A stretch of DNA of 64,000 nt from Puniceicoccaceae bacterium (GTDB lineage: Bacteria > Verrucomicrobiota > Verrucomicrobiia > Opitutales > JAFGAQ01). Location of the stretch: assembly GCA_028285755.1 (NCBI GenBank), contig JANQOQ010000008.1, positions 629,399-693,398 on the forward strand, in the 5' to 3' direction. This document shows positions 1-64,000 of this stretch, one piece after another. Within the stretch, counting starts at the first letter, position 1, and each line of letters begins with the position of its first letter. A program made the position numbers and the translations under genes. The notes beneath the pieces are model-generated. The model was not told the DNA's origin, did no database searches, and was given only the letters and a program-made list of their open reading frames with translations.

Positions 1-639
1 ACCCAGATAGATGAAATTTGCCTGCATGAACTCACTGGTCGACATGAGGATCTGGGTCGGCATCGGCAAATCCGAGCCGAAGCTCGTAAACATTTCTGCG
101 AAGACTGGTATGACGAAAATAAGCAGGACGTTTACCAACCCGATCGCAAAGAGTATCACGGTTACGGGGTAGGTGAGCGCGCTCTTTACTTTTTTCGCCA
201 GTTTTACCGATTCCTCAAAGTAGCCGGCCGTTTTTTCCAGAATGTCCGCCAGGTTACCGGAGGCCTCACCGGCCTGAAGCATCGAAATGAAAAGCTTGGG
301 AAAGGCGTTTTTGAATTTTCCGGCCGCTTCGGAAAATGCAGTACCGCTGGATACATCCACACGTATGTCGCGAATAATGATCTGAAATACGGGGCTCGTG
401 ACCTGCTCCTGCAAGGCTTCAAGGGCACTTACCAAGGGTAGGCCCGCATGCAACATCGACGACAGTTGCTGGGTAAATACGGCCAAATCCTCCAGCTTAA
501 CTTTAGCCTTCTTAGCCTTTTTCTCGTACGCCTTTTGCTTCGCCAGTTTCTGGTTATCCCTGAAGTTATTCTTCTTGGGACCCCGCTGGCTTCCCCGGTA
601 CTGGGTGGATAAATTTCTGGGTGATGAGAGTGACGGCAT
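1..639 (-). CDS. Type II secretion / type IV pilus inner-membrane protein F (GspF/PilC), 3' end outside window
   Basis: The first 213 residues are visible; the gene runs off the left edge. A basic, Lys-rich N-terminal segment of about 50 residues precedes a T2SSF domain that begins near the motif LEDLAVFTQQLSSMLHAGLPL. That motif is typical of GspF/PilC, the polytopic platform protein that couples the assembly ATPase to pilus or pseudopilus assembly. A first hydrophobic segment follows around residues 165-190. The ATG at 639 is the only sensible start. The family assignment is firm, but GspF cannot be told from PilC because the partner genes are outside the window. Confidence 0.9.
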   Translation of the reverse strand, partial: MPSLSSPRNLSTQYRGSQRGPKKNNFRDNQKLAKQKAYEKKAKKAKVKLEDLAVFTQQLSSMLHAGLPLVSALEALQEQVTSPVFQIIIRDIRVDVSSGTAFSEAAGKFKNAFPKLFISMLQAGEASGNLADILEKTAGYFEESVKLAKKVKSALTYPVTVILFAIGLVNVLLIFVIPVFAEMFTSFGSDLPMPTQILMSTSEFMQANFIYLG

Positions 640-806
640 ATAAGCTTAGGTGTTTAACCCTGTAATCGACCAAAAAGGCAAAGGCTCAAATATTCAATCA
701 AGATAACAGGCAAATGTAAAAAAAGTGCAGTGAGGCTGCAATACTGAATAGCGTCAGTTCATAGTTGACACTCCATCGGTACTTGCCTTTTTATCTTATC
801 TTTTAC

Positions 807-880
807 GCGGGTATAGTTTAGTGGTAAAACCTCTGCCTTCCAAGCAGGTGATGTCAGTTCGATTCTGTCTACCCGCACCA
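807..880 (+). tRNA. tRNA-Gly (anticodon TCC)
   Basis: A full cloverleaf can be drawn. The 7-bp acceptor stem is GCGGGTA with TACCCGC, the D arm contains TAGTTTAGTGGTA, the anticodon loop is CTTCCAA (anticodon TCC), and the T loop is TTCGATT. The CCA end is encoded at 878-880. It lies alone between the pilus-type gene and the response regulator. Confidence 0.96.
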
Positions 881-899
881 CCTCCAAGCTTTGAATCGA

Positions 900-1295
900 T
901 TATGCCAATGAGCCGGTCTGGGTACCTTCGATGAGTTTTTTGAGTATGCTGAGGTTGATGGGTTTGCTCATGAAGTAGTCCATCCCTGCGGAGTTATAAT
1001 TTTCCTGATCCAGTGGGGAGCTTGAGCCGCTGAGTGCTACGATGCGGGGTTGCTCGCTTTTCGGAAGCAGTTTGCGGATTTTCTCAGCCGCTTCAATGCC
1101 TGTCATGCGTGGCATGTTGTAGTCCATAAAGATGAGGTCGAAGTGGCTTTTGGCTGCCAGTTTGCAAGCTTCTACACCATCTTTCGCCTGATGCGGGGTA
1201 ATTCCTGTCAGCCGCTCAATCATCATTGAAAGAACTTTTAGGATCATGGCATTATCATCTGCCACCAATATTTTCATTCCATCTCGTTTGTTCAC
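900..1295 (-). CDS. Single-domain response regulator (CheY-like receiver)
   Basis: This 131-residue protein is almost entirely a receiver domain with no output domain. The acidic pair is D13/D14, the phospho-acceptor is D58 in the FMDYNMP motif, the switch Ser lies in ALSGSS, and the conserved Lys lies in SKPIN. Such proteins relay phosphate between kinases and partners or act by protein contact. No kinase is adjacent; the nearest is at 8.3 kb. The start could also be the second Met (residue 7, MKILVADD), which gives the usual domain boundary. Confidence 0.93.
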   Translation of the reverse strand: MNKRDGMKILVADDNAMILKVLSMMIERLTGITPHQAKDGVEACKLAAKSHFDLIFMDYNMPRMTGIEAAEKIRKLLPKSEQPRIVALSGSSSPLDQENYNSAGMDYFMSKPINLSILKKLIEGTQTGSLA

Positions 1296-1422
1296 TTTCT
1301 GTGCTCCTTTCTTATTAACTTCTGTTAATAGTAAGATTCATTATTGCGTTTAGGTGCCTTGATTATCGGAGCGTTTGAGAGGGCTTTTAGCCGGTGAACG
1401 CAGTTTTGTGTAAAAACAAAAT

Positions 1423-1460
1423 AAAAAAGCGGGATAACTCTAAATGAAGAGATATCCCGC
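1423..1460 (-). terminator. Intrinsic terminator downstream of ftsH
   Basis: A perfect 8-bp stem (GCGGGATA at 1429-1436 with TATCCCGC at 1453-1460) is followed, in the minus-strand transcript, by a run of six U residues and more U-rich sequence. It lies 24 bp after the ftsH stop codon and fits a rho-independent terminator for the tilS-ftsH unit. Confidence 0.9.
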
Positions 1461-1483
1461 TTCTATTAAATCTTGTAGTAGAC

Positions 1484-3511
1484 TTATGCCGGCACAGGCG
1501 AGGGTTCGGGCCCGAGATCTTCCTTATCTTTGGATTCTTCAGCTTTGGGCTCTTTTTCTTCTTCTTCAGCCGGCTCATCGTCTTGCTTGCCTGATTTAAA
1601 GACGGGAGAGCGGATTTCGCCGAATTCCAAAATTTCCTCTACGTGCACTCCATCGAGGGTTTCGTGCTCAAGTAAGGACTCCGCCAGGGTGACCAGCGCA
1701 TCCTTATTTTCCATGATCAGGGATTTGGCACGATCAAACTGGTCCTGGTTGATGTCGTGGATGGCCTGATCGATCTTTTTTGCCGTTTCCTCAGAGAAAT
1801 TCTGATTGCGCGTGATTTCCTTGCCCAGGAAGATGTGGTCCTGATTATCGCCATAGGCAACCATTCCTAGATCACTCATGCCCCAGTCGCATACCATGTG
1901 TCGCGCCATTTCAGTGGCCTGCTTGATATCCATCTGAGCGCCGGTTGAGTATTCGCCAGTGAGGAGTTCTTCGCCGATACGACCTCCCATGGTCACGCAG
2001 ATACGATCCAGCACTTCACTTCTGTTTTGGCCGAGAATATCCTTGGTCGGCGTAAACATAGCCATACCGAGTGCTCTACCCCGTGGTAATATGGTTACTT
2101 TGTGAAGCTTCAGTTTCTTCGACTTAAGCAACACTTGTAAGATGGCGTGACCTGCTTCGTGGTAGGCCGTTGCCTTCTTGTCCTCATCGTCCATGAGCTT
2201 GCGGCGCTCACGCCCGAAGCGGATTTTATCGTGCGCTTCCTCAAGCTCTGCCATGGAGACTTCCTTGCGGTTGTAACGGGCAGCAAGCAGTGCGCTTTCA
2301 TTCAAAAGGTTCGCGAGGTCGGCCCCGGCAAAACCGGTGGTCGCACGTGCGATGCGGCGCAAGTCCACTTCTTTGGAAAGTTTAATCTTTTTTGCGTGAA
2401 CCTTGAGAATGGCCTCGCGACCGTCCAGATCGGGCACGTCGATGGTGATCTGCCGGTCGAATCGACCGGGTCGCAACAGTGCATTATCCAGAACGTCCGG
2501 GCGATTGGTTGCTGCAATGATGATTACCCCCTCGTGGCCGTCAAAGCCGTCCATCTCCACGAGCAGGGAGTTCAAGGTCTGCTCGCGCTCGTCATTGCCT
2601 CCGCCAAGGCCTGCGCCCCGTTGACGGCCGACAGCATCGATTTCATCAATAAACATCAGGCAGGGTGCATTTTTGCGGCCCTGTTCAAACATGTCGCGCA
2701 CACGGGCTGCCCCTACACCCACGAACATCTCAACAAAGTCCGAACCGGAGATCGTGAAAAACGGGACATCGGCTTCACCGGCAACTGCGCGTGCAAGCAT
2801 TGTCTTGCCCGTGCCCGGAGGACCCACCATGAGCAGCCCCTTGGGGATTTTACCTCCGATTTTCTGAAATTTCTTCGGGTCTTTAAGGAAATCCACCACT
2901 TCGCTGACCTCTTCCTTCGCCTCATCGCAGCCGGCGACATCCTTAAAGGTGATGCGCTCCTTATCCCGGGTAAGCATCTTTGCCTTACTCTTGCCGAAGG
3001 AAAGCGCGCCTCTGCCTGCATTGCGCAGTTGGCGGATGAATATGAAATAGATCAAGCCAATAATCAGCAGTATGGGCAGGATGCTGCCGACAAGATCGGT
3101 AATCCAGCTTGCTGCTCGTTTTTCCTGGAAAATCTCACGGATCACCAAAAAGTCATCCTCAGTGATGCGGCCTTCTGCCGTAAATCGACTGGGTGCAGAT
3201 GCTTGCGCCGAGCCTTCTGCCTGAATGCCGCCTGCAGTGCGCAAGGTACCTTCAAGCTTATGCCAGGATTCCCCGCCCCGTGGATCGCTGACGATGGTGC
3301 CTGTTTCGATTTGATCTTTGCGAGCGGCCTCAACCACTTCGCGTATGGTCATCGTTCTGACGTTGGACTGAGTGTTGCTAAGACCGATGAGCGAAAAAAT
3401 AGCAAATGCCACGATAATCCAGATGAGCAGCAGCTTGGGCTCAAAGAATCGATCATTGGGCATCTTCCCCTTATTTTTACCGGAATTATTCTCTGGTGGA
3501 CGGTTATTCAT
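1484..3511 (-). CDS. ftsH: ATP-dependent zinc metalloprotease FtsH
   Basis: FtsH is a membrane-anchored AAA+ protease that degrades misfolded and regulatory membrane and cytosolic proteins. Two membrane segments (about residues 26-44 and 141-160) flank a periplasmic domain. The AAA module has Walker A GPPGTGKT at 230-237, Walker B LMFIDE at 285-290, and the second region of homology near [17 protein letters not shown]. The zinc site HEAGH is at 451-455. The 675 residues are slightly longer than usual because of an acidic, Glu/Lys-rich tail of about 40 residues. It lies 9 bp downstream of tilS, a neighbourhood common in bacteria, and ends at a strong terminator. Confidence 0.98.
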
Positions 3512-3520
3512 TCAATATTT

Positions 3521-4993
3521 TTAACATTTTAACGAATGCGAGAATGGGAGGTAAGTCAACTGTAGAAGCCATTTGGTAGCAGTTGTTACCTTGTGGCGTT
3601 CGCTGGGTAATAAGCCCGGAACCCACAGGATTTCACCCGCATCATTAAATATAACGGGTAACTGCTTCCTTTTATTGGATGGTATTTTTTGATCGGTAAA
3701 ACAGTCCTGTAGTTTTTTACTCCCTCGCATGCCGAGTGGCTGATATTGATCACCCGGTTGCCAGCGTCGAATTGTTAGATATGATAATTTTGTTTCTTCT
3801 ATACTTATATAGACGCTTTCGGTATGCGAAAATTCGCCTGAAAGCACTTTTTTTATTAAATTTGTGTTCGCTGGGATCAAGCGATACTCCAAACAACAAC
3901 CATCTGGGAAGTATAGGGAAGATGTCTCGGGTGCTTTGAACTCAAAGGTAATGGGCGTCTCACATTGTGAGATGGAATGCAGAGATAATAATCCTTTTTC
4001 GGATAATTTGATCTGATACTGTGTGCTGATTTGCCGTTCCCATGCGGACTGAGTTCGGAGTTTTTCCAAAATGACAGATATCACATTATCCGGTAGCTCA
4101 ATTTCCTGGAGGGATGCCCAGGTATGGATGATTCGCCGGAGAATCGCATCTGGCGAGTTTGTATAGCTATTAAGATGTAGGTTACCTTTTTCAATGGGGT
4201 AATTATCGAGGGCTTGTTTTTTGAAGTGCTCCAATGCCTCATGGGCTTCCTGTAATAGTGCGTGAGTGTTTGAGAGGTTGGCTTGCAGATCCTGGGGATT
4301 CAGCGATTCCCAAAGTGGCAATAGCTGATTGCGAATGGCATTGCGGGTGTATTCGCTGGATTGATTGGTGCTATCTTCCCTCCATGGGATATGCATCGCT
4401 TCGAGGGCTTGGATAATGAGGCTTTTCCTCACCTTTATGAGTGGGCGCACATGCTTAATCGTTTCGCCCATAATTTGAACTTCCCTGGGGGCGCTGAGGC
4501 CTTCAATACCACTGCCGCGACCGAGTCGAAGGATGAGGGTTTCGATCGCATCATCCTGATGATGTCCCGTAATTAACAGATGAGTTCCGATCTGTTCCAT
4601 GATTTTCCTGAAAAAGCCATGACGGTGTTCCCGCAATTGGGCTTCATTTGCTTCTTTGGGGAGCGGTGTGTCCGGACTGCCCAGATGAAAAGTAAGCCGG
4701 AGCCCTTTGCAGATATGTTCCACGTATTCGGCATCGAGCGCTGAATCCGACCGGATGCCGTGATTAAAATGGACGACATGCAAGAGATCGGATTTGTTGT
4801 AATATAGCCGAAAAAGCCAGCAGAGCAGAAATACGGAATCAGCACCGCCACTGCATGCAATTGCGATCGGTTTATCATCGTCGAGGGAGCTTTTGATCTC
4901 TGCCTGAACTGTGTGAGCATGGTCCAACGCAGTCTGCAACTTATCGGGAAGTGGGTAAGCTAGTAGCAGATTCTGATTTAATGGCTCATTCAT
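3521..4993 (-). CDS. tilS: tRNA(Ile)-lysidine synthase TilS
   Basis: TilS converts the wobble cytidine of the tRNA-Ile CAU anticodon to lysidine, using ATP and lysine. The N-type ATP-pyrophosphatase P-loop SGGADS is at residues 48-53. It is followed by LHVVHFNHGIRSDS and the TGHHQDDAIETLILRLGRGSG motif of the catalytic domain. The C-terminal part contains IRRWQPGDQYQPLGMRGSKKLQD, typical of the TilS C-terminal domain. The 490-residue length is normal. It is transcribed with ftsH. Confidence 0.97.
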   Translation of the reverse strand: MNEPLNQNLLLAYPLPDKLQTALDHAHTVQAEIKSSLDDDKPIAIACSGGADSVFLLCWLFRLYYNKSDLLHVVHFNHGIRSDSALDAEYVEHICKGLRLTFHLGSPDTPLPKEANEAQLREHRHGFFRKIMEQIGTHLLITGHHQDDAIETLILRLGRGSGIEGLSAPREVQIMGETIKHVRPLIKVRKSLIIQALEAMHIPWREDSTNQSSEYTRNAIRNQLLPLWESLNPQDLQANLSNTHALLQEAHEALEHFKKQALDNYPIEKGNLHLNSYTNSPDAILRRIIHTWASLQEIELPDNVISVILEKLRTQSAWERQISTQYQIKLSEKGLLSLHSISQCETPITFEFKAPETSSLYFPDGCCLEYRLIPANTNLIKKVLSGEFSHTESVYISIEETKLSYLTIRRWQPGDQYQPLGMRGSKKLQDCFTDQKIPSNKRKQLPVIFNDAGEILWVPGLLPSERHKVTTATKWLLQLTYLPFSHSLKC

Positions 4994-5083
4994 TTGATGG
5001 ATTGGATCGTTTATCCTAATTATATTGTTAATACTCTAAAAATTTGTAATGTTACCTGCGCATCCTTTTTTCCTAATAATTGA

Positions 5084-6922
5084 ATGAATTCTCAGAAACT
5101 TATCGATATTGGGGAGATTATCGAGAAAAACCCAAGCTTAAAGACTTTGCGCCCGTTTGTGCCGGCCATTAGTCGATTTTTGCGGGTTGATCAAGTAAAT
5201 GAGAATTACGAGTATGTATCGCGCTACCTGGATGCTTCGGAAGGTAAGTTGAACTTCTATGAAGCTGCACTCGAAGCGAATGGTGTGAGCTACGAAGTGT
5301 CCGAAGAGGATCTTGCGAAAATACCCCTGGAGGGCCCGCTTTTTGTCGTCGCAAACCATCCATACGGGGCCATTGATGGTATAATTTTGGGTGCTCTGTT
5401 AACCCGGGTGCGGCCCGATGTGAAGTTGCTGGTGAACGAGCTGCTGGGGAAGATGGATCGCTTCCGGCCCTATATATTTGGCGTAAATGTTTTTGGGGGG
5501 AACGACTCCAAAAAGCAGAACATCCGGACGATGAAGCAGGTGTTTAGCTGGCTGGAATCCGGAGGGTGTATCGGGACGTTTCCTGCAGGTGAGGTCTCCC
5601 ACTTCAGCTTTGAGCACTTACTGGTCAGGGATGGCGATTGGAACCCGAATTTACATCGACTTATCCACCGAACACGCGCAACAGTGTTGCCGGTTTATTT
5701 CTCGGGGAGAAATTCCAACCTTTTTCAAATGTTGGGCATATTACATGCCCGGTTCCGTACGTTAATGATCGGACGTGAATATACCCGATGCCTTCAGAAG
5801 AATTATCCGGTCAAGATTGGGAAACCCATTCTCTACAATCAACTCAAGAAGTATGAGAGCCCGAAAGAGCTAATGCAGTTCATGAGATTGAGTACCTACA
5901 TACTATCCAATCGGGGGGATGCAAAACCGGATGCGATGCGGCGGTTTCCTTTGAAAATGACCCCTAAGCAGAAAGCGTGGGATTCGATTATAGAGCCGAT
6001 CGATACCCAACTTTTACTCCAGGATGTTGAAGTGCTTAAAAATACAGACAATGAACTCGTCAATCATGGTACGTATACTGTGTTCTACGCGCAGCCGTTA
6101 CAGATTCCCCATGTGTTAAAGGAGATCGGGAGACTTCGGGAGGAGACATTTCGACTGGTTGGCGAGGGAACCGGGAAGTCTGTGGATTTGGATGCTTTTG
6201 ATGCTCATTACACCCATCTCTTTATGTGGAATAATGAGAGTTGCGAAATCATAGGCGCTTATCGCATTGGACCGACAGACATTATCCTGAAATCTCACGG
6301 AAAAGAGGGACTGTATGTCACCTCGCTGTTTAAATTTAAAGATGATTTGATACAGGAACTGAATCCGGCTCTGGAGCTGGGGCGTTCGTTTATCCGGGTG
6401 GAGTATCAACGCAAGCATGCGTCCTTGTCGTTAATTTGGCGGGGAATCGGTGAATATCTTGTGCGTAATCCCCAATACAACTATTTATTTGGACCGGTGA
6501 GCATAACTCAGGAATACAGCTCTATATCCAAGGACCTCATGGTGCAATTCCTGAGTAAGAAGAAAACCCATCCGGAGCTTTCTAAGTTTGTTAAGGCCAA
6601 AAATCCACCCCGTTCGCGCAGATTTGCGAAGCTTCTGAAGTATCTTGCTCCTGATAGCCTGGAGGATATCAGTGATATTTCAGCGATTATATCTGAGATC
6701 GAATCCGACAAAAAAGGAGTGCCCATCCTATTGAAGCACTACCTCAAACTCAATGGGGTGATGCTCAGTTTTAATCGGGACCCCCAGTTTAATAATGTGA
6801 TCGACGGTTTAATTCTGGTGGACCTCAATCAGACAGATGAGGCGATTTTAAAACGCTACATGGGAGAGGCGGGCTACCAGACCTACGCTTCTGCACAGCA
6901 ATCCAAAGATATTGTGGTTTAG
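5084..6922 (+). CDS. Bifunctional PlsC-like / OlsB-like acyltransferase (OlsF-type, aminolipid synthesis)
   Basis: Two acyltransferase halves are fused. Residues 80-290 form a lysophospholipid acyltransferase domain with NHPYGAID at 91-98. The His-Asp spacing is one residue longer than classical HX4D, as is typical of the hemolysin-like PlsC subfamily. From about residue 330 on, an N-acyltransferase of the OlsB/acetyltransferase class is recognisable (REETFRLVGEG, then EIIGAYRIG and LELGRSFIRVEYQ). Bifunctional OlsF enzymes with this order make ornithine lipids, so an aminolipid product is plausible, though the head-group amino acid cannot be read from the sequence. The stop codon shares TTAG with the convergent GT4 gene. 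Confidence 0.85.
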   Translation: MNSQKLIDIGEIIEKNPSLKTLRPFVPAISRFLRVDQVNENYEYVSRYLDASEGKLNFYEAALEANGVSYEVSEEDLAKIPLEGPLFVVANHPYGAIDGIILGALLTRVRPDVKLLVNELLGKMDRFRPYIFGVNVFGGNDSKKQNIRTMKQVFSWLESGGCIGTFPAGEVSHFSFEHLLVRDGDWNPNLHRLIHRTRATVLPVYFSGRNSNLFQMLGILHARFRTLMIGREYTRCLQKNYPVKIGKPILYNQLKKYESPKELMQFMRLSTYILSNRGDAKPDAMRRFPLKMTPKQKAWDSIIEPIDTQLLLQDVEVLKNTDNELVNHGTYTVFYAQPLQIPHVLKEIGRLREETFRLVGEGTGKSVDLDAFDAHYTHLFMWNNESCEIIGAYRIGPTDIILKSHGKEGLYVTSLFKFKDDLIQELNPALELGRSFIRVEYQRKHASLSLIWRGIGEYLVRNPQYNYLFGPVSITQEYSSISKDLMVQFLSKKKTHPELSKFVKAKNPPRSRRFAKLLKYLAPDSLEDISDISAIISEIESDKKGVPILLKHYLKLNGVMLSFNRDPQFNNVIDGLILVDLNQTDEAILKRYMGEAGYQTYASAQQSKDIVV

Positions 6923-8064
6923 TCGCTTGGGTTCTCCTGCGCGATAATCGACTTAATGTCGCTTTCAAAATGATCGACAACAACATCCCAGGAGATCGCG
7001 AGTGCTGAGTTCCTCGCTGCCTGCTTAATGGATGTCCCATTATCCTGTAGATCTAACGCCTGGTGGATTTTTCGGATAAAATCGAGCTCCTCATCCATGT
7101 TGACCAAAAAGCCGTTTACTGCGTTATTCAGGTAGAGCCTGGGAGCTGCGTAATTGTATGCCACGATGATGAGCCCACTCGCCATCGCCTCAGTCACAAC
7201 ATTGCCAAATGTTTCAGTCAAACTAGGGAAAATAAAGTAGTCGGCAGAGGCGTAATAATGACTGAGCTCCTCGCCCTTTTTGGCACCCGCGAAAAGGATA
7301 TCCTTATGCTCGGATTCATAGGTTTTACGCTCCGGGCCATCTCCGACAACAACTGCCACCAGTCGTGGATGCTTTTTGCGCAAGCTGCGTATCGACTTGA
7401 AAAACAGGGGCAGGTTCTTTTCGGAGGCGATGCGCCCCACATAAAGGACAACGGGGTCTTCAGGTTTTGCTCCCCAGCTCGCACGAAGCTCATCGCTACG
7501 CTTATCGGGATTGAATAAACGGGTGTCGACGCCACGCCCCATAAGCTTTAGGTTCTTGAAGCCCATCTCAAAAAGCCGGTCCCGGGTGTCCTCTGTGGGG
7601 ACGAAAGTGGCGAGCGTCTTGTTGTGGAAATCCTTCAGATATAGTTCGGCAGGCTGCTTGAGCAGACCGAGATTGTAGTGCATCATGTATTGCTGGAAAT
7701 TGGTATGAAAACCGGAGATAACGGGTAACTCCAGTTGTTTGGCAGCACGTAGCGCTGAGTGGCCCAAGGGACCTTCAGTGGCAATGTAGATGACCTCCGG
7801 CATCGACTTTTTCCAGCGCCGAATCAGCCGACTGCGACTTGGGAGACCGATGCGTAACCCCCGATAACCCGGCAGTGGCAGTCCAACTACAGAGAATTGC
7901 TCAATATGGAGCTCAGGATCAATGGTCTCTTTCTCCTGTTGCCTTGGGCGGATAATCTCAATTTCATTCCCGCGTTCAACGAGTCCCTTCGCAAGACTAT
8001 ACAGCGTCTTGGCTACACCATTTATTTCCGGTGGAAATGTTTCAGTTACGAGGGATATTCTCAT
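6919..8064 (-). CDS. GT4-family glycosyltransferase
   Basis: This 381-residue GT-B enzyme has an N-terminal acceptor domain beginning RISLVTETFPPEINGVAKTL and a C-terminal nucleotide-sugar domain with VVLYVGRIASEKNLPLFF. The EX7E motif is in the segment SLTETFGNVVTEAMASG. The N-terminal pattern resembles the diacylglycerol/GDP-mannose-dependent alpha-mannosyltransferase and sulfoquinovosyl/glucosyl transferase branch of GT4. Placement beside an aminolipid acyltransferase makes a lipid acceptor plausible, but that is inference. The gene overlaps the convergent acyltransferase by 4 bp. Confidence 0.9.
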   Translation of the reverse strand: MRISLVTETFPPEINGVAKTLYSLAKGLVERGNEIEIIRPRQQEKETIDPELHIEQFSVVGLPLPGYRGLRIGLPSRSRLIRRWKKSMPEVIYIATEGPLGHSALRAAKQLELPVISGFHTNFQQYMMHYNLGLLKQPAELYLKDFHNKTLATFVPTEDTRDRLFEMGFKNLKLMGRGVDTRLFNPDKRSDELRASWGAKPEDPVVLYVGRIASEKNLPLFFKSIRSLRKKHPRLVAVVVGDGPERKTYESEHKDILFAGAKKGEELSHYYASADYFIFPSLTETFGNVVTEAMASGLIIVAYNYAAPRLYLNNAVNGFLVNMDEELDFIRKIHQALDLQDNGTSIKQAARNSALAISWDVVVDHFESDIKSIIAQENPSD

Positions 8065-8271
8065 TATTAAGTGCCTAAGATAGGACAGTTCATTAACAAA
8101 TCAAGGGTAAGCGTATCAGAGCTGAAAAATCGATAACTGCAATAAGAATTACCCAGATGGTTTTTTGGCTGGCATCTGATTGAATTTGCAGTATACGTGA
8201 TGCTAAGATGTCTGTATTAGGTGCTTTAGCAGGGAAATTTCCCTGTATTGTTGGTGTTTTATAGTGGGTCT

Positions 8272-10638
8272 ATGAAGATTTTTTATCCACTCCGAAAGAT
8301 GATTCTCATTCCCCTGGGGGTTTGTTTTGTGGTGATCATTGTCGGTTTAGTCCTAGGCCTGCAATACATCCAAAACCGCAATCTCAAGCAATATGCAGAG
8401 TGGGAATCAGGGGTGATAGAAGCTTTCCTTCCTAAGGTGATAGATCAGGCGATTGTAGAGATGAAGGAGTCGGCAGAGTTGAGTTTAAATGCGGATCTCT
8501 TGATTTTTTGGGAAGCTAGAGATACTGCGAGGTTAAAGGAATCACTCAATAGTCAACTATTCAGATTACAATCTTCTGGTTCGAGTATTAATGAATTGGT
8601 TTTAACTGACCCGAGCGGAGCAATTCTTGCCTATTCCAGTGACACTCCGCTGGACCCAAACCAGCTATCCAGTCAGCTACTTAGCAAGGGCTTTGATGAA
8701 AGCTTACCGCAGTCCGGCATTGATGTGAATGAAGGTAATGAGTTGATGTTGCGAGCGGTCGTTCGAGTTGAACACGAGGGCCAACTCCTCGGTAGTTTGG
8801 TGACGGGAGGAGAGTTATATCAGTATCTGGATTTCAGGGATAAAATCTCCAATATGTTTTTAGCGACTCTCATTAAGAACCCTGGGGTCACAGCCAACTT
8901 GGACCTTTATGATTCAGAGGCATACCACGTAAATGCTGCTTTTTACATTCCACCGGATCAGGTGGATACATTTAATGATCTGGCAATCGAGTTTTACTTC
9001 CAAAACTTAGACTATGCACGAGATAGCCTTGCGGATAAGCACTACAATATTACCCGTCTGCCGTTGATTGATTTTTCGTCAACCGAGATTGGGGCTTTGC
9101 TTTTATTCCAGGATATAACGGATATTACCAATGAATACAGGCGGGCGTTACTCTTTCATGGGGTAACTGCCGGGTTCTGCTTTCTGCTATTGTTTGGTAT
9201 TTTTTATCGTTACACGGGTCAGGCGCAGAGCCGTATTATACGAACCGAGCGTACGTTGCTTAAGGAAGTGGAGAAAAAAAATAAGGCGCTCCAGTATAGT
9301 GCAAGTGCAGAACATAACTTTAGAAATCTCTTTGCGAATGCGCCCATAGCGCTCCTGGAACTGGAGACAGATCTTATTTCGCCCAAGGGCATCGAGCCCC
9401 TGCGTGTGCATTTGGAGGAAATCCTGCGACAGCCGAAACCCGAGCTGACCCAATCCCTCGAATGGCAGATTGATCGGCTGATCAATAAATTAAGCATACG
9501 GAATGCAAACATCGCTGCTGCGCGCTTGTTCGGTTATACCCAAATAGCCGAGTTGAAGGAGGAAGCATTTGATTTAAGAACGGTTATCAGCCCCTCGTTG
9601 AAAGCTGCAATACTCCTGGTTGCGCAGGGGGGAGACGATTTGCTGAATCTGGAGTGTCAGCTTTATTTGTTATCCAAAGGGCAGCGCAGTGTGGTCGCCG
9701 AATTATCCCGCATAAAAAATTCGGGGAAAAGTTTCAGTATTCTGATTTCATTACTCGACTTTACGGATAATAAGCGCCGGGAATTGGATGTCGTCGCAGC
9801 AATGGAAGCCGCCGAGGAGGCCAACCGTGCGAAATCCGTATTTATGAACAATATGAGTCATGAGCTCAAAACCCCTCTGAATGCGATCATTGGATTTAGC
9901 GATTTGCTGGCTGAGATGAAACTAAGCCCGGAACAGGCGGAGTATTTGGAGCTGATTCAGTCATCGAGTAAGCACCTGAATTCTCTAATCCGGGATATAC
10001 TTGAGATATCGAATATCGAATCAGGCCAGGTGGAGGTGACGTTTAATGCTTTCAGTGTTCAGGAAATGATCAATGACGTGGTGCATCCTTTCAGAGCAAG
10101 GCTGGCTTCGCGTGGAATTGAGCTCGAGATCAATCTACACCCGGATTTACCGGATGTGATTTTTGGCGATCATGCACGTATTGCCTATTGCTTGGATCAC
10201 CTGCTCAATAATGCGGATAAATTTACAGAAAAGGGTCGGATTACCTTATCGCTGGTCTATAAACAATTGGGGCCTTATGATGACCGTATTATCGAAAAGA
10301 ATTATGTGCAGATGAACAAAGCCCTGAATGATGTCATTGAACAGGCCGATGCACATCGCGAAACGGTGAGAATCGCCAATCTGACCTTTGTGGTGGAAAA
10401 TACAGGCATCGGCATTCCCGAAGAAGACCTCACCCGAATATTTGAACCGTTTATGCAGGGTGATTTATCTTCAACCCGTAAATACGGGGGTAACGGATTG
10501 GGGCTAACGATCAGCCGTAAGGTAGCGGAACTCTTAAACGGGGGAGTCTATTGCACTCGCTCGAATGTCGGCGATAGTGAGTTTCAACTGGTTGTAACGG
10601 TGCTGGAAGTTCATCAAAAGCAGAATATAATCAAATAG
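8272..10638 (+). CDS. Membrane-bound sensor histidine kinase
   Basis: From the chosen ATG the protein has 788 residues. A first membrane helix (about 10-32), an extracytoplasmic sensing region of about 270 residues (double-Cache-like), and a second helix around LLFHGVTAGFCFLLLFGIF come first. A short coiled coil and a PAS-like segment follow. The kinase core has the H-box SHELKTPLN with H530, the N-box LLNNADKF near 646, NTGIGIP near 711 and the GNGLGL motif near 740. No receiver domain is attached. A TTG start at 8248 would add eight residues; the ATG at 8272 gives a better positive-inside N terminus. Its signal and partner regulator are unknown. Confidence 0.93.
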   Translation: MKIFYPLRKMILIPLGVCFVVIIVGLVLGLQYIQNRNLKQYAEWESGVIEAFLPKVIDQAIVEMKESAELSLNADLLIFWEARDTARLKESLNSQLFRLQSSGSSINELVLTDPSGAILAYSSDTPLDPNQLSSQLLSKGFDESLPQSGIDVNEGNELMLRAVVRVEHEGQLLGSLVTGGELYQYLDFRDKISNMFLATLIKNPGVTANLDLYDSEAYHVNAAFYIPPDQVDTFNDLAIEFYFQNLDYARDSLADKHYNITRLPLIDFSSTEIGALLLFQDITDITNEYRRALLFHGVTAGFCFLLLFGIFYRYTGQAQSRIIRTERTLLKEVEKKNKALQYSASAEHNFRNLFANAPIALLELETDLISPKGIEPLRVHLEEILRQPKPELTQSLEWQIDRLINKLSIRNANIAAARLFGYTQIAELKEEAFDLRTVISPSLKAAILLVAQGGDDLLNLECQLYLLSKGQRSVVAELSRIKNSGKSFSILISLLDFTDNKRRELDVVAAMEAAEEANRAKSVFMNNMSHELKTPLNAIIGFSDLLAEMKLSPEQAEYLELIQSSSKHLNSLIRDILEISNIESGQVEVTFNAFSVQEMINDVVHPFRARLASRGIELEINLHPDLPDVIFGDHARIAYCLDHLLNNADKFTEKGRITLSLVYKQLGPYDDRIIEKNYVQMNKALNDVIEQADAHRETVRIANLTFVVENTGIGIPEEDLTRIFEPFMQGDLSSTRKYGGNGLGLTISRKVAELLNGGVYCTRSNVGDSEFQLVVTVLEVHQKQNIIK

Positions 10639-10639
10639 A

Positions 10640-11575
10640 TTGGTGAATGATGCACATACACTCTATGTGATAACGGGGCCAACAGCAGTTGGAAAGACCC
10701 AGCTTTCTATCAACTGGGCGCTTGAGCACAATGCAGAAATTATTTCCTGCGATTCGCTGCTTTTTTATCAGGGCATGGATATCGGGACTGCCAAGCCAGA
10801 CGCAAGCCAGTTGAGTCAGGTCAAGCATCATGGGATTGATCTTGTTCCCGTAAATGAGCAGTATGATGTCAGCCGCTATTTGGAATATACTTCCAAAAAG
10901 GTTGAAGAAATCCATGCGCGGGGAAAACGGGTGCTGATCACCGGGGGCAGCGGGTTTTACCTAAAGTGTTTTTTTGCTCCGGTTGTGGATGATGTGGAGA
11001 TATCTGAAGAGTTGGATGAAAAGGTGAATTCCTGGTTTGCAGCAGAAGGACTCAGTGGAGTGGCTATTCGTTTGCTCGCGCTGTCGCCGGATGCTGAACA
11101 TCTGATTGATATGCAGAATTCACGCAGGGTGTTGCCCGCGCTGAAAAGATGCATGGCTTCCGGGAAAACTGTTTCAGCATTGCAGGATGCCATGAATCAA
11201 CGGGATTATCCCTTTGCACGTTACGTGAAGCAGGTCATCCTGCTGGTCCGGTCAGACGAGAGCCTCAGAAATAATATCCGGCAACGAACCCGGGCAATGA
11301 TCCAACAAGGATTGATCGATGAAGTTAAGAACTTACTGGAGAATGGCCTCGCGGAAAACCCAAGCGCCTGTAACTCGATTGGGTATCGGGAGGTGATCTC
11401 AATGCTGAATGAAGAATTTCCGAGGGATGAACTTGAGGAACGGATCAATCACAATACCTGGCAGTTGGTGCGTAAGCAGCGCAAGTGGTTTCGCCATCAA
11501 CTTAAAGCTGATACTGAAATCGATTTGGATGAATGGACTCTGGATGAACAGGCGCTATTTGAGACTAATGAGTAA
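10640..11575 (+). CDS. miaA: tRNA dimethylallyltransferase MiaA
   Basis: MiaA transfers a dimethylallyl group to the N6 of adenosine 37 in tRNAs reading UNN codons. The P-loop GPTAVGKTQLS is near residues 14-24. It is followed by SCDSLLFYQGMDIGTAKP (catalytic Asp and Thr), the GGSGFY motif and the C-terminal RKQRKWFRHQ segment. The 311-residue length is normal. The start is a non-ATG codon (TTG 10640 or GTG 10643), one base after the upstream kinase stop, so the two are probably co-transcribed. The OGT-like gene starts 3 bp downstream. Confidence 0.96.
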   Translation: MVNDAHTLYVITGPTAVGKTQLSINWALEHNAEIISCDSLLFYQGMDIGTAKPDASQLSQVKHHGIDLVPVNEQYDVSRYLEYTSKKVEEIHARGKRVLITGGSGFYLKCFFAPVVDDVEISEELDEKVNSWFAAEGLSGVAIRLLALSPDAEHLIDMQNSRRVLPALKRCMASGKTVSALQDAMNQRDYPFARYVKQVILLVRSDESLRNNIRQRTRAMIQQGLIDEVKNLLENGLAENPSACNSIGYREVISMLNEEFPRDELEERINHNTWQLVRKQRKWFRHQLKADTEIDLDEWTLDEQALFETNE

Positions 11576-11577
11576 CG

Positions 11578-13005
11578 ATGCAGACGAGTCTTAAAAGCGG
11601 GGTTGAATTGTGGAAGAAGGGTGAGCTGAGTAGTGCCCGGCGTTTCTTTGCGGATATTACCGTGAATCTGCCAGAAAATTGGGAAGCCTGGGCAAATTTG
11701 GGAAATGTTTATAAGGATATGGGTTTGCTGATCGATGCTGATAGTGCCTACAAGCAAGCACTAAAAATTGCACCCAATGCCCATTGGATCGAATCCAACC
11801 GCCTCTTTTGCCTGAATTATCGTGAGGATGTATCTGTAGCGGCTTTGATGCATGAACATAATGCATTTGGGGAACGTTTTCCAAATCAACAAACACACCC
11901 AACCTGGAAAAATATGCGTGATAAGGACCGCAGGCTCTCAGTGGGGTTTGTCTCGGGGGATTTACGCAGTCATTCAGTCGCATTTTTTCTAACGGGTCTC
12001 TGGTGTAATTTAGACCGGGGCGCCTATGAGATAATCGTTTTCAGCGAAAATACTCAGGATGATGAAATGACCGAAGTGTTAAGATCGTATTCGGATGCGT
12101 GGGTGAAGACTGCGGGCATGCCTTCAGAAACATTTACCAAAATGGTGCGGCGGAGCCGTATAGACGTCCTGATCGACCTATCGGGTCATACCGCCTACAA
12201 TCGACTGCCCGAATTTGCTCAAAATCTGGCCCCGGTCCAGATCAGCTGGCTCGGGTATCCGACTTCGGTGGGTCTGGGGAGGGGTCACTATTTTATGGCT
12301 CCAAAGGGGATTGGGATAGATCATGCTGGAGATCAATTGCTTACTGTTGAAGCGGGTATCCATGCATACGAAAGCCCATTGCAGAGCATTACTGAGAAAA
12401 CGGGATTTTCCGGAGAATCGTTTCGATTTGGTTGCTTCAATAACCGCAGCAAAGTAAGTCCGGGTGTTATCCGGGTGTGGGCTGAAATTTTAAGTTTGAT
12501 GCCCCAAGCAACGCTATTCTTGAAATCGCGGGCTTATCAGGATGGAGGCGTTTGCGAAGCGATTATCGCTGAATTTGATAAGTATTCGATTCAATCGACC
12601 CGCATTCATTTTTTGCCTCGTACACAAAGTATCTCAGAACATTTGTCCCTGATGCAAAGTATGGATGTTATGCTGGATACTTTTCCATACAACGGTACAA
12701 CGACGACCTTCGAGGCTTTATCGGTGGGGGTGCCTGTCATTACGATGGAGCAGGAAACGCCTGCATCCCGAGTGGGTGCAGCCATCCTTCGGCAGTTAAG
12801 AAAGCGGGACTGGATTGCGCACTCCGGCAAAGATTATGTGCGCAAGGTTGTTGACTTGGCCAATGATGTTAAGCAACGCAGAGCATTTGCCGGGAATGCA
12901 GGTAAGCAAATGTTTGAAACGGGGCTTACAGACAGTCGGTTGTTTGCCCAACGATGGACACATGCCATACGTGGGGCTTGGCATCAGTTTTGCGAGGATA
13001 ATTGA
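11578..13005 (+). CDS. TPR-containing GT41-like (O-GlcNAc transferase/SPINDLY-type) glycosyltransferase
   Basis: Roughly two TPR units (residues 1-70: GVELWKKGELSSARRFF, then WEAWANLGNVYKDMGLLIDA) precede a GT41 catalytic region. Family motifs visible are VGFVSGDLRSHSVAFF, the segment IDVLIDLSGHTAYNRLPEFA, QISWLGYPTSVG, FGCFNNRSKVSP and the segment DTFPYNGTTTTFEALSVGVP. These enzymes transfer a sugar from a nucleotide donor to Ser/Thr of proteins; bacterial members often modify surface or flagellar proteins. It lies 3 bp after miaA and overlaps the convergent Maf-like gene by 22 bp. Donor and acceptor are unknown. Confidence 0.88.
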   Translation: MQTSLKSGVELWKKGELSSARRFFADITVNLPENWEAWANLGNVYKDMGLLIDADSAYKQALKIAPNAHWIESNRLFCLNYREDVSVAALMHEHNAFGERFPNQQTHPTWKNMRDKDRRLSVGFVSGDLRSHSVAFFLTGLWCNLDRGAYEIIVFSENTQDDEMTEVLRSYSDAWVKTAGMPSETFTKMVRRSRIDVLIDLSGHTAYNRLPEFAQNLAPVQISWLGYPTSVGLGRGHYFMAPKGIGIDHAGDQLLTVEAGIHAYESPLQSITEKTGFSGESFRFGCFNNRSKVSPGVIRVWAEILSLMPQATLFLKSRAYQDGGVCEAIIAEFDKYSIQSTRIHFLPRTQSISEHLSLMQSMDVMLDTFPYNGTTTTFEALSVGVPVITMEQETPASRVGAAILRQLRKRDWIAHSGKDYVRKVVDLANDVKQRRAFAGNAGKQMFETGLTDSRLFAQRWTHAIRGAWHQFCEDN

Positions 13006-14777
13006 TAAGCCTTTATCCACGCGATTATGTGCTTCAGTTGATAACAATAACCGTCGAGCAATGCTTCGGCCTGATCCGATATTGCTTCTACAGGTATGTC
13101 CTGGTCGGTGATTAGCTTCCAGTTACCGGTTTTCTGAATGACCTCGTAATAGCGCTTTTTGGTTTCGCCCTCCATGCCTAATGAAGCGAAAGTGGGATGG
13201 TCATCGAAACGTTTTTGCAAGCGATTGCGTACGTTCTCTAAGTCGTTTTTCTTGGATATCACTAGCTTCAATAGATCCTCTATGGAGTCCCTCAAAAACT
13301 GTTCGAATTTTTCCATGAAGAGGTAAATACCGTAGTTCACTTTATCCGCGGGGAGTGATTGGCTGAGCTTTTCATTTATTACCTCATGGTATGCATAGGA
13401 AATGCTTTCAGAAGCGAATTTTAAGGCCTGATCAGAATCGATTAATGGAGCTCCTTTGATTTTTGCACCCTCTTCAGATAAGTTGTAGAACCGAATTTGA
13501 GGATAATGGGCAATGACCTCTTCAAAAGTCTTTAAATAAGCTTTGAGTTTTTGTTCAATCGGGACGCGATTGCCTTGGTTGTTTTCCACCCAATCCAGTA
13601 GCCTGGTGTCCTTTTGATTAGAATGGCTTTTGGCATAATGGGAAAGACCGGAGTGGGTTTGACCGGTGCTTGCCAGAGCCAAATCCTGCCCAATGAGTAA
13701 TACGGTTTTACACCCAAAAAGAGCTGCGAGGTTTGCAACCGTTATCGATACTGTGCCATCTCCGACTATGTTGGGTTCCTCTTTGAATCCGAGCACTTTT
13801 CGGAGCACAGACATGAACGGGTTATGACTGCTTAAGCCTATGGTCCTAGCGCTGAAGTGATCGGTGACTCCCGGATAAACCACATAGGGAGCAATGAGTA
13901 GCGTGTCTGTAGTTTCTGTATTGCTATATCCATCTTCGGTGGCAGGTTTTGGATCCACAGCGACGGTGATGTCCGCATGGATGTTATGGGCTTTTATCGT
14001 TGGGTAGGCTGAGTTGACGACAGCGATTAGCGCCTTACCCTGCAACGTCTGGAGCAATGCCAGATTTTTGTCCAGGGAAGGGCCGGCTGCAACGAGTGCC
14101 AGGCAACCCCCATCAAAACTCTGCGAAAATCGATTGATATCATGGTTTATTCCCACTTTGATGAGATTTGACAGCGTATTTTCAAACAGAGATGCGGCGT
14201 TTTCGACGTCTGTGCGGATTTGATTCCAACGGGTGCTGAGTTGAGTCAATATAATGTTCAGCACTCTTGAGTAGAGTTGAGGGTCCAGCTCGTATAGAGG
14301 TGCGAATAAATGAATGGATGCGGAATCAATGCCGACCAGCTCCTGATTAAGCTCGTTAATGCCCTGCCGGTAGTTAAAGAGCCCAAGCAAGATGAAGCGG
14401 GGATCGTTGATAAGTGTATCAATGGAGCTGGAATACTGAATGGCATTGAATATTCTGCCAGCATCCGTTTCTACGGCGACCACTCGGCTAGTGGTGGGAA
14501 CTTTCTCGAGAAGATTCAGTATATGCCGCCCATTTCCGATACCGGTGGTGAGGTAAATATGATGTTCTTGGTTCGGGGCAGAGTCCGCCCATTGCGAGCA
14601 CAGCAAATCAGGGTTATGTTCACCATAGGCGATTTGCTGGTATTTCTGAAAATCCAGGCGTTGTTGTTCCGGATTGAGCGAACTGCCTGATTGGATTGCA
14701 GACTTAACTTCTGAAAAGACGCTGGGAAACCGAGTTGCAAGCGTTTGCAGCGTTTGCTCGGTTTGAGCATCTAACAT
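12984..14777 (-). CDS. Maf/DUF115 family protein (motility-accessory-factor-like, MptE-like domain)
   Basis: The 597-residue protein contains the MAF/DUF115 core, with CLALVAAGPSLDKNLALL, VVNSAYPTIKAHNIHADI and the DPKP motif in the middle, and an LLIGQDLALASTGQTH segment further on. In Campylobacter, Helicobacter and related bacteria, Maf proteins add nonulosonic acids to flagellin. No flagellar genes are present here, but a GT41 gene is convergent and a NeuA-like cytidylyltransferase lies 1 kb away, so glycosylation of some surface protein is plausible. Its role is not proven by sequence. Confidence 0.85.
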   Translation of the reverse strand: MLDAQTEQTLQTLATRFPSVFSEVKSAIQSGSSLNPEQQRLDFQKYQQIAYGEHNPDLLCSQWADSAPNQEHHIYLTTGIGNGRHILNLLEKVPTTSRVVAVETDAGRIFNAIQYSSSIDTLINDPRFILLGLFNYRQGINELNQELVGIDSASIHLFAPLYELDPQLYSRVLNIILTQLSTRWNQIRTDVENAASLFENTLSNLIKVGINHDINRFSQSFDGGCLALVAAGPSLDKNLALLQTLQGKALIAVVNSAYPTIKAHNIHADITVAVDPKPATEDGYSNTETTDTLLIAPYVVYPGVTDHFSARTIGLSSHNPFMSVLRKVLGFKEEPNIVGDGTVSITVANLAALFGCKTVLLIGQDLALASTGQTHSGLSHYAKSHSNQKDTRLLDWVENNQGNRVPIEQKLKAYLKTFEEVIAHYPQIRFYNLSEEGAKIKGAPLIDSDQALKFASESISYAYHEVINEKLSQSLPADKVNYGIYLFMEKFEQFLRDSIEDLLKLVISKKNDLENVRNRLQKRFDDHPTFASLGMEGETKKRYYEVIQKTGNWKLITDQDIPVEAISDQAEALLDGYCYQLKHIIAWIKAYQLSSQN

Positions 14778-14794
14778 AGAACTATCCTACTTAA

Positions 14795-15178
14795 TTATTG
14801 ACGCTCGAGGATCTCGATTTCGTATCCATCTGGATCATCTACAAAGGCCATACGCTTTTCGGAAGCCTCAAATTTCTCCCGCCATTTATCGGGCCAAATT
14901 TCAATCCCCTTCTTTTCGAGCCGATCGCAAAAGCTGATGATATTGGGAACCCCGACGCAGGTATGGACCAAATCTTCGGGGACCTTTACCTCATAGTCCT
15001 TTGAGTATGTAAGCTCAAGCATATGATCGTTACCGGGGAGCCTTAAGTGCACAATCTGATTTCCGGAGGGCGACTTATCGTTTCTTTTATAAACGAGGAA
15101 TCCAAAAGCATCACAGTAGAAATCAACGGACTTTTCCAAGTCACTCACACGTAGGCGGGTATGTAAAAATTTAACCAT
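14795..15178 (-). CDS. Glyoxalase I-like VOC protein (lactoylglutathione lyase family)
   Basis: This 127-residue VOC-fold protein matches glyoxalase I in length and in metal ligands: H6 (LHTRLRV), E55 (MLELTYS), H72 (VHTCV) and E122 (DGYEIEIL). Glyoxalase I isomerises the glutathione hemithioacetal of methylglyoxal to S-lactoylglutathione. The DDPDGYEIEIL ending is typical of GloA. It lies 17 bp downstream of the Maf-like gene on the same strand. The thiol used by this organism is not known, so substrate assignment is by family. Confidence 0.88.
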   Translation of the reverse strand: MVKFLHTRLRVSDLEKSVDFYCDAFGFLVYKRNDKSPSGNQIVHLRLPGNDHMLELTYSKDYEVKVPEDLVHTCVGVPNIISFCDRLEKKGIEIWPDKWREKFEASEKRMAFVDDPDGYEIEILERQ

Positions 15179-15271
15179 AATGTGATTTAATTTTGATTAT
15201 TTTTGTGCGGCAAGTGAAAAATCCAAGGGTTATGCTTGATACAGGCACTCAATGTATAATGATTTCGATTA

Positions 15272-15817
15272 ATGCCTATATATGAGTATTACAGTCCAGA
15301 TACCCATACTATATATAGTTTTTGGGCTAAACGGGTTGATCAGCAGCACATTATACCTAAGTGCCCGGATGGAGATGGCTATCATATGGAGAAGGTGATT
15401 TCGAGCTTCTCACTGACAGGCCTTGAATCCAAAGTAGAAAAAGGGGGAGATGACAGTCCCGAGATGATGGCGGCTATGCAAGAAATGGAATCTGCACTGA
15501 GTGCTATGGATCAGAATAACCCTGACTCTAAGCAATTGGGGGCACTCATGCGCAAAATGTCCGGTATTACTGGCGAACCGCTTGATGGCTCTATGGAAGA
15601 GATGGTCCGAAAGCTGGAGGCGGGTATATCTCCCGAGGTAATTGAAGAGGAATTTGGAGATGTATTGGCCGATGAAATGCCTGATATGGAAACGCCGGAT
15701 AATGGGGAGGTGCCGATTGGATTAGCCGGACCGGGTAAGGATTCTGCTTTGAATATTTTGAAACAACAGTTTAGAGCTCCACGAAAGGATCCGAATTTGT
15801 ATGAATATAGTGATTAG
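15272..15817 (+). CDS. FmdB-like protein with a degenerate zinc ribbon
   Basis: The N terminus MPIYEYYSPDTHTIYSFWAK and the following PKCP...MEKVISSFSLTG match the layout of FmdB-type zinc-ribbon proteins (MPIYEY, CPxC, MERxIS). Here the first CxxC pair is gone and only one Cys (C31) remains, so zinc binding is unlikely. The rest (to residue 181) is acidic, Met-rich and probably partly helical, with no family I recognise. The stop is 3 bp before the NeuA-like gene, implying an operon. Function is unknown. Confidence 0.72.
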   Translation: MPIYEYYSPDTHTIYSFWAKRVDQQHIIPKCPDGDGYHMEKVISSFSLTGLESKVEKGGDDSPEMMAAMQEMESALSAMDQNNPDSKQLGALMRKMSGITGEPLDGSMEEMVRKLEAGISPEVIEEEFGDVLADEMPDMETPDNGEVPIGLAGPGKDSALNILKQQFRAPRKDPNLYEYSD

Positions 15818-15820
15818 TGC

Positions 15821-16399
15821 ATGAAAGTTGTCGGTTCAGTGATTGCCCGTTTGGGCAGCAAGCGTTTGCCCTACAAGAATTTACTTCCTTTTGAGGGAGT
15901 GCCTCTGGTTCGTTTGGGTGTATTGAAACTCCTGAGTTCACCGGTTATTGACCAGGTGGTGATATCTACCGAAAGCGATTTAATCGCGCATCAGGTTAAG
16001 GATCTTGATGTTTGTCTGATCAAACGGCCTGAAGATTTATCAAGGGATGACATTCCGTCAATTCCAGTATTCCAACATATTATGCAGCATGTAGGAGGTG
16101 ATATTCATCTGAACTATAACATCAATTTTCCAAACTGTGATGTAGCGGTATTTGAAAGAGCAATTGAGATGGCATCCATGAACGCCATAGGGGAGGCGCT
16201 CTCAGTTCCCTATGCTGTCTGGGCGCAATCCGTAAAGTGTCTGAGTGAATATCCGGACCCCTGGAATATTACGGCTGAGCGTTTCGATGATGATCGCATA
16301 CTGGAGCCGGATATCCATGAGCTTGCGGATCTGGAGCATGCGCACCTTCTGAATCGCGTAAATCCTATCCCCTGGCATAATCTGGATGCCAAAGATTAA
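15821..16399 (+). CDS. NeuA/PseF-like cytidylyltransferase (short)
   Basis: The N terminus VVGSVIARLGSKRLPYKNLLPFEGVPLV carries the nucleotide-binding signature of acylneuraminate/KDO-type cytidylyltransferases (ARxGSKRxPxKN). The segment DQVVISTESDLIA and the later HIMQHVGGDIHLNYN follow the family fold. These enzymes activate acidic sugars with CTP. At 192 residues it is shorter than the usual 220-235, and the stretch that normally reads TSPLR is replaced by NINFPNCDVAVFERA, so sugar specificity may differ. Translational coupling to the FmdB-like gene is likely. Confidence 0.78.
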   Translation: MKVVGSVIARLGSKRLPYKNLLPFEGVPLVRLGVLKLLSSPVIDQVVISTESDLIAHQVKDLDVCLIKRPEDLSRDDIPSIPVFQHIMQHVGGDIHLNYNINFPNCDVAVFERAIEMASMNAIGEALSVPYAVWAQSVKCLSEYPDPWNITAERFDDDRILEPDIHELADLEHAHLLNRVNPIPWHNLDAKD

Positions 16400-16490
16400 A
16401 AATTCATAAATTTTAGGTCCGCTCCTTTTTTTAACTAACATATTTCAGATTCTGCCGATTAACCATTCATAGTTTGTCCTTTTGACTGAT

Positions 16491-17381
16491 ATGAACACGG
16501 AATCTAAATGGTTGGCATTTGCTTCTGCACCCGATACCTGGGTGAGGGTAACTGTAGTGCTTGTTCTGTTGGTTTCAATGGTTGGGGATGTCAACGCACG
16601 ATCATCCAGGGATCGTATACTCGGGGGAGCGGGATCCCAGAGCCGATCGGTAATTAAAGTGCATGATTTTGATGTAGAACGTGTAAGTCCGGCTCCGACG
16701 GAAGTTTCCGACGAGGAAGAATTTGTGGAAGAAGAGGCCGTTGAGGTCGAAAAACCTGAAGTTCAAGAGGAAGTTTTCATAAAGAGAACGGTGGTTCCCA
16801 TTGTTAAGCCTGAGGTTATTGAACCCAAAATTGTGGTGCAGGCTGATTCACCCTCTGAAGGCGAAAGCCCAATGGCTCCATTTATTGCGATGAATCCCAA
16901 GGGTTATCTTTCCGATAAAGGTCCTTCAAAACTCAAGGTGGAAGTAGCCGAGAACAGTATATTGCAGCCGCTGGACTCAGTGATCTGGGATTTAATACTC
17001 GGGAATAGTTCATACTATACGAAATCGACCCCCGTTTCACAGAATGGTGAAGAGCCTCAATCAAGCACTAATAATTCGATCATTCCGGGGCAGACAAATA
17101 CTGCCAATGAATTGCGGATGAATTATCAGAATAACTCCACTCCAAATATTCCAGCCAATCAGGCTGAAGAGGCCAATACTCAGGGTAGTGACTCAGTAGC
17201 CCTGCAGGATCAGGCAGAGTCTCACCGCCAGTTGCTCGACTTTTTCAGTAACCAGGTGAATCCATTTGGAATGACCCCCGGAGTGAATGCTCCTTTCATG
17301 GGTTATCAACCCTCTATGGTGGGCCAGCAACCGACGGTACGCCAGGGTAGTCGGGCCCGTTTTGAAATTCGCCGGAACTAA
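16491..17381 (+). CDS. Secreted or anchored low-complexity protein of unknown function
   Basis: From the ATG at 16491 (a TTG 9 bp upstream is also possible), a short polar N terminus leads into a hydrophobic stretch WVRVTVVLVLLVSMVGDVNA that reads as a signal peptide or anchor. A Glu/Val/Pro-rich acidic segment follows (about residues 60-120), then Asn/Gln/Pro-rich sequence to the end. No domain is recognised. The composition suggests an extended periplasmic or surface linker. It lies about 100 bp upstream of the TPR protein on the same strand. Confidence 0.7.
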   Translation: MNTESKWLAFASAPDTWVRVTVVLVLLVSMVGDVNARSSRDRILGGAGSQSRSVIKVHDFDVERVSPAPTEVSDEEEFVEEEAVEVEKPEVQEEVFIKRTVVPIVKPEVIEPKIVVQADSPSEGESPMAPFIAMNPKGYLSDKGPSKLKVEVAENSILQPLDSVIWDLILGNSSYYTKSTPVSQNGEEPQSSTNNSIIPGQTNTANELRMNYQNNSTPNIPANQAEEANTQGSDSVALQDQAESHRQLLDFFSNQVNPFGMTPGVNAPFMGYQPSMVGQQPTVRQGSRARFEIRRN

Positions 17382-17481
17382 TTCTGCCCGAACTCTCTTA
17401 ATTCGACCTGAAGTTTTTAGTGTAGTGACCGATTACTAAGGGAGCCCATTTATTCGTATGCGTTAAAAAGGTCATTGTACA

Positions 17482-18726
17482 ATGTTTCAGTGTTATCAAA
17501 TAGTCCTAAGTTCTGCGATTATTCTAATCGTATTCTGGGTAGGCCAGGCCACTTACGCTGCCGAAGAAAATGAGTATGAGCATCAGTTGGTACTGCCGGG
17601 AGCCGAATTACCCAGTGGCCACGAGCCGGTTGCTTTGGATGAAAAACTGGAGGTGGATCGGGAATTGTCTGAAATCGATACGGATGAGCGGTTGAAATTC
17701 CGACTTGAGAATGCGCTCAATACCTACAGTGAGGAGGAGTTGGTTAAATTCGTGGATATGGATATTGGCGATTACTACAAACGCCGCGTTTTGATGACCC
17801 TTGCGGATATTTATGAAAAACAGGAGAGCCCTTCACGGTTAATAGGGGTGTATGAAAAGTTTATTGAGAGTTTCACTAATGATAAGGACTTGCCCACCAT
17901 CTATTTGAAGCTGGGGATCATGTATCGTGAAATTGGTGCCAGTAAACTGGCGCTGGCAAAATTCTATAACGTTCTGAATGTGGCTCTGAATGTTCCTGTG
18001 TATGAAATCAAGGATTACCAGCAGGTTTCTCACCGTGCCCAGCTTGAGATCGCCGAGACATTTTTTGAAATGGGGGCCTATGATCAAGCTACCCGTTTTT
18101 ATAACCGCTTATTGCGTCTGGATTTGCAGGATTCGGATTATGAGCGTGTGATGTTTAAGAATGCGTATACTACCTATCTCAATGAGAATTATCCGGAGGC
18201 GATAGTGAGTTTGCGTTCGTTTTTAAACCGATATCCCAGTAGTGAGCTTTCCCCGGAAAGCCGTTATTTGCTCTCGGACAGTTATTCGAGGCTCAACGAT
18301 CCCAAGGCGGCGATGAAGGAAACACTCCAGTTGCTCGAATCGGAAAGTAAGAACGCCAGCGCTAACCCAGCGGTGTGGCAATACTGGCAACAGCGCACGG
18401 GTAATCAACTGGCTAACCAGTTTTACAATGAATCCAACTTCATGGATGCGTTGATCATCTATCAGGCTATGCACAATCTCAGTGAAGATCCGCACTGGAA
18501 ATGGCCTATCCTTTATCAAATTGGTCTTTGTTTTGAAAAATTAGGGATGAAGCCCAAGGCAATTGAGGCCTATCAAAGTTTAAATAGCGCCACCGAAAGT
18601 TTACCGGAGGATATTGAGTTGGATGCGACGCTCAGTTCGATTAAAGAAATGGCAGTTTGGAGGCTGGAGAGGCTCGAACTCGATTTGGATATGGAGTTCG
18701 ACCTCCAGAAAATCCTCCAAAATTAG
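17482..18726 (+). CDS. Periplasmic tetratricopeptide-repeat protein
   Basis: A signal peptide is visible (residues 1-27, ending GQATYA before AEENEY). The mature protein of about 387 residues contains several TPR-like helical pairs, for example the segments LPTIYLKLGIMYREIGASKLA, RAQLEIAETFFEMGAYDQATRFYNRLL, the YPEAIVSLRSFLNRYP unit, and the IGLCFEKLGMKPKAIEAYQ unit near the C terminus. This layout resembles YfgC/BamD/CpoB-type scaffolds that hold envelope complexes together. No enzyme motif is present. It ends 37 bp from the convergent tolC-like gene. Confidence 0.85.
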   Translation: MFQCYQIVLSSAIILIVFWVGQATYAAEENEYEHQLVLPGAELPSGHEPVALDEKLEVDRELSEIDTDERLKFRLENALNTYSEEELVKFVDMDIGDYYKRRVLMTLADIYEKQESPSRLIGVYEKFIESFTNDKDLPTIYLKLGIMYREIGASKLALAKFYNVLNVALNVPVYEIKDYQQVSHRAQLEIAETFFEMGAYDQATRFYNRLLRLDLQDSDYERVMFKNAYTTYLNENYPEAIVSLRSFLNRYPSSELSPESRYLLSDSYSRLNDPKAAMKETLQLLESESKNASANPAVWQYWQQRTGNQLANQFYNESNFMDALIIYQAMHNLSEDPHWKWPILYQIGLCFEKLGMKPKAIEAYQSLNSATESLPEDIELDATLSSIKEMAVWRLERLELDLDMEFDLQKILQN

Positions 18727-18763
18727 TTGGAATCTATCTCAAATTCAATCAATGAGAAAGATT

Positions 18764-20092
18764 CTAGTTGTTCACGGTATATTCCGTATCACCAGCTGCC
18801 CTGCGTAGATTGGCGACCGCTACAAGATAGCTGTAGTTGGACTCCAGCTCATTGGTGCGCGCGTCGGTCAAAGCCACTTGTGCCTGTAGCACATCCAGCT
18901 GAGTCGCTGCTCCCGCGTCAAAACGTGCCTGCGCCAAGCGGAGGGACTCTTCGGCCTGTTCAACTACTTTTTGGGCAGCTTCAGCAAGCTCTTCAGCCTC
19001 AGTCAGTGAAGAGACTGCCCGTCTGACTTCGACATCAACGGTCAGCTTTTGCTCCTCGACATCGATCTCCGCCTGTCTCTGTTGGGAACGTGCCTGCATT
19101 ACGCGTCCCCGAGTGCGTCTGCCATCGAAGAGTGCCCACGAGGACTGCAGCCCGATCGACCAACCTGTCGTAGATTCGGTAAGTCGTAGAGATTCCTGAT
19201 ACTTCGCGAGCTCGTACCCGGTCGTTAGGAAAATCTCGGGTAAGTAGCCCGCTTTTGCCACGCTGATGCCCTCCTTGCGGGCATCAGCAATGTTTCGTAG
19301 GGCTACTACCTCAGGCCTGGATTCCTTAGCCTGAATTATAAGTGAGTTCAGGTTGTAGGCATAGGGCCGGAAGCTGAGTTCACCCAAGAAGCTTTGGTCG
19401 TAATAGTTTACGTTACCGTCCGATTCATATCCGATGATCAAATACAGGTTATCAATCGCATTGCGAAATGCATTATTCGCACGGATTAATGCCGGTTGCG
19501 CATTGGCGAGTTCCACTTCGGCTCGAAGTAAGTCAAACTGAGAGATGGTCTCTGCCTCAAAGCGATTTTGCACATCCTCAAGTTGTTCCTCAAGGAGTTC
19601 CACATTCTGCTCCTGCACGACGATACGATCTCTGGCGAGCAGAACGTCGTAATAAGCAATGCGGGTTTGTCTTACCACTTCATCGATCACGGACTGAAGC
19701 TCATAGACCACCGCTTCGCGCACGAAGTTTTGTGCCCGCAAGGACGAGCGGATAGAACCGCCTGAGTAGATCACCTGCCTCACATTGATAGCGACGTTCC
19801 AGTTCTGGCTGTCGATGTCTACGGGTCCTTGAACTAGTTCGTCACTCATTTCTGAGTAGAATGAGTCCAGGGTGGCATTGGGCAGGAAGTCAGCCTTGAC
19901 TTCCACAATCAGGCCTTCCTGCTCGATAATACGCTCCTGAGCCTGCTCGATCGCGAAATTATGCTCAAGTGCATACTGGATCAGGCTTTCGAGGCTGGGC
20001 CTGGGTAGCGGATTGTTTTGGCCCTGCAAAGAGGCCGTGATAGTAAGTGCAAGCGTTAGCACTAAATAAAATTTAAAATGTGAGATTTTCAT
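18764..20092 (-). CDS. TolC-family outer-membrane efflux protein
   Basis: The 442-residue protein starts with a signal peptide (hydrophobic FKFYLVLTLALTITASLQG). It then shows the two homologous halves of OEP/TolC, each with long helical segments (the NVELLEEQLEDVQNRFEAETISQFDLLRAE region and the SLRLAQARFDAGAATQLDVLQAQ region). The paired phrase RFxAGxxTxxDxLxA is a hallmark of the family. It is the last gene of the efflux operon, 8 bp after the pump gene, and would supply the outer-membrane channel. Confidence 0.95.
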   Translation of the reverse strand: MKISHFKFYLVLTLALTITASLQGQNNPLPRPSLESLIQYALEHNFAIEQAQERIIEQEGLIVEVKADFLPNATLDSFYSEMSDELVQGPVDIDSQNWNVAINVRQVIYSGGSIRSSLRAQNFVREAVVYELQSVIDEVVRQTRIAYYDVLLARDRIVVQEQNVELLEEQLEDVQNRFEAETISQFDLLRAEVELANAQPALIRANNAFRNAIDNLYLIIGYESDGNVNYYDQSFLGELSFRPYAYNLNSLIIQAKESRPEVVALRNIADARKEGISVAKAGYLPEIFLTTGYELAKYQESLRLTESTTGWSIGLQSSWALFDGRRTRGRVMQARSQQRQAEIDVEEQKLTVDVEVRRAVSSLTEAEELAEAAQKVVEQAEESLRLAQARFDAGAATQLDVLQAQVALTDARTNELESNYSYLVAVANLRRAAGDTEYTVNN

Positions 20093-20100
20093 GATTGGTA

Positions 20101-23100
20101 TTAGGAATTTGCGGCTTCTAGATCCTTGAGCATCTCGTCATCGCTCTCGTGTGTCTTTGCAATCAACATATACATGGCCGGAATCACGAAGAGTGTGAAG
20201 AATGTACCGATAACCATGCCACCCACCAGGATCAGGCCGATCGAGTTACGCGCTGCTGCACCGGCACCGGTAGCGATTACAAGTGGCAGATAGCCAAATA
20301 CGGTTGAGAAGGTCGTCATCAATACCGGGCGCAAACGTGTGGCTGCCCCTTCTTTGATCGCTTCCATTTTGCTGAGTCCTGATTTTTGCAGCTGATTGGC
20401 AAACTCTACAATCAGAATGCCGTTTTTGGAGATCAGGCCGACGAGTGTTACCAGACCCACCTGACTGTAGATGTTGAAAGTGGAACTGAACCCATCAGTG
20501 AAAAAGGGCATATTCGGGTTCAGGATTTTCATAAAGGTGAAAACCAATGCTCCAAATATTCCTAGGGGAACCGAGCCTGCCAGGATGATCATAGGGTCTC
20601 TGAAGGAATTATATTGAGCTGCCAATACCAGGAATATGAGAATGGCTGCCAATCCCATCGTGACCAGGAAACCGCCTGTGCCCCCTTCTTCGCGCAACTG
20701 GCGGGACTCGCCGGTGTAATCAATATTAAATCCAGTAGGTGGAAGCACTTCCGCGGCCGCTTCTTCCAGGAAGGTGAGTGCTGCATCCAGAGTCTGGGTA
20801 GCAACCCCGGAGAGTTTAACCGAATTCATCTGCTGAAAGCGGTTCAACGATCGTGGCTCAACGGTTTCCTTGAGCGTTGCGATTGTGCTGAGCGGAATCT
20901 TTGCTCCATCTCGTCCATTGATGTAGATGTCCTGCAATTGATCCGGGGTCAAACGTTCCAGACGTGATATCTGAGGGATAACGCGATAACTGCGTCCTTC
21001 AATGTTAAAGCGGTTCACAAAGTTACCGCTCATCGCGGACGTTAAATCCTGCCCGACGGATTGCAGTGTCAACCCAAGATCTGCGACTTTATCACGATCA
21101 ATGATGATCTCGGTTTGCGGACGGTCGATCCTTACGTCGATACTGGGAGGGAATGCAAAAAGATCACTGGTAGCGGCTTTCTGCTGAATCTGTTGCATGT
21201 AACCCAGTATTTCTTCAGATTCCGCCGTCGAGGTGATGACGAATTCCACGGGAAACTGACTGCCACTCGGTAGAGCTGAAAGGGGCACCATAAATACGTT
21301 TACCCCCGGGATTACTCCAACCCCTGCCTGCAGCTCATTGCGGATTTCTATCGCGTTGCGATCCCGCTCACTCCAGGGCGTAAGGGCCACTCCAGCAAAA
21401 CCTGCATTTGGGAATGTGATATGAAAGCTGAAGTCATACTCCGGTATCCGACTGTATACATCGAACACTTGATCGGCATAGTAAACAGTATGATCCAGTG
21501 TATTGTAGGAAGGCGTATCCAAAACACCGAGTGCAAATCCCTGGTCTTCTTCCGGTGCAAGCTCCTTGGGAGAAAGCATGTAAAGGATCGGAATCAATAA
21601 TACAAAGAAGAGTACCATCAGGTAGACGCAAACGCGCCCAACAATGGTCAGTGTATTATTCAGTATCGCACTATATACATTCCGGATGCCGTTAAAGCCA
21701 TCGGTGATCAACTTTGCCAGACCGCGTTCGCTTTCGTCGGAGCGCAATAGTTTGGATGACATCATCGGCGAGAGCGTAAGCGCAACAAATGTAGATATGA
21801 TCACTGCGCCTGCCAGCGTAAATGCAAACTCCAGGAAGAAGGCACCCGTTAATCCCCCCTGGATGGCGATCGGTGTGTAAACCGCGGCCAGAGTGATCGT
21901 TGTCGCAATCACGGGTGAAATAAGCTCTCTCGCCGCATGCAGTGCTGCTATAAAAGGTTTCTTGCCCATGGCCAGGTGGCGTTCGATGTTTTCCACGACC
22001 ACGATTGCATCATCCACTACCAGTCCCACTGCCAATACCACCGCGAGCAAGGTCAATAGGTTTATGGTAAAGCCAAAGACCTGCATGAGGAAGATGGCAC
22101 CGATCAATGAAAGCGGAATGGTGATAACCGGCACTATCACTGCGCGTACTGACCCCAGGAACAGGAATATCACAATGATTACAATACCGATCGTCAGACC
22201 AAGTGAGCTGTAAACTTCATTGATTGCGTCCTGAATATATTCAGTAGAGTCATAGGCAATGCCCGCTTCCATACCTTCGGGTAGATCCTCCTTGATGAGT
22301 TCCATTTCAGCGAGTACGGCCGCAATCACATCCAGTGCGTTGGCATTCGGCATGACGCTGATGCCCATAAAGGTAGCGGCCTTACCGGAGGCTTTTACAT
22401 CTGCCGTGTAGTCTTGTGCACCGAGCATGACATTTGCGACATCCCGCAGGCGAATAATGCTCCCCCCTTGCTCGCGAATAACGAGCTCTTCAAACTCTTC
22501 TACGGTTTGCAGGTCGGTATTCGCCGTGAGGTTAAGTGATATCTGAGCGCCCTTGGTTTGTCCTACTGCTGACAGATAATTATTTGCAGCCAGTGCGGTG
22601 CGAACTTCTGCGGGACTTACGTTCAATGCTGCCATCTTTTCCGGAATCATCCAGATACGCATGGCAAAGGTTCTCGCCCCCAGGATTTCAGCTTCCTGGA
22701 CTCCGGGGATGGCGGTCAAACGGGGCTGTACAATCCGTGCGAGATAATCCGTTACCTGATTGGGTTCGAGAATTTCTGAGCCGAAGCGCAGGTAAGCTGC
22801 TGCAATGGCCTCATCCGCATTCTGGATTTCAATGATTGAGATCTCGGATTCGGGCGGTAAGTCATTGCGCACCTGATCCACTTTGGTACTGATTTCGGCG
22901 AGTGCCTTTTGCCCATCATAGTTTAAGCGTAGTTTCGCACTGATCGTTGAAAGGCCCTGCACACTGCTGGACTCCATGTATTCAATACCGTCTGCTGAGG
23001 CGATTACACGCTCCAACGGCACCGTAATGAAACCGCGCACCAGGTCTGCATCTGCTCCGATATATGCGGTGGTGATGGTGATGATCGCATTTTCATTTTT

Positions 23101-23229
23101 TGGATACTGGCGAACATTCAAAGTATTGAATGCCTGTATCCCTGCGATGATGATCACCAGATTGACAACGATAGCCAGGACAGGCCGCTTAATAAAGAGG
23201 TCCGTGAAGGCTGGTGTTTTATAATTCAT
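20101..23229 (-). CDS. RND-type multidrug efflux pump, AcrB/HAE1 subfamily
   Basis: This 1042-residue inner-membrane pump has the expected twelve membrane segments and two large periplasmic loops. The proton-relay Asp pair is in GLVVDDAIVVVENIERH (helix 4), and the matching Lys is in GLISKNGILIVEFANQL (helix 10). The N terminus FIKRPVLAIVVNLVIIIAG and the PxxEPEEDQGF-like segment KELAPEEDQGFALG are typical of HAE1 pumps. An SD-like AAGGAA lies upstream of the ATG. It acts with the adjacent adaptor and TolC protein; substrates are unknown. Confidence 0.97.
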   Translation of the reverse strand: MNYKTPAFTDLFIKRPVLAIVVNLVIIIAGIQAFNTLNVRQYPKNENAIITITTAYIGADADLVRGFITVPLERVIASADGIEYMESSSVQGLSTISAKLRLNYDGQKALAEISTKVDQVRNDLPPESEISIIEIQNADEAIAAAYLRFGSEILEPNQVTDYLARIVQPRLTAIPGVQEAEILGARTFAMRIWMIPEKMAALNVSPAEVRTALAANNYLSAVGQTKGAQISLNLTANTDLQTVEEFEELVIREQGGSIIRLRDVANVMLGAQDYTADVKASGKAATFMGISVMPNANALDVIAAVLAEMELIKEDLPEGMEAGIAYDSTEYIQDAINEVYSSLGLTIGIVIIVIFLFLGSVRAVIVPVITIPLSLIGAIFLMQVFGFTINLLTLLAVVLAVGLVVDDAIVVVENIERHLAMGKKPFIAALHAARELISPVIATTITLAAVYTPIAIQGGLTGAFFLEFAFTLAGAVIISTFVALTLSPMMSSKLLRSDESERGLAKLITDGFNGIRNVYSAILNNTLTIVGRVCVYLMVLFFVLLIPILYMLSPKELAPEEDQGFALGVLDTPSYNTLDHTVYYADQVFDVYSRIPEYDFSFHITFPNAGFAGVALTPWSERDRNAIEIRNELQAGVGVIPGVNVFMVPLSALPSGSQFPVEFVITSTAESEEILGYMQQIQQKAATSDLFAFPPSIDVRIDRPQTEIIIDRDKVADLGLTLQSVGQDLTSAMSGNFVNRFNIEGRSYRVIPQISRLERLTPDQLQDIYINGRDGAKIPLSTIATLKETVEPRSLNRFQQMNSVKLSGVATQTLDAALTFLEEAAAEVLPPTGFNIDYTGESRQLREEGGTGGFLVTMGLAAILIFLVLAAQYNSFRDPMIILAGSVPLGIFGALVFTFMKILNPNMPFFTDGFSSTFNIYSQVGLVTLVGLISKNGILIVEFANQLQKSGLSKMEAIKEGAATRLRPVLMTTFSTVFGYLPLVIATGAGAAARNSIGLILVGGMVIGTFFTLFVIPAMYMLIAKTHESDDEMLKDLEAANS

Positions 23230-23260
23230 CTAAAAAAATTCCTTTCCAAGGGTGAATGGC

Positions 23261-24385
23261 TTAAGCTTCTTCAGGAGTTGGGCTAAAGCTGCGTTCAGGT
23301 GCGGCGTCGTTATTGATCATGATGGGTGCGCCCGGGAACAGTTTGAAGCCCCCGTCACTGATAACGATCTCACCCTCTTCAAGACCCTTGGTGACTTCTA
23401 CAAAATCGCCTTGGCGACGACCCAGCTGGACAAATTTTTGCTGGGCTGTCTGAGCACCGTTTTCTGCTTCCGTGGCTACAAACAATGAATTACCGTAAGT
23501 TGCATAAACAATGGAAGTGGCAGGCACTACCAGCACTTGTTCGGTTTCCGGATGGAATACTTCGGTATTCACAAAACTACCGGGGATCAATTGCCCTTCG
23601 GTACCTTCAAGTGTCGCACGAATTAAGACATTACGTGTATTTTGGTCAATTTCTGAGGATATCGCGGTGATGATCCCTTCGAATTGCTCGGTGTTTGAAG
23701 CGTTTGAAGTAATGCTGACGGTTTGACCGACTTCAATCCATCTCAGGTTTTGCTGAGGGACAAAGAAATCCACATATACCGGTTCCACGGATTGCAGGGA
23801 TACAATGCCTTCACCACTTCCGAGAAATTGACCCAGATTGACTTGGCGAATGCCCAGACGCCCATCAAAGGGTGCAAGTATGGTCTTACGCTCAATCTGA
23901 GCCTCAATATTTGCGACCATGGCTTTGGTTTCGTCGGCACTCGCAACCGCAGAATCGAGCTCTGCACGAGAGATTGTGTTGGCATCGAACAGCTTTTGGG
24001 TGCGTTCCAGATTAATTTCTGCCAAACGTGCAGAGGCTTCTGCCGATTTAAGTTGGGCCATTTCTACCGTAGTATCGAGCTCAACCATAATTTCACCTGC
24101 GGTAATCAGCCCGCCGGATTCAAAATTGATTTGTGTCACTTTCCCCGGTGATTCAGTCGTTACGGTGACCCCCTGCACTGCCACAACGGAGCCAACGGCA
24201 TTGATCGAATTGCGCCACTCAATGGTCATCGATTCATCCGTGGTTACCGACATAGGCGGAAACTGCATATTCTCAGCCATTTGCGCCATGGCCGAAAACT
24301 GGGCACCCTTAATAAATACTAGGGTTCCGGCAATACCTGCCATGATTGCCAGGCTTGTGATAATTGTAAGTATGATTCTTAACAT
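23261..24385 (-). CDS. RND efflux periplasmic adaptor (membrane fusion protein)
   Basis: An N-terminal membrane anchor (IILTIITSLAIMAGIAGTLVFI) is followed by a lipoyl/barrel-sandwich half (VTVTTESPGKVTQINFESGG), a helical hairpin (the AQLKSAEASARLAEINLERTQKLF region), the second lipoyl half (TILAPFDGRLGIRQVNLGQ) and a beta-barrel plus membrane-proximal domain. The 374-residue length is normal. It bridges the pump and the TolC protein. The start lies 45 bp downstream of the marR stop, within one transcription unit. Confidence 0.96.
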   Translation of the reverse strand: MLRIILTIITSLAIMAGIAGTLVFIKGAQFSAMAQMAENMQFPPMSVTTDESMTIEWRNSINAVGSVVAVQGVTVTTESPGKVTQINFESGGLITAGEIMVELDTTVEMAQLKSAEASARLAEINLERTQKLFDANTISRAELDSAVASADETKAMVANIEAQIERKTILAPFDGRLGIRQVNLGQFLGSGEGIVSLQSVEPVYVDFFVPQQNLRWIEVGQTVSITSNASNTEQFEGIITAISSEIDQNTRNVLIRATLEGTEGQLIPGSFVNTEVFHPETEQVLVVPATSIVYATYGNSLFVATEAENGAQTAQQKFVQLGRRQGDFVEVTKGLEEGEIVISDGGFKLFPGAPIMINNDAAPERSFSPTPEEA

Positions 24386-24430
24386 GGTTCTAAGTGTGAT
24401 AAAATTAGATTTCTAAATGATAAAATGGAG

Positions 24431-24994
24431 TTATTTGGTTTGCTCATCGGGTATTGAGTCTTCGGGTGTCGACGGCATAGTTTTCGCTTTTTCAATGATT
24501 TTGGAAAGCAACTTAACGAGTGTTTTACGTTCGCTTTCCGAAAGTGGGGACATCAATTCGGACTTGATACGAAAGAACTCCGGCAGCAGTGCCTCCATCA
24601 CTTCATTTCCCGATTCCGTAATATTGACGATTACTGCGCGACGATCTTCCGGGTGAGGCTCACGGGTAACATACCCGTCTTTTTCAAGCGTATCAATAAG
24701 TCCTGTCATGGTTGCCCGGGTAACATCTGTATCTTCTGCAAGCTGCGCAGCGGTTTTGTCCTGGTGGTTTGAGCATTCGGCGCCTTTTTTGAAAAGGGAC
24801 ATCAGCACTCCGAAGCGACCACCTGAGATATTGTGGCTTTCCATCAAGCCACTTTTTACCCGGTAGGATTCGTCCCCTGCTCTTAGCAAATACAGATACA
24901 CTTCCAATGCTGAAGGGTCCATCTCTGGAAAGAGTTTGGTGGCCTCCAGCAGGTGTTCATATTTGGGAAGTTCCTTTAAATATAAGTGTTTCAT
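24431..24994 (-). CDS. MarR-family transcriptional regulator of the efflux operon
   Basis: The 187-residue protein contains a winged-helix domain: KTAAQLAEDTDVTRATMTGLIDTLEKDGYVTREPHPEDRRAVIVNITESG, read as recognition helix, wing and the DRR wing tip. Long helices at both ends would form the dimer interface. As the first gene of the marR-adaptor-pump-tolC operon it most likely represses its own promoter and releases it when a small aromatic or toxic ligand binds. The operator candidate lies directly upstream. It is longer than the usual 140-150 residues, mainly at the N terminus. Confidence 0.93.
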   Translation of the reverse strand: MKHLYLKELPKYEHLLEATKLFPEMDPSALEVYLYLLRAGDESYRVKSGLMESHNISGGRFGVLMSLFKKGAECSNHQDKTAAQLAEDTDVTRATMTGLIDTLEKDGYVTREPHPEDRRAVIVNITESGNEVMEALLPEFFRIKSELMSPLSESERKTLVKLLSKIIEKAKTMPSTPEDSIPDEQTK

Positions 24995-25038
24995 TGAGCG
25001 TTAGGTGCCTTAAAATAAGGTGCCTGATGATTAGCAAG

Positions 25039-25066
25039 CGAATAGTTAGGTTGCTAACTATGTCAA
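25039..25066 (-). promoter_or_regulatory. Promoter of the marR-efflux operon with palindromic operator
   Basis: On the minus strand a perfect -35 box TTGACA (25066-25061) is followed 16 bp later by TATTCG (25044-25039). Between them and overlapping the -10 lies a perfect palindrome: ATAGTTAG (25042-25049), spacer GTTG, CTAACTAT (25054-25061). A second dyad, TTAGCAA (25031-25037) with TTGCTAA (25051-25057), is interleaved. A MarR dimer bound here would block RNA polymerase, so autorepression is the natural reading. The boxes are seen; the binding is inferred. Confidence 0.75.
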
Positions 25067-25160
25067 CTCGTTTTTCAAAAAAAGTGACCGTATCAGCTTA
25101 AACGTTCTTTGTGGTTAAAACTTACGCGGTTATAATCGAAGCGTTTGGCTAAGGCCGATA

Positions 25161-25184
25161 AAAAAAGGCCCCTTAGCGGGGCCT
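25161..25184 (-). terminator. Intrinsic terminator of the two-small-gene operon
   Basis: A 7-bp GC-rich stem, AGGCCCC (25166-25172) and GGGGCCT (25178-25184), with loop TTAGC is followed in the minus-strand transcript by a run of U residues (plus-strand A run 25160-25166). It lies about 58 bp after the stop of the 49-residue gene, on the correct strand to end that transcript. Confidence 0.85.
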
Positions 25185-25241
25185 AGTATCATATATAACT
25201 ATGAAAACGATCTAACTCAGGGTGTTTTCATTGAAAAGAAA

Positions 25242-25391
25242 TTAGCGGAAGAGTAATAATGCATAAGCAGCGATTGCGAACCAGAATCGGTTTTCAGAGA
25301 CGAATTCGATTTTCAAAAAGTAGGAGGCCACAGCAACTGCTGCCAGAATCACTGAGATGATGAATGTGTAGCTTTTTCCAGATTTAGCCAT
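25242..25391 (-). CDS. Small membrane protein, 49 residues, unknown function
   Basis: The frame reads MAKSGKSYTFIISVILAAVA, then VASYFLKIEFVSENRFWFA and IAAYALLLFR to a TAA. Two hydrophobic stretches (about residues 8-25 and 36-48) with a basic start suggest a tiny hairpin membrane protein. It is too short for routine ORF calling, but it is supported by a sensible protein composition, by sitting 18 bp downstream of another small ORF on the same strand, and by a good terminator after it. No family is recognised and no strong Shine-Dalgarno is seen. Confidence 0.62.
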   Translation of the reverse strand: MAKSGKSYTFIISVILAAVAVASYFLKIEFVSENRFWFAIAAYALLLFR

Positions 25392-25409
25392 GATGGTATT
25401 GGGTTAAGA

Positions 25410-25556
25410 TTAACTTTCAGTTTCCGCCAATGCCGTGATGGCCTGAGCCCATTTTACATATTTTAGATTCGCAAGATATGCGACTGTTTTTACGTAAAAA
25501 GCCTCTTGCAATGATTTGCCTTCGTAGGGCTTTTCAGCAGCTTTATTAGTATTCAT
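25410..25556 (-). CDS. Small hydrophilic protein, 48 residues, unknown function
   Basis: The frame reads MNTNKAAEKPYEGKSLQEAF, then YVKTVAYLANLKYVKWAQAI and TALAETES to a TAA. It looks like a short soluble helical protein: a charged first third, then an amphipathic helix. It is the upstream partner of the 49-residue membrane protein and shares its strand and terminator. The composition and the tandem arrangement argue for a real gene. No family is recognised. Confidence 0.55.
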   Translation of the reverse strand: MNTNKAAEKPYEGKSLQEAFYVKTVAYLANLKYVKWAQAITALAETES

Positions 25557-25904
25557 TAGGGTAAGCGGATATAAGTTGATATAGCTATCCGACAGGAGCG
25601 CTCGGGCGTCAAAGCAATACTATTTGCGTTACAATATTTTTACAAAACGGAGTTCTGCAGTCATACTCCAAAATCATAAGGTTATGAAATGTTGGCGGAA
25701 ACCCCCGGTGTGGTTTGTAAAGACCCGGGAGAACTAGTTCAGGCCTTACAACCCAGTTTGAGCGTTTATATCGATATTATCAAAATGGGTATATCCAAGA
25801 CTCAAATAGCCATAGATTTTTCAATTTATTATGATAATTTATCGTTTGGATGGTGTCTGAAATTATAGTGACCCACTACATCATTACCCCTGTTGTTTCG
25901 TTTT
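25557..25904. other. Intergenic stretch, divergent promoters expected
   Basis: This region separates the minus-strand small-gene pair from the first plus-strand sulfatase, so it should hold promoters in both directions. I see no convincing -35/-10 pair. A plus-strand ORF at 25689-25868 could encode 59 residues (starting MLAETPGVVCKDPGELVQAL), but it has no ribosome site, family or partner, and I do not call it. Confidence 0.5.
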
Positions 25905-27323
25905 ATGAAGACCCTATTTAAACTTATTGTATTCTGTTTTGCTACTTATTGCGTAACTGGCAAGGAAACGGCCGAATCGAAACCGAATGTTCTGCTGATA
26001 GCCATCGATGATCTGAATGATTGGATCGGTGCTCTCAATGGGCACCCGGATACGAAAACACCCAATATCGATCGATTGGCAGCACGGGGGACGCTTTTTG
26101 CAAATGCGCATTGTCAGGCACCCATCTGTAATCCCTCGCGCACGAGCTTGATGTTTGGGATGCGACCCTCTACAACGGGCGTGTATGATAATAGTCCCAA
26201 TGCTGCGCGGACACCTGCGTTCTACAATCAATATGTAAGCATGACCCGGCATTTCGCGCAGAATGGGTATAAGACCTTAACTACCGGCAAGATTTATCAT
26301 GGTTCACAATTGCCCAAGGGAGACTTTGATGTTGAAGGGCCCCGACCCGGGCAGTGGATCGATCTGGATGAACCTGTGCAGGTAGACCGGCCTGACCATA
26401 TGCACTGGTTGTGGGATTTCGGTTACCAGAATTATGACGAAGATAAATTTGCGGATCACATTGATGCGAGCTGGGCAATCGAGCAGCTGCAGCTGGAACA
26501 TGATCAGCCATTCTTTCTGGCTCTTGGCTTTTACCGCCCGCATGTGCCTTTTTTTTCACCCCATCGGGTTTATCATCATTCGGATTTGTCGGGGGATATT
26601 CAGTTGCCCCTGGTCAAGAAGGATGACTTAGACGATATATCGGATCATGCCAGGGAGATCATTTACAGCCCCTATCCGGCTTCGCAGGATTGGGTGGAGC
26701 TCAATGACAACGAAAAGTGGTATGAAATTTTGCGGGCCTACCTGGCCTGCATCCGCTGGACGGATGAGCAAGTGGGTCGAGTATTGGATGCGCTAGAAAA
26801 CAGCCCGCATGCGGGTAATACCATCATCGTGCTCTACGCGGATCATGGGTTTCACCTGGGAGAGAAGCGGCACTGGGCGAAGTGGACTCTTTGGGAAAGA
26901 TCCACACGTGTGCCTTACATCATTAGCCTGCCGGATGCGAAATTTCGGGGAATTTCACAAAAGCCTGTGGAGTTATTGAGCATTTATCCGTCGTTGATCG
27001 AGTTGTGTGGTTTGTCAGAACGCCCCGAGCTTGAAGGCCAAAGTGTTGTCCCGCTGATTTATGATAACGAAGCTGAATGGGAGCATGCAGCCATTACCAC
27101 GCTTTTCCAGAATAACCACGCCGTAAGGACTGAAAACTGGCGTTACATCTCTTATGCGGATGGTAGTGAGGAGCTCTACGACCACCGTGTGGACCCCAAT
27201 GAGTGGACGAATCTCGCTTATAATGAAAACTACACCGAGGTGATTCAAGAAATGCGAGAGCACTTACCGCAAACGAATGTTGCTCAATATAAGAAGAATC
27301 CCAATAACCTGAATGCTCCGTAA
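25905..27323 (+). CDS. Sulfatase, iduronate-2-sulfatase-like (S1 family)
   Basis: A secreted formylglycine sulfatase of 472 residues. The ATG at 25905 gives a clean signal peptide (MKTLFKLIVFCFATYCVTG); a TTG 12 bp upstream is the alternative. Metal ligands sit in the IAIDDLNDWIG motif (DD at 35-36). The maturation motif is C75-N-P-S-R79, and ADHGFHLGEKRHWAKWTLWE carries the late metal ligands. FFLALGFYRPHVPF is characteristic of the iduronate-sulfatase branch (probably S1_7). It would remove sulfate esters from an algal or animal glycan; the linkage is unknown. It stands alone on its strand. Confidence 0.93.
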   Translation: MKTLFKLIVFCFATYCVTGKETAESKPNVLLIAIDDLNDWIGALNGHPDTKTPNIDRLAARGTLFANAHCQAPICNPSRTSLMFGMRPSTTGVYDNSPNAARTPAFYNQYVSMTRHFAQNGYKTLTTGKIYHGSQLPKGDFDVEGPRPGQWIDLDEPVQVDRPDHMHWLWDFGYQNYDEDKFADHIDASWAIEQLQLEHDQPFFLALGFYRPHVPFFSPHRVYHHSDLSGDIQLPLVKKDDLDDISDHAREIIYSPYPASQDWVELNDNEKWYEILRAYLACIRWTDEQVGRVLDALENSPHAGNTIIVLYADHGFHLGEKRHWAKWTLWERSTRVPYIISLPDAKFRGISQKPVELLSIYPSLIELCGLSERPELEGQSVVPLIYDNEAEWEHAAITTLFQNNHAVRTENWRYISYADGSEELYDHRVDPNEWTNLAYNENYTEVIQEMREHLPQTNVAQYKKNPNNLNAP

Positions 27324-27453
27324 TCGGGTTCAGAATAGATTAATATTTCTATCAACCTAATGATGTTTTTTTGACTTTTGCACTGTTTAATGAGGCACTA
27401 GAGCAACCGTTTGCGGATATGGTATAATACTGGAAAAGATCCACGCATCGGGA

Positions 27454-28881
27454 TTAACCGTCGATTCTAACCCATTTCTTCATATTCATGCTTTGTTTCC
27501 ATTGTTCAATTTCGGCTAAGAAACCGTCGATCAAGTCCTTATTAGCATCAATGACGTTGTGGTCAGATTGCTCATCCACGGTCATGTCATATAGCTCCAT
27601 TTCACCCGTTGATGCATGATGAATGAAGTGCCAGCGATGGGTGCGAACGAAATAACCTTCATGGCGTTGCCCCATCATGTTTTCCGTGCTTCTCTGGTTA
27701 TCGGTATAGCCCACGAGGGCTGAGCGTTCGTCGAAGGGTTTTCCTTTCAATAGCGGCTTAAGGGAGCGCCCTTTGAGATCCTCCTTACTCTCTAGACCAA
27801 CAATATCCAGGATCGTTGGGACAATATCCGTCATCGATACCAGGCTGGTTTCATTGAAAGTAGCTGTAAGGTGATCCTTCCAGTAAAATATGATTGGTGA
27901 GCGGAAAGACTGGTCGTGTAGGCCACTTTTCCCGCGTATCCCTCCATTGGAGAGGAGTGTATCATTCATGATCGTTGCACCGGGCCTTGCGTATTCCACA
28001 TCTGCATCCTGCTCCCAGCCGTTGTCGGTTGTGTAGATAAAGAGTGTATTGTTGAGGATACCGAGCTCTTCCAGATAATCCATGAGCTGGCCGACTCCAT
28101 CATCCCACCAGGTAATGTTGCTGTAATACATTTTGGCAGATTTAGAGAGATTTTGGTGCTCGTAATATTTACGGTATTTGTAGGGAGCATCGAATGGGGT
28201 ATGCGGGAGCATGGGTCCATACCAGATAAACATTGGCGCCCGATGATACTCATCGATGAAGTCGAATAACGGCTGCATCGTCTCCCTTCCCAGTTCATTG
28301 CCTTCGGATCCCATGAGCTCATGGAAAAAGTCATCCGTGCCGAATTTGCTCATATCCCAGCCCTGGGTCATGCCTTTGTCAAAATACCCATTTCGGTAAG
28401 AGTTTTCCCACCATTTACCCCCTTGCCAGCTGGTGTAACCTTTCTGTTTGAGGATTTTGGGGAGGGTATCGAATTCGAGCATCGCCGCCGCTCCCTGGAC
28501 TGCCTCCCACATTCTTTTTTGATCTTTGCTCAATTCTGCATAATCCGGATCTGAATTTTTGGCGGCTTCGACAATTTTGGACTGTTTCATCGAATACTGG
28601 ACGGGCTGAAGACCAGTCATCAGTGCCCGAAGGGAAGGCCTACAATAGGCAGCAGCGGTGAACCCTTGCGTGAAGGTCACCCCGCCATCACTCAGAGTAT
28701 CCATGGCAGGCGTGACAACATGCTCATCTCCCATAAAACCAAAGTAGGGGAAGCCGTGATCATCCCCGATAAGTAAAACAATGTGGGGTAATTTTGAGTC
28801 TTTTCCCAGCAGAGATGTGGAAAGGATAAGTCCGAGCAGAGTAGGGGTAAGTAGCTTAATAAGTTGGGATTTATAGGTCAT
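27454..28881 (-). CDS. Sulfatase-family protein with non-canonical CxPSLR active-site motif
   Basis: From the ATG at 28881 (an upstream start at 28962 would add 27 residues and spoil the signal peptide), a 475-residue secreted protein has the alkaline-phosphatase/sulfatase fold: VLLIGDDHG with metal Asp pair near 40-41, GGKWWE, and TTDNGWEQDADVEYARPG with late metal ligands. The expected CxPSR maturation motif reads C80-R-P-S-L84-R85: the Arg is shifted by one position. FCFT-type variants of this kind are seen in some sulfatase-like proteins, so conversion to formylglycine is uncertain. It is convergent with the first sulfatase and divergent from the Gfo/Idh gene. Confidence 0.88.
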   Translation of the reverse strand: MTYKSQLIKLLTPTLLGLILSTSLLGKDSKLPHIVLLIGDDHGFPYFGFMGDEHVVTPAMDTLSDGGVTFTQGFTAAAYCRPSLRALMTGLQPVQYSMKQSKIVEAAKNSDPDYAELSKDQKRMWEAVQGAAAMLEFDTLPKILKQKGYTSWQGGKWWENSYRNGYFDKGMTQGWDMSKFGTDDFFHELMGSEGNELGRETMQPLFDFIDEYHRAPMFIWYGPMLPHTPFDAPYKYRKYYEHQNLSKSAKMYYSNITWWDDGVGQLMDYLEELGILNNTLFIYTTDNGWEQDADVEYARPGATIMNDTLLSNGGIRGKSGLHDQSFRSPIIFYWKDHLTATFNETSLVSMTDIVPTILDIVGLESKEDLKGRSLKPLLKGKPFDERSALVGYTDNQRSTENMMGQRHEGYFVRTHRWHFIHHASTGEMELYDMTVDEQSDHNVIDANKDLIDGFLAEIEQWKQSMNMKKWVRIDG

Positions 28882-29080
28882 TCCTGAAAAAGGTAGACTG
28901 CATAGTCGTTTTTTCAACCTAAGATAGGTGCATCGCAGGAAGGGCGTAAGCAATGGTCCCAACCCAATGCTTAGTTTTTTTGCCTGTATCTATGCTGGTC
29001 TAACCGTTAGAAAGAGATGCTTATTGTATCCATCGTAATATGTGTATTGGTTTTTGCTGAAACAACTTTGATCCCCTGAT

Positions 29081-30454
29081 ATGACTCCAATAAGCCGTAG
29101 AAATTTTATTAAACAGGCTGTGCTGACTACCAGTGCTGCATGGGTAGCGCCCCAATTTTCGATTGGTAAATCGGGGCCTTCGGCGACCAGTAAATTGAAT
29201 GTCGCCTGTGTGGGAATCGGGCATGTCGGTGCAGCAGCTGTGCAGCAATCATTGATGGAAAATTTGGTTGCGTTGTGTGACGTAGATTGGCGTGCGGATC
29301 CATCGGTATGGGCGAGAAGGATTCCGGCGGATATCGCTGCTGAAAATCCGGATATACCGACATTTAGTGATTTTCGGGTTATGTTGGATCAAATGGGCAA
29401 TGAAATAGACACCGTCATTGTCTCTACGCCGGATCATACCCACTTTCCGATTGCCATGGCTGCTATGGAATTAGGTAAGCATGTATTTGTGCAGAAACCC
29501 CTCGCCCGGAATATCTGGCAGGCTCGAACCATGCATAAGGCTATGAAGCATTACGGCGTGACTACGGTGATGGGCAACCAGGGGCATACTACGGATGGTA
29601 TCCGCTACATCAAGCAGTGGGTGGACGATGGGATAGTTGGCGAAGTCAGGGAAGTGCATTGCTGGACAGATCGGCCCATGCCCCGATGGTTCGTAAGGCC
29701 CAAACAAATTCCGCCTGTAACGGAAGCGGTTCCTGATAAGCTCAATTGGGATCTTTGGCAGGGGCCCGTCCAGGAAGGGGATTACTCACCGGATTATCTT
29801 CCGCAACGTTGGCGGGGCTGGTGGAAGTACGGGGTCGGCGCTTTGGGAGATATTGGCTGCCACACGCTGGACGCTCCTTTTCTGGCTTTGCAGTTGGGTA
29901 TGCCTTACGCGGTGGATGTCGCGTTGGATGAACCTGCCAACCCGGAATACACCCCATTTGGTGCGCATGTGATCTACCATTTTGCAGCCAGGGGAGATCT
30001 GCCGCCGGTAAAAGTGCATTGGTATGAAGGAAGACCCAGGCCGAAGTTGCTACCCGGCATGGATGAACTTCCGCTCAATGGGATGTATATGATCGGTTCC
30101 AGGGAAACGGTCTTTCAGGATGATATGCGGCCTGACCGACCCAGCTTATGGCCCCGGCAACGTATGAGTGACTACGGCGAACGCGTCAGAGAGTTGAGAA
30201 TTCCCCGTGTGAAAGGGGGTCCCCACCAGGAGCTGTTTAGAGCCTTAAAGGGCGAGGGGCCCAGCCCTAAATCCAGCTTTGATTACGCATCAAGGCTCAC
30301 AGAGGTAATCCTGTTAGGCACAATTGCAATCCGCGCCGGGCATCGTATTGAGTGGGATGAGAAGGCAATGAAAATATCCAATCGGCCTGAGCTCAATGCA
30401 TGGGTAAAAGAAGCCGTTCGCCCGGGCTGGAGTTACGGGGAAAATCTTTGGTAA
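29081..30454 (+). CDS. Tat-exported Gfo/Idh/MocA-family oxidoreductase
   Basis: The N terminus SRRNFIKQAVLTTSAAWVA is a twin-arginine signal. A Rossmann fold follows (NVACVGIGHVGAAAVQQS), then STPDHTHFPIAMAAMELGKHV and the QKPLARN motif, whose Lys is catalytic in the family (usually EKP, here QKP, as in a known subgroup). The C-terminal half is the GFO/IDH/MocA alpha-beta domain. Such proteins oxidise or reduce sugar hydroxyls with a bound NAD(P) cofactor. Export suggests periplasmic action on glycans between the two sulfatase genes. Substrate unknown. Confidence 0.92.
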   Translation: MTPISRRNFIKQAVLTTSAAWVAPQFSIGKSGPSATSKLNVACVGIGHVGAAAVQQSLMENLVALCDVDWRADPSVWARRIPADIAAENPDIPTFSDFRVMLDQMGNEIDTVIVSTPDHTHFPIAMAAMELGKHVFVQKPLARNIWQARTMHKAMKHYGVTTVMGNQGHTTDGIRYIKQWVDDGIVGEVREVHCWTDRPMPRWFVRPKQIPPVTEAVPDKLNWDLWQGPVQEGDYSPDYLPQRWRGWWKYGVGALGDIGCHTLDAPFLALQLGMPYAVDVALDEPANPEYTPFGAHVIYHFAARGDLPPVKVHWYEGRPRPKLLPGMDELPLNGMYMIGSRETVFQDDMRPDRPSLWPRQRMSDYGERVRELRIPRVKGGPHQELFRALKGEGPSPKSSFDYASRLTEVILLGTIAIRAGHRIEWDEKAMKISNRPELNAWVKEAVRPGWSYGENLW

Positions 30455-30665
30455 ATATACTCTGATCGATAAGTTGATTCTTTATACTGCTTATTGCAGA
30501 AAATGGACTTGTGGGTGCAAATGGGTAATGATTGTTCAGCCTAAATATCTTTTTCAGGGCTTAGGGCCGACTCTTCTCTTGAATCTCTGCAAACGCTTCG
30601 AATTAGTTTTCCAGAATCAGGAAATCGCTCTAGGAAAGCTTACAGAAAATTAGAGATCCAAGAGA

Positions 30666-31249
30666 ATGAAACGATGTGCTACCCCTATTCCTGTTATAGT
30701 CGCATTCCTATGGGGGTGTTTTTGCATGGCCGATGATCGGCCGAATGTTTTGTTTATATCCGTAGATGATTTGAATGACTGGGTGGGAGTCTATGGTGGG
30801 CATCCTCAGGCTATGACCCCCCATATCGATCGTCTGGCGGGAAGGTCCATAGTATTTCGCAATGCGAGCTGCCCGGGCCCGGTTTGCGGACCATCTCGGT
30901 CTGCACTGTTATCCGGATTCATGCCATCCACAACCGGGCTATATAGTAATCGCCACAATATGCTGGACTCTGAAATCGTTCAAGCGCACACGACGTAGTG
31001 TCTGAGGAATGGCACTATATCACTTACAGTGATGGATCTGTTGAGCTATATGATATCAAAAACGACCCTATGCAATGGAATAATCTGCTACATGAAAATC
31101 CGGCAAATCAACAAGCGGCAGTAGATTACCTTAGATCATATCTCCCGGTAGAAAAGGCTGAGCCTATTCCCGATGGTAGAAAGAAGACATCCAGAAAAGG
31201 CTTGGATAAGACTATAAAACCCAAGCGAAATCTGGAAAGGTTAAAATGA
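30666..31249 (+). pseudogene. Sulfatase pseudogene: internal deletion plus frameshift
   Basis: Residues 1-108 of frame 1 are a normal S1 sulfatase N terminus: a signal peptide, FISVDDLNDWVGVYGGHP (metal site) and C74-G-P-S-R (formylglycine motif). The frame ends at TAG 30996-30998. The other frame then gives EEWHYITYSDGSVELYDIKNDPMQWNNL, which aligns with the C-terminal WRYISYADGSEELYDHRVDPNEWTNL of the sulfatase at 25905. About 300 central residues, with the remaining metal ligands, are missing and the frame is shifted at the junction. It cannot encode an active enzyme. A Lys/Arg-rich tail follows. Confidence 0.9.
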
Positions 31250-31492
31250 TTTTCCGAAGTTGTTTCGATAAATGGTGCCTAAGAGGAGTTTAGGAATATT
31301 TTGTGTAGTATTTTGCTGTACCCCGCAGTGGAAAAATTACTAAAAACTGAGAGCTTGAGCACCCTCCTGAAATTATAACTCTGTAGGGATTTATCCTCAG
31401 CGTTTTTAAAGCTACAAAAAATTGAAAATCTTTTAACTGATTCTGGATTTCCAGGTATCATTAAGATAGAAGCTACTCTATACCCTAACCCC

Positions 31493-32047
31493 ATGAACGC
31501 TAAGAAAACGAGCCAATCTGAATGGTTTAGAACGGAGATCCTCCCTCACGAGGCAGATCTGCGGACATGGCTTACAGCGAGATTTTCATCTTATTCGGAA
31601 ATTGATGATGTTATTCAGGAATCCTATTTCAGGCTATTGAAGGCCAATGATTCAGGGCCGATTGTGAATCCAAGAGCTTACCTGTTTGTAACTGCCAAGA
31701 ACATCATCTTGGGCCGTCTGCGACATCTTACTTATGAAAGGCCCAAGGGTTTTAAGGAGATGGATCCGTTAGAAATCGTTGATGAGAGCAAAAGCCCCTT
31801 GGATGAAGCGACCCAAAATGATGAAATCCGCATATTGATTGAGGCCATACAATCGCTTCCTAAGCGATGTTGCCAGGTTATGACTTTGAGAAAGATTTAT
31901 GGTTACTCTCAAAAGGAGGTAGCAGCACAACTCAAAATGAAGGTAAATACCGTACAAGTACAATCAGCTATAGGTCTTAGGAAATGCGAAGAGTATTTTA
32001 AGAAGATTGGCTACAGAAAAGGGGAGAGTGATGAGCAAAAATCTTAA
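31493..32047 (+). CDS. ECF RNA polymerase sigma factor (FecI-like)
   Basis: The 184-residue protein has a sigma-70 region 2 (RTWLTARFSSYSEIDDVIQESYFRLLKAND, then NPRAYLFVTAKNIILGRLRH) and region 4 (SLPKRCCQVMTLRKIYGYSQKEVAAQLKMKVNTVQVQSAIGLRKCEEYF). It lacks region 3, as ECF factors do. It is followed at once by a FecR-type anti-sigma gene, an STN lipoprotein and a TonB receptor, so it most likely responds to a glycan fragment sensed by the receptor and switches on this locus. Its stop overlaps the fecR start. Confidence 0.95.
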   Translation: MNAKKTSQSEWFRTEILPHEADLRTWLTARFSSYSEIDDVIQESYFRLLKANDSGPIVNPRAYLFVTAKNIILGRLRHLTYERPKGFKEMDPLEIVDESKSPLDEATQNDEIRILIEAIQSLPKRCCQVMTLRKIYGYSQKEVAAQLKMKVNTVQVQSAIGLRKCEEYFKKIGYRKGESDEQKS

Positions 32048-33089
32048 GGAACGTAATCTAAGCTCAGAAACAGATCGTGGGGCAATCGAATGGGTGTCCA
32101 AAGTCGACAGAGGTTTGAGTCCTGCTGAACAACGCGCATTCGATCGATGGCGGCAACAATCGCAGGAACATAAAGATGCCTTTGATTTTCATCTATGGAA
32201 TTGGGAACAGTTCGACCGGCTTGCTGGCCTTCAGAGTGCCGAAGCAACTCCGGTAGATGCAAATCTGCTGCTAAAACGTAAGAGCCAGAACCATTTTTTA
32301 CAGGAACATTGGCAGATCATAGGCATGGCGGCGGCTATGTTGATAGCACTGACCACGTTGGTGTTTAATTACGTCCAAAGTCGCTCAGATAACTTGGCAA
32401 TCGTAAATGACAAAGGGGTAAATGTTGAGAGAATCGAAGTCCAGGAACTACAGGATGGGAGTTCTATCCAACTCAACCATGATACGGAACTGATCGTGAA
32501 CTACGGAGAAGAATCCAGGATAGTTGATTTACTAAGAGGAGAGGCACACTTCATCGTTGCAAAAGATGAAAACCGCCCGTTCATCGTACAAGTATCCGGT
32601 ATTCAACTCATTGCAGTGGGCACTGCATTTAATGTGAGGATGTCCGATGACGTTGTGGATGTGATTGTTACGGAAGGGCGGGTGGCACTGAATACACTTG
32701 AAGGCAACCAAGCCGTTGTCACGCCCCTACAGCCCTTAATAGATGAACAACATCGCGCAATCGTCTCTTTCAGGGATACAGATGCTGAGTATTCGATTCA
32801 ACCCGTTGAGGCATCAGTAATGGAAGAAGAGCTATTGTGGCAGCCTAAGCTTATCAGTTTCGACAGTGCGACCCTGAGCGAGATCGTAGATGAGTTTAAT
32901 CGGCGGAACAGCGTTAACATGCTCATTGTGGATTCTTCTCTGAAGGAGGCCCGGCTTTCCAGTATGTTCTGGTCAGATAATCTCAATGGCTTTGTGAGGT
33001 TACTGGAGTCCAACTTTGGAGTCAGCGCTGAATGGGGTGAAGATGGCACTATTTATCTATTCAATAAAACCCAAAACAGCGAATTTTAA
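32031..33089 (+). CDS. FecR-type anti-sigma factor
   Basis: The ATG at 32031 is chosen because a strong Shine-Dalgarno (GGGGAGAG) lies just before it, although translation overlaps the sigma gene by 17 bp. An N-terminal cytoplasmic sigma-binding domain (DUF4880-like: AIEWVSKVDRGLSPAEQRAFDRW) precedes one membrane helix (about residues 95-113). The periplasmic FecR domain follows (RGEAHFIVAKDENRPFIVQV), and then a C-terminal DUF4974-like domain (ISFDSATLSEIVDEFNRRNSVNMLIVDSSLKE), itself STN-like. It should hold or activate the sigma factor depending on contact with the receptor signalling domain. Confidence 0.94.
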   Translation: MSKNLKERNLSSETDRGAIEWVSKVDRGLSPAEQRAFDRWRQQSQEHKDAFDFHLWNWEQFDRLAGLQSAEATPVDANLLLKRKSQNHFLQEHWQIIGMAAAMLIALTTLVFNYVQSRSDNLAIVNDKGVNVERIEVQELQDGSSIQLNHDTELIVNYGEESRIVDLLRGEAHFIVAKDENRPFIVQVSGIQLIAVGTAFNVRMSDDVVDVIVTEGRVALNTLEGNQAVVTPLQPLIDEQHRAIVSFRDTDAEYSIQPVEASVMEEELLWQPKLISFDSATLSEIVDEFNRRNSVNMLIVDSSLKEARLSSMFWSDNLNGFVRLLESNFGVSAEWGEDGTIYLFNKTQNSEF

Positions 33090-33114
33090 CGATCAATATT
33101 CCCTTAATCTGTCA

Positions 33115-33453
33115 ATGAATCGAAAAAGCGCTCCATTCAGTATTTGCATGTTCTCATTTCTTTGCGTGCTTCAAGTGATTTTGATTGGATGTAATCGTAA
33201 TGATGCAATCCTGTTTGATATTCAGGAAGGTCAGGCTCTGTATACTTTAAAGGTTTTCGCTGAGCAAGCCAATGTCGAAATCCTGATGGACGAGAATGAT
33301 ATCAAGGGCGTGAATACACCCTCGATTAGTGGTCGAATGTCTGCGAAAGCCGCACTCAAAAAGTTGCTTGCGGATACCACACTTCAATTCGAGCAAGATC
33401 CTCAAACCAACGCGATCGCTGTTTTTCGTAAAAACAGATTAACCTCATATTAA
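33115..33453 (+). CDS. Free-standing STN-domain lipoprotein
   Basis: The ATG at 33115 gives 112 residues: a lipoprotein signal with lipobox LIGC (Cys at 26), then a single secretin/TonB N-terminal (STN) domain beginning ILFDIQEGQALYTLKVFAEQ and ending NAIAVFR. The residue after the Cys is Asn, so outer-membrane location is expected if Lol rules hold. The domain aligns over its whole length with the STN domain of the adjacent receptor (DFDIPKGDASETVRIFGAQS ... DAFAIIR). It probably takes part in the FecR/receptor contact. Its presence as a separate gene is unusual. Confidence 0.82.
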   Translation: MNRKSAPFSICMFSFLCVLQVILIGCNRNDAILFDIQEGQALYTLKVFAEQANVEILMDENDIKGVNTPSISGRMSAKAALKKLLADTTLQFEQDPQTNAIAVFRKNRLTSY

Positions 33454-33520
33454 ACAACCCTCTATTCAATTAATGCTATTCTACTCCCCATAATACTAAA
33501 CAAACCCATCCATTACATTG

Positions 33521-36500
33521 ATGAGGATTCATCTGCAGTTTTACCCCCTATTTTATTTATGTTCACTCATTACCCTGAATTTCGCGTTAGCCAATAATGA
33601 AAATACCCTCGATTTTGATATCCCCAAGGGGGATGCAAGTGAGACCGTAAGAATTTTTGGTGCGCAATCCGATAAAAGTATAATCTACAACCGATATGAC
33701 ATTGAAGGAATCACCACCCATGCAGTAACCGGAGATTTTACACCAAGTGAGGCATTGAGAATGATGTTTCTCAATACCCCGCTTGGCTTTGATCATGATC
33801 TTGAGTCGGACGCTTTTGCGATAATCCGTCTTGAAGAATCCTCTCCAAAACTTTCACCGATTCAGACGAGCGGCAACTCGGATGAATCAAAAAACGTTAA
33901 CCCAAATCACAACAGTTCAATGAAAAACAATACTGAAGAACGCGGGCTAGTCAAGCTACTAGCCGGCCTCTTGACGGCGATAACGACCGTTGCGCCAGCT
34001 ATTTCGGTAGCTCAGGAAGACGATGAGGAGAATGTGCTATTGCTCTCCCCGTTTGTCATAGAATCAACCGAGGATGTCGGCTACGCCGCAACCTCCACGC
34101 TCGCGGGGACACGCATCCGCAGTGATCTTAAGGATCTTGGTGCAGCGATCAGTGTCTACACCTCCCAGTTTTTAGAAGATACGGGTGCAACGGATGCGGG
34201 ATCACTGCTTTCCTACACCTCCAATGCTGAAGTGGGCGGTAACTTAGGAAACTTCTCGGGTGCGGGTGACCACTCAAACGGTCGTTATCTGCAGCCGGGT
34301 GCGCGCACAAATCCCCAGTTCAACCAGAGGATTCGTGGTCTTGGACAGGCTGATTTGACTCGGGATTATTTCCTGACGGCTATCCCGTTGGACAGCTTCA
34401 ATACCGAGCGTGTAACCATCAGCCGCGGTCCCAACTCACTGCTATTTGGTATTGGTAATCCGGGTGGGGTCTTGAATAACTCCACTAAGCAAGCGGTTCA
34501 TGGAAACAACTTTGGAGAGGTATCCATTCGATTAGACAACTATGGAACCCATAGGGTCACCCTGGACTACAATCGTACCCTGATTGAGGATCGGCTTGCC
34601 GTTCGCTTTGCGGTTTTGGATCAAAATATCAAATATAAACAGGACCCAGCCTTTGAAGACACCAATCGTTTTTATGGAACCGTGAATGCTGTCCTCTTTG
34701 AGAATGCAGACAGTGATTTCCTGGATCCGACCCGACTGCGTATTAACGCTGAAGTGGGTGATGTCACATCTCTTCCGGTTGAAATCATCCCGCCGTCAGT
34801 TGCATTTCACGGATGGTTTGAACCGATTCCCGCTAACATCCAGCAGTTCTCAGCAATAAGGCCTGCGTCCAGAGTGGTCTCACCGAGTGAAGGAGGAACC
34901 TGGCAGTTTCAAGAGACCTACAATCCGTTTGAGTTTAATTCGGAGTCACAAATCAATACGAATACGCATCCCAGTCATTTCAGGTTGTTAAACCGCATAT
35001 ACAATGACCCGAATGCGACCGTTGCGGATGTAGGCTCTGGCGATGGTATACAGGGTTATCAGGGTATCATGCTTTGGAGAAGCAACCTGGATACCTACGG
35101 CAGTGCGGGACTGGCAGGAACACCGGGTGTCCTGGCTGCAGGAATAACCGATCCCAATACACCTTTGCGAGGCAGAACCGTTGAGTATCATACTAACAGT
35201 CCTTATTCAGAGGGTTACGCAATTGGATTTGCAGTACCTACACTGCAAAATACCGACATTTTTGATTATCGTAATAAGATCTATTCAGGAGACACGGATC
35301 GCGTTGAACGTAAGTTCGATGCAGTCAATTTCGCACTGGAACAAAACTTTTTCAACAATCGCATGGGGGTCGAGTTTGCTTATGACAAGCAGTACTATGA
35401 AACTTTCCAGGACTTTCATTTCAGTGGGGGTAATGGAACAAGCACGACAGGTCCTTATGATATCTACGTCTCTATCGCTGAATATCTCCCCAATGGGCAA
35501 CCCAATCCAAACTTGGGGCGTGCCTATACACGGGTATCCACTCCCCGAACCGTTTATAACGAACAGGAGTATGAGACTTTCCGAGTTACGGCATTTGGCG
35601 AGTTGGATTTCACTGGTAACGATAACTTCCTGAAATTCCTGGGACGCCATCGTTTCACAGCGCTCTACAATGACTATTCCCGCGATAGTTTCGTTCGTCA
35701 TAACAAGATGGTTTTGGACAGCCAGCAATTTGATATAGGATCTGCTGTTCAGGGCAATGAGATCAATGCAGTCAGACGTGGGGTTTACACCCGGGTGTAC
35801 ACGAGTGATTCGCTTTTGGGGCTCAGTTCAATCGACGAAGTTCGACTCAGCCAAATCAATATCCCCAGACCCCGTGCGGGAGACACCTACAACGTGGTCT
35901 ATGCGGACCATAGTTCAGCGGATGCTGGCCGAAGAATCGAAACCGGTGAAGTTTATATAAGAGATATCATCGACTTCGAAAGTATGGATCGCAGAGAGAT
36001 CAAAGCGAAGGCAATCGCCTGGCAGAGTTATCTCTTGGATGAGCACATTGTTGGCTTGGTGGGCATTCGTGAGGATGATACGACCAGTATCCAAAGGGCG
36101 AATGAGGATGAAGTCGGCTTCGAACCTAGAAATGATTCGGGACTATGGAATCAGGATTTCACCCGTTTATCAAATACGCCAAGCCTGGAGGAATCCGGAC
36201 AGACAGTTACCTGGAGTATAGTAGCCCGTTATCCGGAGCGATGGCTCGGTGAGCTGCCCGCAGGCATGGATTTTCAGATCCAATATGCAGAGTCTGAAAA
36301 TTTCAACCCCATCGGGCTGCGTAGTAACGCACTGGGCCAGGCAGTTGAACAACCTACCGGCACCACAAAGGAATACGGATTTTTACTTAGTCTTGCCGAG
36401 CAGAAATACTCGCTACGTGTGAACTGGTTTGAGACTTCTTTAAATAACATCGGAGTAGGTGGCGGAACAGATGTGGCTTCTGCTGGATATGGCATTATCA

Positions 36501-37405
36501 ACCGTTACCGTGATGCTGAACTGCAGGGAATACAGTTTACTGAAATCCTGGATGCGCTTGGATTGGATAGCTCCTTCCCGATCCAGAATTATCAAACGGT
36601 ATACGACTTATCCCTGGCTAATGTTCCCAGTGTTTTGAGGGATATTACCAATCCACGTCAGGATGATACGGATGGTGATGGCATATGGGATGAGATCGAT
36701 TGGGATCGTATCCAGAATATAAGCACTTTCGCGAATACCGTGGCTGAGGGAATGGAGATCGAGCTCGTTGCAAATCCCATTCCCGGTTGGCGTATTCTCG
36801 CGAACATCAGCCGTCAGGAGACTATTCAAAGTGATACGGCAAGGATTATGTCTGGTCTGATTGAAGGATATAATGCCAACTTGCAGGCATCTAGAATCGG
36901 TGAATTGCTCCAGGATCCTGATCTGACCGTTCAAATCAGAAATATAAATGAACTCTGGTTTGCGGGTCCTCTGGCAGATATCCGTGCGGCAACCGCGTTT
37001 GATGGCACTGTATCTAACGAGCAGCGCGAATGGCGATATAATTTCGTTAGCACGTATGAATTCCAGGAGGGAACCTTTCGCGGATTTTCTGTAGGCGGTG
37101 CCCTGCGTGGCGAAACCGAAGCCGCTACCGGGTATGCCTATATCCTCGAGGAAACTACCGGTGTGCCGATTCCGGACGTTAATCGCCCTTTCTACGATGA
37201 TGGGCTCTTCAGTGGGGATTTCTGGATGTCTTATAAGCGAAAGCTTTTCGATGATAAAATCGACTGGAAAATCCAGCTGAGAATCCGAAATTTGATTGGC
37301 GAAGATGATGATATCCCCGTTCGGACCAATCCCGATGGTCAGGTGGCTGTGATACGTATTCCTAACCCAAGAGTAGTAACCTTAACCAATACGTTTAGCT
37401 TCTAG
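33521..37405 (+). CDS. TonB-dependent receptor with N-terminal STN signalling domain
   Basis: The ATG at 33521 gives 1294 residues (a TTG one codon upstream is also open). There is a signal peptide (1-25), an STN domain (about 29-104), a linker, and then an odd internal hydrophobic stretch at 143-164 that looks like a second signal peptide preceded by Met134. The plug starts after LLLSPFVIESTEDVGYAATSTLAGTRIRSDLKDL, which is a TonB-box-like region, and the beta-barrel ends in the C-terminal Phe of NTFSF. No SusD gene is nearby. It should import glycan fragments and pass a signal via STN to FecR. Translocated substrate unknown. Confidence 0.93.
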   Translation: MRIHLQFYPLFYLCSLITLNFALANNENTLDFDIPKGDASETVRIFGAQSDKSIIYNRYDIEGITTHAVTGDFTPSEALRMMFLNTPLGFDHDLESDAFAIIRLEESSPKLSPIQTSGNSDESKNVNPNHNSSMKNNTEERGLVKLLAGLLTAITTVAPAISVAQEDDEENVLLLSPFVIESTEDVGYAATSTLAGTRIRSDLKDLGAAISVYTSQFLEDTGATDAGSLLSYTSNAEVGGNLGNFSGAGDHSNGRYLQPGARTNPQFNQRIRGLGQADLTRDYFLTAIPLDSFNTERVTISRGPNSLLFGIGNPGGVLNNSTKQAVHGNNFGEVSIRLDNYGTHRVTLDYNRTLIEDRLAVRFAVLDQNIKYKQDPAFEDTNRFYGTVNAVLFENADSDFLDPTRLRINAEVGDVTSLPVEIIPPSVAFHGWFEPIPANIQQFSAIRPASRVVSPSEGGTWQFQETYNPFEFNSESQINTNTHPSHFRLLNRIYNDPNATVADVGSGDGIQGYQGIMLWRSNLDTYGSAGLAGTPGVLAAGITDPNTPLRGRTVEYHTNSPYSEGYAIGFAVPTLQNTDIFDYRNKIYSGDTDRVERKFDAVNFALEQNFFNNRMGVEFAYDKQYYETFQDFHFSGGNGTSTTGPYDIYVSIAEYLPNGQPNPNLGRAYTRVSTPRTVYNEQEYETFRVTAFGELDFTGNDNFLKFLGRHRFTALYNDYSRDSFVRHNKMVLDSQQFDIGSAVQGNEINAVRRGVYTRVYTSDSLLGLSSIDEVRLSQINIPRPRAGDTYNVVYADHSSADAGRRIETGEVYIRDIIDFESMDRREIKAKAIAWQSYLLDEHIVGLVGIREDDTTSIQRANEDEVGFEPRNDSGLWNQDFTRLSNTPSLEESGQTVTWSIVARYPERWLGELPAGMDFQIQYAESENFNPIGLRSNALGQAVEQPTGTTKEYGFLLSLAEQKYSLRVNWFETSLNNIGVGGGTDVASAGYGIINRYRDAELQGIQFTEILDALGLDSSFPIQNYQTVYDLSLANVPSVLRDITNPRQDDTDGDGIWDEIDWDRIQNISTFANTVAEGMEIELVANPIPGWRILANISRQETIQSDTARIMSGLIEGYNANLQASRIGELLQDPDLTVQIRNINELWFAGPLADIRAATAFDGTVSNEQREWRYNFVSTYEFQEGTFRGFSVGGALRGETEAATGYAYILEETTGVPIPDVNRPFYDDGLFSGDFWMSYKRKLFDDKIDWKIQLRIRNLIGEDDDIPVRTNPDGQVAVIRIPNPRVVTLTNTFSF

Positions 37406-37448
37406 TTTTATCAAAATTTAGACCTAAACGGGGTAATAGTAACAACCA

Positions 37449-37506
37449 GGCAGTATCGTAAGAGCGAGTCATTCGACCTCCAAGTCTTGTCTCTTGCGGT
37501 ACTGCC
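37449..37506. other. Strong 16-bp inverted repeat between receptor and fucosidase genes
   Basis: Arms GGCAGTATCGTAAGAG (37449-37464) and CTCTTGCGGTACTGCC (37491-37506) pair in RNA over 16 positions, with only two G-U pairs. The loop is 26 nt. No T tract follows, so it is not a standard terminator on either strand. It lies 43 bp after the receptor stop and 50 bp before the GH95 start. It may be an mRNA processing or stability element that sets the ratio of receptor to enzymes, or a remnant palindromic element. Confidence 0.8.
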
Positions 37507-37556
37507 AAATTTCTCAAATCAGAGATATCCAAGGTTAACCAACAAAGTATCATAGA

Positions 37557-40028
37557 ATGAATATCAGGATGGTTTTTATGCTTTGCTTGCTGGCGTGGGC
37601 TGGAATAGCCACTGCCAATGAAGAATCCACAAACCAAAGATGGGGTGACGCCTACACACTTTGGTATGATGAACCCGCAGAGAAGTGGGTAGAGGCCTTG
37701 CCTCTGGGGAATGGCCGCTTAGGAGCCATGGTATTTGGCGGTGTAGAAAGCGAGCGTCTTCAGCTCAATGAGATTTCCCTGTGGAGTGGGCGTTATCAGG
37801 AGCCGCATGAGCAAAACAATATGGATGCTCATAAACACCTGCCAGAACTTCGGAAGTTGATGCTCAATGGGGAGTATATCAAGGCCCAGGAACTAGCAAC
37901 CCGGTATTTTACACACGACAATGCCGAAGGCAATCCAAAGGACTATGGCAGTGTCCAGACTTTGGGCGATTTAACCTTTGAATTTAACTATCCTGATGGG
38001 GAGATCCATAATTACCGGCGTTGGCTGGATATCGAGGAAGCAATTGCCGGGGTTTCTTTTAAAATCGATTCGGTTACCTACCAACGAGAGTATTTTGCCT
38101 CGAATCCTGACGAGCTCTTGGGAATGCGATTATCGGCGAGTGGAAAAGGGCAAATCAGCTTCACATTGGATCTTTCACGCGTCATTTGGGCTGAGACTAC
38201 TGCTGAGTCCGATAATACCTTAGTTATGCGGGGAACCGCGTCCGCGTTTACTCCTGAATTTGCGGAACAACACCCCGAGCTTATTTCGGGGATTGGTGAA
38301 GAAGGTTTTTCAATCGAAGGGCCTCAACCCGAGGATCTGGAATTTGAGGCGCAGGTTCATTTGAAGATCACAGGAGGTGATATTCAAAAAGAGGGGAACC
38401 AATTGGTTATAACCGGAGCGGATGAAGCAGAGCTATACCTCTTTGCGGAAACCGACTACGCGCTTGATTTTGAAAATCGTTTCAAAGGTGAAGATCCCCA
38501 TGTCAAAATACAGAGACAGCTTGCGCAGTCTATGGGGCGTAGCTATCAGGAGATACGGGAGCGCCATGTAGAGGATTATCAAAGCCTATTTAGTCGGGTA
38601 AAATTTGATGTGGAACCAACAGATCCTGCGGGATATCCAGCGACCAATGACCGCATCCCGAAAGGTTTGGAAGGCCTGAAGGATCAGTCGATGGTAGAAC
38701 TGCTATTTGATTTTGGACGCTATCTGATGATTGCCTCCAGTCGTGATGAGCGGGTGCCGCTGCATTCCCAGGGCATCTGGTCGGATGCCATCGTAGCGCC
38801 CTGGTTCGGGGACTATAAATCCAATATCAATTTTGAGATGTTTTACTGGATGGCTGAGATTGCCAATCTCAGCGAATGCCATGTTCCCATGCTCAATCTC
38901 ATTCAAATGTTGCCCAAACCCGGAGCTGCAACTGCAAAGGCTTACTTCGATTCGCCGGGCTGGACTTACAGTTTTACCACCAATATTTGGGGCATGACCG
39001 GGCCCGGCACAAAGACGGGGTGGGGCACTGACTTTTCAGTAAGCGGTTGGGTGTGCAAGCATCTCTGGGATCACTACGCCTTTACAGGTGATGTGGATTA
39101 TTTGCGTGAGGCGTATCCGACGATGCGGGGGGCTGCGGAATTTTACCTGCATGCAATGGTTCCGGATAATGACGGGTATCTGGTGATGATTCCCACTAAT
39201 TCAGCAGAAAATGCGTTTGTGCATAACGGTCGACACTTGACGGTCGTTCCAGGTTCGACGTATTCGCGGTCGATCATTGATGAGCTTTTTCGCAATGTCA
39301 TCGCGGCATCTGAGATACTGGGAATTGATGATGAATTCCGGGAACAACTTGTTGAGGTTAAAGGCAAAATACGTCCGCCTCAAATTGGGAGTCAGGGGCA
39401 AATTCTGGAATGGAATGAGGAATTTGAGGAGGTTAACGCCCAGCACCGACATCTTTCGCACCTTTTTGCGATGCATCCCGGAACCACGCTATCACCGCTG
39501 CGCACGCCAGAACTCGCAGATGCCGTGCGTCAGACTTTGGCGATTCGCGGGGACGAAGGCACAGGCTGGTCCCTGGCGTGGAAGATCAACCTATACGCGC
39601 GTTTACTTGACGGGGATTATGCCTACAGGATCGCGAGCCGCCTAATACGCCAACCGGACACAGGCGGCGGTAGAGGCGGTGTCTACCCGAATCTTTTTGA
39701 TGTGCACCCGCCGTTCCAGATCGATGGCAACTTGGGTTACGTTTCCGGTATTATTGAAATGCTCTTACAGAGCCATCTGCAAGAGGGTGATGCCTATGTC
39801 CTGCATCTTCTGCCGGCACTGCCATCCATTTGGCCGCAGGGAAGTATTACCGGGATACGGGCACGTGGCGGATTTGAGGTGGATTTAGTATGGGAGGATC
39901 ATGTCCTTAAGGAGTATACAGTGCATTCTCTAAATGGGAATCCGGCGGTCATCCGTATTGGTGAAGAGACTCAGCTTATCCAACTAAAAAAAGGCGAAAC
40001 CAGAACCTTTGAATTGAAAGGGCAATAA
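37557..40028 (+). CDS. GH95-family glycosidase (alpha-L-fucosidase or alpha-L-galactosidase)
   Basis: The 823-residue protein begins with a signal peptide (FMLCLLAWAGIATA). The family N terminus LWYDEPAEKWVEALPLGNGRLGAMVFGG follows. The (alpha/alpha)6 barrel shows SQGIWSDAIVAPWFGDYKSNINFEMFYW with the two catalytic Asn of the NIN motif, the SAENAFV segment with the general-acid Glu, and PPFQIDGNLG with the family Asp. GH95 enzymes invert alpha-1,2-linked fucose or L-galactose. It is coupled to the next sulfatase by a 1-bp stop/start overlap, so fucose and sulfate removal probably go together. Confidence 0.94.
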   Translation: MNIRMVFMLCLLAWAGIATANEESTNQRWGDAYTLWYDEPAEKWVEALPLGNGRLGAMVFGGVESERLQLNEISLWSGRYQEPHEQNNMDAHKHLPELRKLMLNGEYIKAQELATRYFTHDNAEGNPKDYGSVQTLGDLTFEFNYPDGEIHNYRRWLDIEEAIAGVSFKIDSVTYQREYFASNPDELLGMRLSASGKGQISFTLDLSRVIWAETTAESDNTLVMRGTASAFTPEFAEQHPELISGIGEEGFSIEGPQPEDLEFEAQVHLKITGGDIQKEGNQLVITGADEAELYLFAETDYALDFENRFKGEDPHVKIQRQLAQSMGRSYQEIRERHVEDYQSLFSRVKFDVEPTDPAGYPATNDRIPKGLEGLKDQSMVELLFDFGRYLMIASSRDERVPLHSQGIWSDAIVAPWFGDYKSNINFEMFYWMAEIANLSECHVPMLNLIQMLPKPGAATAKAYFDSPGWTYSFTTNIWGMTGPGTKTGWGTDFSVSGWVCKHLWDHYAFTGDVDYLREAYPTMRGAAEFYLHAMVPDNDGYLVMIPTNSAENAFVHNGRHLTVVPGSTYSRSIIDELFRNVIAASEILGIDDEFREQLVEVKGKIRPPQIGSQGQILEWNEEFEEVNAQHRHLSHLFAMHPGTTLSPLRTPELADAVRQTLAIRGDEGTGWSLAWKINLYARLLDGDYAYRIASRLIRQPDTGGGRGGVYPNLFDVHPPFQIDGNLGYVSGIIEMLLQSHLQEGDAYVLHLLPALPSIWPQGSITGIRARGGFEVDLVWEDHVLKEYTVHSLNGNPAVIRIGEETQLIQLKKGETRTFELKGQ

Positions 40029-41494
40029 TGAGCGAACTTAAACCCACTATTAATCAACTTATCGTCGCTCTATTTGTAGGGTTATTCCCTCTGTTGGGTT
40101 TGAATGCCGAAAAGCCGAATGTGCTTTTCATCGCGATTGATGATTTAAACGACTACGTGGGTTGCATGGAGGGTGCAGTGAGTGCGCCGACCCCTTATAT
40201 CGATCGATTGGCTTCGGAAGGCACGCTTTTTATGAATGCCCATTGTCAGGCTCCGATCTGTGGCCCATCGCGGGCAAGCATCATGACAGGTTTACTGCCA
40301 AGCTCGAATGGTATCTACCTGCACATCAATGATAACGACATCAAGCAGGGGAACGATGCGGTCGCGCAGACGACCTTCATGCCTGATTACTTCGAGCAGC
40401 ATGGCTACAAGACCATGGCTGTGGGCAAAATCTACCACAACGGGGATAGAGCGGAAACGTTTGATGAATATGGCGGTATGTTTGAGGGGCATGGGCCCCG
40501 CCCAAAAGAGAGGATCAACTATGATCCCAGCAAATTACCCCACAAAAGAGGCGGCACATCCACGGATTGGGGTGTTTATCCCGAGCATGATCACCTGATG
40601 CCAGATTATAAATGCGCTGAATGGGCGGTAGAAAAGCTGGGCGAGAAGCATGATAAACCCTTCTTTCTGGGTGTGGGTTTCTTAAGGCCTCATGTGCCCT
40701 GGTATGTGCCACAGGTATGGTTTGATAAAATAAATATGCATCAATATGAGATGCCCCCTTATTTGCCCAATGATTTGGATGATGTTCCTGAAATGGGAAA
40801 GGCAGTAGCCGATGTGCCGCAGATGCCAACCACTGAAGAGCTTTTGTTTGCCGATGAATGGAAGGATTTGCTGCATGCGTATCTCGCGAGTACGGCATTT
40901 CTGGATGCCCAAATCGGTAAAGTTCTGGATGCACTGAAAGAATCAGAGTACGCTCAGAATACGATTGTTGTATTATGGTCCGACCATGGCTACCATATTG
41001 GAGAGAAAAGCCGAATAGCCAAAATGTCTCTCTGGGAGAGGGACAGCCGGGTGGTGCTCATCATCAAAGAACCCGGAGGTAAAAGTAATCAAAAGTCTCC
41101 TGCACCCGTCCAACTACTGGATATGTATCCGACGTTGCTGGAGTTGTGTGGACTGCCGGAATACCCGCTTGCAGAAGGGAATTCTCTCCTCCCATTACTA
41201 AAGAATCCGAAAGCTCCGTGGGAGCATCCTGCCCTGGTATTTTATGGGAAGGGGAATATCGCTGTGCGGGATGAGCGCTACCGCCTTATTCAGTATGAGG
41301 ATGGTTCCCAGGAGTTCTATGATCTCTGGGAAGACCCGAATGAATGGGTGAATCTGGCGAAACATAAGGAGCATCAGCAGAGGATTAAGCTGCTGCAAAA
41401 AGCCATTCCTGGCGAATGGGCACCTCAACATAAAGAGACCCTCTACTATGGCGTAAATGCCTATTTCTCCGAAAGGACCCAACAATTTCGCTAA
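40028..41494 (+). CDS. Sulfatase, iduronate-2-sulfatase-like (S1 family)
   Basis: ATG at 40028 overlaps the GH95 stop (TAATG). A hydrophobic signal (residues 8-26) precedes LFIAIDDLNDYVG with the metal Asp pair. The formylglycine motif is C78-G-P-S-R82. The segment FFLGVGFLRPHVPWYVP places it in the same branch as the protein at 25905. SDHGYHIGEKSRIAKMSLWE carries the late metal ligands. At 488 residues it is complete. Co-translation with GH95 suggests they act on the same fucose-containing, sulfated chain. The position of the sulfate is unknown. Confidence 0.95.
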   Translation: MSELKPTINQLIVALFVGLFPLLGLNAEKPNVLFIAIDDLNDYVGCMEGAVSAPTPYIDRLASEGTLFMNAHCQAPICGPSRASIMTGLLPSSNGIYLHINDNDIKQGNDAVAQTTFMPDYFEQHGYKTMAVGKIYHNGDRAETFDEYGGMFEGHGPRPKERINYDPSKLPHKRGGTSTDWGVYPEHDHLMPDYKCAEWAVEKLGEKHDKPFFLGVGFLRPHVPWYVPQVWFDKINMHQYEMPPYLPNDLDDVPEMGKAVADVPQMPTTEELLFADEWKDLLHAYLASTAFLDAQIGKVLDALKESEYAQNTIVVLWSDHGYHIGEKSRIAKMSLWERDSRVVLIIKEPGGKSNQKSPAPVQLLDMYPTLLELCGLPEYPLAEGNSLLPLLKNPKAPWEHPALVFYGKGNIAVRDERYRLIQYEDGSQEFYDLWEDPNEWVNLAKHKEHQQRIKLLQKAIPGEWAPQHKETLYYGVNAYFSERTQQFR

Positions 41495-41529
41495 CCCCCC
41501 CTAATCCACTAACAAGGCCTATTTTTACT

Positions 41530-43098
41530 ATGATGATTTTATTAAGAACTCTAAAAACTACCGCTTTATTCCTGGTAATGACCCTTTCAATGATAGCCCA
41601 ACAAACCGTCGAGCAATGGCACCAATTTGACCTCTTGTTTGATTCGCCCATTGAGTATTCAAACCCCTTTATGGAGGTTGGGATAACTGCCACATTTGAG
41701 GGCCCGGGAGGCGAGGTCCTGACCATTCCTGGGTTTTATAAAGGCGGAAATAACTGGGTAGTGCGTTTTGCACCTACCCAGATTGGAGAATGGTCATATA
41801 CGACTGTTTCAGAAGATCCACAACTTGGTGGTCAGACGGGCAAGCTACTCTGTGTTAAGAATAATCATCAAAATGTGCATGGGCGATTGATGATCGATGA
41901 GCAGAACAAGCGCCACTTCAAGTATGAAGATGGCAGCCGGTTTTTCCTTATGGGAGCTGAGATTAATTGGTTGGCCCTTATTGATATGCAAGATCCTGAT
42001 CTGGTGAAAACCCGGCAGATAATCGATATGTATGCAGACCGGGGATTTAATACGGTGCTTATCAATGCATATACCAATGATACAACCTGGCGAAGAGGGA
42101 AAACGGAGGACGAGGACTGGGGGCCGCCACCTCTGCATGCCTGGCCCGGCTCACCGGATAATTACGATTTTTCAAAACTCAATCCTGAGTATTGGGAGCA
42201 TTTTGATAAGGTTATGGACACCCTCTTTGAAAAGGGGATGGTCGCTTATATCTATTTTAAGGTCTACAATAAGCTCGTGGATTGGCCTGAAAAAGGGTCT
42301 AAGTATGACGAGCTATATTTCTCCTACATTGTAGCGCGTTATCAGGCATACCCGGGTATCATATGGAGCTTTTCCAAGGAATCCTATTACGAGCCGGATC
42401 ATGACTACATCCTTAAAATGCTCGATCTAATCGCATCGCAGGATGCCTACGATCGCCTGATAACAACGCACGATGATAATGGGCGTGGCAAGGACTTTGC
42501 ATTTGATGGTGAATATGGCCAGATATTGAACTTTTACACTGATCAGACCCAACGGGATGTTCATAATAACACCTTTGAGGATTATCTGCGTAAAGAATGG
42601 CCTATCAGCAACATGGAGCCGGGCTATCAGAGGGGTAATGACGGCACCAACACTTACGGGGGTGACAATATTTCTCCCGAGAGGCTGGTAAAGCGTATCT
42701 ATGAGGTTATCATGGCGGGAGGCTATGCTACCTACTACTACACCTGGCATGCATGGGATGTGGTGAGAACTGCGGAGGAGCCTGAGAACCTAGTGTATTA
42801 CCAGTATCTCACTGAGTTCTTTGGCAAAACCCAATGGTATGCAATGGCTCCGGCTGATGAGCTGATTCGTGGCTCAGAAAATCACTGTCTCGCGAATGCC
42901 GGATCGGAATATATCATATACCTGGGGAATGGGGGCAGTGCCCCATTAACCTTGGAAGGCGTATCCGGCCACCTCCAGGGCACCTGGATGAATGCCTACA
43001 CAGGGGAGACGCGGGAATACGTTGGGATCTCAAATGGTACCAATCTGCTTAACTCACCCTGGAGTGATACCCCTTCGTTACTCTGGATTCGTAAATAA
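41530..43098 (+). CDS. DUF5060/DUF4038 secreted glycoside hydrolase-like protein
   Basis: A signal peptide (about residues 1-23) leads to a DUF5060 beta-sandwich (SNPFMEVGITATFEGPGGE ... VVRFAPTQIGEWSYTTVS) and a DUF4038 (apiosidase-like) TIM barrel from FKYEDGSRFFLMGAEINW. Acidic residues in IIWSFSKESYYEPDH could be catalytic (a Glu after strand 4). A C-terminal beta domain with ANAGSEYIIYLGNGG follows. This family includes sugar-releasing TIM-barrel hydrolases, but most members are uncharacterised. It lies 35 bp after the sulfatase, in the same operon. Confidence 0.85.
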   Translation: MMILLRTLKTTALFLVMTLSMIAQQTVEQWHQFDLLFDSPIEYSNPFMEVGITATFEGPGGEVLTIPGFYKGGNNWVVRFAPTQIGEWSYTTVSEDPQLGGQTGKLLCVKNNHQNVHGRLMIDEQNKRHFKYEDGSRFFLMGAEINWLALIDMQDPDLVKTRQIIDMYADRGFNTVLINAYTNDTTWRRGKTEDEDWGPPPLHAWPGSPDNYDFSKLNPEYWEHFDKVMDTLFEKGMVAYIYFKVYNKLVDWPEKGSKYDELYFSYIVARYQAYPGIIWSFSKESYYEPDHDYILKMLDLIASQDAYDRLITTHDDNGRGKDFAFDGEYGQILNFYTDQTQRDVHNNTFEDYLRKEWPISNMEPGYQRGNDGTNTYGGDNISPERLVKRIYEVIMAGGYATYYYTWHAWDVVRTAEEPENLVYYQYLTEFFGKTQWYAMAPADELIRGSENHCLANAGSEYIIYLGNGGSAPLTLEGVSGHLQGTWMNAYTGETREYVGISNGTNLLNSPWSDTPSLLWIRK

Positions 43099-43119
43099 TC
43101 AAACTCACTTCTTCTCACT

Positions 43120-44997
43120 ATGATTCAATTTAGATCAATAATTAACAAGAATTTAGTTCTGCAGATGATAACGTTGGTAGCGTTTTTACTGGCCAGTAAT
43201 GCTATGTCAGCCCGGCAGATCCTATCTGTTGAGGACTTTGGATTACTGCCCAATACCCGGGAGAATGCGGTGCCCTATGTGAAGAAAGCCATAGAAGCGT
43301 GCCGGGAGGTTGAAAACGCGGTTCTGTTCTTCCCGGAAGGGCGCTATGATTTCTGGCCGGACGGATGCGAGCGCGTGCAATTCCTTCCTAAATTCGCGAG
43401 GGTGAAAGAGCCGAATGCGCCCATCGGTATATTCATCGATAATATGGATAACCTTACGATCGATGGAAATGGTTCTGAGTTTATTTATCATGGTAATATG
43501 ATGTCAATCGGTGTTCAGAATTCCCGGAATACCATCTTAAAGAACTTCACGATCGACTGGGACCGTCCCTTTATCTCACAAGCAACCGTTGAGGCGGTCA
43601 CGGATAAGTATATTGATATCCGGGTAGATGCCTGTGAGTACCCATACGTCATTGAGGATGAGGTTTTGTATTTTACCGGTGAGGGATGGAAGAGTCAGGC
43701 CGCCCATCACTGTCTGTTTGATAAGGACAGAATGGAAATCGTCTATCGCACACGGGATTTTGCCCTGGGCGAAATGGGCGACTTCAAGGCGATTGAGCAT
43801 GAACCAGGCAAAATACGTCTTTCTGGTGACATCATCTACAAGCCGGAGATCGGGACCTATATCGCGTTCTACAATGTGCGCCAATATTATCTGGGCATTG
43901 GCCTGAAGCGTAACCAAAACACAACTATCGAAGATATCACGATACACCACGCACCGGGAGTGGGTGTGTATACGTTCTTCTGTGATGGGGTGACCCTGCG
44001 CCGTACGAACATTTCAGTGAATGAAGCCAAGGGGCGTGTATTTAGCACTCTTGCGGATGCAACCTATTTCGTTAATAATAAAGGGCTGCTGACTATCGAA
44101 GATTGCCATCATACCGGGCAGACGGATGACTGGGCTAACTTTCGAGGCACCTACACTCTGGTTGAGAAGATTACCGGAAAAAATGCAGTCTATTCAAAGC
44201 ACAAGCGGGATTCTGCAGATGAATATTATTATGCCGGGGATGTAGTAAGCCTTGTGGATACTTCCAAAATGCAGCGCAGAGGCTCCAGAGTTGTGGAGAG
44301 CGTGACGCTTTTGGAATCGGGTAATACCGAGATCGTTTTCACTGAGCCTTTACCCGATTACTTGGAGGAGGGATTCGCCCTCGAAAACATGACCTGGACA
44401 CCGGAAGTGGTAGTGCGAAACTGTACGATTCCCAAGCGTAACCGTGCTCGGGGGATACTCATCTCGACTCCCAAAAAATCGATTATCGAGAATAATTACT
44501 TCAGGACGGCGGGGACTGCCATTCTGGTAGAGGGGGATCTGGATGTGTGGTTTGAAGCAGGATCGATCGGTGATCTCGTCATTCGCAACAATGTATTTGA
44601 GAATTGCCTGACATCAGGTTCATCCGGGGGTACACAGTGGGAGTGGGGTGAGGCAGTCATAACGATAACGCCCTCGCATAAGCCGGGCAGTGCAGATGAG
44701 AAACCCTACCATCAGAATATCATCATCGAAAACAATACTATCAATACCTTTGATGTTCCGCTCGTTCGGGCAAGATCGGTAGAGAATCTGCAGTTCATTA
44801 ACAATGAGATCAATCGAACCTACGACTATGAACCCTTTGCCTGGCAGAAGACTAGTTTTCTGTTGGACGGATGCAGGGATGTAATGATTGGTGGTAATAC
44901 TATCTCTGAACAATATGGGGTATTATCCATAAAAACGGACCACATGAAGAAAAGTGATGTTACGATCCTGGAAGACCCATTTATTGATCATCTGTAA
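43120..44997 (+). CDS. GH110-like alpha-1,3-galactosidase (parallel beta-helix)
   Basis: A signal peptide (about residues 1-30) is followed by VEDFGLLPNTRENAVPYVKKAIEAC and a right-handed beta-helix with repeated NT/N-ladder turns (the SRNTILKNFTIDWDRPFIS segment, then RNTTIEDITIHHAPGVGVYTF and later RNNVFENC). This fits GH110, whose members release terminal alpha-1,3-galactose, including from carrageenan fragments. A pectate-lyase-like or other beta-helix hydrolase is the alternative. It is the last gene of the GH95 operon, 21 bp after the DUF4038 gene. Confidence 0.78.
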   Translation: MIQFRSIINKNLVLQMITLVAFLLASNAMSARQILSVEDFGLLPNTRENAVPYVKKAIEACREVENAVLFFPEGRYDFWPDGCERVQFLPKFARVKEPNAPIGIFIDNMDNLTIDGNGSEFIYHGNMMSIGVQNSRNTILKNFTIDWDRPFISQATVEAVTDKYIDIRVDACEYPYVIEDEVLYFTGEGWKSQAAHHCLFDKDRMEIVYRTRDFALGEMGDFKAIEHEPGKIRLSGDIIYKPEIGTYIAFYNVRQYYLGIGLKRNQNTTIEDITIHHAPGVGVYTFFCDGVTLRRTNISVNEAKGRVFSTLADATYFVNNKGLLTIEDCHHTGQTDDWANFRGTYTLVEKITGKNAVYSKHKRDSADEYYYAGDVVSLVDTSKMQRRGSRVVESVTLLESGNTEIVFTEPLPDYLEEGFALENMTWTPEVVVRNCTIPKRNRARGILISTPKKSIIENNYFRTAGTAILVEGDLDVWFEAGSIGDLVIRNNVFENCLTSGSSGGTQWEWGEAVITITPSHKPGSADEKPYHQNIIIENNTINTFDVPLVRARSVENLQFINNEINRTYDYEPFAWQKTSFLLDGCRDVMIGGNTISEQYGVLSIKTDHMKKSDVTILEDPFIDHL

Positions 44998-45048
44998 GTT
45001 CGAAATTACTATACGAATCATTCCCAAGATAGGACTTTAATTCCCAAC

Positions 45049-45075
45049 AAATCAGTCTGTAGCTTCCGCTGATTT
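45049..45075. terminator. Possible bidirectional hairpin terminator
   Basis: The arms AAATCAG (45049-45055) and CTGATTT (45069-45075) form a 7-bp stem with a 13-nt loop between the convergent GH110-like and sulfatase genes. The stem is AT-rich and has only weak flanking T or A runs, so termination strength is doubtful. Confidence 0.35.
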
Positions 45076-45100
45076 AATTGGAAGTTATTCATCTGTCAGG

Positions 45101-46528
45101 TTAATCGCTTTCAGCGGGAAATCGTTCCTTCAGTAAAGCTAAAAGTCTGTTGGTTGTCTGTGGATCTAAAGCAGCTAAGTTTTTTGTTTCCTTCTCTAAG
45201 CTGCGGTGGTCATACAATTCAATATAGCCATCTTGATGATATATCAATCGATGAGTCGATGTGCGGATGGTTTTGGCTTTTCTGAAATACCCATAAGCTT
45301 CGTGGCCTTTTGCATAGGGATCGATAATCTGGGATTTTAGCGAAACACCCTTTGCGAATTTTGGCAGAGGTAGCCCTGCTAAATCACAAAGCGTAGGAAA
45401 TATGTCCACGGTCTCAACCACAGCGTAGGTATGTTTTCCAGGGAGCTTTAACTCGGGGGTGGATATGATTAGGGGAGACCGCAGTGACTCTTCGAAAAGC
45501 GCATGCTTTCCCCAGATTGCATGTTCGCCCAAGTGCCAGCCATGATCGCCCCACAGGATAATTATCGTGTTGTTGGCTTGTCCCAGCTCGTGTAATTTCG
45601 CCAATAGATCGCCAACCAATTTATCGACGTATGTTATACATGCCATGTAGTGGCGCCGTACTTTGTCGGCATATTCTGAATCTACCCGAGGGTCAGCTCC
45701 CCCGTGCGAATATTGGTTAAAGAATTCTCCAGAATCATGCCATGTGGTTTTTCGATCCGGTTTTGTTGGGTGTGGTATTGGTGGAAGTTCAATCTCTGCA
45801 TAGGGCTCCATATACTTACGGGGAGAGCCGAACGGTAGGTGAGGCTTGATGAATCCAATAGCCAGGAAAAATGGTTTTTCTCCCACCGACAAAGCCTCAA
45901 GCTGAGTCATTCCTTCCTCGGCAATCAGGCCGTCATGATAAATAGAGTCACTTCCCTCTGCGCTTTGAAAGGTGTCCATTTTAAACTCAGTCCAGGTCTT
46001 TCCACGTCGGATTTCACCATGGGCCAGACTATGCATGGCTCCGCGAGGGCTTATCCAATCACCAATGGGCATCAACTGTCGGTCCCAGGCACCTGGCATT
46101 TCGAGAATGGATTTATCATTCCAAAGGGCACCTCCCCAGCCACCCGGATGATGAGAAACCTTCCCAACTGAGACGGTCGTATAACCATTCGCCCTAAACC
46201 ATTCCGGCATGCTGGGAGTAACCGCATCGGGGTCTTTTGACATCTGTTCCGCTCGTCGGAATAATGCCTGGTTATTCGAAGGTCCATAGGTGCCGGTTAA
46301 CAGTGTATAGCGAGAGGCACCGCAGGTTGGCGCATTTACATAGTGCCGATGGAAAGCACGGCCCGATTGTGCAAGACGGTCGATATTTGGGGTATGCATG
46401 TGTGATGCCCCAAATGATTTCAATTCAGGTCTCAAATCATCTACGCAAATAAGGAGTATATTGGACGGTTGGGCACCAACAACGATTGCGATAAATAGCG
46501 TAACGCAAAGCAGGTCGAATCTCATCAT
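45101..46528 (-). CDS. Sulfatase, iduronate-2-sulfatase-like (S1 family), CxASR type
   Basis: The ATG at 46528 is used (a TTG two codons upstream is the alternative). A signal peptide ends near VVGAQP. The metal motif is [16 protein letters not shown], the formylglycine motif C69-G-A-S-R73, and [17 protein letters not shown] marks the iduronate-sulfatase branch. [21 protein letters not shown] carries late metal ligands. It is the last gene of the AraC-headed minus-strand operon, 14 bp after the isomerase gene. Ala at the third position of the CxASR motif is tolerated by the maturation enzyme. Confidence 0.94.
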
Positions 46529-46542
46529 GGGCAAAATATATA

Positions 46543-47376
46543 CTACAAGCCGTTAAGAAAATCACGGCTTTGGATGACGGCATCTTCACCCGCGACTTCA
46601 AGAGTGGTATATCCATCAAAGTCGGATGCTTTCAGGGCTTCAACAATTTCTTTTATGCCGATTACCCCACTGCCAAGTGGTATGGTAGCCATGCCGCAGC
46701 CAAATACTTTACCGCGTTGTTCTTCCATTTCACCTGGAAGGTCCTTCCAGTGCACATGCTCAATAAGGTGCCCGAATCTTTTGATGTAATCTAAGGGCTC
46801 TGTGCCGGCCAACCAAAGGTTGCCTGTATCCAGATTCAGAGCCAGGGCTTCGGAGTTGCACTTGGTAAGGACATCTTCTGTCAGGTCAAGGCGACCGCTG
46901 ACAGGGCCATGGGGCTCAAACAATATCTTTACTCCATGATCTGCAGCAACTTTCAATGGTTCAAACAGTTTTTCTGCTATAATCAGAACTCGCTCGGCAT
47001 CGCTTAGACTTTCTGCAAAATCGGTAGTGGGGTCCCCTTCAGTGGTGATAACATGCTTAACCCCGATAGCTGCGGCAGATCGGATCGCCTTTATGATTTG
47101 GGGGTTACCATAACGCCAGGGTGCTGCTGGGTCCAGTAGATTGCTGTGGGCACAGTAACTCGTTATTGTGATATTATGCTTTTCAAATGTTCGCTGTAAT
47201 TCAAATGGATTCGCATCGAGGCTGGCGAGTGCGGTGAACCCAAATTCTGCACCCAAGCAGGCGCCATCTGAATTATCTGTAACATCGGCATATTGAAACC
47301 CCAAAGAGGCCAGTTGCTGTAGTTGGGTATCTAAGGTGCTGAAGGGTGAAACAAGGGCAAAACATCCTATTTTCAT
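46543..47376 (-). CDS. Sugar phosphate isomerase/epimerase-like TIM-barrel protein
   Basis: A 277-residue xylose-isomerase-like (AP endonuclease 2 fold) protein without signal peptide. The metal ligands of the family can be seen in ILFEPHGPV (Glu), LNLDTGNLW (Asp), VHWKDLPG (His before Lys-Asp) and TTLEVAGED (Glu). Such enzymes epimerise or isomerise keto-sugars in the cytoplasm, often paired with a Gfo/Idh oxidoreductase. It lies 17 bp after the ThuA gene and 14 bp before the sulfatase. Exact substrate unknown. Confidence 0.9.
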
Positions 47377-47393
47377 GTAATTATTAATTGTGG

Positions 47394-48179
47394 TTAGTCA
47401 TTGGAGTGAGTTTCATTTCGTGCGACCCATTGGGTGCCACGATACAGTAGCTTTCGAAACTGTGGGTTGTTCATGAAGTTCAGCTCATCTTCACTGCCTA
47501 CACGATCGCCCAGTAAAATGGTAAAGCAACGGCCTTTCTGATATTGTCCAATAAGCACGCTGGGTTCCCAATTTCCGCTGCCTTTATAGTCTGTTGAGGA
47601 ATAAGAAGATGCCAGCACTTCTGCATTTGGGTGAACCCAAGGCCGGTGCCATAATTCATCAAAAGTAGTAAATGCCTCAATGCCCTGCGTTATTGGATGG
47701 TCAGGCTGATCAATCCTCACATCAAACGAATGGTTCGGACCATGTGCTGTAAACCCTATCTCCCAATGAGCCAGTCCAATCTCGTGGTATTCGTCCCAAT
47801 CGGGGAACGAGGAGGAGCCCGCATGTAAAACAACATGCCCACCGCCATTCGCCACAAAATCTATATATGCTCTGCGCGCTGCCTCTGACCATTCGGTAAC
47901 CTTTGTTTTCCCTTCTTCGGCTTTCTCATAGGTATTCCAGTTAGACAGGATAACATCGACATCCTTCAGACTCTCTTTGGTCAGTAAGTGTGGTGACTCA
48001 TTAACAGATGTTTTAAATTGTCCATAAGCGGTCAGGATATCTGATATTTCAGGGGTGGTTTCCTGCCAGTTATGGTTATTCTGCCCACTTAGAATCATAA
48101 CGTGAATGGCCTCTGAACCATGTATCTTGCTGATAGCCAGGATACTCAGAAAGCAAAGAACCGCGCATATACTTTTCAT
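47394..48179 (-). CDS. Secreted ThuA-domain protein
   Basis: The ATG at 48179 gives a proper signal peptide (KSICAVLCFLSILAISKIHG); an upstream frame start at 48233 would bury it. The ThuA-like (glutamine-amidotransferase-fold) domain shows ILSGQNNHNWQETTPEIS, ILSNWN, GGGHVVLHAGSSSFPDWDEYHEIG and the late HPNAEVLASS segment. ThuA was named for trehalose use, but biochemical activity is unproven for most members. Many PVC genomes pair it with Gfo/Idh genes, as here (19 bp gap). Confidence 0.9.
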   Translation of the reverse strand: MKSICAVLCFLSILAISKIHGSEAIHVMILSGQNNHNWQETTPEISDILTAYGQFKTSVNESPHLLTKESLKDVDVILSNWNTYEKAEEGKTKVTEWSEAARRAYIDFVANGGGHVVLHAGSSSFPDWDEYHEIGLAHWEIGFTAHGPNHSFDVRIDQPDHPITQGIEAFTTFDELWHRPWVHPNAEVLASSYSSTDYKGSGNWEPSVLIGQYQKGRCFTILLGDRVGSEDELNFMNNPQFRKLLYRGTQWVARNETHSND

Positions 48180-48198
48180 GATTCGCCTAAAAGTATGA

Positions 48199-49545
48199 CT
48201 ACACATGATCACCATAGGGAGACCGTAAATCACGCGTTAACATACTATTCAAATGGGGTTCATTGGTTATGACCAATGATTTGGGGTCAAATTTGATCTT
48301 TTTACCTGATCTCACAGCGGCATTCCCTATATGACTTATCGCATCTGAGTGAATTGCTGCTTCGATCGTGCTAACCGGATCTCTACGGCTGATCATCGAA
48401 TCAATGAAGTTCTGCATGTGACCTGGGCTTTGAACTGCCTTAATCTTAAACTGATCAAAATCGATGTCATTGATTCGTTCATATTGTCCATTCCGGCTTA
48501 CATAAGCAGCCCCGCGTGAATGCACCACATATCCCTCCGTTCCGTGGTAAACAACTCCGTTGGCTCGATAATAAGGATGGAATTCCTTGATGAGGGGTTC
48601 TGCGGTATGGGTATCCATAAATCGAACATCGATCCCGCTTTTATATTGAAGTGCCAGATCCCAGGTATGAACCGTATTCAACAAATTATTCGGCTCATCA
48701 TTCCAAGTACCGCTGCCTTCACATGAGCTAATGGTAGTGTCTTCAAGATCCAGTCCCCACTGGAGCATGTCCAGTGGATGTGCCCCCCATCCCGCTATAA
48801 AACCCAATGCGTAGTCGTAACTGTGCCAGGTTCCCTTTTGATTAAGGATTCTGTCATTGGAGTAGGGTTTGTAGGGGGCAGGGCCCAGCCAGAGATCATA
48901 ATTGATACCCTCTGGTATGGGTTGTTCTTCAATAGCGCTGAAACTCTTTTTTGGATCGAGCACAGGACTCCAGACATCGCAGTGTGTGATTTTACCCACA
49001 TATTCATTTTGAACTAACTCAATCGCCTGTCGCCCGGACACTGAAGAGTGCTGCTGCGTGCCGTATTGAAAAATTAATTTTCGCGACCTAATCTCTTTTC
49101 GCAGGATTTCCGCTCTGGGCATGGACAAACCCAAGGGCTTTTCCACATACATATCTTTCCCTGCCCGAGCTGCCGCAATCGCTATCGGTACATGCCAGTG
49201 ATCCTGAGTGGCTATAACAACACCATCAATGGATCGGTCCTGAATTACATCATTGTAGTTTTCGACAGCCTTGCAGTAATTACCGCCATAATGCAGATTG
49301 CACGTTTGTGCTTTCTCGTCCCTATTTGCTTTTATAGGATCTACTGCTGCTACCACTTGGACGGAGTCAATAGCCAAAAGCTCCTTTAATAAGGCTTTCA
49401 TGCGCCCCCCGCAGCCGATCAGCGCAATGGTAACTTTATCGGAAGGTCGTTTTCGAAAAGTGGCGCAGGACGGTAGTATTGTCAGTGATGCAGCTGCAAC
49501 AGAATGTTTTATGAAATCTCTTCGGGATGTATGGGGCATTTTCAT
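48199..49545 (-). CDS. Tat-exported Gfo/Idh/MocA-family oxidoreductase
   Basis: The twin-arginine signal SRRDFIKHSVAAASLTIL precedes a possible lipobox-like SCA. The Rossmann motif is ALIGCGGRMKALLKELL, and the catalytic Lys is in the EKPLGLS motif after KDMYV. The C-terminal GFO domain includes LGFIAGWGAHPLDMLQWGLD with the conserved His. At 448 residues it is the normal long PVC type. It probably oxidises a sugar hydroxyl outside the cytoplasm. It is the third gene of the AraC operon; one copy of a 22-bp repeat lies about 45-65 bp upstream of its start. Confidence 0.93.
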   Translation of the reverse strand: MKMPHTSRRDFIKHSVAAASLTILPSCATFRKRPSDKVTIALIGCGGRMKALLKELLAIDSVQVVAAVDPIKANRDEKAQTCNLHYGGNYCKAVENYNDVIQDRSIDGVVIATQDHWHVPIAIAAARAGKDMYVEKPLGLSMPRAEILRKEIRSRKLIFQYGTQQHSSVSGRQAIELVQNEYVGKITHCDVWSPVLDPKKSFSAIEEQPIPEGINYDLWLGPAPYKPYSNDRILNQKGTWHSYDYALGFIAGWGAHPLDMLQWGLDLEDTTISSCEGSGTWNDEPNNLLNTVHTWDLALQYKSGIDVRFMDTHTAEPLIKEFHPYYRANGVVYHGTEGYVVHSRGAAYVSRNGQYERINDIDFDQFKIKAVQSPGHMQNFIDSMISRRDPVSTIEAAIHSDAISHIGNAAVRSGKKIKFDPKSLVITNEPHLNSMLTRDLRSPYGDHV

Positions 49546-49589
49546 AAGATGATTTTATCAAAATCTGGAAATTAAATCTACAATCCCAT

Positions 49590-49611
49590 TCCACCGGTAA
49601 ATTGTTATAAA
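49590..49611 (-). repeat. 22-bp conserved element, copy 1 (upstream of Gfo/Idh)
   Basis: Read on the minus strand, the core TTTATAACAATTTACCG is followed by G and then TGGA. It matches copy 2 (50602-50623) at 21 of 22 positions. It lies 45 bp before the Gfo/Idh start codon and 12 bp after the DUF6807 stop. A regulator site, a promoter element or an RNA-processing site are all possible. Confidence 0.8.
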
Positions 49612-49622
49612 CTTCAGGTTGT

Positions 49623-50558
49623 TTATTCAGTGAGACTACTCCAGTTCCGCCATGTCTTCTCAATTCTGGAGCTATCAAATTTACGAGGGCTAATAAATAT
49701 TTGATACCTTAAATGGAGGGGTGCCTCTTTCCTTAGTATGTAGCGTTTGTTGAATAATACTGCAGGGCTAAAATAAGGCATCTCTGCTGAAATGTACCAG
49801 GTATTGGGGTAGTTCAGATTGGTAGGATGATCCATAAATAATACAGCGTCACCATGGGTAGTATCATAGGATATCCAGGAGGCACTTTTGCTTTTTGCAT
49901 CTAGACCCATTTGTCCCTGGCTGTTAGTAAACACGCCGTCTAATGACGCCTTATTCATCCTAAGAGACCAACCTGCATAACCACCCCATCTTTTCCCGTT
50001 CTGCTCACCCAACAACGGAGTGCGATCCAAAAGCACACTGTCTTTTACTGCGTAGAAAGTGCTCTCCCAAATGATTGGGTAAATCCCATCCTCACTGGGA
50101 CGATGAATCGTTACTGTTCGTGATTCATTTAATATAGTCTCTTGTGAATCACCTGGAGTATAACTTAATTTGAGCTTAACCTGAATGCTGGAATCATCCA
50201 ACTCCCTTTTCTCAACTTTGGTAATCCTCGTTTTACCATCAGACTGACCCGTATCTCGATTTTCTTCCCAATAGTTTACCCCGTCTATATATTTCCATGA
50301 AAACCATAATCCCCGGTGCCAGGGATGGTCATCCGGTCTTAAATCAGAGAAGACATGGCCGGATGTAGACGCCAAAGGGTGGAAGTAAGGTTTACCCTCT
50401 GCCTTAACAAAATTGTATTGCCAGATTAACTTCGAGTTATAACGCGCGACAATATGGTCATTCGATATTTTGACTTCGTAGTCGTTGGGGTCATCTGCAA
50501 TAGCGAGTGAATAGATCAAAGGGCAGACTAAAAAGAATAAAAGTCTTTTATGGATCAT
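49623..50558 (-). CDS. DUF6807 (PmoA-like) secreted protein
   Basis: A signal peptide (RLLFFLVCPLIYSLAIA) precedes the DUF6807 fold. Family marks are HPLASTSGHVFSDLRPDDHPWHRGLWFSW, VNYWEENRDTGQSDG and the MDHPTNLNYPNTWY segment with ASWISYDTTHGDAVLF. The old Pfam name, methane oxygenase PmoA, is misleading, because no methane chemistry is implied; the fold suggests a sugar-binding or hydrolytic beta-sandwich. It lies second in the AraC operon and is bounded on both sides by the 22-bp repeat. Function unproven. Confidence 0.88.
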   Translation of the reverse strand: MIHKRLLFFLVCPLIYSLAIADDPNDYEVKISNDHIVARYNSKLIWQYNFVKAEGKPYFHPLASTSGHVFSDLRPDDHPWHRGLWFSWKYIDGVNYWEENRDTGQSDGKTRITKVEKRELDDSSIQVKLKLSYTPGDSQETILNESRTVTIHRPSEDGIYPIIWESTFYAVKDSVLLDRTPLLGEQNGKRWGGYAGWSLRMNKASLDGVFTNSQGQMGLDAKSKSASWISYDTTHGDAVLFMDHPTNLNYPNTWYISAEMPYFSPAVLFNKRYILRKEAPLHLRYQIFISPRKFDSSRIEKTWRNWSSLTE

Positions 50559-50601
50559 AGCCTATGTTAAATGAAAGTGAAGATCACTTCAATAAACATG
50601 C

Positions 50602-50623
50602 TCCAGCGGTAAATTGTTATAAA
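50602..50623 (-). repeat. 22-bp conserved element, copy 2 (upstream of DUF6807)
   Basis: On the minus strand the same 17-bp core TTTATAACAATTTACCG is followed by C and then TGGA. It overlaps the AraC stop codon and lies 44 bp before the DUF6807 start, nearly the same distance as copy 1 from its gene. The offset between the copies is exactly 1012 bp. Confidence 0.8.
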
Positions 50624-51639
50624 TGCTTTGCTCTGAATTGGGTTGGAGTTATGCCTATCGCTTTTTTGAAATTCTTCGTGAAATAGGCACTTGAGCAAAA
50701 GCCAGCTTCCAGGGCTATATCTGTAATGGATTTTTCAGGAAAGCCAACTAATGCGCGGGTAGCCCAACTGACCCTGCAGTGGTTTAAGTATTCAAAAGGA
50801 GTTTGGTTGGTTATTTCTTTACAAAGATCAGAAAAAACGGTCCGCCCAATATGACATTCATCTGCCATTTCCGCCAATGTCCATTCACGTTGAAGAAAGT
50901 CACTATGATCAGATAGCTCGCTTAAAAAAATCTCCACTGCCCTCCTTGAGCTTTGGAGCGAACTGTCGAGAAGCTCATTTTGAGTTTCCATGAGCTCTAT
51001 CATCGATACAAGAATAGCATTTGTGAGGACAGCAATATACGATACGGCTTGCTGATTGGAATCACTCTCAAGGACCTGCCTGATTCGTCGAAATGAATCC
51101 GCAATTAAGCGGTCAGATTTCCGAAAAGGTGTTTCATTTTGCCGGAATAATAGGGTGAGTCGCTCCAAGTCTGCGTTAGAAAGCACGATCCAGTCTGGCC
51201 ATTGCCAGTTTTGATTGGGCATTCGCACGCCCACATCAATAATGAACCAGTGAAGTTTGCAGGGAGGCATTACTTTATTACCGAGCCCATGGGGTTGCCA
51301 GGGTCTAGTTACTGCAAAATCCCCTGCTCGCATTTCGTGCCACTTGCCATTTACGAGAAATGGCAACTTACCGGATTCAAGATAGCTAACCTCAATACCC
51401 TCATTGCGGTGCTCATTAAGATGCCAGTCTGATCTTTTGCGAACATCCCAGAAACCGACTGATAGTAAGCCAGCGAGTTCTTCGCCCAAGTGTTGACCAG
51501 GGTAGCCATTGCGAGCTAAACCCGAAAAAGTAACTTCGCCTATGTCAATCGCATTGTTGAGAGGGACACACCGATCCGCCTTAAACACAGAATCCCTGAA
51601 ACGGTATATTGCCGATGGCTCTGGCATATTTAACAACAT
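50617..51639 (-). CDS. AraC-family transcriptional regulator
   Basis: The ATG at 51639 is used; a TTG at 51669 and an ATG at 51627 are also in frame. An N-terminal cupin-like ligand domain (EVSYLESGKLPFLVNGKWHEMRAGDFAVTRPWQPHGLG) is followed by two C-terminal helix-turn-helix motifs: WTLAEMADECHIGRTVFSDLCKE and the KSITDIALEAGFCSSAYFTKNFKKAIG segment. It heads the DUF6807-Gfo/Idh-ThuA-isomerase-sulfatase operon and is the obvious candidate regulator of it, probably sensing a sugar. Confidence 0.93.
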   Translation of the reverse strand: MLLNMPEPSAIYRFRDSVFKADRCVPLNNAIDIGEVTFSGLARNGYPGQHLGEELAGLLSVGFWDVRKRSDWHLNEHRNEGIEVSYLESGKLPFLVNGKWHEMRAGDFAVTRPWQPHGLGNKVMPPCKLHWFIIDVGVRMPNQNWQWPDWIVLSNADLERLTLLFRQNETPFRKSDRLIADSFRRIRQVLESDSNQQAVSYIAVLTNAILVSMIELMETQNELLDSSLQSSRRAVEIFLSELSDHSDFLQREWTLAEMADECHIGRTVFSDLCKEITNQTPFEYLNHCRVSWATRALVGFPEKSITDIALEAGFCSSAYFTKNFKKAIGITPTQFRAKHL

Positions 51640-51954
51640 ACCAAGTAATTCACAGCGTTCAAGTTGCAATTATTACAGCAATAGCGCAATAAAAGTACAG
51701 CAGGGTCTCGTGTGGTGTAGCTATTTCGGAGTCTCGACAGATTTTTTAGAGTATTTTACTACAGCTAGTAGCTGAAGAACTACGAAATCGGAGTAATGAA
51801 AGTAATTTCTTGCTTCCCCCTTATTCAAATGATCTTGAGAATACTCGCTGTAGGATCGCTGCAATCAAAATGTTTGACAGATTTATACGATATTCTTTTT
51901 CGTGCATACGAACTGAGTAACGCCCATTTGTCTCTCCCCTGAAAACGAACGACC
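51640..51954. promoter_or_regulatory. Divergent intergenic region between araC-type and sulfatase genes
   Basis: This stretch must hold promoters for both flanking genes. A perfect 13-bp palindrome, CAGCTA-G-TAGCTG, lies at 51762-51774 and could be a regulator site. A consensus -35 TTGACA at 51874-51879 faces the sulfatase, but no matching -10 stands at the right distance. No gene is seen here. Confidence 0.4.
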
Positions 51955-53355
51955 ATGCAAAATACACAGCTTTTCGTACTTTTGATTCTAATACATATCC
52001 TCGTAGCTTCTGGCGTTTCCAGAGCTCCCAATGTAGTTTTGATTATGCTGGATGATGCAGGAGCTGAAGTATTTCGGGCTTATGGTGGAGAGGATTACCA
52101 TACCCCAAATCTGGATCAGTTGGTAGCGGAAGGGATGCGCTTTGATCATGCGTACTCGACTCCGCTCTGCACGCCATCCCGGGTCATGATAATGACCGGG
52201 AAACACAATTTTAGAAATTATACCCACTTTGGGCGTCTAAACCCGGCAGAACATACTATCGGCCACTTAATGCAGGAGGCCGGTTACCGGACAGCAATCG
52301 CTGGAAAATGGCAGCTCAATGGTCTCTACGATCCAGAGCTCTTTACGGACAACCAAGATCGGAGTATGCCACTCAAGGCAGGCTTCCATGAAACCTGTCT
52401 CTGGCAGGTTACGAAACCCAAGCAGATCGAGCTTGGTGGAGGTGAGCGCTTTTGGAGCCCTCCGCTAGAGGTGAATGGGGAGTTGGTTTCAACCGAGGAG
52501 AACTCAGGGCTTTATGGTCCCGATATTATGAGCGGATTTCTCCTCGATTTCATGTCCCGCAACAGCGACAAGCCCTTTTTTGTCTACTACCCCAGTAACC
52601 TGGTCCATGATCCGTTTGTACCTACCCCAGATACTATTGGGGACGCCTCCCGTGACCAATCCGCAAACATTCAACCGGCAGATCCGGTAGCAGTTAAAGC
52701 GAATTTCGGCGCGATGGTGGAGTATTTGGATAAAATTATCGGACGATTCGTCGACCAATTGGAAGCGATCGACCAGCTTGAAAATACCCTTATTCTATTT
52801 ACCGCGGATAATGGAACCGACCGGGAAATTACCTCACGCTGGCAGGGGCGCGACATCAAAGGCGGTAAAGGGGGTATGACCAATACCGGTACGCATGTAC
52901 CTTTTATCGCTTATTGGAAGGGTACGATTCAACCAGGAAGCATAGTGGATGATCTCGTTGATTTCACTGACATTTATCCCACGCTCGCCGATCTTGCGGG
53001 TCATCCCGTTCCAAGTCCTCAGACGATCGACGGTCGTAGCTTACTACCGATCTTCTTAGGCGAAGAACCGGAGCCTAAAGAGTTTTTAGTATCCTACTAC
53101 CAGCCTTATTGGGGTAGGCACCAAAGTGGGGTCTTTGCCAGAAATACGGATTATAAACTTTACCGAGACAACCGTTTATATCATGTGGCGGAAGACTATG
53201 AAGAAACCCGCCATATTTCTGGGGGGTTGAACGCTGAGGAAAGAAAACTCTGGGCTCAACTTCGGGCAGTTCTCGAGCAAGTCCCTTCGGTTCCATCGCC
53301 GGATTCGGGTCGGCCAATCTATCCATACTGGGCACCGCTGGAGATTAATGATTAA
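51955..53355 (+). CDS. Secreted sulfatase (arylsulfatase-like, S1 family)
   Basis: A signal peptide (residues 1-20) precedes VVLIMLDDAGAEVF with the metal Asp pair. The formylglycine motif is C72-T-P-S-R76, and GYRTAIAGKWQLNG is the usual central motif. TADNGTDREITSRWQGRDIKGGKGGMT holds the late metal ligands and a Gly/Lys-rich stretch typical of the arylsulfatase A/GALNS branch, which differs from the three iduronate-like enzymes. At 466 residues it is complete. It is a single gene with its own upstream region. Confidence 0.94.
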   Translation: MQNTQLFVLLILIHILVASGVSRAPNVVLIMLDDAGAEVFRAYGGEDYHTPNLDQLVAEGMRFDHAYSTPLCTPSRVMIMTGKHNFRNYTHFGRLNPAEHTIGHLMQEAGYRTAIAGKWQLNGLYDPELFTDNQDRSMPLKAGFHETCLWQVTKPKQIELGGGERFWSPPLEVNGELVSTEENSGLYGPDIMSGFLLDFMSRNSDKPFFVYYPSNLVHDPFVPTPDTIGDASRDQSANIQPADPVAVKANFGAMVEYLDKIIGRFVDQLEAIDQLENTLILFTADNGTDREITSRWQGRDIKGGKGGMTNTGTHVPFIAYWKGTIQPGSIVDDLVDFTDIYPTLADLAGHPVPSPQTIDGRSLLPIFLGEEPEPKEFLVSYYQPYWGRHQSGVFARNTDYKLYRDNRLYHVAEDYEETRHISGGLNAEERKLWAQLRAVLEQVPSVPSPDSGRPIYPYWAPLEIND

Positions 53356-53496
53356 GCCAGGCCGTGTATTTAGGATCAAATATTCTACAACCAATGGGAT
53401 AAGTTCAAAATTTTCGATCATAGCTTTGATCGCTATTAGGCTTTTTAGTGGTAGTAGAAACTTGTGCATTTCACACGCATTATTATATAAGTATTT

Positions 53497-54633
53497 ATGC
53501 CTATTATCCCATCAGAGAGAATAGCAAAGCTATTTAGATTGTGCACTGCTTTGCTCCTAACCTTATGCAGCTCTCAACTTTTTGCAGGAAAGTTAATACA
53601 AATGGATCCCTCCCAAAATCCTCCAGGAAACTTGAAAGTAAGCGATGTTCCTCAGTTCATCATGCTTACATTTGATGACAATCCAAACGTTGAGGATATG
53701 AAATGGATTCTTGACTATATGGAAAGCAGGAAAAATCCCAAAGGATCGGGTAATGCCAAAACCTTCGACAACATACCAATACGTGCGGCGTTTTATACTA
53801 ATGGCAGGTTCTTGGATGCTTCAGAGGAATTGACGGAGCTTCACCTGAGAGCCTATCAGAGTGGTCATGAGATAGCGAATCATACTCAGAATCACTACAA
53901 TGGGAGTGCATTCACCGTCGATCAATGGCTTACAGAGATGCAGCTTTGTCGAGAGTCATTCATAAAAGCGGGTTTGCCGGTTGATGCACTCAGAGGCTTT
54001 AGAACTCCATTTGTGGCGTACAATGCAGCCACTTTTGAAGCTGTCGAAGCATTCGGTCTCTTATATGATACATCCGTAGAAGAAGGTTTTACTGAGGATC
54101 AAAATGGGAGCAATTTTTTCTGGCCTTATACCTTACATGCAGGCAGTCCGGGCAATCGCCATAGCTATGAAATAGGTAATAAAGAATTGATTGGGAGGCA
54201 TTCGGGCCTTTGGGAGGTTCCAATCCATGGGTTCATGATTCCCAGTGATTCACAATCCGAAGAATTTGGCCTGGATGCTGGGTTGAGAGAGAAAATTAAA
54301 CGAAACTTTGCGAATGCAGGCTATGATTCCTGGGACATCAACTCAGGAAAAGTAACGGGTTTTGACTGGAATATCCTCGAGATGGCAAAGCTGGACGGGG
54401 AAGAATTCTTGGCAATATTGAAATACTCACTCGATCTACGCCTCTCGGGGAATCGCGCACCGTTTATGTTTGGAGGGCATACCGCACTTTTTTCATCCGA
54501 TAAACCCGATCGAAGAGAAGCGCTGGAATCCTTTATTGATTACGCACTTTCTCACTCAGAAGTAAGATTCGTAACCCCTCAAAACTTGATTGATTGGATG
54601 TCATCTCCAGAGCCTATTTCTACAGGAAAATAG
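53497..54633 (+). CDS. Secreted polysaccharide deacetylase (NodB/CE4-like)
   Basis: A signal peptide (about residues 12-28, LFRLCTALLLTLCSSQLFAG) precedes a NodB homology domain. Motif 1 is FIMLTFDDNP (catalytic and metal Asp), motif 2 is EIANHTQNHYN (metal His pair in HTQNH), and motif 3 is ALRGFRTPFVAYN (the Arg). LWEVPIHGFMIP follows. The C-terminal region (about residues 280-378) is not a family I recognise, but MFGGHTALFSS probably carries the last His. It would remove N- or O-acetyl groups from a polysaccharide. Confidence 0.9.
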   Translation: MPIIPSERIAKLFRLCTALLLTLCSSQLFAGKLIQMDPSQNPPGNLKVSDVPQFIMLTFDDNPNVEDMKWILDYMESRKNPKGSGNAKTFDNIPIRAAFYTNGRFLDASEELTELHLRAYQSGHEIANHTQNHYNGSAFTVDQWLTEMQLCRESFIKAGLPVDALRGFRTPFVAYNAATFEAVEAFGLLYDTSVEEGFTEDQNGSNFFWPYTLHAGSPGNRHSYEIGNKELIGRHSGLWEVPIHGFMIPSDSQSEEFGLDAGLREKIKRNFANAGYDSWDINSGKVTGFDWNILEMAKLDGEEFLAILKYSLDLRLSGNRAPFMFGGHTALFSSDKPDRREALESFIDYALSHSEVRFVTPQNLIDWMSSPEPISTGK

Positions 54634-54664
54634 GCTCAAAGCTCAACGTTAAATATCCGGCTGC

Positions 54665-56581
54665 TCAATCGTCAAATTGCTCCAAGCGATCCCACCATGT
54701 GTATTTTAGCACAACGGTAGTACCCAAAGCCAATAAGGTAGCAATTACAGCGCCTGCAAAGTCTCTTATGACCAGATACATGGGAGCTGCGATCAGGCAG
54801 GTTTGCCAGATCACGCCAATGATTACGTTAAAAACGTCCCACCAAAAGCTCTTATTCTCAACAAATTCAGGATTCCGTTCCTGAACAAAGTCTTTTACAG
54901 GACCCCATAAACCCCAGGGTTTTACTTTTTCGTAGAAATGGGCCAATACTTCCATATCTCCGGGCTTGGTGCAATAGGACCCCACGAAACAACCTACTAA
55001 TGATATAGCGAAAATGACCGGGAAAAAGAACAATACCTGCATACTTTCCTGAAACGCGGGAAACATGTTATCAAGCACCTGTGGGGCAAGTATTGGGATC
55101 AGCGATGCCAACATGCCAAATGCCATACCGAAGAAAAAACCATAGGCGTTAAAGCGCCACCAATACCATTTCAATACATTGGATGCGGTGTATCCTCCCC
55201 ATAGTGCAGAGACAATTAACTGCAAAATTTGATTCACGTTTTGGACTGCCATTCCCAGGAAGATACTAACGAGAACAATGATAAACCCAACAACGTAGTT
55301 CATGATCTGCAGGTTCCGCTGTGTGGCCTTGGGATTCAGATACTTCAAATATATATCGTGAGTGATATAGACCTGTGCGGCATTCAAGGTGCCCGAGAAT
55401 GTTGACATAAATGCCGCCAATAGACCGGCTAACAAGAATCCCATCAAGCCTACGGGAACAAACTGATCAATGGCTGAAGGTAATATCTGCTCAAAATCGA
55501 GAGCTCCTGCAACGAGTAGATCAAGTCGCTCATAATAAATGATTCCGAGTGCGGCGAAGCCAGCGATCATGATGTATCGTACAGGCATTAAGACAACCGA
55601 GACAAAGCCGCTCATCTTACAGGCTTCAGAGGGCTTACGGGTGGAAAGGATTTTCTGCATATCGTAGTTGGGAGCGGGTCCTGCAGCGCTCACAAAAATC
55701 CCCTTAAACACCATCATCATAAAAAACGCGGTAAACAGTTCGTAGCCATCTTCCTTCAGTTTCTGCTGCACTTCGGGGATATATCCGGTCCAATCTAAAT
55801 TAAGGGACCACCCAAAGAAAGGAGAGGTCCATCCTTCGGGGGTAACCAGTCCATTTGCGCCGACCGCATTAAATGCGATAATTCCGATCGCGATCGCGGA
55901 TACGGTCATTATCAAGTATTGAAGGACATCCGCCCAAACAATACTATTCATACCACCCAGTAGCGTATAAATAACAGCGAAAATAGTGAAGGTAATCCCA
56001 TAAAAGTGAGGAATATATGCAGGATCCAAATCAAGATTCAGATATCCATTGACCAGCTCCCATGGGATGAAAATTTCCATAAATTTTCCTAAACCAACAA
56101 AGCCATATGCTAGAAAGCCCAACCCACTGACGATCGCGAATACAACTACGACCGCATGCGAGAGTTGCGCTCCTCTTCCGGTTCCAAATCGGAAATTGAT
56201 CCACTGCGCACCCGTTGTCACGCCGCTCCTCCGCAACCAGGCAGAAAGAAAAACCATCAGGAATATTTGGTTAAACACCGGCCATAACCAGGGTATCCAA
56301 ATACTCTTCAGCCCATAAACAAAGGCTAACATGACCAACCACATGGTTCCGGAGATATCAAACATCCCAGACGCGTTGGATAGCCCAAGCCTGTACCACG
56401 GTATCGTATTACCCCCCAGGTAATAGTTACCCATGCTTTCAGAAGCTTTTCTGGCAAAATAGATTCCTATCAAGAGTAAGGAAACCAGATAACCAAGAAT
56501 TATAAAAAGATCCAGAGAGTGTATTGGGGTAGCAACAGCAGTACTCTGGATAAGTATACAGAAATCAAGTAGAGAATTCAT
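54665..56581 (-). CDS. Sodium:solute symporter (SSS family)
   Basis: A 638-residue polytopic protein with at least 13 hydrophobic segments. The first helix with DLFIILGYLVSLLLIGIYFARK and the family segment YYLGGNTIPWYRLGLSNASGMFDISG are typical of SSS transporters, as is the mid-protein STFSGTLNAAQVYITHDIYLKYLNPKAT, a conserved helix and loop. It imports a sugar or organic acid with Na+. Its place among deacetylases, an isomerase and GH9 enzymes suggests uptake of a released mono- or disaccharide. It is longer than usual because of a C-terminal extension. Confidence 0.93.
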   Translation of the reverse strand: MNSLLDFCILIQSTAVATPIHSLDLFIILGYLVSLLLIGIYFARKASESMGNYYLGGNTIPWYRLGLSNASGMFDISGTMWLVMLAFVYGLKSIWIPWLWPVFNQIFLMVFLSAWLRRSGVTTGAQWINFRFGTGRGAQLSHAVVVVFAIVSGLGFLAYGFVGLGKFMEIFIPWELVNGYLNLDLDPAYIPHFYGITFTIFAVIYTLLGGMNSIVWADVLQYLIMTVSAIAIGIIAFNAVGANGLVTPEGWTSPFFGWSLNLDWTGYIPEVQQKLKEDGYELFTAFFMMMVFKGIFVSAAGPAPNYDMQKILSTRKPSEACKMSGFVSVVLMPVRYIMIAGFAALGIIYYERLDLLVAGALDFEQILPSAIDQFVPVGLMGFLLAGLLAAFMSTFSGTLNAAQVYITHDIYLKYLNPKATQRNLQIMNYVVGFIIVLVSIFLGMAVQNVNQILQLIVSALWGGYTASNVLKWYWWRFNAYGFFFGMAFGMLASLIPILAPQVLDNMFPAFQESMQVLFFFPVIFAISLVGCFVGSYCTKPGDMEVLAHFYEKVKPWGLWGPVKDFVQERNPEFVENKSFWWDVFNVIIGVIWQTCLIAAPMYLVIRDFAGAVIATLLALGTTVVLKYTWWDRLEQFDD

Positions 56582-56757
56582 ATCAACAAACCCAAGTTTA
56601 CCTCTAATCGGTATGATCGTTACATTTCAAGAATAATCCAGCTTCTTTGCGGTAGTGTCGATCGTAGCTGTCTTGCAATGACATGGAATATTGCGGACAA
56701 ACTATCGACAACTAGGTGGATATCTCGGATCCGGTGATCGAAATCTAACGGTAGCGC

Positions 56758-57597
56758 TTATCGACGATAACTAATCAGCTCAATATCCAACTCCCTGATC
56801 TTCTGGAGAACTTTCGGATGCATCAGGGTGTGAGTTTCCCAGTCACGCTCCTGCGCAACATCGGTGTAGCCGATATGTCCGATAGGTTCCATTTCAGGAT
56901 TTGCGTAGGCCGCATGTACGACCATGATATAGTATCCGGGGGTTAGTTTTTCCAGATTCTCACAGAATTGGTTAACCTGATCCATTAAGGATTTGGGATT
57001 TTCCCAACCCCGGAATCTTTTGAGCTCGTCCGAGTTGTAGTGGTCGAGATAGAGTTCATACTCCTCTGCCAAACGCTCCATCAAAGCACGAATCTGCGGA
57101 TCGTAGTTGGAAAAACCCATATGAGAATTCATGTGGGTGACGTGCGGTATGTATTTTAACCCGAGTTCAATCTGTGCGCGCAGCTCCGCTTCGATTTCCT
57201 CAATATCCCAGTCTGCCTCAGACAATGAAGAATAAGGTGGAAAATTACTGTTCTTCCAAACCATGGGGAAGAAGTAGCCGTCATCATCTACCAGGCTGGG
57301 CGCATGCGTGATGGGACGCCACTTGTAGAGACTCCATTCGCTCGTCAGGGCAAGGTGGATACCAACATCATAATCCGGATGCTCGTTGAGCATCTCTGCA
57401 GCTTCCAGAAACCAGGGGCAAACCGGCATCACCTCGACTGCGGTTGCAATACCCTTGGTATATACATCCAGACACGCAAGATTCGCTGCATGTGAGGACC
57501 CCATATCATCGGTGCGGACCACCAGGTAGACCTTATCATCCGCAAAAACAGATAAAGTAGTTAAAATAGTCAGGAACAGTAGGGGGATCGTTTTCAT
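56758..57597 (-). CDS. Secreted ChbG/HpnK-family (YdjC-like) deacetylase
   Basis: A signal peptide (LLFLTILTTLSVFA) precedes the ChbG/YdjC fold: VRTDDMGSSHAANLAC with the metal Asp pair, DVGIHLALTSEW with His, and THMNSHMGFSNYDP with the other metal His residues. E. coli ChbG removes one N-acetyl group from chitobiose and chitotriose. Here the enzyme is exported, so it would act on oligosaccharides outside the cytoplasm. Specificity for acetylated amino sugars is by family only. Confidence 0.9.
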   Translation of the reverse strand: MKTIPLLFLTILTTLSVFADDKVYLVVRTDDMGSSHAANLACLDVYTKGIATAVEVMPVCPWFLEAAEMLNEHPDYDVGIHLALTSEWSLYKWRPITHAPSLVDDDGYFFPMVWKNSNFPPYSSLSEADWDIEEIEAELRAQIELGLKYIPHVTHMNSHMGFSNYDPQIRALMERLAEEYELYLDHYNSDELKRFRGWENPKSLMDQVNQFCENLEKLTPGYYIMVVHAAYANPEMEPIGHIGYTDVAQERDWETHTLMHPKVLQKIRELDIELISYRR

Positions 57598-57639
57598 GAT
57601 TAGGTGTTTTCGGTTTTACTCAGCCTAGTTTAATGATCC

Positions 57640-58512
57640 CTAAACGTCACAAATCTGTATGGCCTGCTCCAGCGAAGCCAATGGGTCATCACTCGCGGGG
57701 ATGAATTCCTGAGCAACAAAACCACTGTATCCGGTTTTCACAATCGCTTGCATAATAGCTGGATAATACAATTCCTGGGTTTCATCGATTTCATGCCTAC
57801 CAGGGACACCACCCGTGTGATAATGCGCGATGTAGGGATGAAACTCTTCTATTGTAGCGATAACATCACCTTCCATTATCTGCATGTGATAGATATCGTA
57901 CAGTAGTTTAAAGCGCTCAGAACCTACCTGCTTACAAAGTTCCACTCCCCATGTAGTGTAATCACACATGTAGTCTTCATGATTTCTTTTACTATTCAGG
58001 AGTTCCATCACAACGGTCACCCCATGTTTTTCTGCTATGGGTGCAATTCGCTTTAAACCAATAGCACAGTTTTCAATCCCTTTTTCATCATCGAGCCCAT
58101 CACGATTACCCGAAAAACAAATCACATTACGATAACCCGCATTTTTGGCAAAAGGTAATGCGGTTTCGAAAAACTCAACGATCCTGTCATGATTTTCAAC
58201 GCGGTTCAGCCCATTATTAATACCTCCTGGAACTCCACTCAACAATGCATTGGTCAGTCCATGCTTTTTTAAGACAGGGGCATCTTCCATATTTAAAAGT
58301 TCCACGGATTCGATCCCCATTTGTTTTACGGCTTTGCAAAATTCTTCCAGAGGAATATCTCTATAGCACCACTTGCACACGGAGTGGTTAATATTTCCGT
58401 TTAACTTCTTCGGATTCGACGTAGCGGCTTTAAGGCCTTGAACGAGAGTTCCAGGGGCAGCGACAGCCAAAGCACCCGTAGCCATTGATTTTAGGGCAGT
58501 TCTTCTATACAT
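57640..58512 (-). CDS. Hydroxypyruvate isomerase-like TIM-barrel protein with Tat-like signal
   Basis: The N terminus YRRTALKSMATGALAVAAPG resembles a twin-arginine signal. A xylose-isomerase-like barrel follows with metal ligands in VVMELLNSKRNHE (Glu), LLYDIYHMQIMEGD (Asp, His), IAHYHTGGVPGRHEI (His) and VAQEFIP (Glu). The LYDIYHMQIMEGD motif is the hallmark of the hydroxypyruvate isomerase (Hyi) group. Export is odd for a metabolic isomerase but common for PVC members linked to glycan loci. It lies 42 bp after the ChbG gene stop, reading the other way round: this gene is upstream in the same operon. Confidence 0.88.
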   Translation of the reverse strand: MYRRTALKSMATGALAVAAPGTLVQGLKAATSNPKKLNGNINHSVCKWCYRDIPLEEFCKAVKQMGIESVELLNMEDAPVLKKHGLTNALLSGVPGGINNGLNRVENHDRIVEFFETALPFAKNAGYRNVICFSGNRDGLDDEKGIENCAIGLKRIAPIAEKHGVTVVMELLNSKRNHEDYMCDYTTWGVELCKQVGSERFKLLYDIYHMQIMEGDVIATIEEFHPYIAHYHTGGVPGRHEIDETQELYYPAIMQAIVKTGYSGFVAQEFIPASDDPLASLEQAIQICDV

Positions 58513-58549
58513 AATTTTTAAAAGGAGTTCGGATGTATTTTATATGACG

Positions 58550-58581
58550 ATCCGTTTAGTTTGCAATTTTAATCCGTTAGC
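58550..58581. promoter_or_regulatory. Direct repeat ATCCGTT in a divergent promoter region
   Basis: ATCCGTTTAG at 58550-58559 and ATCCGTTAGC at 58572-58581 start 22 bp apart, about two helical turns, between the isomerase-like and GH9 starts. The half-site CCGTTTA also occurs, inverted, in the candidate operator 5' of the second GH9 gene. A regulator site is possible; not proven. Confidence 0.35.
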
Positions 58582-58669
58582 AGACACGGGATATATATGT
58601 AACCACAGATAGCTTTTCGTTTGCGAGCTTCGTAGAAAATTGATTCAACTAAGATCAATATATGTTGAT

Positions 58670-60382
58670 ATGCAGTTTTTGATCAATCACTTGGGATACA
58701 CGATCGGGCGCAGCAAAATTGCAATATTGCAAGCAACTGAGCCTTTTGCTGAAGCCCCGATCATTCAATTGATTAAAAAAGAATCGGGAGAAGCTGTTGC
58801 TCAATTGCAAGGCATCGGAAATCAGCCCGTTAAGGGTTGGTCAGGCAGATTCTTTTCTCAGATAGATTTTAGCGAAATCGAAGAGTCGGGTACCTATTAT
58901 TTTGCCATTGATGAATATCGCTCGCCCGCTTTCAAAATCTGGTATAAAAACTATCTTCTGGAGGAACCGCTTTCCGATATCCTACACTACTTCAGATCCC
59001 AGCGTTCGGGTGGTATCTATGATAAGCATGATGCTTCCTGCCCGGTTTATGGCCAAGATCGCAAGGTAGATGTGCGGGGGGGCTGGTATGATGCCTCTGG
59101 CGATGTCAGCAAATACCTGAGCCACCTCTCATACGCAAATATGATGAATCCTCAGCAAACGCCATTGGTCGTTTGGAACCTTCTAAAGGCGCACGAAATG
59201 CTCGCTTCATCAAATGCGGTAAATAAATACACACAGGAACGTATTTTGGCGGAGGCTACGTTTGGCGGCGACTTCCTGGTGCGCATGCAGGATCCTGCAG
59301 CTTACTTTTATATGACCGTGTTTGATGTCTGGAGTAAGGATGTCAGTAAAAGGGAGATTTGCTCGTTCTCGACCCAGCTGGGCCATAAGGCAGAAAGCTT
59401 TCAGGCGGGATTCAGGCAAGGCGGAGGCATGGCAATTGCCGCTTTGGCTCGTCTCACCCGATCAACAACTTGTGGGGAGTTTGACAGCGCCACTTACCTT
59501 GCTTGTGCGGAAAAGGGGTATGAACATCTGAAGATGCACAATCTGGAGTATCTGGATGATGGAAAGGCAAACATCATCGATGCCTACTGTGCCCTAATGG
59601 CCTGTGTCGAGTTGTATCAATCAGTTAATGATGAGAAGCAAAGCTACTATCTGAATGAATCCAGGATGTGGGCAGATAGCTTAACCTCCTATCGGGCGGA
59701 TCATCCGGAATACGGATCGATCTGGATGGCAGACACCGATGGAAATCGTCCCTATTTCCATGCATCTGACGCAGGATTACCAGGGGTTGCAATGCTGGAA
59801 TACCTAAAGATTGAACCCGATGAAAGTCTAATCAACCCATTTAAAAGCGCCTGTTTAAATGCCCTCAATCAAGAGCTCTTAATGAGCTCTTCAGTTTGGA
59901 ATCCTTTCGGATATCCCCGACAAGTGACTCAAAACGTACATGGAGAGCGAAAGACTGCTTTCTTTTTCCCTCATGAAAATGAAAGCGGCTATTGGTGGCA
60001 GGGCGAAAATGCGCGACTGGGTTCCCTGGCGGTATTTGCAGAGCTTGCCAAAAATCAGCTCGACTTGGGTGAGCAGCAAAAAGCCAGCTGCGAACAGTAT
60101 GCAACGCAAATAGTAGATTGGATTTTGGGGCTAAACCCATTCGATGTATGCATGCTGGACGGCCACGGCTGGAATAATCCGACCTATTGGCCGGAAGTCG
60201 GATACTATAATGCGAAGGGCGGCGTTTGCAATGGGGTGACCTCAGGGTTTGAGGATGAGGCGGATATTGCGTTTAAACCCGACCCCCAATATAAAGACGA
60301 GCTCCAGAGTTGGCGCTGGGGGGAACAGTGGATCCCACACGCTGCCTGGTTGTTGCTGGCAATCGCAGCCAGAAATGCTTAG
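58670..60382 (+). CDS. GH9-family glycosidase without signal peptide
   Basis: The ATG at 58670 gives 570 residues starting FLINHLGYTIG, the usual Ig-like CelD N-terminal domain (about 1-90). The (alpha/alpha)6 domain has GGWYDASGD at 138-145 with the base Asp residues (one residue longer than the classical DAGD) and ends with WRWGEQWIPHAAWLLLA, which carries the acid Glu. No signal peptide is present, whereas the convergent GH9 enzyme has one, so this one is probably cytoplasmic and cuts imported oligosaccharides, like GH9 exo-glucosaminidases or beta-glucosidases. A TTG start at 58640 is less likely. Confidence 0.88.
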   Translation: MQFLINHLGYTIGRSKIAILQATEPFAEAPIIQLIKKESGEAVAQLQGIGNQPVKGWSGRFFSQIDFSEIEESGTYYFAIDEYRSPAFKIWYKNYLLEEPLSDILHYFRSQRSGGIYDKHDASCPVYGQDRKVDVRGGWYDASGDVSKYLSHLSYANMMNPQQTPLVVWNLLKAHEMLASSNAVNKYTQERILAEATFGGDFLVRMQDPAAYFYMTVFDVWSKDVSKREICSFSTQLGHKAESFQAGFRQGGGMAIAALARLTRSTTCGEFDSATYLACAEKGYEHLKMHNLEYLDDGKANIIDAYCALMACVELYQSVNDEKQSYYLNESRMWADSLTSYRADHPEYGSIWMADTDGNRPYFHASDAGLPGVAMLEYLKIEPDESLINPFKSACLNALNQELLMSSSVWNPFGYPRQVTQNVHGERKTAFFFPHENESGYWWQGENARLGSLAVFAELAKNQLDLGEQQKASCEQYATQIVDWILGLNPFDVCMLDGHGWNNPTYWPEVGYYNAKGGVCNGVTSGFEDEADIAFKPDPQYKDELQSWRWGEQWIPHAAWLLLAIAARNA

Positions 60383-62235
60383 CGCTGATCAGTCAAAGCG
60401 GAGCTAACTCCATAGTAAATAATTACTGAAGACAGCAGGGAAATATACTTACACTGGTAGGAAATCTGCCCTTCCAAGTATTCCCAATCGTTGGGAGCCT
60501 GAAAGGTGACATCATAGGACTTCAGGGGTGGTTGGTTCGCAGGCGGAGCACTTGAACGTGTATAGCCCGCATTGGGACCCCCTGACATATACCCTACTGG
60601 GGGTGAAAATTCAATCTGTTGATCTGCATGGTAGAATTTGTTTAAGTAACGCTCTCCACCCAGCTCACCCAGTTGGGTAATGTAGGCAAATCCCAGAGGA
60701 TTACATCCATGGATGTAATTCAATACGCCTGCCATAGCCTTCTCTGAACGAGTTGCATCTGAGGCTTTCACGCCACTCACATTAGCAAGCAAAGCGGCAT
60801 GGTAGGCATCGTAGCTTCTGTTTCCATTCCACCCCCAGGCGCTCCACCCGGTCTTGTTATGGTTGTATGCACCCAAAGTGTTTTGATTCTGCCAGTGGTT
60901 TACAAAACCCCTGAGGAAACTTGCTTTTATAGCGGGATCAGCCCCTGGGTCATTCGCATAGACGAGCATATTGTGCGTATAGAGTGCATGGTCTCCAGAA
61001 AGCATAGTTCTGCTGCTAACCGCATCGTAATTACCTTTTATAAAGCCCAGATACTCTGAACTGCCCGTAAGCAGATGGAGATAGCACGCCGATTCAAAGC
61101 GGTGTCCCAGGCCACTGGTATCCCCATATGTATTCCCATGCGATGCGGTCAGGATCCCGGCAGCCTGATAGTTAATGGGGCTTTGATCCAGTAAATCCGT
61201 ATTGTTTTTGGCCCAATTCCAGGCCTGGATAGCTGCATTCTGTAATGTTTCTGCGTAAGCAGTGATACCCGCCTCATTAAAGACATAGGCACCATAAGCA
61301 AGCATACTCAGTGCCGCACAGGTTGCCTGGCCTGAAGCATCCTCATAGAGACGTACGGCATCGTCTTCGCTCGCTTTGCTGAAAGAATAGGTATAGCCCG
61401 GGGAGGGACTCGAAACCAAATGGCGAACGGATCCATCTGACTTCTGCATCTTAAGAATCCAGTCCAACTGCCATTTTACTTCATCCAGAATATCAGGGAT
61501 GTCATTGGTGCTTTCACCCCCCGGAAGCCCTGTATTGAAGGAATCCCAGAATGTTGGGTTCTTAACATAGTTCGACAAAAGCAGCATTACGGGTGGGTAG
61601 GCGTAGCCAACATATTTGTTAAAATCACCGGCGTCGTGCCACCCCCCGCTCAAGTCTACTTCTGTTCCCTCGATGCCTCCCCCTTTGCCATCGTGCATTT
61701 TACAATTTTGGTCGCCCGGATGACAGGCACTGTCAGTGATCGCCCCCGACTTGGCTATACCGCAGCGCTGATAATACATCGTCTTTAAGGCATGTCTTAG
61801 CAACTCGTTGTATACACCATTTCCAATCCTGAACTCATAGGAACGGACCTCTCTCGCGACATCGAGAATGTAATAGTCTCCCGGTGTCTCGAAAGAAGAA
61901 AAGTCCACATGCCAGACCCTGTCGCCCGAATCCGAATCCGTTTCCCCATTGTTGTAGGCCACCTGGTTCAGCGCCATAACGTTAGAACCCGTTGATGCAT
62001 CAACGAGTTGTATATTTGAGGAAGGTTGATACGACTGATTGGAATTATACCCGACTTGCGGATCTGATAGGATGGCCACTTTCTTCATCCCCGGCAGATA
62101 GCCCAGCTGGTCGACATGGATCGAGGCGATATCGTTGGCTCCCGGGGTCTTAGCCGCATAAGTATGAAGCACACTGAAAAAGAGTAAATAGAGCAAAACA
62201 GCCCGTTTCCTGAAAGGGATAGTCTTTAAGATCAT
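60379..62235 (-). CDS. Secreted GH9-family glycoside hydrolase (cellulase-like)
   Basis: A signal peptide (LLYLLFFSVLHTYA) precedes an Ig-like domain (ASIHVDQLGYLPGMKKVAIL) and a GH9 catalytic domain. GGWHDAGDFNKY carries the base Asp, and WEYLEGQISYQCKYISLL holds the acid Glu near the C terminus. A Cys-rich loop (CHPGDQNCKMHDG) follows the Ig part. GH9 enzymes invert beta-1,4 (also beta-1,3/1,4) glucans or amino-glycans. It is convergent with the cytoplasmic-type GH9; stop codons overlap in TTAG. A LacI gene and a candidate operator lie directly upstream. Confidence 0.94.
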   Translation of the reverse strand: MILKTIPFRKRAVLLYLLFFSVLHTYAAKTPGANDIASIHVDQLGYLPGMKKVAILSDPQVGYNSNQSYQPSSNIQLVDASTGSNVMALNQVAYNNGETDSDSGDRVWHVDFSSFETPGDYYILDVAREVRSYEFRIGNGVYNELLRHALKTMYYQRCGIAKSGAITDSACHPGDQNCKMHDGKGGGIEGTEVDLSGGWHDAGDFNKYVGYAYPPVMLLLSNYVKNPTFWDSFNTGLPGGESTNDIPDILDEVKWQLDWILKMQKSDGSVRHLVSSPSPGYTYSFSKASEDDAVRLYEDASGQATCAALSMLAYGAYVFNEAGITAYAETLQNAAIQAWNWAKNNTDLLDQSPINYQAAGILTASHGNTYGDTSGLGHRFESACYLHLLTGSSEYLGFIKGNYDAVSSRTMLSGDHALYTHNMLVYANDPGADPAIKASFLRGFVNHWQNQNTLGAYNHNKTGWSAWGWNGNRSYDAYHAALLANVSGVKASDATRSEKAMAGVLNYIHGCNPLGFAYITQLGELGGERYLNKFYHADQQIEFSPPVGYMSGGPNAGYTRSSAPPANQPPLKSYDVTFQAPNDWEYLEGQISYQCKYISLLSSVIIYYGVSSALTDQR

Positions 62236-62254
62236 AAGAAAAATTTTTTAAGGG

Positions 62255-62269
62255 TTTTAAACGGTAAAA
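62255..62269 (-). promoter_or_regulatory. Candidate LacI-type operator upstream of the secreted GH9 gene
   Basis: TTTTA-AACGG-TAAAA forms 5-bp inverted arms around a CG-containing centre, the layout of LacI-family operators. It lies 20-34 bp before the GH9 start. The next gene downstream on this strand direction is a LacI regulator, so local control is plausible. Confidence 0.4.
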
Positions 62270-62413
62270 TCATGCGGCCCAACCAGTTCATTTGGGACAA
62301 ATTGAACTTGATCTGTCCAGAGGTGGACGCTTCAAGTTGTTCAATCCGCTAATTAGGTGTCCATTGTAAGGAATTGAATGAACTTACATAACAGGAAGTT
62401 AGGTTTATAGAGC

Positions 62414-63436
62414 CTATTGTAACTTTTTTCTGGGGGCGGATTTTCCATCAATCCATGTGCCGCTCACTAAAATATCTTTGGGGTGTTGAGGAAGTCCGAA
62501 ATCTCGGTTATTAATGCAGGATGATATGTAATTGACTGCAAACTTACCCACTTCCTCAGGGTTATGATAAATGCCTGCGTCGATTTCCGGACAGCTTTCA
62601 GAAATATCCAACGTTACCAGTGCACAATCGCTTGGAACTGAGTATCCGGCATCGATGAGTAACTGGTAATGCTCTTGCTTTGCATGCATGATCACATCCG
62701 GGTTGTGTTTTCTATACCATTCCAGGAAATCGTTTTGCGGCGCAGCGGTAATCAGTTCTGGAATGCTTGGGTATTGAGGAAGGTCCGAGTAATAGGCTCT
62801 ATAGGCAGTGTTCCACATTCTGTCGGAACGTTCCAGTCGTTGAGGACTCATTGTGAAACCGATTCGCTTATAGCCAAGTTGAATGAGTTTACTGATTGCG
62901 AGTTTTACGATCTGAAAGTGATCTCCCAGTACACGAATGGTTTGCGGGTGTTCAACCGTGTTGCTCAGGACAACCGATGTAAATTTGGACCAGTCAATGT
63001 CAATGCGGGTATTGGCATTGGGTTGAGACCCAATGATCACTCCCCGGATGCCTCTTTGGTAGAGTAGGTTTTCAAGGACTTTTGGCTGTTTGGAATAGTC
63101 TGGCCACAAATATTCCGTAATTTCATAGCCAATCTCTCCCGCTCGTTCTTTAGCTCCATCGAGCTTTAAATCTGCGATCTTAAGATGGGGCAGCGATTTA
63201 GATTCAAAGCCTCGTATGTATGCAATAGGCTCGTAATTGGATTTACCCGGCGTGCTCTTGATGGAAGCCATCGCACGGCTCAAGAGCGGGTCGGCGCGGT
63301 ATCCCAGACTTTTAGCTACTTTTTGAACATGGCTTCGGGTAGCCTTGGAAGTATCCCCCGTGTTCCTTAGAGCTTGGGATACGGTTCCTATGGACACTCC
63401 GGCAGCTTTGGCAACTTGTTTGATGGTAGCACGCAT
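62414..63436 (-). CDS. LacI-family transcriptional regulator
   Basis: The N terminus TIKQVAKAAGVSIGTVSQALRN is a LacI helix-turn-helix. It is followed by the RSHVQKVAKSLGYRADPLLSRAM hinge region and a periplasmic-binding-protein-like effector domain (RGVIIGSQPN, then KRIGFTMSPQRLERSD, and later SDCALVTLDISES). At 340 residues it is complete. It lies upstream of the secreted GH9 gene and divergent from the gene at the right edge. It probably controls one or both in response to a sugar. Confidence 0.94.
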   Translation of the reverse strand: MRATIKQVAKAAGVSIGTVSQALRNTGDTSKATRSHVQKVAKSLGYRADPLLSRAMASIKSTPGKSNYEPIAYIRGFESKSLPHLKIADLKLDGAKERAGEIGYEITEYLWPDYSKQPKVLENLLYQRGIRGVIIGSQPNANTRIDIDWSKFTSVVLSNTVEHPQTIRVLGDHFQIVKLAISKLIQLGYKRIGFTMSPQRLERSDRMWNTAYRAYYSDLPQYPSIPELITAAPQNDFLEWYRKHNPDVIMHAKQEHYQLLIDAGYSVPSDCALVTLDISESCPEIDAGIYHNPEEVGKFAVNYISSCINNRDFGLPQHPKDILVSGTWIDGKSAPRKKLQ

Positions 63437-63536
63437 ATTTGTGTTTTAGTGTATCTGAACGTTTCATATTATATCGGGTTGTTACCATGGCAATATCAAA
63501 TGTCATAGCGGGTGATTACTTTTACCCGATTTAATT

Positions 63537-64000
63537 ATGATGAAATTATTATCTAGTACCTTAGCTGCGCTCCTATTATGTAGTCTCGTATATGCTGAGT
63601 TAGAATTGGACTATCCGGTCTATGAAATCGATCATTGGCACTTCAGTGATATTGATAAGGACGCCCAAATGTGGAGTGGCATGTATGTGGGTTCCAACGA
63701 TAAGGTGTATGTAGGTCTCTGCACCCATGGAGACGCAGCCAATGTCTACGAGTTTGATATCGCAACTAATACAATGCGACATCTGGGCAATCTGACGATA
63801 ATCCTGGGAGAACGGGGCAAGGGCATTTGGACAAACGGGAAAATCCATGTAAGGATGAGTGAATTTGAAGGCTATATTTATTTTGGTTCCTTTTGTGAGG
63901 ATAATGGACCGCCTTCGATCGATCACTCCACGTGGGAGGGACCCTGGTGGTTTCGCATCAAAATGGAGACGGGTGAAATAGAAACCCTCTCTAAGATTAA
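63537..64000 (+). CDS. Secreted protein with beta-propeller-like start, runs off window
   Basis: The ATG at 63537 (a second ATG follows at once) begins a signal peptide (KLLSSTLAALLLCSLVYA). The visible 130 mature residues show repeated strands such as MYVGSNDKVYVGLCTHGDAANVYEFDIAT and IWTNGKIHVRMSEFEGYIYFGSF, which look like blades of a beta-propeller. The gene continues past the right edge and is not identified. It is divergent from the lacI gene, which could regulate it. Confidence 0.75.
   Translation, partial: MMKLLSSTLAALLLCSLVYAELELDYPVYEIDHWHFSDIDKDAQMWSGMYVGSNDKVYVGLCTHGDAANVYEFDIATNTMRHLGNLTIILGERGKGIWTNGKIHVRMSEFEGYIYFGSFCEDNGPPSIDHSTWEGPWWFRIKMETGEIETLSKI

Follow-up and report, generated by a model that had tools for sequence, protein, structure and literature searches.

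A Fec-type signalling cassette of Opitutales with a separate STN lipoprotein and a predicted second start inside its TonB-dependent receptor gene

In Fec-type cell-surface signalling, binding of the ligand leads to proteolysis of the FecR-type anti-sigma factor and release of the sigma factor. The STN domain of the receptor is usually the sole STN partner of FecR, although this is perhaps not a defining property. How the outer-membrane receptor reports to the inner-membrane anti-sigma factor is an open question, and recent work favours free signalling domains. The FecI-FecR-FecA system of E. coli and the Pup, Fox, Has and Fpv systems are composed of an ECF sigma factor, a FecR with a C-terminal STN subdomain and a TonB-dependent receptor with an N-terminal STN domain. 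Apart from PupR, proteins with an STN domain have it N-terminal to their other domains, as stated by Jensen et al. 2020 (PMC7186176). In the complex of PupR CCSSD with PupB NTSD (PDB 6OVK/6OVM), the PupR residues T288, L291 and E292 belong to the contact (PMC7186176), and the L74A substitution in PupB abolishes binding. PupR:PupB has one STN partner only and no free STN protein. In P. aeruginosa, the FoxA signalling domain is lost in vivo, and a free signalling domain, when overproduced, protects FoxR and so blocks signalling (PMC11637429).

In this study we analysed a window of 64,000 nucleotides, the whole stretch of DNA considered here, from the genome of a Puniceicoccaceae bacterium (4.25 Mb, 15 contigs). 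The sequence-only reading of this DNA had described four genes in series with three STN-like modules; this is confirmed, and the coordinates hold (Table 1). The locus belongs to an inherited subtype of Fec-type cell-surface-signalling cassettes and is a variant that carries an additional part. The sigma factor gene adjoins the FecR gene, FecR has a C-terminal STN-like domain, and the receptor is an STN-plug TonB receptor, in the same gene order as in the Fec, Pup, Fox, Has and Fpv systems. Unlike those systems, the cassette has an extra gene for an STN lipoprotein, Trp and Ser at contact positions where other residues are usual, a receptor gene containing a further, predicted start with its own signal peptide, and glycan genes nearby instead of iron genes. 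In contrast to PupR:PupB, which has the same folds and onto whose contact site the variable residues map, it encodes a second, free STN protein. As the earlier reading had supposed, a described system with such an extra part was not found in open-access papers; the open-access literature contained no description of an STN lipoprotein, of an internal start in TonB receptors or of FecR systems in Verrucomicrobiota.

Table 1. Positions of the cassette genes and of the sites discussed in the text, numbered along the window
Feature	Position	Strand	Basis or remark
ECF sigma factor, FecI-like, 184 aa	31493..32047	+	Pfam Sigma70_r2 and Sigma70_r4_2, NCBIfam sigma70-ECF, all above cut-off
FecR-type anti-sigma factor, 352 aa	32031..33089	+	Pfam; PupR 6ovk profile match; AF2/Foldseek
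Trp314 codon in FecR motif FWSDN	32970..32972	+	Diagnostic of FecRs with a downstream STN gene
STN lipoprotein, stand-alone, 112 aa	33115..33453 (ATG 33115)	+	Pfam, custom profile, AlphaFold2/PDB matches
Lipobox LIGC	33181..33192	+	LIGC followed by N; Cys 9 residues before the STN fold
Glu55 codon of the lipoprotein	33277..33279	+	Aligns with PupB L74 (FecR contact)
TonB-dependent receptor gene, long form, 1294 aa	33521..37405 (ATG 33521)	+	Pfam and custom STN profile
Receptor STN domain	33596..33832	+	Custom STN profile
Receptor STN Ser53 codon	33677	+	Glu at the same position in lipoproteins
Leader of the internal start, A/C-rich, G-poor	33885..33919	+	AACCC at 33899-33903, 21 nt before the ATG
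Predicted internal start codon ATG, Met134 of the long form	33920..33922	+	
Second signal peptide MKNNTEERGLVKLLAGLLTAITTVAPAISVA	33920..34012	+	Predicted cleavage before Q
Predicted short form, STN-less receptor, 1161 aa	33920..37405	+	From start codon, mRNA context and signal peptide

FecR is composed of DUF4880, a transmembrane helix, the FecR domain and the C-terminal STN-like domain (about residues 253-345). Pfam detected DUF4880, FecR (63 bits, above cut-off) and FecR_C (18.7 bits, below the cut-off of 24.4). The C-terminus aligned end to end with STN domains, and the profile alignment with PupR (6ovk) spanned both subdomains including the PupR STN subdomain; the AF2 model (pLDDT 84) matched 4m0h and 6ovk in Foldseek. 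The long-form receptor runs from a first signal peptide through STN, a linker, a second signal peptide and the plug to a C-terminus of barrel length. Its plug scored above the Pfam cut-off (36.9 bits) and its STN below (19.7 bits), the latter reaching 5e-26 with the custom STN profile. The lipoprotein scored 27.3 bits with PF07660, just below the cut-off of 28.4, and with the STN profile built for this analysis both STNs gave E values of about 1e-26. Its AlphaFold2 model had a pLDDT of about 97 across the domain, with the signalling domains of FpvA, PupB, FoxA, FecA and PupA as best PDB matches (TM 0.85 on target and rmsd 1.2 against PupB 6ovm), so that it is an STN domain in both PF07660 sequence and fold. 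The window gene encodes a signal peptide with a lipobox and its Cys, and every downstream STN gene of the set encodes a lipobox-like Cys whose spacing is nearly constant (9-11 residues). Lipid anchoring is predicted from these features, as is the final membrane, inner or outer. A single close pair was measurable and gave a dN of 0.07 and a dS of 1.04 (dN/dS about 0.07). On this comparative evidence the gene is real, conserved and under purifying selection.

The genes downstream of the cassette encode a GH95 enzyme, sulfatases, an apiosidase-like enzyme and a right-handed beta-helix protein, and are consistent with degradation of a sulfated, fucose-containing glycan. Because of the neighbouring GH95 and sulfatase genes, the signal of the cassette is likely a fucose-containing sulfated glycan. 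A sulfatase gene remnant lies just upstream of the cassette (window positions 30666-31249); it consists of an N-terminal piece of 110 aa with a CxPSR-type site and a C-terminal piece of 83 aa in another frame, and the middle is missing.

The same genome has 36 sigma-FecR-receptor cassettes, and a separate STN gene is found in 8 of them, which far exceeds chance; it lies between FecR and receptor in seven and before sigma in one. In this genome (G000), 53 TonB-receptor plug matches stand alongside the 36 cassettes in 4.25 Mb. A search of related genomes, proposed by the earlier reading, recovered the order sigma-FecR-STN-receptor in about 28 cassettes of about 11 Opitutales genomes. The small STN gene, whose absence or breakage in all relatives would have spoken against that reading, is thus kept across about 28 loci. 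The order was found in G003, G004, G031, G064, G235, G251, G351, G361 and G363 and in Puniceicoccaceae bacterium K14, and the named matches include Pelagicoccus and Opitutales genomes. Among 289 genomes drawn from the phylum Verrucomicrobiota, matches at E <= 1e-12 were confined to Opitutales, and a single-protein search of genome contigs with the STN gave no match. In a tree of sigma and FecR cores, the cassettes labelled as having a downstream STN formed one clade (25 rows, SH-aLRT 99), one row of which, L130, keeps an old label and is a Trp-FecR cassette without an STN gene. The supposed stand-alone STN of L130 (G088) was rejected as a receptor start at a contig edge, and the counts were corrected. 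The stand-alone STNs themselves are compatible with one clade (constrained tree not rejected, p 0.925), so a single origin fits. L015, L128 and L129 have a less common order, STN-sigma-FecR-receptor; they are separate in the sigma/FecR tree and lack the Trp signature.

The FecRs with a downstream STN gene all have the motif [FIV]WSDN, whereas others are mostly RSDN-like. Trp was present in 26/26 FecRs of such cassettes and is limited to FecRs of that one clade; in the window's own genome, counted in a sample independent of the STN gene, it occurred in 7/7 FecRs with a downstream STN versus 0/29 others. This Trp aligns with P290 of PupR (RVSGTFPLEN), which is flanked by T288 and L291/E292 of the interface. 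At the position of PupB L74, a mapping that is possibly one residue off (PupA has Gln there and Leu next in a gap-free alignment, and its residue at this position is given as Leu in PMC11429574), the lipoproteins have Glu, Asp or Asn in 25/26, the receptors of the same cassettes have Ser or Gly in 25/26, and Ser occurs in 1/49 of other receptors. In L127 (G003:C230) the residues are swapped relative to all other cassettes, with Gly in the lipoprotein and Asp in the receptor.

We dropped the idea that a Trp-FecR always comes with an STN gene, since an STN-independent search found at least four Trp-FecR cassettes without an adjoining one (G010, G031, G088 and G339). The lipoprotein is therefore not essential to the Trp-FecR type. 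The receptors of these cassettes have Gly (G010), Ser (G031 and G339) or Asp (G088) at the contact position. A small residue is mostly kept there; the FecR Trp and the receptor Ser probably face each other, and the lipoprotein appears to keep the ancestral acidic residue. The Trp and Ser changes arose once, in one clade, and few independent events underlie their association with the STN gene; being phylogenetically linked, they are to be read as a conserved specialisation and not as many independent gains. Because the class-specific residues lie at a structurally known contact, it is likely that the STN lipoprotein acts in the FecR-STN system.

On the role of the lipoprotein, the sequence-only reading had suggested that it could be an added relay, decoy or adaptor. 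A conserved part with a likely role in the FecR-STN system is borne out, and a rigid relay becomes less likely with the 9-residue tether and the pattern of Trp in FecR, Ser in the receptor STN and Glu in the lipoprotein, which points to the receptor STN as the partner of FecR and does not obviously point to the lipoprotein. A relay or adaptor would bridge the receptor STN and the FecR C-terminus and pass the ligand signal across. All three modules are STN folds capable of pairing, as in PupR:PupB (PMC7186176), the STN gene lies between the FecR and receptor genes, and the residue classes of the two STNs of one cassette are complementary, both being reversed in L127. However, the distance of only about 9 residues from lipid anchor to fold gives little reach, a long linker is already present in the receptors, and Trp-FecR cassettes without the lipoprotein occur, so that we regard a relay as unlikely.

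The acidic residue of the lipoprotein resembles those of receptor STNs paired with Arg-type FecRs and not that of its own receptor, and 36 parallel cassettes are present in one cell. As an insulator or decoy, the lipoprotein might use this ancestral residue to occupy the Arg-type FecRs of other cassettes or foreign receptor STNs. Its gene has remained in the operon of a single FecR clade; this speaks for a partner in cis and makes an insulator quite unlikely.

The receptor gene has a further feature that the sequence-only reading did not contain. In 62 receptors of several families, including that of the window, the linker from STN to plug contains a start codon with a complete signal peptide after it. 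The codon is ATG in 60, GTG in one and TTG in one; the two non-ATG starts are those of L115 (GTG, receptor 2765-6133) and L116 (TTG, receptor 1568-5563). The second signal peptide has a median length of 30 and an n-region charge of +2, and in 60/62 it ends in the cleavage motif (small)-x-A/G/S before Q. Signal peptides of this kind, with the same junction (AQDDxED...LLSPF), are also found at the N-terminus of the STN-less receptors of the same genome. The mRNA around the internal start is hardly folded: the mean was -1.7 kcal/mol per 50 nt in the 62 receptors, against -1.9 for 16 true STN-less receptor starts, from which this context is indistinguishable, and -10.0 for 726 other in-frame ATGs, and the internal start was the least folded in-frame ATG in 56/62 receptors (5.7 expected). 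In the 12 positions before it, G-ending codons make up 11% of the K/Q/E codons versus 49-52% elsewhere (p about 1e-31 against receptor bodies). This G-depletion is synonymous, and amino-acid constraint cannot explain it. A conserved in-frame start codon and an initiation-type mRNA context, as of a nested gene, are thus both present.

Shine-Dalgarno-like sites precede only 6/62 internal starts. A leader motif, AACCC, was found at 27/35 internal starts of the own genome and 9/16 true STN-less receptor starts, versus 3/36 sigma, 0/36 fecR and 2/28 long-form starts and few stand-alone STN starts; it is possibly a translational control element of the receptor class. Leaders that are A-rich and G-poor with an AACCC(T/A)AA-like motif are seen in the STN-less receptor genes L042 and L149-L165 as well as at internal starts. 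About 15 receptors of Opitutales lack the second signal peptide segment and have no such mRNA context, so the receptor can fold without it. The split of receptor and STN in G361 (L114) was considered as proof of an autonomous second signal peptide and rejected as a frameshift at homopolymer runs; no second signal peptide is present there. These features strongly support use of the internal start, and an STN-less receptor is probably made from the same gene. The reading frame is open from the STN to the internal start in 62/62, which suggests that the long form is also retained.

The second hydrophobic segment could instead be a processing site or membrane anchor, where signal peptidase would cut the long receptor and free the STN. 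The AxA-like motif before Q in 60/62 and the in vivo cleavage of the FoxA signalling domain (PMC11637429) accord with this. Processing leaves unexplained, however, why a start codon is present in 62/62, GTG and TTG serving in the two non-ATG cases, and equally the synonymous G-depletion, the loss of mRNA structure and the AACCC leader. We regard processing in place of an internal start as very unlikely; both could occur.

That the lipoprotein is a neutral, functionless duplicate of the receptor STN, as the Trp-FecR cassettes without it might hint, is already disfavoured and highly improbable, since about 11 genomes retain the gene, with its lipobox, at about 28 loci, and since it has class-specific contact residues and shows the low dN/dS given above.

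The free-domain results on FoxR and FoxA lead us to propose the following for the Opitutales cassettes. The chances seem about even that they are an inherited Fec-type subtype, seen only in Opitutales, in which the STN modules are uncoupled from the barrel by means of the lipoprotein and the internal start. The separate STN lipoprotein, encoded between FecR and receptor, would be the first uncoupling of signalling from the barrel. The internal start would be the second, so that one gene would give two receptors, one that has the STN and signals and one that lacks it and only transports. The lipoprotein would be a constant, always-present, tethered free STN that helps to keep FecR protected and sets the FecR threshold. 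By analogy with the free FoxA domain, a periplasmic STN acting on the anti-sigma factor, we hold the protecting role with moderate confidence. FoxA cleavage gives an STN-less receptor, as predicted for the short form in the window (PMC11637429), but the free FoxA domain comes from proteolysis or overproduction, whereas the window has a dedicated lipoprotein gene and a predicted internal start. Because the changes at the contact site go with the extra module, we infer that the lipoprotein may be a third partner of the FecR-STN complex, subfunctionalised and not redundant. Against a partner role, it has Glu where the receptor matched to Trp-FecR has Ser, so that it may not use that face to bind its own FecR.

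In conclusion, through the separate STN lipoprotein and the predicted second receptor start, signalling seems to be uncoupled from transport in a manner for which the open-access literature gave no description. We consider it fairly probable that Opitutales carry dozens of nested receptor genes per genome, that one clade of the cassettes adds a dedicated free STN lipoprotein whose FecR contact is re-specified, and that the ratio of signalling to non-signalling modules is set genetically. If this is true, most of these receptor genes have a second product that is missing from current annotation. With a natural tethered free STN, and receptors apparently made with and without STN from one gene, the cassettes would allow a genetic approach to the questions of whether the active species is the free domain and whether sensing can be adjusted independently of uptake. 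They also bear on how marine Verrucomicrobiota avoid cross-talk among dozens of parallel sensors.
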